Below are positions 1 through 16,368 of a DNA stretch of 16,368 bases, piece by piece. The first letter of the stretch is position 1. Each line of letters starts with the position of its first letter. Below the pieces are notes generated by a model, which was not told the origin of the DNA, ran no database searches, and was given only the letters and a program-made list of their open reading frames with translations. Made by a program: the position numbers and the translations under genes. The stretch comes from an uncultured Erysipelotrichaceae bacterium (lineage in GTDB: Bacteria; Bacillota_I; Bacilli_A; RF39; UBA660), in the NCBI GenBank assembly GCA_902797005.1, contig CADBRE010000101.1:1-16368 (forward strand). Direction: 5' to 3'.

Positions 1-1029
1 AGTTAAGTATTTTTCTACTTTAATATTTCTTGCTAATACTAAAGATTCTTTAGTATCTTCATCATATCCAGCAAATAATAATGTTTCATTTTTGTCTCGT
101 ATTGTCATTCCGTTTTCATTAAGCGTATTATGAATATTAGTGTTGCTACTTGTTATATCTAACCCATCTTTATTGAATGTGTAATCGTTCTCAGTTTTTA
201 CCTTTGAAACACCGTTTTCTAATGTTTCATTTATTGTTGTTATCTTAGCTTCTGAAGATGTTAATCTAGAAGTTACAGATGATATCTGTGAGGTGACATC
301 ATCGGTTGTTGCATACTTGTCTAATTTACTTGTTACATTTGCATTTATGCTAGACTCGGTAGTTTCTAAGGTAGTTGAAGTGACATAATTAGTTTGAACT
401 TCCGTTTTAAAATCATCTAGAACTGCTTTAACACTCAGCGCATATGTATCATCAGTATATTTAGTAGCTATTATCCAGTCGGAACTACTATAGCTCCCTG
501 CGTTTCTACTTGCTCTACACCTATATAAATCCTGGTCATCTTTTATCCAAACATCTCCAACATCGTAAGGTGGAACAGGTTCGGTAACAAATACTCTCCT
601 TTTACTATCTGCAGTATCTTGTGCAGCATTAGCAATAGCTAGTGCTTGAGTTACATCGGAATCCGTTAATTTTTCCCAAGAATACACATTATTAGTAAGT
701 GCAAATCTATATGCATAACCTGTATTAGAGTCATAATATAAATCGCCCAAGTGATTATTTTTATCTGCATCTTTTGTCCACTCACTTGCAGGAAGATTAT
801 TCAAAGTAGGAACACCATTATAAAACCAGGTAGTGATATTACCATCTACCTGGTCTTGTAGGCTTTCTATGTCTCTTGTTATTTTATCAACATAATTATT
901 AAGTTCATTTTCTACTTTCGTCAGTCCATTATTTAAGCTTTTAATTGCTACTACATCTTGTTCTAATAATCTAAATCTTCTTATCAAGTCCTCTGCTGTA
1001 ATACTCTTCGGAATGTCTCCTACTCTCAT
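1..1029 (-). CDS. Tail fibre / receptor-binding protein, N-terminal 343 residues (runs off left edge)
   Basis: Open frame of 343 codons with no stop, cut by the window edge, so the C-terminus is missing. Residues about 10-65 are heptad-like coiled coil. Residues about 67-122 form a compact Trp/Tyr-rich module beginning WFYNG and including GDLYYD, GYAYRF and YSWEKL. A second such module spans about 144-193 (PPYDVGDVWI, LYRCRAS, DWIIATKY). About 195-285 is again Thr/Ser-rich coiled coil, then NENGMTIRDKNETLLFAG, a beta-rich segment typical of phage distal host-specificity proteins. These modules are known mainly from Firmicutes phage tail proteins. Likely role: trimeric fibre binding a cell-surface glycan. 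The ATG overlaps the stop of the upstream giant gene by one base (TAATG), which implies translational coupling. The receptor and any enzymatic tip cannot be judged. Confidence 0.75.
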   Translation of the reverse strand, partial: MRVGDIPKSITAEDLIRRFRLLEQDVVAIKSLNNGLTKVENELNNYVDKITRDIESLQDQVDGNITTWFYNGVPTLNNLPASEWTKDADKNNHLGDLYYDSNTGYAYRFALTNNVYSWEKLTDSDVTQALAIANAAQDTADSKRRVFVTEPVPPYDVGDVWIKDDQDLYRCRASRNAGSYSSSDWIIATKYTDDTYALSVKAVLDDFKTEVQTNYVTSTTLETTESSINANVTSKLDKYATTDDVTSQISSVTSRLTSSEAKITTINETLENGVSKVKTENDYTFNKDGLDITSSNTNIHNTLNENGMTIRDKNETLLFAGYDEDTKESLVLARNIKVEKYLT

Positions 1030-4000
1030 TACCAATACACTCTCCCATCTTTTATCGTAAAGCCTAATTCTTCTAATATCTTTTGCTTTTCTTCTAAAGA
1101 TATATTTTTTGATTTTACATAATCTACAATTTGTGAATTATAATCATTGAAAGTAAAATTGCCATACATTTTTATGAGAATAGCCTTTTCAGGAATAGTT
1201 GCTTTTAACGAATTAATATAGTTAATTGCCTTGTTTTTGGCACTTCCGCTTATTGTTTTACCATTAGCATCTTTATCAGCTTTAAAGTCTTTTACTTTTG
1301 ATAAATAGTAATCAGATATATTACCCACTTTACTATACAAATACGGTTTTTCATATTCTTTGCTAGTGTAGTCTACATTTTGGCTATCAAAGTATTCTTT
1401 ATTAGCTACATATTTTGAATAACCAAATACATTTTTTAATACTTTGGCTTTTTCTTCGTATGATAAACTCTCATAATTTTTGCTTTGTATTGTTTTATTT
1501 AACAACTTATAAGCTGTTTGGCCGTATGTCTTTTTGTATTGTGTATATTCACTTGCCGACATTCTATATGTGTTGTTACCATAATTAATATAAGCATAAG
1601 GAATACCAGGTATAACACCAGTTTCATCAGTTTCATTATAAACTTTCTTTAGTTCTTTATCTAACTCTGTAGTAATATCTTTTGACTTTGAATAAGGTGC
1701 TATAAAGCTTTCAAATGCTCTTTCAATAATATTTGAACTTTGTTCTTTCTCATTACCCCATATGTCAGTTGCCACTTCAAGTTTATTTCTCAAACCTGGT
1801 AGCTTATACATTATACTTCTTACCGTCTGCTCGCCAAACCTATAAGGGCTATTTTTAGATACTTTAGTTGAACGTTTTTTATCATCAAATACACTAGCAA
1901 TTTGTCCAAATAATGTAGGAAAGAATTGACTTGTATAGTTTTGTACCATACTTTCGCCCATGCCTGCCAGTTTTTGTGTACCACTACTATAAGATGTTAA
2001 TACATTTGTTAAGCTTTGTAGAAAAGACATTTCATTAAGAGGATCAAATGTTTTCGCAAGTGTGTCAACAATGATATTGGCATCCCATTCTTTTTGTTCT
2101 TCCAGCTGTTCAAAGATATTTGTGCCTACAAATAATGGCATTGCCACAGGTGATAACCATGATAAAGAATAAGAATTACCGCCAATTTTTATTGAATATT
2201 CGCTATCCCCTAATTGGCTGTCATATTTTCCTTCTTTGTCATCATCTCCGGCTCCTTTTAAGAACCCGGCTTTTGCTAGTGCATATCCCAATAGTGTTAA
2301 AGATGTTCCTGTCAATCCTTGAGACAAGTTATCAACAAATTGACTAGCACTAATATTGCCTTGTTTTAATTGATAAACATCATAAGAGACATTTTTAATA
2401 AGGCCAAGTGGAGAATACTTTGCTCCAGCTTTTGCTACATTTATTGGTGTTTTCTTGAATGGTACTGTAGCTTTTATAGCATATCCTAATGCTTTGTGAT
2501 TTCTTTCAAATTGATTTATTGAAGACGCTAGTTTACTATATTGCCTAAATGTTGCAATCTCTGCTTGCTCTACAGAATAATTGATTCCTTTTTGTACTAT
2601 TTCAGGATTGTTTTTAATATCAGCTTCTGTAGTTATATTGTTAGCAGTTAAATATTCCTCTAAAGTGCTTTGAAATGCCCTTTTACTAAAGAACCAGTCT
2701 TCCGCTTCTAATGCATTACTATTAAAATTGCTAATCTTTTCTAATGTTTTATTTTTAAAGATTTCTTTCTTACTTTCAATAGAAGTTTTTTCATTATATT
2801 TAGCTTCTCCTGTAATAACACTTTTCATTTCATTAGCAGTTGTTTTTGAAAAATCTTTAACAAAGTCACTAGATTTTTTCCAAGTTTTAGTTCTATCTTT
2901 AATAGGTAATACAGTTTCCAAAGTTCTTGCCATTGCATTTTTAACTTTAATCGTTCCATTCATAGCTACATTAGACACTACATTTCTAATATGTGTTTTA
3001 GGATTACCTAACATCGCTAAATATCTCCAAGCATCTATCTTCTCACCTGTAGTTGTCTTTAATTGATTTGCTATATCTTGTTTAAACTCTTCTACAGCAT
3101 TGTTAAGGTCTGCTTGTTCAAAAGTTCCATCGCTTTTATATACTTTTAGAATCTTTTCTACCATTTCAGGAGTTATTTGTACATTTTCAAATGATGTTTC
3201 ACCTCTCGCCTTAGCTCTCTTAACTAATGTCTCATACATTTTTAGCTGTCCTTCAGGAGTTAGTTTTTGTATTATTGATAGTGCCTGTGTTGCTTGTCCT
3301 AAATCAGTACCCATTATAGATATATCCATCACAAGTTCTTGCGCTAATTTACTATCTCCTCTTCTAGCCGCTTCTTGAAGTAGTCTTTCTGCTAAAGCGA
3401 CATCTTCAGCTCTTGGAAGCTTGTCACTATCCATCATATTTCTAACTTCATTTATAGCATTATCATAGCCTAATCTTTCTAACTTGCTATTTGCTAGATT
3501 TAAAGACTTTTGATTAGATTGTGGCATGTAGTTTATTTTGTTAACATCCAAATCCTTTATAAGTACTTTGTCTTTAAGCACGTCACTTTCCGTTGATGTT
3601 TCTACCCAACTTCGTTGTTTAGAATTATTTAATTGGCTTGCTATTTTTTCTGCAGATGCTTTAATTACCATATCACTATTTCTTGATAAAGGCATTATAT
3701 CTTTAGTATTGTTATTGTTCTTTTTAGTTATATTATTATTACTTTGTTGCATATTATTAGTAGGTAATACTCCACTGATTTGACTATTTTGGTTATTTGT
3801 GGTAGAATTACTTACATAAGAAGCAGATGCTCCAAAATCAGCCTCGCCTTTTATAGGAAGAGCTGACTGAGCATCTGCTTTTTCTAATCTTTGTAATCTA
3901 TAATGATTTTCGCCATCCGCTCTAGAAACTACATCAAATTCTAAATTAAACAAAGAATTGCCTATTTGTAATCCATTATAATAATAATTCCATGTATTAT

Positions 4001-6491
4001 ACTTAGTTCTTCCTTTATTTTCTAAAGTCTGATTAACGAGCCTTGAATTTTCAATAATATCCCCCAAATCAGAAAATACATTTAAATGTTCTTGCAGATA
4101 TTTACTTTGCAATCTATCATTATATATTTTATTTATGCTTTCTTTTATATCGGAATTAGTAACAAGTATTTTGTTTCCATCATTTACAAATTCATTTGTA
4201 TTATGTGAATTGTTAAAAATGTCAGTTGCAATATGATATATTTCATTAGCACTTTTATTACTTATATCATATATCTTATTATCAATTTTAACCACATTAT
4301 CAAAATTATTAGTTTCATTTTTAAATATGTCTTTTACATTTTCATACTTATTTAATAAATATTGTTGTATTGGTATGTTACTCTCACTCATTTTAGGCAA
4401 CGGTAATTCATTACCCGTATTTATTGAATTGTAAATAGTGTTTCCGACACCCGCTCCTTCATAAACGGAATTAACCCACTCTTCAATACCAAACTTAACA
4501 TATTTATTGCCCTGTCTATTTAATGTTTCTTTAGTGTTTGGCTTACTTGCAAACCAACTTTGTATAGCATATTTAGTTAATTCTTCACTAGAGTTAGTAT
4601 TCAAATTATTACCTATTAATTTAGCAACATTTAACCATTCAGCTTTTGTCCTTCTTCCTGTATTTCTATAATCCGGAACAATGTTTTTAGCCTTATTTAA
4701 GACACTATTGTCAAAATCAGACAAATCTTTATATTTGGAATATTCTTTATTGATATCTTTAAATGTTACTTCCCTATTCAAATCGGCAAACTTTATGTTT
4801 CCGTTTTGTTTTTCTTCTAGATATTGTAATCTTTTTTCTTGTTGCTCATCTAACTCAAATGGTAAATCTTTTAATGTATCTAGTTCTTGTTGTTCTGATT
4901 GCGTTAATTTATTTAGGCTTTCAGCATCTATATTTGTGTTTTCACTTGCATTATTAGATAAAGCACTATTTTCTAATCTTTTAGTGTTTTGATTTAATTC
5001 TTCAATTTGTTCCTGTAAATTGCTTATCTGGCTATCTAATCTTTCTTGTTGTGATTTTTGTGTTACTTTTTCTCTTCTGCTCTTTAATTCTTCTAAAACA
5101 GCATTAGATGCATCTATTTGTGCTTGTGTGTCTTGTGATATGTTCTCAGACACGTTTTTAGGTGCATTTGAGGCCACTTCTTCGCTTACATTAGTGTTTG
5201 TACTATTTTGTGTATTTTGCTCTTGTAAGTTACTGTTTTGAGTGCTTGTGCTTTCAGTATTGTTAAGATTAATACTTGTTTCGTCTAAATCCACTTTACC
5301 ACCAAGCATTCCACCTGTAACTCCACCAACAAATGCGCTATAAAAAGCATTCTTCCATGTGTCGCCATTAATGAAAACTTTAAGATACTCAACTGGATCT
5401 TTTTCTTTCTCTAGTGTGGCTTTTTTGTTTAACTCATCTATAAACTCTTGTACAAACTCTTCAGCACCTTCACTTCCTACATTTGCCAAAATATCTAAAA
5501 CTCTTTCATTTCCTATAAAACTACTTAAACCTTTTTTTATAGCCTTACTTACTTCACTAGACTCTCCTCCAGTTAAGCCTTTAGTAGCAGAACCCAAAGC
5601 TTTACCAACAAAATATTCAGCCGCAGTATTTAAAGTTGCATAAATTGCTGCACTGGTATCATCCACTCCATCTTGTTTTGCACCATAATAGCTATCTGAA
5701 TACATACTAGTCCAATATAATCCGGTACCTGCGCCAGGTATAATTGCATTCAAAGCAGTTGAAGAACCAATTTTTGAACCTTGATAGATAATATCTCCTG
5801 CTATTTTACCAAATCCGCTCTCATAGCTATTAGAAACTTTAGAATTCCACATTTCACTTTTAGTTGGTAGGTATTGCTTATTTCCATTCTCATCTAAGAT
5901 AACTGTTTTGTTTCTACTAAATGCTGATAAATTATTTTTAGCTCCCTCAATAGCTCTACCTATAGTTTTATCATAAGTTGTTACATTCGCATTTTCAACT
6001 TCAGCTTTATTTAATTCATATAAGGCTTTATTTCTATCAGAAATGGCATTATTAGTTTCGTTTATCAATTCTTTTACTTCTGGTATTTCATTTACTTTTC
6101 TTGCCGTTTCTCTCGCTATTTCCTGTCTATCCACTGCACTAGGCATTGCACTATTTTCTAGTGTCTCTCTCGTTGTTGCAAACACATTAGGATTTCTAGT
6201 ATTGTTATTAACTCTTTCAGCCTCTTCTTTTGTAGGTATCACACCTTCTATTCCCTGTTGCTTTAGCATTTCATTTCCAAGCTTAATTCTTGTGTTAACA
6301 AGATTAGTTTGTGTTTGTCCTAGTTTCTTTTGTGCTGTTTCCAAATTGGATTCTAAAGATTTTATTTCATCTTTAGAACTATTAGTAGTACTAGATGGAA
6401 TACTAGTACTATAATAATCACTGTATTTAGGAATATTCAAATTTTGTGATTTAGTTAATTTGTTATAATCACTATATTTTATTATTGCCAT
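1029..6491 (-). CDS. Giant polyvalent internal (ejection) protein, 1820 aa
   Basis: ATG 7 bases after AAGGAGG. Seen in order: two KYSDY motifs (residues 5-9 and 22-26); coiled coils about 40-75 and 120-165; a Gly/Ala-rich hydrophobic region about 225-400 that could interact with membrane; an Asn/Gln/Ser-rich linker and coiled coil to about 510; a Lys/Trp-rich unit about 570-690; a candidate BECR-nuclease-like unit about 745-875; an Asn-rich linker; then a long helical block from about 950 with WRYLAMLGNPKTHIRN (1155-1170), VPFKKTPINVAKAGAKYSP near 1343, and a hydrophobic SWLSPVAMPLF stretch near 1440. The C-terminal part (about 1500-1820) resembles the tail region of other Firmicutes phage polyvalent proteins (LPD38-like, from memory). 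Its position after the tail hub and before the fibre matches P22 ejection genes. Inferred: packaged in the capsid, injected first, helping DNA cross the envelope and perhaps delivering an effector. Role fairly likely; domain names less so. Confidence 0.75.
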   Translation of the reverse strand: MAIIKYSDYNKLTKSQNLNIPKYSDYYSTSIPSSTTNSSKDEIKSLESNLETAQKKLGQTQTNLVNTRIKLGNEMLKQQGIEGVIPTKEEAERVNNNTRNPNVFATTRETLENSAMPSAVDRQEIARETARKVNEIPEVKELINETNNAISDRNKALYELNKAEVENANVTTYDKTIGRAIEGAKNNLSAFSRNKTVILDENGNKQYLPTKSEMWNSKVSNSYESGFGKIAGDIIYQGSKIGSSTALNAIIPGAGTGLYWTSMYSDSYYGAKQDGVDDTSAAIYATLNTAAEYFVGKALGSATKGLTGGESSEVSKAIKKGLSSFIGNERVLDILANVGSEGAEEFVQEFIDELNKKATLEKEKDPVEYLKVFINGDTWKNAFYSAFVGGVTGGMLGGKVDLDETSINLNNTESTSTQNSNLQEQNTQNSTNTNVSEEVASNAPKNVSENISQDTQAQIDASNAVLEELKSRREKVTQKSQQERLDSQISNLQEQIEELNQNTKRLENSALSNNASENTNIDAESLNKLTQSEQQELDTLKDLPFELDEQQEKRLQYLEEKQNGNIKFADLNREVTFKDINKEYSKYKDLSDFDNSVLNKAKNIVPDYRNTGRRTKAEWLNVAKLIGNNLNTNSSEELTKYAIQSWFASKPNTKETLNRQGNKYVKFGIEEWVNSVYEGAGVGNTIYNSINTGNELPLPKMSESNIPIQQYLLNKYENVKDIFKNETNNFDNVVKIDNKIYDISNKSANEIYHIATDIFNNSHNTNEFVNDGNKILVTNSDIKESINKIYNDRLQSKYLQEHLNVFSDLGDIIENSRLVNQTLENKGRTKYNTWNYYYNGLQIGNSLFNLEFDVVSRADGENHYRLQRLEKADAQSALPIKGEADFGASASYVSNSTTNNQNSQISGVLPTNNMQQSNNNITKKNNNNTKDIMPLSRNSDMVIKASAEKIASQLNNSKQRSWVETSTESDVLKDKVLIKDLDVNKINYMPQSNQKSLNLANSKLERLGYDNAINEVRNMMDSDKLPRAEDVALAERLLQEAARRGDSKLAQELVMDISIMGTDLGQATQALSIIQKLTPEGQLKMYETLVKRAKARGETSFENVQITPEMVEKILKVYKSDGTFEQADLNNAVEEFKQDIANQLKTTTGEKIDAWRYLAMLGNPKTHIRNVVSNVAMNGTIKVKNAMARTLETVLPIKDRTKTWKKSSDFVKDFSKTTANEMKSVITGEAKYNEKTSIESKKEIFKNKTLEKISNFNSNALEAEDWFFSKRAFQSTLEEYLTANNITTEADIKNNPEIVQKGINYSVEQAEIATFRQYSKLASSINQFERNHKALGYAIKATVPFKKTPINVAKAGAKYSPLGLIKNVSYDVYQLKQGNISASQFVDNLSQGLTGTSLTLLGYALAKAGFLKGAGDDDKEGKYDSQLGDSEYSIKIGGNSYSLSWLSPVAMPLFVGTNIFEQLEEQKEWDANIIVDTLAKTFDPLNEMSFLQSLTNVLTSYSSGTQKLAGMGESMVQNYTSQFFPTLFGQIASVFDDKKRSTKVSKNSPYRFGEQTVRSIMYKLPGLRNKLEVATDIWGNEKEQSSNIIERAFESFIAPYSKSKDITTELDKELKKVYNETDETGVIPGIPYAYINYGNNTYRMSASEYTQYKKTYGQTAYKLLNKTIQSKNYESLSYEEKAKVLKNVFGYSKYVANKEYFDSQNVDYTSKEYEKPYLYSKVGNISDYYLSKVKDFKADKDANGKTISGSAKNKAINYINSLKATIPEKAILIKMYGNFTFNDYNSQIVDYVKSKNISLEEKQKILEELGFTIKDGRVYW
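3867..4259 (-). other. Candidate BECR-type (phage barnase/EndoU/colicin-like) nuclease domain within the giant protein
   Basis: Residues about 745-875 of the 1820-residue protein. The pattern reads as an N-terminal helical hairpin (SDIKESINKIYNDR, then YLQEHLNVFSDLGDIIENS) followed by a beta-rich part with R828, W834, a run of Tyr, FNLEFDVVSR and H863-Y-R865-L-Q. This order, helices with a 'L..iien' segment then a W-containing strand and a final H-Y-R-L strand, resembles the phage BECR nuclease families described in phage polyvalent proteins. It is flanked by Asn/Ser-rich linkers, as expected for an inserted module. The match is from pattern memory only and catalytic residues are not assigned. 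Confidence 0.4.
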
Positions 6492-6509
6492 AAAGTTTCC
6501 TCCTTACAC

Positions 6510-7697
6510 TTAAAAAGCTCTACCGCCTGGACCTCCTAAAAGCAAAGATGTCAAGCTAAAGTTTCCACCATTTTTCCTGTTATATTCATCAGTAACATCC
6601 AAATAAGTATTTAGATTACTATTCCATACATAGTATTTTCCATTAGCTTTCCATACTCTATAATCATTTCCTATTCCATTACCTGCAACACCTATCTCAC
6701 TTGCGGTTTTACCACTTTTAGTTAATCTAGTATTCTCTATATAAGAAGGTTGATTAGTGTATGTTCCATCTGAGTTTTTCCAATAATAATTAGATTTCTT
6801 TTGAGTCTCAGCTGAATTTCCTAATCCGTCTAATGCATTGGTTGATGTACTATCTATATCATTTTCTTCTAAAATTTCTTTTTCATTTTTCCCAGTTAAT
6901 ATAGGTTCACTATTTTTTTTGCTATAAGCATTGTACCTGCTCAAGTTATATTCCTGTTGCCACTGATTGTCTGCAATTTTATCTCTTTCTCTTTGATAAG
7001 CCATATTGCTATCATATTGTCTTTGTCTTTCAGCTAAATCACTATTGTACTGTCTTATTCTTTCTTCTAATTCTCTTTCATTTTGTATTTGACTTAACAT
7101 ATTACGATAACTATTATCATAAGTAGAGTTAATGTTCTGTGAACTATTTAATCTATTCATTTGATAATTCGCATAATTTTCGTTATAGCTTTGCGCATAT
7201 TGAAGCCCCATTTGTAATTTTGCTAGTGCATTTTGTGCAGCAGTTACATCATATGTTTCTTTAGCTTTAGTTAAAGCTTCATCATATGAAGTAATAGCAT
7301 CTCTAAGTGCTACATTAGCTCTTCCTACTCTATCTTGATATTGATTGTATGCTCCTAGTTTAAATGTTTCACTATATCCACTATTATTAAGTCCTCCCAA
7401 GCTTTCTGAATCCACTCCGTACGGATTTATTACTTTTTGATAAGTGTTATATGCTTTTTGATTTTCAACATCAGTACTTCTTTGTGCTTCTTCCTTTTGT
7501 CTATTAATCATCCTTTGATTTTGTTCTAAGTTTGTTTTTGCTATATCATTTTGAGCTTGCTCATATCTGTCAATATAATCAATTTGTTGATTATATAGAT
7601 TTTGATTTTTATTTATAATATCTTGATATGTATTATTATTATCACTTAAAGCTTTTTCTCTTTCAGTTAATATTCTACTTAATCTTTCGTCTTCCAT
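6510..7697 (-). CDS. Gln/Asn-rich coiled-coil internal virion (probable ejection) protein, 395 aa
   Basis: Starts at ATG after TAGGAGGAAAAA; the stop of the tail-hub gene lies in this ribosome binding site. Residues 1-95 and 110-260 are predicted mostly helical and very rich in Gln, Asn, Arg, Glu and Tyr. A helix breaker with NNSGYSETF near residue 102 precedes YNQYQDRVGRANVALRDA, a layout seen in putative internal proteins of Firmicutes podoviruses. Residues about 300-370 hold a short aromatic unit (YYWKNSDGTYTNQ, VWKANGKYYVWNSN), and the end is Gly-rich and hydrophobic (SLLLGGPGGRAF). No signal peptide or enzyme motif is seen. Sitting between the tail hub and the giant ejection protein, it occupies the place of P22 gp7/gp20-type genes. 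Inferred role: a partner ejection protein that oligomerises with or chaperones the giant protein. It could instead be a tail needle-like component. Confidence 0.55.
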   Translation of the reverse strand: MEDERLSRILTEREKALSDNNNTYQDIINKNQNLYNQQIDYIDRYEQAQNDIAKTNLEQNQRMINRQKEEAQRSTDVENQKAYNTYQKVINPYGVDSESLGGLNNSGYSETFKLGAYNQYQDRVGRANVALRDAITSYDEALTKAKETYDVTAAQNALAKLQMGLQYAQSYNENYANYQMNRLNSSQNINSTYDNSYRNMLSQIQNERELEERIRQYNSDLAERQRQYDSNMAYQRERDKIADNQWQQEYNLSRYNAYSKKNSEPILTGKNEKEILEENDIDSTSTNALDGLGNSAETQKKSNYYWKNSDGTYTNQPSYIENTRLTKSGKTASEIGVAGNGIGNDYRVWKANGKYYVWNSNLNTYLDVTDEYNRKNGGNFSLTSLLLGGPGGRAF

Positions 7698-7706
7698 TTT
7701 TTCCTC

Positions 7707-9482
7707 CTATTTTTTTAAATATCCAGCTATAAATGCTTCAAATACCATAGAAAAAATACCAAATGGCTTTTCACTTGATATTTTGAATTGAATATTTTTA
7801 AACTTCTTCATTTTCTTTTTAAGAACTATATGCCCTGTTTCATCACTATACGTACCTATTTCAACATTTTTTGTATTAGTGATTACTTCTACTTTAATCA
7901 CATCGTTAGACATAGTTTTTAGGTCTATTTCAGCACCTTTTTTGTTTGTTGTCTTAGTATATCCATCATATCCGCAATTATCTTTATATGTCACAATATA
8001 GCTTGTTACTGGTGTCTCACCATCGTTTTCCAATCCATCATAAGCTACATAGATGTCTCCGCTACTGTTACCATAGTATAAATTATCTTCATATTCTCTT
8101 ATATAACTTATATTGTTAGGTAATTCCCAGTAAAACCACTCATATTCATTTTTACCATAATCATTAGTGTATATTGCATTAGAATCAGCTAAATAAACTT
8201 TAGAATCTATTAAGCACATTAAATAGTTTTTCCATTCACAGGTCATTACCTTTTTATAATTTGTTTCACTTAATAGCTTAGCATCGATATTGCTGCTTCT
8301 ATGAGTTAAGATCTGCTCATTGTACATATTTCCTGTTATTGCTTCTAATCCGTTTCTTGAAAAATATACTATGTCATCTCTAAAGTTAAGGCCTGTTGAT
8401 ACACAACCTAAACTTACACTAGCATTTGTAGGTGGATAAGTTTTAGTTTGTCCACCATTTATTCCTGTTGAAATTGCAGGTGTAAGTATTATTAGACTGC
8501 TTTGATTATTATCTTTTTCTTTTAATACATATAAACTATTGCTTGCTGGGATTAAAGCTTTAACTTCTGATAAATCAACACCACATTCGTAATATGCCAA
8601 ATTGCTAAAATACCTAGGCTCATTGTATTCACTATGAAATACTGCATTAGGATAATCAATATTACCGCTTACAAATATTCTATTATCAAATTCACATAAT
8701 ATATTTGATTTTAATACTCTATCTGCATGTCCTTGAATTGTTTTTGAATAGGTTATCACAACTTTAGCATCTTTTTCAGGAATTGTGTTAAATGTAACTA
8801 TTCCTTTATCTCTATCAACAGTGAAATCTATTTCTTCAACCAAATCAGCTCCACCATTAATGCTAGCTCTCATAACATATACCGAAGGACTATCTAAGTT
8901 AGTATCATCAAGGTAATAATCGTTACTTTCTCCGTCAGATACAAATTGATTCTTTCTTTTAGGTTGCAACAAATTAATAGGTTGATAAATTAAATCACTA
9001 TCTATATTGTCATCGTAATGTGTAACTGCATGTGGTGTTCTTTCATATGTGGTCATAGGAATTGTACCTTCAACAGGTTTACAAGTTGTTCCATTATATT
9101 CCAAGTAATTTATCCCATCTTTAAAAAAGAAAATATTATCAAATACAAATCCATTCGAATAATTAGGATTAAGTCCTTCATAAAGAATTGTGCTTTCTCC
9201 ATTTGGAATAAACTTATATAGTTTAGTGCCTGCATGTACTAGTATTTGTGTTTGACTTGTAACTGAACTAATTGAATAAAAGAAAATACCATATATTTGA
9301 TATCCTAAGTTTCCTATTTTCATCATTCCTGGTCGAGTTTCTATTGCATTATTAGAACTTTCTTTGTAATTCTTATACATATTAAGCATATCAGGGCTTC
9401 TGTAGCTTTTCTTTTCTCCGTTGGAAAAATCTACACCGCTAAAATATGAATACTTTCTAGTTATAATATCATTTAAAGCCAC
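7707..9482 (-). CDS. Tail hub / nozzle (P22 gp10-like tail stabilization protein), 591 aa
   Basis: Starts with GTG in the overlap TAGTG with the adaptor gene, 10 bases after GGAGGAG; no in-frame ATG exists nearby. The N-terminus has the family hallmark of a glycine/Phe-rich opening, SPDMLNMYKN, then ETRPGMMKIG at about 50-60. In P22 gp10 and related nozzle proteins this segment precedes a beta-propeller. The rest is a series of aromatic beta-strand repeats (YKFIPNG, VFDNIFFFKDGINYLEYNG, FDNRIFVSGN, SLYVLKEKD, DIVYFSRNGLEAI, NLYYGNSSGDIYVAYDG), consistent with a propeller body, and a C-terminal beta domain. No membrane segment or catalytic motif is seen. P22 gp10 is about 470 residues, so this version is larger. 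Inferred role: hexameric nozzle below the portal-adaptor complex that closes the DNA channel and carries the fibres. Confidence 0.72.
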   Translation of the reverse strand: MALNDIITRKYSYFSGVDFSNGEKKSYRSPDMLNMYKNYKESSNNAIETRPGMMKIGNLGYQIYGIFFYSISSVTSQTQILVHAGTKLYKFIPNGESTILYEGLNPNYSNGFVFDNIFFFKDGINYLEYNGTTCKPVEGTIPMTTYERTPHAVTHYDDNIDSDLIYQPINLLQPKRKNQFVSDGESNDYYLDDTNLDSPSVYVMRASINGGADLVEEIDFTVDRDKGIVTFNTIPEKDAKVVITYSKTIQGHADRVLKSNILCEFDNRIFVSGNIDYPNAVFHSEYNEPRYFSNLAYYECGVDLSEVKALIPASNSLYVLKEKDNNQSSLIILTPAISTGINGGQTKTYPPTNASVSLGCVSTGLNFRDDIVYFSRNGLEAITGNMYNEQILTHRSSNIDAKLLSETNYKKVMTCEWKNYLMCLIDSKVYLADSNAIYTNDYGKNEYEWFYWELPNNISYIREYEDNLYYGNSSGDIYVAYDGLENDGETPVTSYIVTYKDNCGYDGYTKTTNKKGAEIDLKTMSNDVIKVEVITNTKNVEIGTYSDETGHIVLKKKMKKFKNIQFKISSEKPFGIFSMVFEAFIAGYLKK

Positions 9483-10093
9483 TAGAAATCAACTCCTCCC
9501 AATATTCTAACTGAGCCATTTGTTTTTCTTGTATCTATGCTATTTTTCTTTTCTATGTATCTTTCATAGAAATATTTACCATAATTGCTTATCATATCCA
9601 TCTTTAAAAGGTCTGCAGCTATTCCATAAGGCATTATTTCTAAAAGTAGTGGATCTAATTCAAAGGTATAAGATTTATCATGTGCTGCTCTTTTTGCTTC
9701 TATTTCTTCTTCAGTTTCTCCGCTAAATGAAGTTTTACATAGTTCAGGATATTTATAGTAATAAACATCTAAGCTTCCTACATAATCTTCTGGCAAAATA
9801 AGTATTTTATCAATCGGATTCTGATAATCAACTTCTTTATCAAAAATAATACTAACTAACTGATAACAATCATCAATATAATCTTCTAGATTAATTGTCT
9901 TGTCATCATTTTCACTTATTTCTATTTTTAGATTAGCACCTATTTTTCTGTATGGCATTAAATCCATTTGTATTTGGTTTACAACACCATTTATCTTGTT
10001 TACAACATCTTCATCTTCCGCTAATGCAGAATATTCTGGATTGTATTCTTCTATTAGACTAAATGTCTTTTCCTTCATTTCCTTTAGTGTCAT
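9482..10093 (-). CDS. Head-tail adaptor (P22 gp4-like portal-binding protein), 203 aa
   Basis: ATG 9 bases after GGGGAGG. The reading frame starts inside the end of the upstream gene, overlapping it by 35 bases, and ends in a TAGTG overlap with the tail-hub gene. The sequence is mostly helical: KEMKEKTFSLIEEYNPEY, then VVNKINGVVNQIQMDLMPYRKIG, a beta part (INLEDYIDDCYQLVSIIFD, VYYYKYPEL), then LDPLLLEIMPYGIAADLLKMD and a helix YGKYFYERYIEKKNSI ending near NGSVRILGGVDF. This helix-beta-helix plan with 'l....lPygia..ll..d' and a long last helix is typical of adaptor/connector proteins that dock on the portal ring (P22 gp4, HK97 gp6, T7 gp11 types). The gene order coat-adaptor-hub agrees. Residues like those of the P22 gp4 cell-wall hydrolase activity are not evident. 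Confidence 0.68.
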   Translation of the reverse strand: MTLKEMKEKTFSLIEEYNPEYSALAEDEDVVNKINGVVNQIQMDLMPYRKIGANLKIEISENDDKTINLEDYIDDCYQLVSIIFDKEVDYQNPIDKILILPEDYVGSLDVYYYKYPELCKTSFSGETEEEIEAKRAAHDKSYTFELDPLLLEIMPYGIAADLLKMDMISNYGKYFYERYIEKKNSIDTRKTNGSVRILGGVDF

Positions 10094-10439
10094 CTTTTAT
10101 TTCCTCCCCACTATATATTTCTTCAATTTCACCTATTGTCTTTTTTAATTCTTCTAATGTACATACACTTGCTTGAGGTATAATAAATCCTTCTAATTCG
10201 CTCCATATTAAGACTGTACCTTCAGGCACTTTTACTGAGACTTTAGAGTATTCCTCTATCGAATATTGCCCCTGCTCTTGTTTGGTTTCTATGGTAGTAG
10301 TTAATGTTAAATCTTTAAACTCTTGCTTAACCCTTCCATCTTCGGTTTGTTCAGTAAATTCAGTATCTTTAAACACTTTCTTTCCATATAATTGTTTTAA
10401 ATTAGGAGTTATTGTATAGTATTCTATCTTTTCTTTCAT
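10059..10439 (-). CDS. Conserved-looking small virion-region protein of unknown function, 126 aa
   Basis: The longest frame begins at GTG 10466, but that codon lies inside a hairpin arm and has no ribosome binding site. ATG 10439 follows AAAGGAA by about 7 bases and is chosen. The protein has a beta-rich N-terminal half (YYTITPNLKQLYGKKVF, DLTLTTTIETK) and a central turn VPEGTVLIWSELEGFIIP, followed by a helix CTLEELKKTIGEIEEIY and an acidic-basic tail. The 'P.GT.L.W...EG.I.P' then 'T.EE' pattern resembles small proteins seen near head genes in Firmicutes phages, but I cannot assign a function. Position directly after the major capsid gene allows a decoration, head-fibre or head-completion role. 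Its end overlaps the adaptor gene by 35 bases. No membrane segment or enzyme motif is visible. Confidence 0.7.
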   Translation of the reverse strand: MKEKIEYYTITPNLKQLYGKKVFKDTEFTEQTEDGRVKQEFKDLTLTTTIETKQEQGQYSIEEYSKVSVKVPEGTVLIWSELEGFIIPQASVCTLEELKKTIGEIEEIYSGEEIKDDTKGNEGKDI

Positions 10440-10463
10440 AATCTTTTCCTTTCTGGTTATGTT

Positions 10464-10482
10464 CACCGGAGTTGCACCGGTG
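10464..10482 (-). promoter_or_regulatory. Stable GC-rich hairpin in the leader of the 126-aa gene
   Basis: On the minus strand CACCGG pairs with CCGGTG around the 7-base loop TGCAACT, in a region otherwise mostly A/T. It lies about 25 bases upstream of the chosen ATG, outside the ribosome binding site, and no U-tract follows. It could be an mRNA 5'-end stabiliser, a processing signal or a protein-binding site. Function is unknown. Confidence 0.5.
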
Positions 10483-10505
10483 TAATACTCTTAACATAAT
10501 AATAG

Positions 10506-10525
10506 AGGGGCAAATAATTGCCCCT
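10506..10525 (-). terminator. Hairpin just after the major capsid gene (weak intrinsic terminator or 3' stabiliser)
   Basis: AGGGGCAA pairs perfectly with TTGCCCCT around a TTAT loop on the minus strand, starting 4 bases after the capsid stop codon. The bases after it are CTATTATTATG, a poor U-tract, so termination would be partial at best. A hairpin here fits lowering expression of downstream tail genes relative to capsid, or protecting the capsid mRNA 3' end. Seen: the perfect 8-bp stem. Inferred: its role. Confidence 0.55.
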
Positions 10526-10529
10526 TTAA

Positions 10530-11378
10530 TTACATTGCAGTTTTAATTACAACTATTTCTTCAGGTCTTACAACCTTAGCACCGAATGCATATAATCCTT
10601 TTAATGCATCTTCAAAACTGTCTTGTGGTCTATAAGCTTCTACTTTATTGATTTGTTCAACGAAAGCTATAGCATGTTCAGTTCTTAGAATGTTGTAATA
10701 AGTGTCATCTGCTCCAGTACCTGTTGCAGTTCTACCTGTAGGCAATAGGTTTTCTATAGTAATGTTAGCATTACCATATTTACCTACTATACCTTTCTTT
10801 GCCATTTCAACATTGTTAGTTAATAACTCTGTCATAGATGGTCTTAGAACTTTGTGGAATGCAGGTGCTACTTCTAGCCAATAAGTTTCTGATACTTTAC
10901 AATTATTCTTATAAAGTACTTCAAAACCATCTTCAACTTTGTCTAAAGCATTAGCTTTTGTAACTGTTCCACCATTAACTGATGCTATTGTTGGAGTAGC
11001 TGCCTCAACACCAGCTTTAACTAGTGATGCTACATACTTGTCTCCTTCTTCCGCTAAAGCTAAAGAACCTTCTTTAGCACTTGCTTCAAGTGCACCAGGA
11101 ACAGTTTGAGCTTTTAAGATATCATCAAAACCAATATTGAAATATTTGAATTGGTCGATTGTAATATCTTGACTTGTGCTAGATATAGCATCTCTTGTGA
11201 TTGCTGTACCAGGTACATAAGTTCTTACTGTAGGTCTTACAGCATTTAATATTCTTACCTTGTCTGCATTTTTACTATCTCTTTCATATTTGAAATCACA
11301 GTGATTTCTAAGGCTTGTGATAGTTTCAAGCGCTCTTTCATAGGCTTTATGCCAAATTGTTTGTTTTGCATTATTCAT
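10530..11378 (-). CDS. Major capsid protein (HK97 fold), 282 aa
   Basis: ATG follows AAAGGAGAGG by about 8 bases. It is placed straight after an acidic scaffold gene. The N-terminal helix (WHKAYERALETITSLRNHCDF) leads into VRILNAVRPTVRTYVPG and ISSTSQDITIDQFKYFNIGFDD, which is consistent with the E-loop and spine region of HK97-fold coat proteins in P22-like and Firmicutes phages. Then EASAKEGSLALAEEGDKYVASLVKAG forms the long spine helix, and a P/A-domain follows (FEVLYKNNCKVSETYWLEVAPAFHKVLRP, ITIENLLPTG, YNILRTEHAIAFVEQINKVEAYRP, FGAKVVRPEEIVVIKTAM). The codon use is less extreme and the protein lacks Asn-rich runs, as expected for a highly expressed gene. At 282 residues it lacks room for a large insertion domain such as that of P22 coat. 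No cleavable delta domain is seen, so scaffolding is separate. Confidence 0.88.
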   Translation of the reverse strand: MNNAKQTIWHKAYERALETITSLRNHCDFKYERDSKNADKVRILNAVRPTVRTYVPGTAITRDAISSTSQDITIDQFKYFNIGFDDILKAQTVPGALEASAKEGSLALAEEGDKYVASLVKAGVEAATPTIASVNGGTVTKANALDKVEDGFEVLYKNNCKVSETYWLEVAPAFHKVLRPSMTELLTNNVEMAKKGIVGKYGNANITIENLLPTGRTATGTGADDTYYNILRTEHAIAFVEQINKVEAYRPQDSFEDALKGLYAFGAKVVRPEEIVVIKTAM

Positions 11379-11404
11379 ATTTTATCCTCTCCTTTATCAA
11401 TGCA

Positions 11405-12229
11405 TTAGGAAGTCATAGATTTTCTTACAGCTTCCCATACACCTGGCTTATCTAGGTCTTCAAGAGTTAACTTATCTATTTCCTCATCACTATAATAAGT
11501 TTTTTCATAAGAATCTTTATTACCTCTCATACTTCCAGGTGTTTCAACCTTTTTCTTGGGTTGTATAGTTTTATAAAGACTATAAACTTCTTCAATAGGT
11601 GTATTAGGGTTAAACTTATTTTTAAACGCTTTAAAATCAGCATCTTTAAGTAAGTCTTCCTTTGCGCCTAGTTTTAATAGTTCTCTTTTTTCATTAACTT
11701 CAGTAAGTCTATCTCCTAAAGTTGTGAAAACTATTTTTTCACGTTCTGATAAGTTCTTATAACCGATTTTAGCAAGTCTATTAGCTTCTTCAAGCATAGC
11801 TTCCTCGCCATCTTCAATTATTTGCTCTGCTTCATCACGTGCAAGTACTTCTATCTCTCTAGCAGTATAACTAGGTTGATATTCTGGTAAATCATAACCT
11901 TCGTTTTTGTAGAAATCACGTAAGTTTTTATTTACTTCATTAATGTCATTACCACCTACTGCTTGTTTTACTACATTGGCGGTATCTTTGTAGATTGACA
12001 TTTCTTTTTCGTATTTATCCATCTTACGAGCCACTCTTCTATCAACAATTCTGTCGATTTCTTCTTGGGTATAAAATCTACCTTTTTGTTCTTCTTTTGT
12101 TTCTTCAACTTCTTCTTTAGAATCAGCTTCAGCGGTGTCAGTTAACTCTACACCTTCCACTATTTCTTCTGATGTTTGTGCTTCATCATTTTCAGTAGTT
12201 TCTACTACATCTTGAACTTCTTCGTTCAT
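11405..12229 (-). CDS. Scaffold protein for capsid assembly, 274 aa
   Basis: ATG 6-7 bases after AGGAAGGAG. The first 50 residues are almost entirely Glu, Asp, Thr and Val (a disordered acidic head). A basic segment follows (YTQEEIDRIVDRRVARKMDKYEKE), then coiled coil with alternating acidic and basic residues to about residue 200, and a charged C-terminal part with PKKKVETPGSMRG and a last helix LEDLDKPGVWEAVRKSM. An acidic disordered N-terminus with a helical body, directly upstream of the major capsid gene and downstream of the portal, is the standard signature of phage scaffolding proteins. It is expected to direct coat polymerisation inside the procapsid and then leave. No protease motif is seen. 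Identification rests on composition, helicity and position. Confidence 0.82.
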   Translation of the reverse strand: MNEEVQDVVETTENDEAQTSEEIVEGVELTDTAEADSKEEVEETKEEQKGRFYTQEEIDRIVDRRVARKMDKYEKEMSIYKDTANVVKQAVGGNDINEVNKNLRDFYKNEGYDLPEYQPSYTAREIEVLARDEAEQIIEDGEEAMLEEANRLAKIGYKNLSEREKIVFTTLGDRLTEVNEKRELLKLGAKEDLLKDADFKAFKNKFNPNTPIEEVYSLYKTIQPKKKVETPGSMRGNKDSYEKTYYSDEEIDKLTLEDLDKPGVWEAVRKSMTS

Positions 12230-12302
12230 GTTTTCTCCTTCCTATTTTTAAGTGTTTGCTTCACTAATCCTATAGCTTTTAAAGTCATCAATGCTTTGGA
12301 CT

Positions 12303-12342
12303 ATTGAACAAGCGACTAATGTAGGATAGTTGCTTGTTCAAT
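12303..12342. repeat. Perfect 11-bp inverted repeat spanning the portal stop codon
   Basis: ATTGAACAAGC at 12303-12313 and GCTTGTTCAAT at 12332-12342 are exact inverted copies separated by 18 bases. One arm lies inside the portal coding sequence (Ile-Glu-Gln-Ala codons); the other is in the 86-base gap before the scaffold gene. The portal TAG lies in the loop. No U-tract follows, so it is not a classical terminator. It could shape the portal-scaffold mRNA or mark an RNase site separating low-level portal from high-level scaffold/capsid expression. Confidence 0.65.
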
Positions 12343-14004
12343 CATTCTTTGCCCTACTTGATCTATTGCTTCAATGTTCTGCCAGTCGCTTACTTGTCTT
12401 TGAGCTTGTTGTTTCATCATATTCGCTTGTTCATCAATTGCAGCTATTTGTTTTTGAGCTTCTTTCCGTTTCTTTAAAATGTTTTCAAGTTTAACTTTAG
12501 GCATTACTGAGTCTGTATCAAGTGATTCAACATATTCTTCTAATGAAATAGCACCGCTTGTAAACATGTTTTCAAGTGATAACTCTTGTGCATATTTGTC
12601 AAATGCTCCTTTAGGAGTTATATCTACTTTTACACTTGTTTTAAGTGCTTCTAAAACATAAGAAGGCACAGTTTGAAGTTCTTTTGTTACTTCTCCAGTT
12701 AAATCATTTGTTACATCTACTTCTATTTGTAATCCATTTTCAGCATATACTTGCCACATTTCAAACCATATTCTCGCTATATCTTCTAGGAATGCTTTAA
12801 GTCCGATAACTTGGTCATTTAATGGCTGATTTTGTGCATTCTGAACGGCTAATATTGCTCTACCACTTGCACTTTCAGGATTAATATTTCCTGTTGTTGC
12901 ATCTCCGGCATTATTTAAGTCTCTAGAATAGTTAATTAATTCACTTTGGAACTTCTCACTATCAGGGCTCATTTGAGCAGGTGTAGTATTCATAAACACT
13001 TCATTAGCTCTTGTATTGCCCATATCTTTAAACTTAATTGTGGCGCCTATTCTATTTACGGCATCTACATTTTCAACTGCATCTACATTTACCACCTTTT
13101 GTGGATATGCTGTGTTTTTTACACTTAATGCTCTTCTCATAGCTGTTTTATTCGTTTCTATCTGATTAGGTATTAATTGTCTTACTTCGCCTATTCCTCT
13201 TGCGTTTCCTTCTTGGTCTTCCCAGTTAAAATGTGCTACCGGATAAAGAGTTAATCCTGTATCATAATCTTCTTTTAAAGTACAGTATTTTGTAGATTGG
13301 CTAAAGTGTATTGTTCCATTTTCTCTATACATTTTAGTTATTAGCCAGCATTTATCTTCTAGTTCTTCTTTAGCACTATCTCCTGATGCATTATGAGTAT
13401 CATTATCACCCACAATAGACATTATTTCTAATTCATCTTTTTTTAGGTCAGTAGCCATTTTTCTAAGCTCTAAAACAGTCTTTCTTTGCCTTATTAATAT
13501 GTAAGGTTGTAATTGTATTTCTTCTTCGTTTTCATCACCATACATAATGTCATTTTTACTTATTACTTCATTTATTGGTGAATCAATATTTTCATCATAA
13601 TCTACATAACAAATAGCTTCATCATTAATAGCACTTTGTTTTGCCCACTTCTTTATTTTCTTATCCATAAAGTCTGTATCCCACACTTTAGAGGCCTTTT
13701 TATTAAGTAAATCACATGTTTTTTGTGCTATCTCATAAAACTCTACATTCTCTATATTTTCAGGGCTATAATTAACTGCAAATAAGTTTGAAGTAATGAT
13801 TGATACTTTATGTTTAACTACCGGCTTAATAAAATTGTGCTGTATTTTTTCGACACCTTCTATTTTTAATCCTGCCCATTGGTCGCCATTATACATTCGA
13901 TAGTTTAAATCGGTATCTGAATAAATGTTTCGCCTTTGCATAAAGTTTTCAGATTTTTTGTACAATAACCACGTTTCAGTTTCTTTTAGTTCTTCTAAAT
14001 CCAT
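12316..14004 (-). CDS. Portal protein (P22 gp1-like), 562 aa
   Basis: ATG 8 bases after TAGGAGG. The N-terminal helix region (MQRRNIYSDTDLNYRMYNGDQW) and GVEKIQHNFIKPVVKHKVSIITSN at about 55-80 are hallmark segments of P22-type portals. Central region: YILIRQRKTVLELRKMA, then YPVAHFNWEDQEGNARGIGEVRQLIPNQIETNKTAMRRA (about 255-290). The conserved GDATTGNINPESASGRAI unit (about 365-385) and a long helix follow. The C-terminus (from about 500) is Gln-rich coiled coil (KKRKEAQKQIAAIDEQANMMKQQAQRQ), fitting a short barrel or crown. Length (P22 gp1 is 725) suggests a reduced barrel. It forms the dodecameric ring at one vertex that the terminase docks on and DNA passes through. It lies after the terminase and small membrane genes and before scaffold, as expected. 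Confidence 0.85.
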   Translation of the reverse strand: MDLEELKETETWLLYKKSENFMQRRNIYSDTDLNYRMYNGDQWAGLKIEGVEKIQHNFIKPVVKHKVSIITSNLFAVNYSPENIENVEFYEIAQKTCDLLNKKASKVWDTDFMDKKIKKWAKQSAINDEAICYVDYDENIDSPINEVISKNDIMYGDENEEEIQLQPYILIRQRKTVLELRKMATDLKKDELEIMSIVGDNDTHNASGDSAKEELEDKCWLITKMYRENGTIHFSQSTKYCTLKEDYDTGLTLYPVAHFNWEDQEGNARGIGEVRQLIPNQIETNKTAMRRALSVKNTAYPQKVVNVDAVENVDAVNRIGATIKFKDMGNTRANEVFMNTTPAQMSPDSEKFQSELINYSRDLNNAGDATTGNINPESASGRAILAVQNAQNQPLNDQVIGLKAFLEDIARIWFEMWQVYAENGLQIEVDVTNDLTGEVTKELQTVPSYVLEALKTSVKVDITPKGAFDKYAQELSLENMFTSGAISLEEYVESLDTDSVMPKVKLENILKKRKEAQKQIAAIDEQANMMKQQAQRQVSDWQNIEAIDQVGQRMIEQATILH

Positions 14005-14014
14005 ACCTTACCTC

Positions 14015-14260
14015 CTATCTAGGAATATCTTCTTGCCCTATTCCTGAGCCATTATAATTATCAATGTTTTTCATGTTAGTATTCATTATCTCTTGCTCTC
14101 TTTGATTGCTTCTATATTCTTTTCGTGCATCAATAGTTCTTCTTATACTAGGTTTTTCTATATGTTCATCATTCTTTATTTTAGATCCATAATATAACCC
14201 TAACCAGAAAGATAACAAAATAAAAAAGCCGAATACTAGGCTCGTTATCATTGTAATCAT
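14015..14260 (-). CDS. Small single-span membrane protein between terminase and portal, 81 aa
   Basis: ATG follows AAGGAAAATA and overlaps the stop of the preceding 29-residue gene by one base (TAATG). Residues about 3-25 are one strong hydrophobic segment (MITSLVFGFFILLSFWLGLYYG), followed by a polar, charged tail (KIKNDEHIEKPSIRRTIDARKEYRSNQREQ) and an Asn/Gly-rich end. The plus-charged tail after the helix suggests the C-terminus stays in the cytoplasm. I do not recognise a family. It is not clearly a holin, which usually has two or more spans, and it lies between packaging genes rather than near lysis genes. A role in membrane anchoring, or as a small spanin- or holin-like piece, is guesswork. 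Confidence 0.7.
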   Translation of the reverse strand: MITMITSLVFGFFILLSFWLGLYYGSKIKNDEHIEKPSIRRTIDARKEYRSNQREQEIMNTNMKNIDNYNGSGIGQEDIPR

Positions 14261-14349
14261 TATTTTCCTTCTTTCTTTGCTGCTCTTTTTGGTTTTTCTT
14301 CTATTACTATTTCTTGTTTTCTTCTTTCTCTTAAAACTTTCTTTTTCAT
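14260..14349 (-). CDS. Small basic peptide, 29 aa, coupled to large terminase
   Basis: A 30-codon frame whose ATG overlaps the large-terminase TGA (ATGA) and whose TAA overlaps the next ATG (TAATG). A strong GGAGAGGAGA lies 9 bases before the ATG, inside the end of the terminase gene. The peptide is about half Lys, Arg and Glu (MKKKVLRERRKQEIVIEE, then KPKRAAKKEGK), with a positive excess, so binding to nucleic acid or an acidic partner is possible. Because both junctions are tight overlaps and the ribosome binding site is strong, I think it is a real gene missed by length cut-offs. It resembles no family I know. It might only exist to couple translation of the membrane protein to the terminase. 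Confidence 0.6.
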   Translation of the reverse strand: MKKKVLRERRKQEIVIEEKPKRAAKKEGK

Positions 14350-15710
14350 ATCACTATTATCTCCTCTCCTATTTCACTATTTCTTGGTCTTTCAAATTCA
14401 AAGTTGAAAGTTGTTTCTTTGTTAACTATTTCTTTGCTAGGTGCTGTCCTACTTACACAGAAGTATCTTAAAGCATCTGTAATGTGTGTTAGTTCATGTG
14501 GTTCTGTTGCTACATCATTTGGATTCTTATCATCATGTTGTAATTGTGGTAAACATCTGATTATATTCAGGCAATTACTGAATATCTTTAAGTCACAATC
14601 TTCTATTACTTCATTTGTTTGTTCATGTCTTACTTTTCTAGGTTTCAACCACTCCTTAACATTTAACCAACCTGCTACTCTATTGTTACTTGCTTTTGTA
14701 AACATCAGTCCTTCATCTCTAAATAACTCAAATGTGCTTTTGCCTGTATCTCTATTTCTATTCCATAAGTCAGGTGGTGCGTATATATTCTTTATGTTTT
14801 CCTTTCTTATGTAACTTCTTAGTACTTGTGCTGCTTCACTTACAATTAAGTTATCTCTGTGGATTTCTTTATAAGCATAGGCATGTCCTTTTGTATCTAC
14901 CGCAAAGAATAATACCGCAAACATATCTAGTCCGTAGTCTAGTGCTATATATTTATCCCAGTATTCTGGTATCTCAAATGGCTCTATTACATGTAGGCTT
15001 CTTTTATATTCAGGAAAGAATTGGCCATCAAATACATCCCAATTACCATATAGCATTGCCTGTTTTCTATCTTCTGGCAAATTTTCTAGTATTCTAACAT
15101 AATTTGGATCGTGTTCCATTAAATATTTATTCTCATATACATTAGATGGTATGAATAAATAATCATCTGAGCTTTCTGTTCCTACATATTCTTTATCAAT
15201 GAATAACCTTTTAACCCATTGATGACCAACACCACCAGGATTGCATGTAAAATACATTCTTGGAACAAATACTTCTTTCATATTCCCACTCATACGATTA
15301 GATTCAGTTAGTGCTTGGAATTGAAATTCAGTAAACATTGTTGCTTCTTCCATTGTTATTACTTCGTAAGCTTGTCCTTGGTACTGTAACACATCTTTTT
15401 CGGCGTCACAATATCCTAGAACTATTCTTGAACCATTAGGAAATATAAACTCTTTTGTGCTTTCTTTAAATACTGCTATACCCTTTAACATCTTTTGTAA
15501 TTGTAAAACGTGATTCTCACGTAATTCTTTTAATGTCCTACGCAATAATAATATTTGTATTCCAGGATAATTAAGTGCTAATAAACACATTTTAATTCTA
15601 GATATATGTGATTTACCACCACCACGGCTCCCACCATAACATATATATTTATTTCTTGCTTTACAAAACTCTATCTGTTTAGGATACAACTCACCAATAT
15701 CGAACGTCAT
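14346..15710 (-). CDS. terL: Terminase large subunit (packaging ATPase-nuclease), 454 aa
   Basis: ATG 8 bases after AAAGGA, in an ATGA overlap with the small subunit. ATPase part: Walker A GGSRGGGKS near residues 26-34; Arg-rich LLLRRTLKELREN near 54-66; a Walker B-like YEVITMEEAT near 115-124, where the usual Asp-Glu pair reads Glu-Glu; coupling motif FTCNPGG near 154-160. Nuclease part (RNase H fold): ALDYG near 257-261, PPDLW near 313-317 and THITDAL near 409-415 supply the acidic residues D259, D315 and D413 (approximate). It hydrolyses ATP to pump DNA through the portal and cuts concatemers. Length is typical of the compact terminase family in Firmicutes phages. The Walker B substitution is the one odd point; the enzyme otherwise looks intact. 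Headful versus site-specific packaging cannot be told. Confidence 0.93.
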   Translation of the reverse strand: MTFDIGELYPKQIEFCKARNKYICYGGSRGGGKSHISRIKMCLLALNYPGIQILLLRRTLKELRENHVLQLQKMLKGIAVFKESTKEFIFPNGSRIVLGYCDAEKDVLQYQGQAYEVITMEEATMFTEFQFQALTESNRMSGNMKEVFVPRMYFTCNPGGVGHQWVKRLFIDKEYVGTESSDDYLFIPSNVYENKYLMEHDPNYVRILENLPEDRKQAMLYGNWDVFDGQFFPEYKRSLHVIEPFEIPEYWDKYIALDYGLDMFAVLFFAVDTKGHAYAYKEIHRDNLIVSEAAQVLRSYIRKENIKNIYAPPDLWNRNRDTGKSTFELFRDEGLMFTKASNNRVAGWLNVKEWLKPRKVRHEQTNEVIEDCDLKIFSNCLNIIRCLPQLQHDDKNPNDVATEPHELTHITDALRYFCVSRTAPSKEIVNKETTFNFEFERPRNSEIGEEIIVI

Positions 15711-16078
15711 TGACTAAGTTCCTTTATTTCATCAGACATTTTGATTGTTATTGAATCATTGTTAGTTGATTCGCCTTTAGCAAGCGCTCTTTTATCGTAT
15801 AACGTGCCTATAGCTGTTGTTAGATTGTTAATAGGTATATCATCTCTATCTAATCCCTTATCTAATTTATCTAGTGCCTTATTTAATAGTCTTGTTGTTG
15901 TTTCTATAAAGCTTTCCTTTTCTTGCTCGTACATTTTCGGATTTTCTTCAACTATTTTCTTAACAGTTTTATCACTTACTCCCGTTTCTTTTGATGTAGC
16001 ACTGTAAGAATTAGTCCTTACATGGCTTTTTATTACTTCCACTTTTTTCTTAGTTGTTGTCTTTACTCCACTTGCCAT
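15707..16078 (-). CDS. terS: Terminase small subunit (DNA-recognition), 123 aa
   Basis: ATG 10 bases after AGGAG; the gene follows the tRNA by 39 bases. Residues about 13-48 (VEVIKSHVRTNSYSATSKET, GVSDKTVKKIVEENPKM) form a helix-turn-helix like that of phage small terminases. Helices about 50-105 (EKESFIETTTRLLNKALDKL, NLTTAIGTLYDKRALAKGES) should oligomerise. The C-terminal tail (MSDEIKELSQ) would contact the large subunit. It binds the packaging site and loads the large subunit, and the ATGA overlap implies coupled, near-stoichiometric synthesis. It has no ATPase motif. The call depends on the HTH plus position right before terL and on usual family length. Confidence 0.85.
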   Translation of the reverse strand: MASGVKTTTKKKVEVIKSHVRTNSYSATSKETGVSDKTVKKIVEENPKMYEQEKESFIETTTRLLNKALDKLDKGLDRDDIPINNLTTAIGTLYDKRALAKGESTNNDSITIKMSDEIKELSQ

Positions 16079-16117
16079 TTTTTATCATCTCCTATTTTAT
16101 TGAGTTTGCTTCTCATT

Positions 16118-16191
16118 TGGTTGCATCTCTAAGAATCGAACTTAGATTACAAGAGTCAAAGTCTTGTGTCCTGCCGTTAGACGAAGATGCA
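16118..16191 (-). tRNA. tRNA-Gln (anticodon UUG), CCA encoded
   Basis: All four arms fold on the minus strand. Acceptor TGCATCT pairs with AGATGCA (7 bp, U1-A72 as in tRNA-Gln). The D arm contains AACGGCA. Anticodon stem CAAGA/TCTTG encloses loop CTTTGAC with anticodon TTG. T arm CTAAG/CTTAG has loop TTCGATT. Discriminator A is followed by encoded CCA. Length is 74 bases. It reads CAA codons, which are abundant in the Gln-rich late proteins here. It lies 4 bases after the U-tract of a terminator and 39 bases before terS, so its transcript probably comes from read-through. Confidence 0.93.
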
Positions 16192-16195
16192 ATAT

Positions 16196-16217
16196 AAAAA
16201 GCCTACCATTGTAGGCT
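16196..16217 (-). terminator. Intrinsic terminator at the 3' end of the right-edge RNA
   Basis: Perfect 7-bp stem AGCCTAC/GTAGGCT around loop AATG on the minus strand, followed by TTTTTATATT (partly the leader of the tRNA). The T-run begins at the base of the stem. This is a standard rho-independent terminator. It ends transcription entering from beyond the window edge, so the late genes after it need read-through or antitermination. Confidence 0.85.
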
Positions 16218-16368
16218 CAGTAACTTAATGATACTGCTACTAATGATATAAGGCTTACTGCTTTGCAAGTACAGTCATTTCGGATAGAGAAGAAATATGT
16301 TACCATCCCTACTCTCACATACCTACCTGTGTTCTTCTCCCTACATCTTTTAATATCACCAGTAGCAC
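16196..16368 (-). ncRNA. 3' part of a candidate structured RNA, truncated at the window edge
   Basis: Seen on the minus strand: bases 16367-16353 pair with 16249-16235 as a 15-bp helix including two adjacent G.U pairs. Within it, 16340-16332 pair with 16294-16286 (GGAGAAGAA with TTCTTCTCT, 9 bp with one G.U), enclosing a CACA/TGTG hairpin and an ATG-GTAA-CAT hairpin with a GNRA-type loop. A separate ACTG/CAGT hairpin (16275-16257) follows, then the terminator. The G.U pairs become A.C mismatches on the plus strand, so only the minus-strand RNA pairs fully. By hand count 53 of 138 bases from 16231 are G or C, above the surrounding genes. An open 49-codon frame also runs through it (see rejected items). 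Family unknown; it may be the 3' end of a larger phage RNA. Confidence 0.55.

Follow-up and report, generated by a model that had tools for sequence, protein, structure and literature searches.

The window, as we call the whole stretch of 16,368 nucleotides analysed here, is an entire contig (G000:C101) of a 1.02-Mb genome assembled in 175 contigs. A structured RNA is encoded on the minus strand at its right end (16196–16368), where the contig end truncates the 5′ side of the RNA. It closes with an intrinsic terminator (16195–16218, minus strand), found by a terminator scan as a stem-loop at 16218–16199 with a T-rich tail (shuffle mean 0.1); the first-pass annotation had drawn a terminator there. 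Directly after the terminator lies a tRNA-Gln gene with anticodon ttg (16118–16191, minus strand), called by a tRNA finder and by Rfam. The gene order past tRNA-Gln is a small terminase candidate (15707–16078, minus strand), the terminase large subunit TerL (14346–15710, minus strand; phrog_979, E 3.9e-44), the portal protein and the major head protein. The small terminase candidate is named for its position before TerL; it matches neither PHROG nor Pfam, and IMG/VR contains 22 relatives of it, including 8 close ones (L002–L009). Farther on, a minus-strand ORF of 1820 residues (1029–6491) lacks a PHROG match and perhaps encodes a virion protein. The RNA had been described as lying beside tRNA-Gln and upstream of packaging genes, and the identification of TerL and portal supports this placement. 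It had also been described as something other than a protein gene, and no ORF of at least 50 residues overlaps 16196–16368.

The minimum-energy fold of the minus strand has −47.9 kcal/mol (z −2.34), and 2 of 200 shuffled sequences fold equally well. It contains a 15-bp helix with two G.U pairs, 16367–16353 (5′ strand) with 16249–16235 (3′ strand), as drawn in the first-pass annotation, and we refer to it as helix B. By reading, the 15 pairs are followed by G16368 opposite G16234, a G.G mismatch at the branch point. The assignment of the 5′ strand with its mismatch base (16353–16368) rests on the fold and the family register described below, and that of the 3′ strand (16235–16249) on the fold and family covariation. 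Helix B encloses an insert of 103 nt (16250–16352), assigned by fold and alignment, which holds a GUAA-loop hairpin and a CUGUACUUGCAAAGCAG hairpin. The GUAA sits in a stem loop of the minimum-energy fold, in agreement with the GNRA-capped hairpin proposed before. Beyond helix B, a hairpin C can be drawn by reading at 16220–16234 (GUAUC-AUUAA-GUUAC, with one U.U mismatch in the stem), with base 16234 standing opposite 16368 as the second G of the mismatch; the minimum-energy fold leaves this stretch unpaired. The plus strand scores a better z (−3.25, with 1 of 200 shuffles equally good), so fold energy cannot by itself choose the strand of the window RNA.

In the Rfam search of the window, tRNA is the sole family that reaches its threshold (16121–16191), and the tRNA model gives no match within 16196–16368. 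Four matches below threshold at E up to 10, rseX (0.76), SpF41 (2.4), JA04 (3.8) and snR79 (10), are taken as chance. The first-pass annotation had suggested that the RNA is the 3′ end of a ROOL or GOLLD RNA. The setting fits, with tRNA-Gln nearby and terminase and portal genes following. ROOL itself (RF03087, gathering threshold 99.1 bits) occupies such a place in L003, which served as a positive control: a 605-nt match of 155.9 bits (4947–5551) lies just before tRNA-Gln and a relative of the small terminase candidate. No ROOL was found in L002, searched in the same way. Neither ROOL nor GOLLD matches the window even at E up to 10, in a search to which the window offers only the 3′ part of the RNA. 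The ROOL model also found no match in the window's own genome, a search that shows little, as none of its 14 controls was detected either.

A complete relative bears on this point. The window RNA matches L027, a stretch of the contig that also includes L040 and L048, with 75% identity over 164 nt and 78% over query positions 5–143. The copy in L048 is complete, and the part that the window lacks is, by reading, a hairpin of about 25 nt, which we call hairpin A. Thus the window is cut at hairpin A. Rfam finds no family in L048, ROOL and GOLLD included. With a missing part of only about 25 nt and no Rfam match, the RNA in L048 has the size of a module, about 180 nt, rather than that of a 600-nt ornate RNA. 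We therefore rejected a ROOL or GOLLD 3′ end, and for any other known large ornate RNA the idea is scarcely credible, similar neighbourhood notwithstanding; what stands of the earlier suggestion is that ROOL does occupy such places.

The corresponding 178 nt of the relative fold with a z of −4.08, and none of 200 shuffles does equally well. A two-sequence alignment of window and relative retains three elements, namely helix B, a hairpin in the centre and the hairpin CUGUA..GCAG; of the aligned pairs, 22 are identical, 7 differ on a single side and 2 on both. As far as this comparison tells, the helices drawn for the window RNA are conserved only in part. The 103-nt insert recurs, among the searches made, only in the contig of L027, L040 and L048.

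By comparing L004, L005, L027 and L032–L039 we derived a common architecture with two helix types. A module consists of hairpin A, helix B (12–15 bp) enclosing a variable insert, and hairpin C, and the loops of hairpins A and C are complementary. Type 1 modules carry UACUGAUGAUAU with AUAUCAUURGUA as helix B, and type 2 modules carry UUGAGUAGAUAU or UAGAGUAGAUAU plus the partner strand. The length is roughly 90–300 nt, and modules stand singly or in short arrays, 1 to 4 per locus strand. The loop of hairpin C in the window predicts UUAAUG in the absent hairpin A. With model R2 the relative in L040 scores 61.5 bits. The window module, which lacks model positions 1–24, reaches 22.5 bits (E 0.095); the low score is explained by the missing 5′ end, and the membership of the window module in the family rests on its likeness to L027 and L048. 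The window RNA seemingly belongs to a phage RNA family that has not been described.

Pattern scans of IMG/VR yielded 96 stretches for type 2, 69 for type 1 and 9 for a second type 1 pattern. A pattern scan of named bacterial genomes gave 8 records, of which R2 confirms 5 (L148, L150–L153); L146 was kept by the module scanner, and L147 and L149, on which R2 was not run, are supported by neither. Over 200 loci and the window (1.73 Mb) the scanner returned 359 raw matches on both strands, compared with 2 raw matches on one mononucleotide-shuffled strand. Because helix B is nearly palindromic the models score both strands, and 140 of the 359 matches were dropped as opposite-strand or overlapping duplicates, the higher-scoring strand being retained. 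This leaves 219 distinct modules, 137 of type 2 and 82 of type 1. Inserts of at least 3 nt were searched. Modules were located via helix B, so the sequence conservation of that helix partly reflects how they were chosen.

The pairing of helix B and of the two loops is supported by covariation. In alignments of short-insert modules only, 29 of the 137 type 2 modules (A1) and 14 of the 82 type 1 modules (A2), 97.5% and 98.7% of the cells for helix B and the loop-loop contact are paired. Ten pairs in the 29 modules and eight in the 14 are doubly changed, and none of 500 shuffles reaches any of the five measures. The second pair of type 2 helix B, counted in 137 modules, is A-U in 80, U-A in 44, G-C in 3 and C-G in 3. 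In the family helix B is 14 bp long and closes on the G.G mismatch, which 125 of 136 modules of type 2 have and 80 of 82 of type 1; read over all modules, the helix gains two further pairs before the mismatch. By reading, the G.G mismatch of the window lies one pair further out than in the family.

The wobbles indicate the strand. Helix B contains 257 G.U and 12 A.C pairs over the 219 modules, and the loops contain 208 and 12, respectively. The strand specificity claimed for the two G.U pairs of the window extends to the family, and it assigns the window RNA to the minus strand. Wobbles on one strand imply an RNA or one fixed DNA strand and argue against a function as double-stranded DNA.

Loop-loop pairing was scored in all 219 modules. 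It reaches 95.4% in type 2 and 96.3% in type 1, and 1000 swaps of loops between modules give at most 89.1% and 87.8%. The 29 modules from bacterial genomes found with R2 give 94.8% against a swap maximum of 87.1%, or 96.6% against 85.3% once the register of L216 is corrected; as R2 includes the loop columns, these modules are not a wholly independent test. Within loci, a module's own loops pair at 0.961 (134 comparisons) and loops of different modules at 0.858 (100 comparisons). Pairing across modules inside one array was also considered, and is disfavoured by the better fit of own pairs. The contact may form within one molecule or between two copies; either would give the same covariation.

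At least 6 perfect base pairs can be formed by hairpin A in 85% of modules (8% when shuffled) and by hairpin C in 69% (12%). The register of helix B runs on through the loops, and although the relative of the window RNA carries the sequences of both hairpins, its minimum-energy fold is an extended duplex. Both hairpins exceed all 100 swaps, while the pairing of A5 with C3 does not. Together with the conserved G.G mismatch, this favours the hairpins over the duplex. Hairpins with loop pairing are thus the preferred structure, and the extended duplex is a possible alternative state. By position, arm positions −4 and −5 do not rise above swaps and −6 does in both types; loop positions −8, −9 and −11 do so in both types and −10 in type 1, and −7 and −12 do not.

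The frame of the module is constant, and its contents are highly diverse. Among the raw scanner matches, insert length ranges from 15 to 213 nt with a median of 69. Clustering by sequence divides the 219 inserts into 181 groups, 151 of them singletons, and the Chao1 estimate is about 656. Forty-four pairs of inserts are related; 37 have full-length flanks on all sides, and in 7 a flank is cut short. In 34 of the 37 both flanks are at most 0.66 identical, which may be read against 300 random pairs with a mean of 0.611, a 95th percentile of 0.647 and a maximum of 0.787. The three pairs with related flanks are M047/M078, M089/M111 and M119/M125. Twelve of the 44 pairs join a type 1 scaffold to a type 2 scaffold. 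Inserts can be 95–100% identical in unrelated flanks: 105 nt are shared at 100% by L075 and L103, and 162 nt at 96% by L064 (type 2) and L173 (type 1). Thirteen of the 17 insert pairs with 90–100% identity have full, unrelated flanks.

Related inserts also keep their own base pairs. Fifty-six double compensatory changes were counted in 18 insert pairs, hand-chosen from the 44, compared with 13.9 in a column-shuffled control. Because related inserts retain these pairs and turn up almost unaltered in other scaffolds, the insert is probably the unit under selection. Insert-only folding energy barely exceeds chance (mean z −0.65 and median −0.45 for 190 inserts of at least 40 nt), so some inserts may be unstructured.

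A few inserts are tRNAs or resemble them. ARAGORN calls a tRNA in 2 of the 219 inserts, and a T-arm-like motif is present in 11. Rfam tRNA matches lie inside modules of L004, L053, L102, L103, L050 and L075. One tRNA-like insert of about 105 nt recurs at L050:3970–4089, L075:1284–1401, L103:3744–3861 and L224:2279–2398; it scores 32.8–42.5 bits as tRNA over about 120 nt, which implies a long insertion, and helix B takes the place of the acceptor stem. In L224 this insert stands, by reading, within a third helix B sequence. For the majority of inserts no tRNA is recognised.

The genomic neighbourhood of the modules bears on their function. Of the 219 modules, 211 do not overlap an ORF of 100 residues. 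Neighbouring ORFs are on the same strand in 167 of 190 cases upstream and 165 of 209 downstream. We scanned 104 of 124 distinct same-strand neighbour proteins upstream and 106 of 123 downstream. The upstream ones include the minor head protein phrog_581 (15 of 104) and the transcriptional regulator phrog_36 (12 of 104), and the downstream ones TerL (7 of 106) and scaffold protein (6 of 106). Portal is also found, and head and packaging genes are frequent among the neighbours that can be named; for most neighbours no name could be given. A placement in the late operon is suggested by this named minority. A terminator-like site occurs within 200 nt after 49% of 142 arrays, compared with 10% for shuffled sequence and 23% for the reverse strand. 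In L038, at about 1550–1750 upstream of the modules, repeats of a TGATACA-like word followed by a TATAAT-like site were seen by eye, a possible late promoter.

The co-directional neighbours, the regulator and minor head genes upstream with TerL and scaffold genes downstream, and the nearby terminators would also suit modules that act in cis as parts of the late mRNA, in processing, insulation, stability or antitermination, with the inserts as tolerated filler. We consider this unlikely, if a serious alternative. The chosen insert pairs hold compensatory changes of their own, a few inserts are whole tRNAs, and filler would hardly stay 90–100% identical in unrelated places, as the 13 of 17 pairs do.

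Pfam HNH proteins are also among the neighbours (7 of 106 downstream, 4 of 104 upstream). HNH endonucleases, hairpins that flank a variable cargo and the occurrence in unrelated loci could point to a mobile DNA element whose hairpin ends act as single-stranded DNA, and candidate types would be a MITE, a PATE, an IS200/IS605-like element or an integron-like cassette. A near-empty candidate module with a 9-nt insert, on the minus strand of L074 at about 7126 and of uncertain strand, would fit as well. This explanation is improbable, since tRNA inserts need transcription, modules run in the direction of the genes, and the wobbles are strand-specific, a pattern that one fixed single DNA strand would also give.

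Portal and terminase among the nameable neighbours, and two complementary loops that meet at one junction, recall a packaging-motor RNA like phi29 pRNA, in which modules would form a ring on the portal through their loops. This possibility is very slight. Rfam has no match to a phi29-type packaging RNA in the window or L048, tRNA being the only family at gathering in the window and none being found in L048; the inserts are variable, a locus strand carries anything from 1 to 4 copies, and loops differ among modules within one phage, as read in L034.

The site itself appears to be exchanged. L008 and L009 (5200–6060) are nearly identical from the T-tract of the terminator into TerS and unrelated upstream, where L008 carries tRNA-Ile and L009 a module. 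From the border in this one case, the place before TerS is an exchange site. ROOL was found beside modules in 2 of 60 different loci, some of which overlap, scanned at Rfam gathering. In L221 (672–1623), a bacterial genome of the window's family, a tRNA, a ROOL (178.9 bits) and two modules stand in series. The ROOL of L003 (4947–5551) adjoins type 2 modules and tRNA-Gln, and its linker contains, by reading, a T-arm-like stretch, GGGTTCGAATCCC. In L096, a skipping-rope RNA (RF02924, 55.3 bits, 3656–3739) lies just 5′ of a type 2 module.

Modules recur in the window's own genome. Contig C175 has two model matches and, by reading, a third module, in which a different helix B surrounds the tRNA-like insert of L050, L075 and L103. 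An HNH gene lies on one side of it and on the other a TerL gene, which is preceded by an unnamed small ORF. In an order-level scan of 385 genomes including this one, type 1 matches occurred in 37 at E 0.001 and type 2 matches in 6 at E 0.0001, all of the window's family. A phylum-level scan of 392 genomes, again including its own, found type 1 matches at E 0.0001 in 5, one of which lies outside the family. Whole-genome matches thus lie almost wholly within the window's family, in genomes of about 0.8–1.8 Mb. Confirmed matches among named records belong to uncultured Mollicutes, Bacilli, Bacillota and others, and many of the IMG/VR samples with modules are presumably from the rumen.

The isolate-rich phage and plasmid collections gave no convincing module match. 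A search of annotated phages and plasmids with the window RNA gave no relatives; one type 2 module had a best E of 0.9 in the phage collection and nothing in plasmids, and one type 1 module matched, at E 0.06 and with 53% of its query length aligned, three records of staphylococcal phages. With genome matches almost confined to the family of the window and no convincing ones in these collections, the RNA family may have been overlooked so far. Metagenomic phage records with a related TerL (L238–L240) had no module at E 0.001. Two sets of candidates were rejected: L201 shares a 17-base insert word without alignment beyond it, and in six of the first eight word matches (L025, L026, L028–L031) no module was seen by eye around the word.

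Taken together, we think it fairly probable that the window RNA is one unit of a modular RNA system in phages, a late-expressed scaffold with exchangeable RNA payloads that would act in trans. The array would be transcribed late, with or just ahead of the packaging operon, and would often end at a terminator. The scaffold of helix B, hairpins A and C and the loop pairing would fold, protect the insert and present it away from the rest. Activity would reside in the insert, which would work in trans as a tRNA, a tRNA mimic, a decoy or a protein binder, and payloads may be exchanged by recombination across the conserved helix B. Diversity with exchange is expected of conflict-related or host-specific functions, and such a function might apply here. 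More specifically, and only tentatively, the modules might be an RNA display platform in which one self-folding scaffold presents hundreds of payloads, and these would work at a late stage of infection to divert or inhibit the defences of the host or competing phages; phages would trade payloads by recombination as they do anti-defence genes, with ROOL and tRNAs as other tenants of one locus for RNA arms. Whatever their targets, the inserts provide a ready list of small RNA domains for binding tests.

In the literature covered, mostly outside subscription journals, no system with a constant RNA frame and exchangeable RNA contents was found. The functions of ROOL and GOLLD are poorly understood. 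If the proposed system is real, it would place both in a common setting, as RNA tenants of a single site of exchange ahead of the packaging genes. A published study describes kissing loops in ROOL RNA (PMC12286853). Like ROOL (RF03087), the modules are phage or prophage RNAs near tRNAs, in the same kind of place and with loop pairing, but ROOL has about 600 nt and another secondary structure. GOLLD, according to the same study, is a phage RNA near tRNAs with kissing loops, a linker that sometimes carries phage tRNAs, many members longer than 800 nt and a conserved 3′ region (PMC12286853). It resembles the modules as a phage RNA near tRNAs with paired loops and a linker or insert that may contain a tRNA; the modules differ in having roughly 90–300 nt and a variable part enclosed by one helix.

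The pRNA of phi29 is phage-encoded, has a role in packaging and possesses two complementary loops adjoining a stem. The modules differ from it by the lack of an Rfam match, by their many different inserts and by their copies in arrays. Phage tRNA genes are a further comparison, as the inserts are tRNAs in L004, L053 and L102 and score as tRNA with a long insertion in L050, L075 and L103, whereas the majority of inserts are not recognised as such. Integrons and CRISPR arrays likewise combine a constant frame with variable contents. Unlike in those systems, both the frame and the contents of the modules look like structured RNA.
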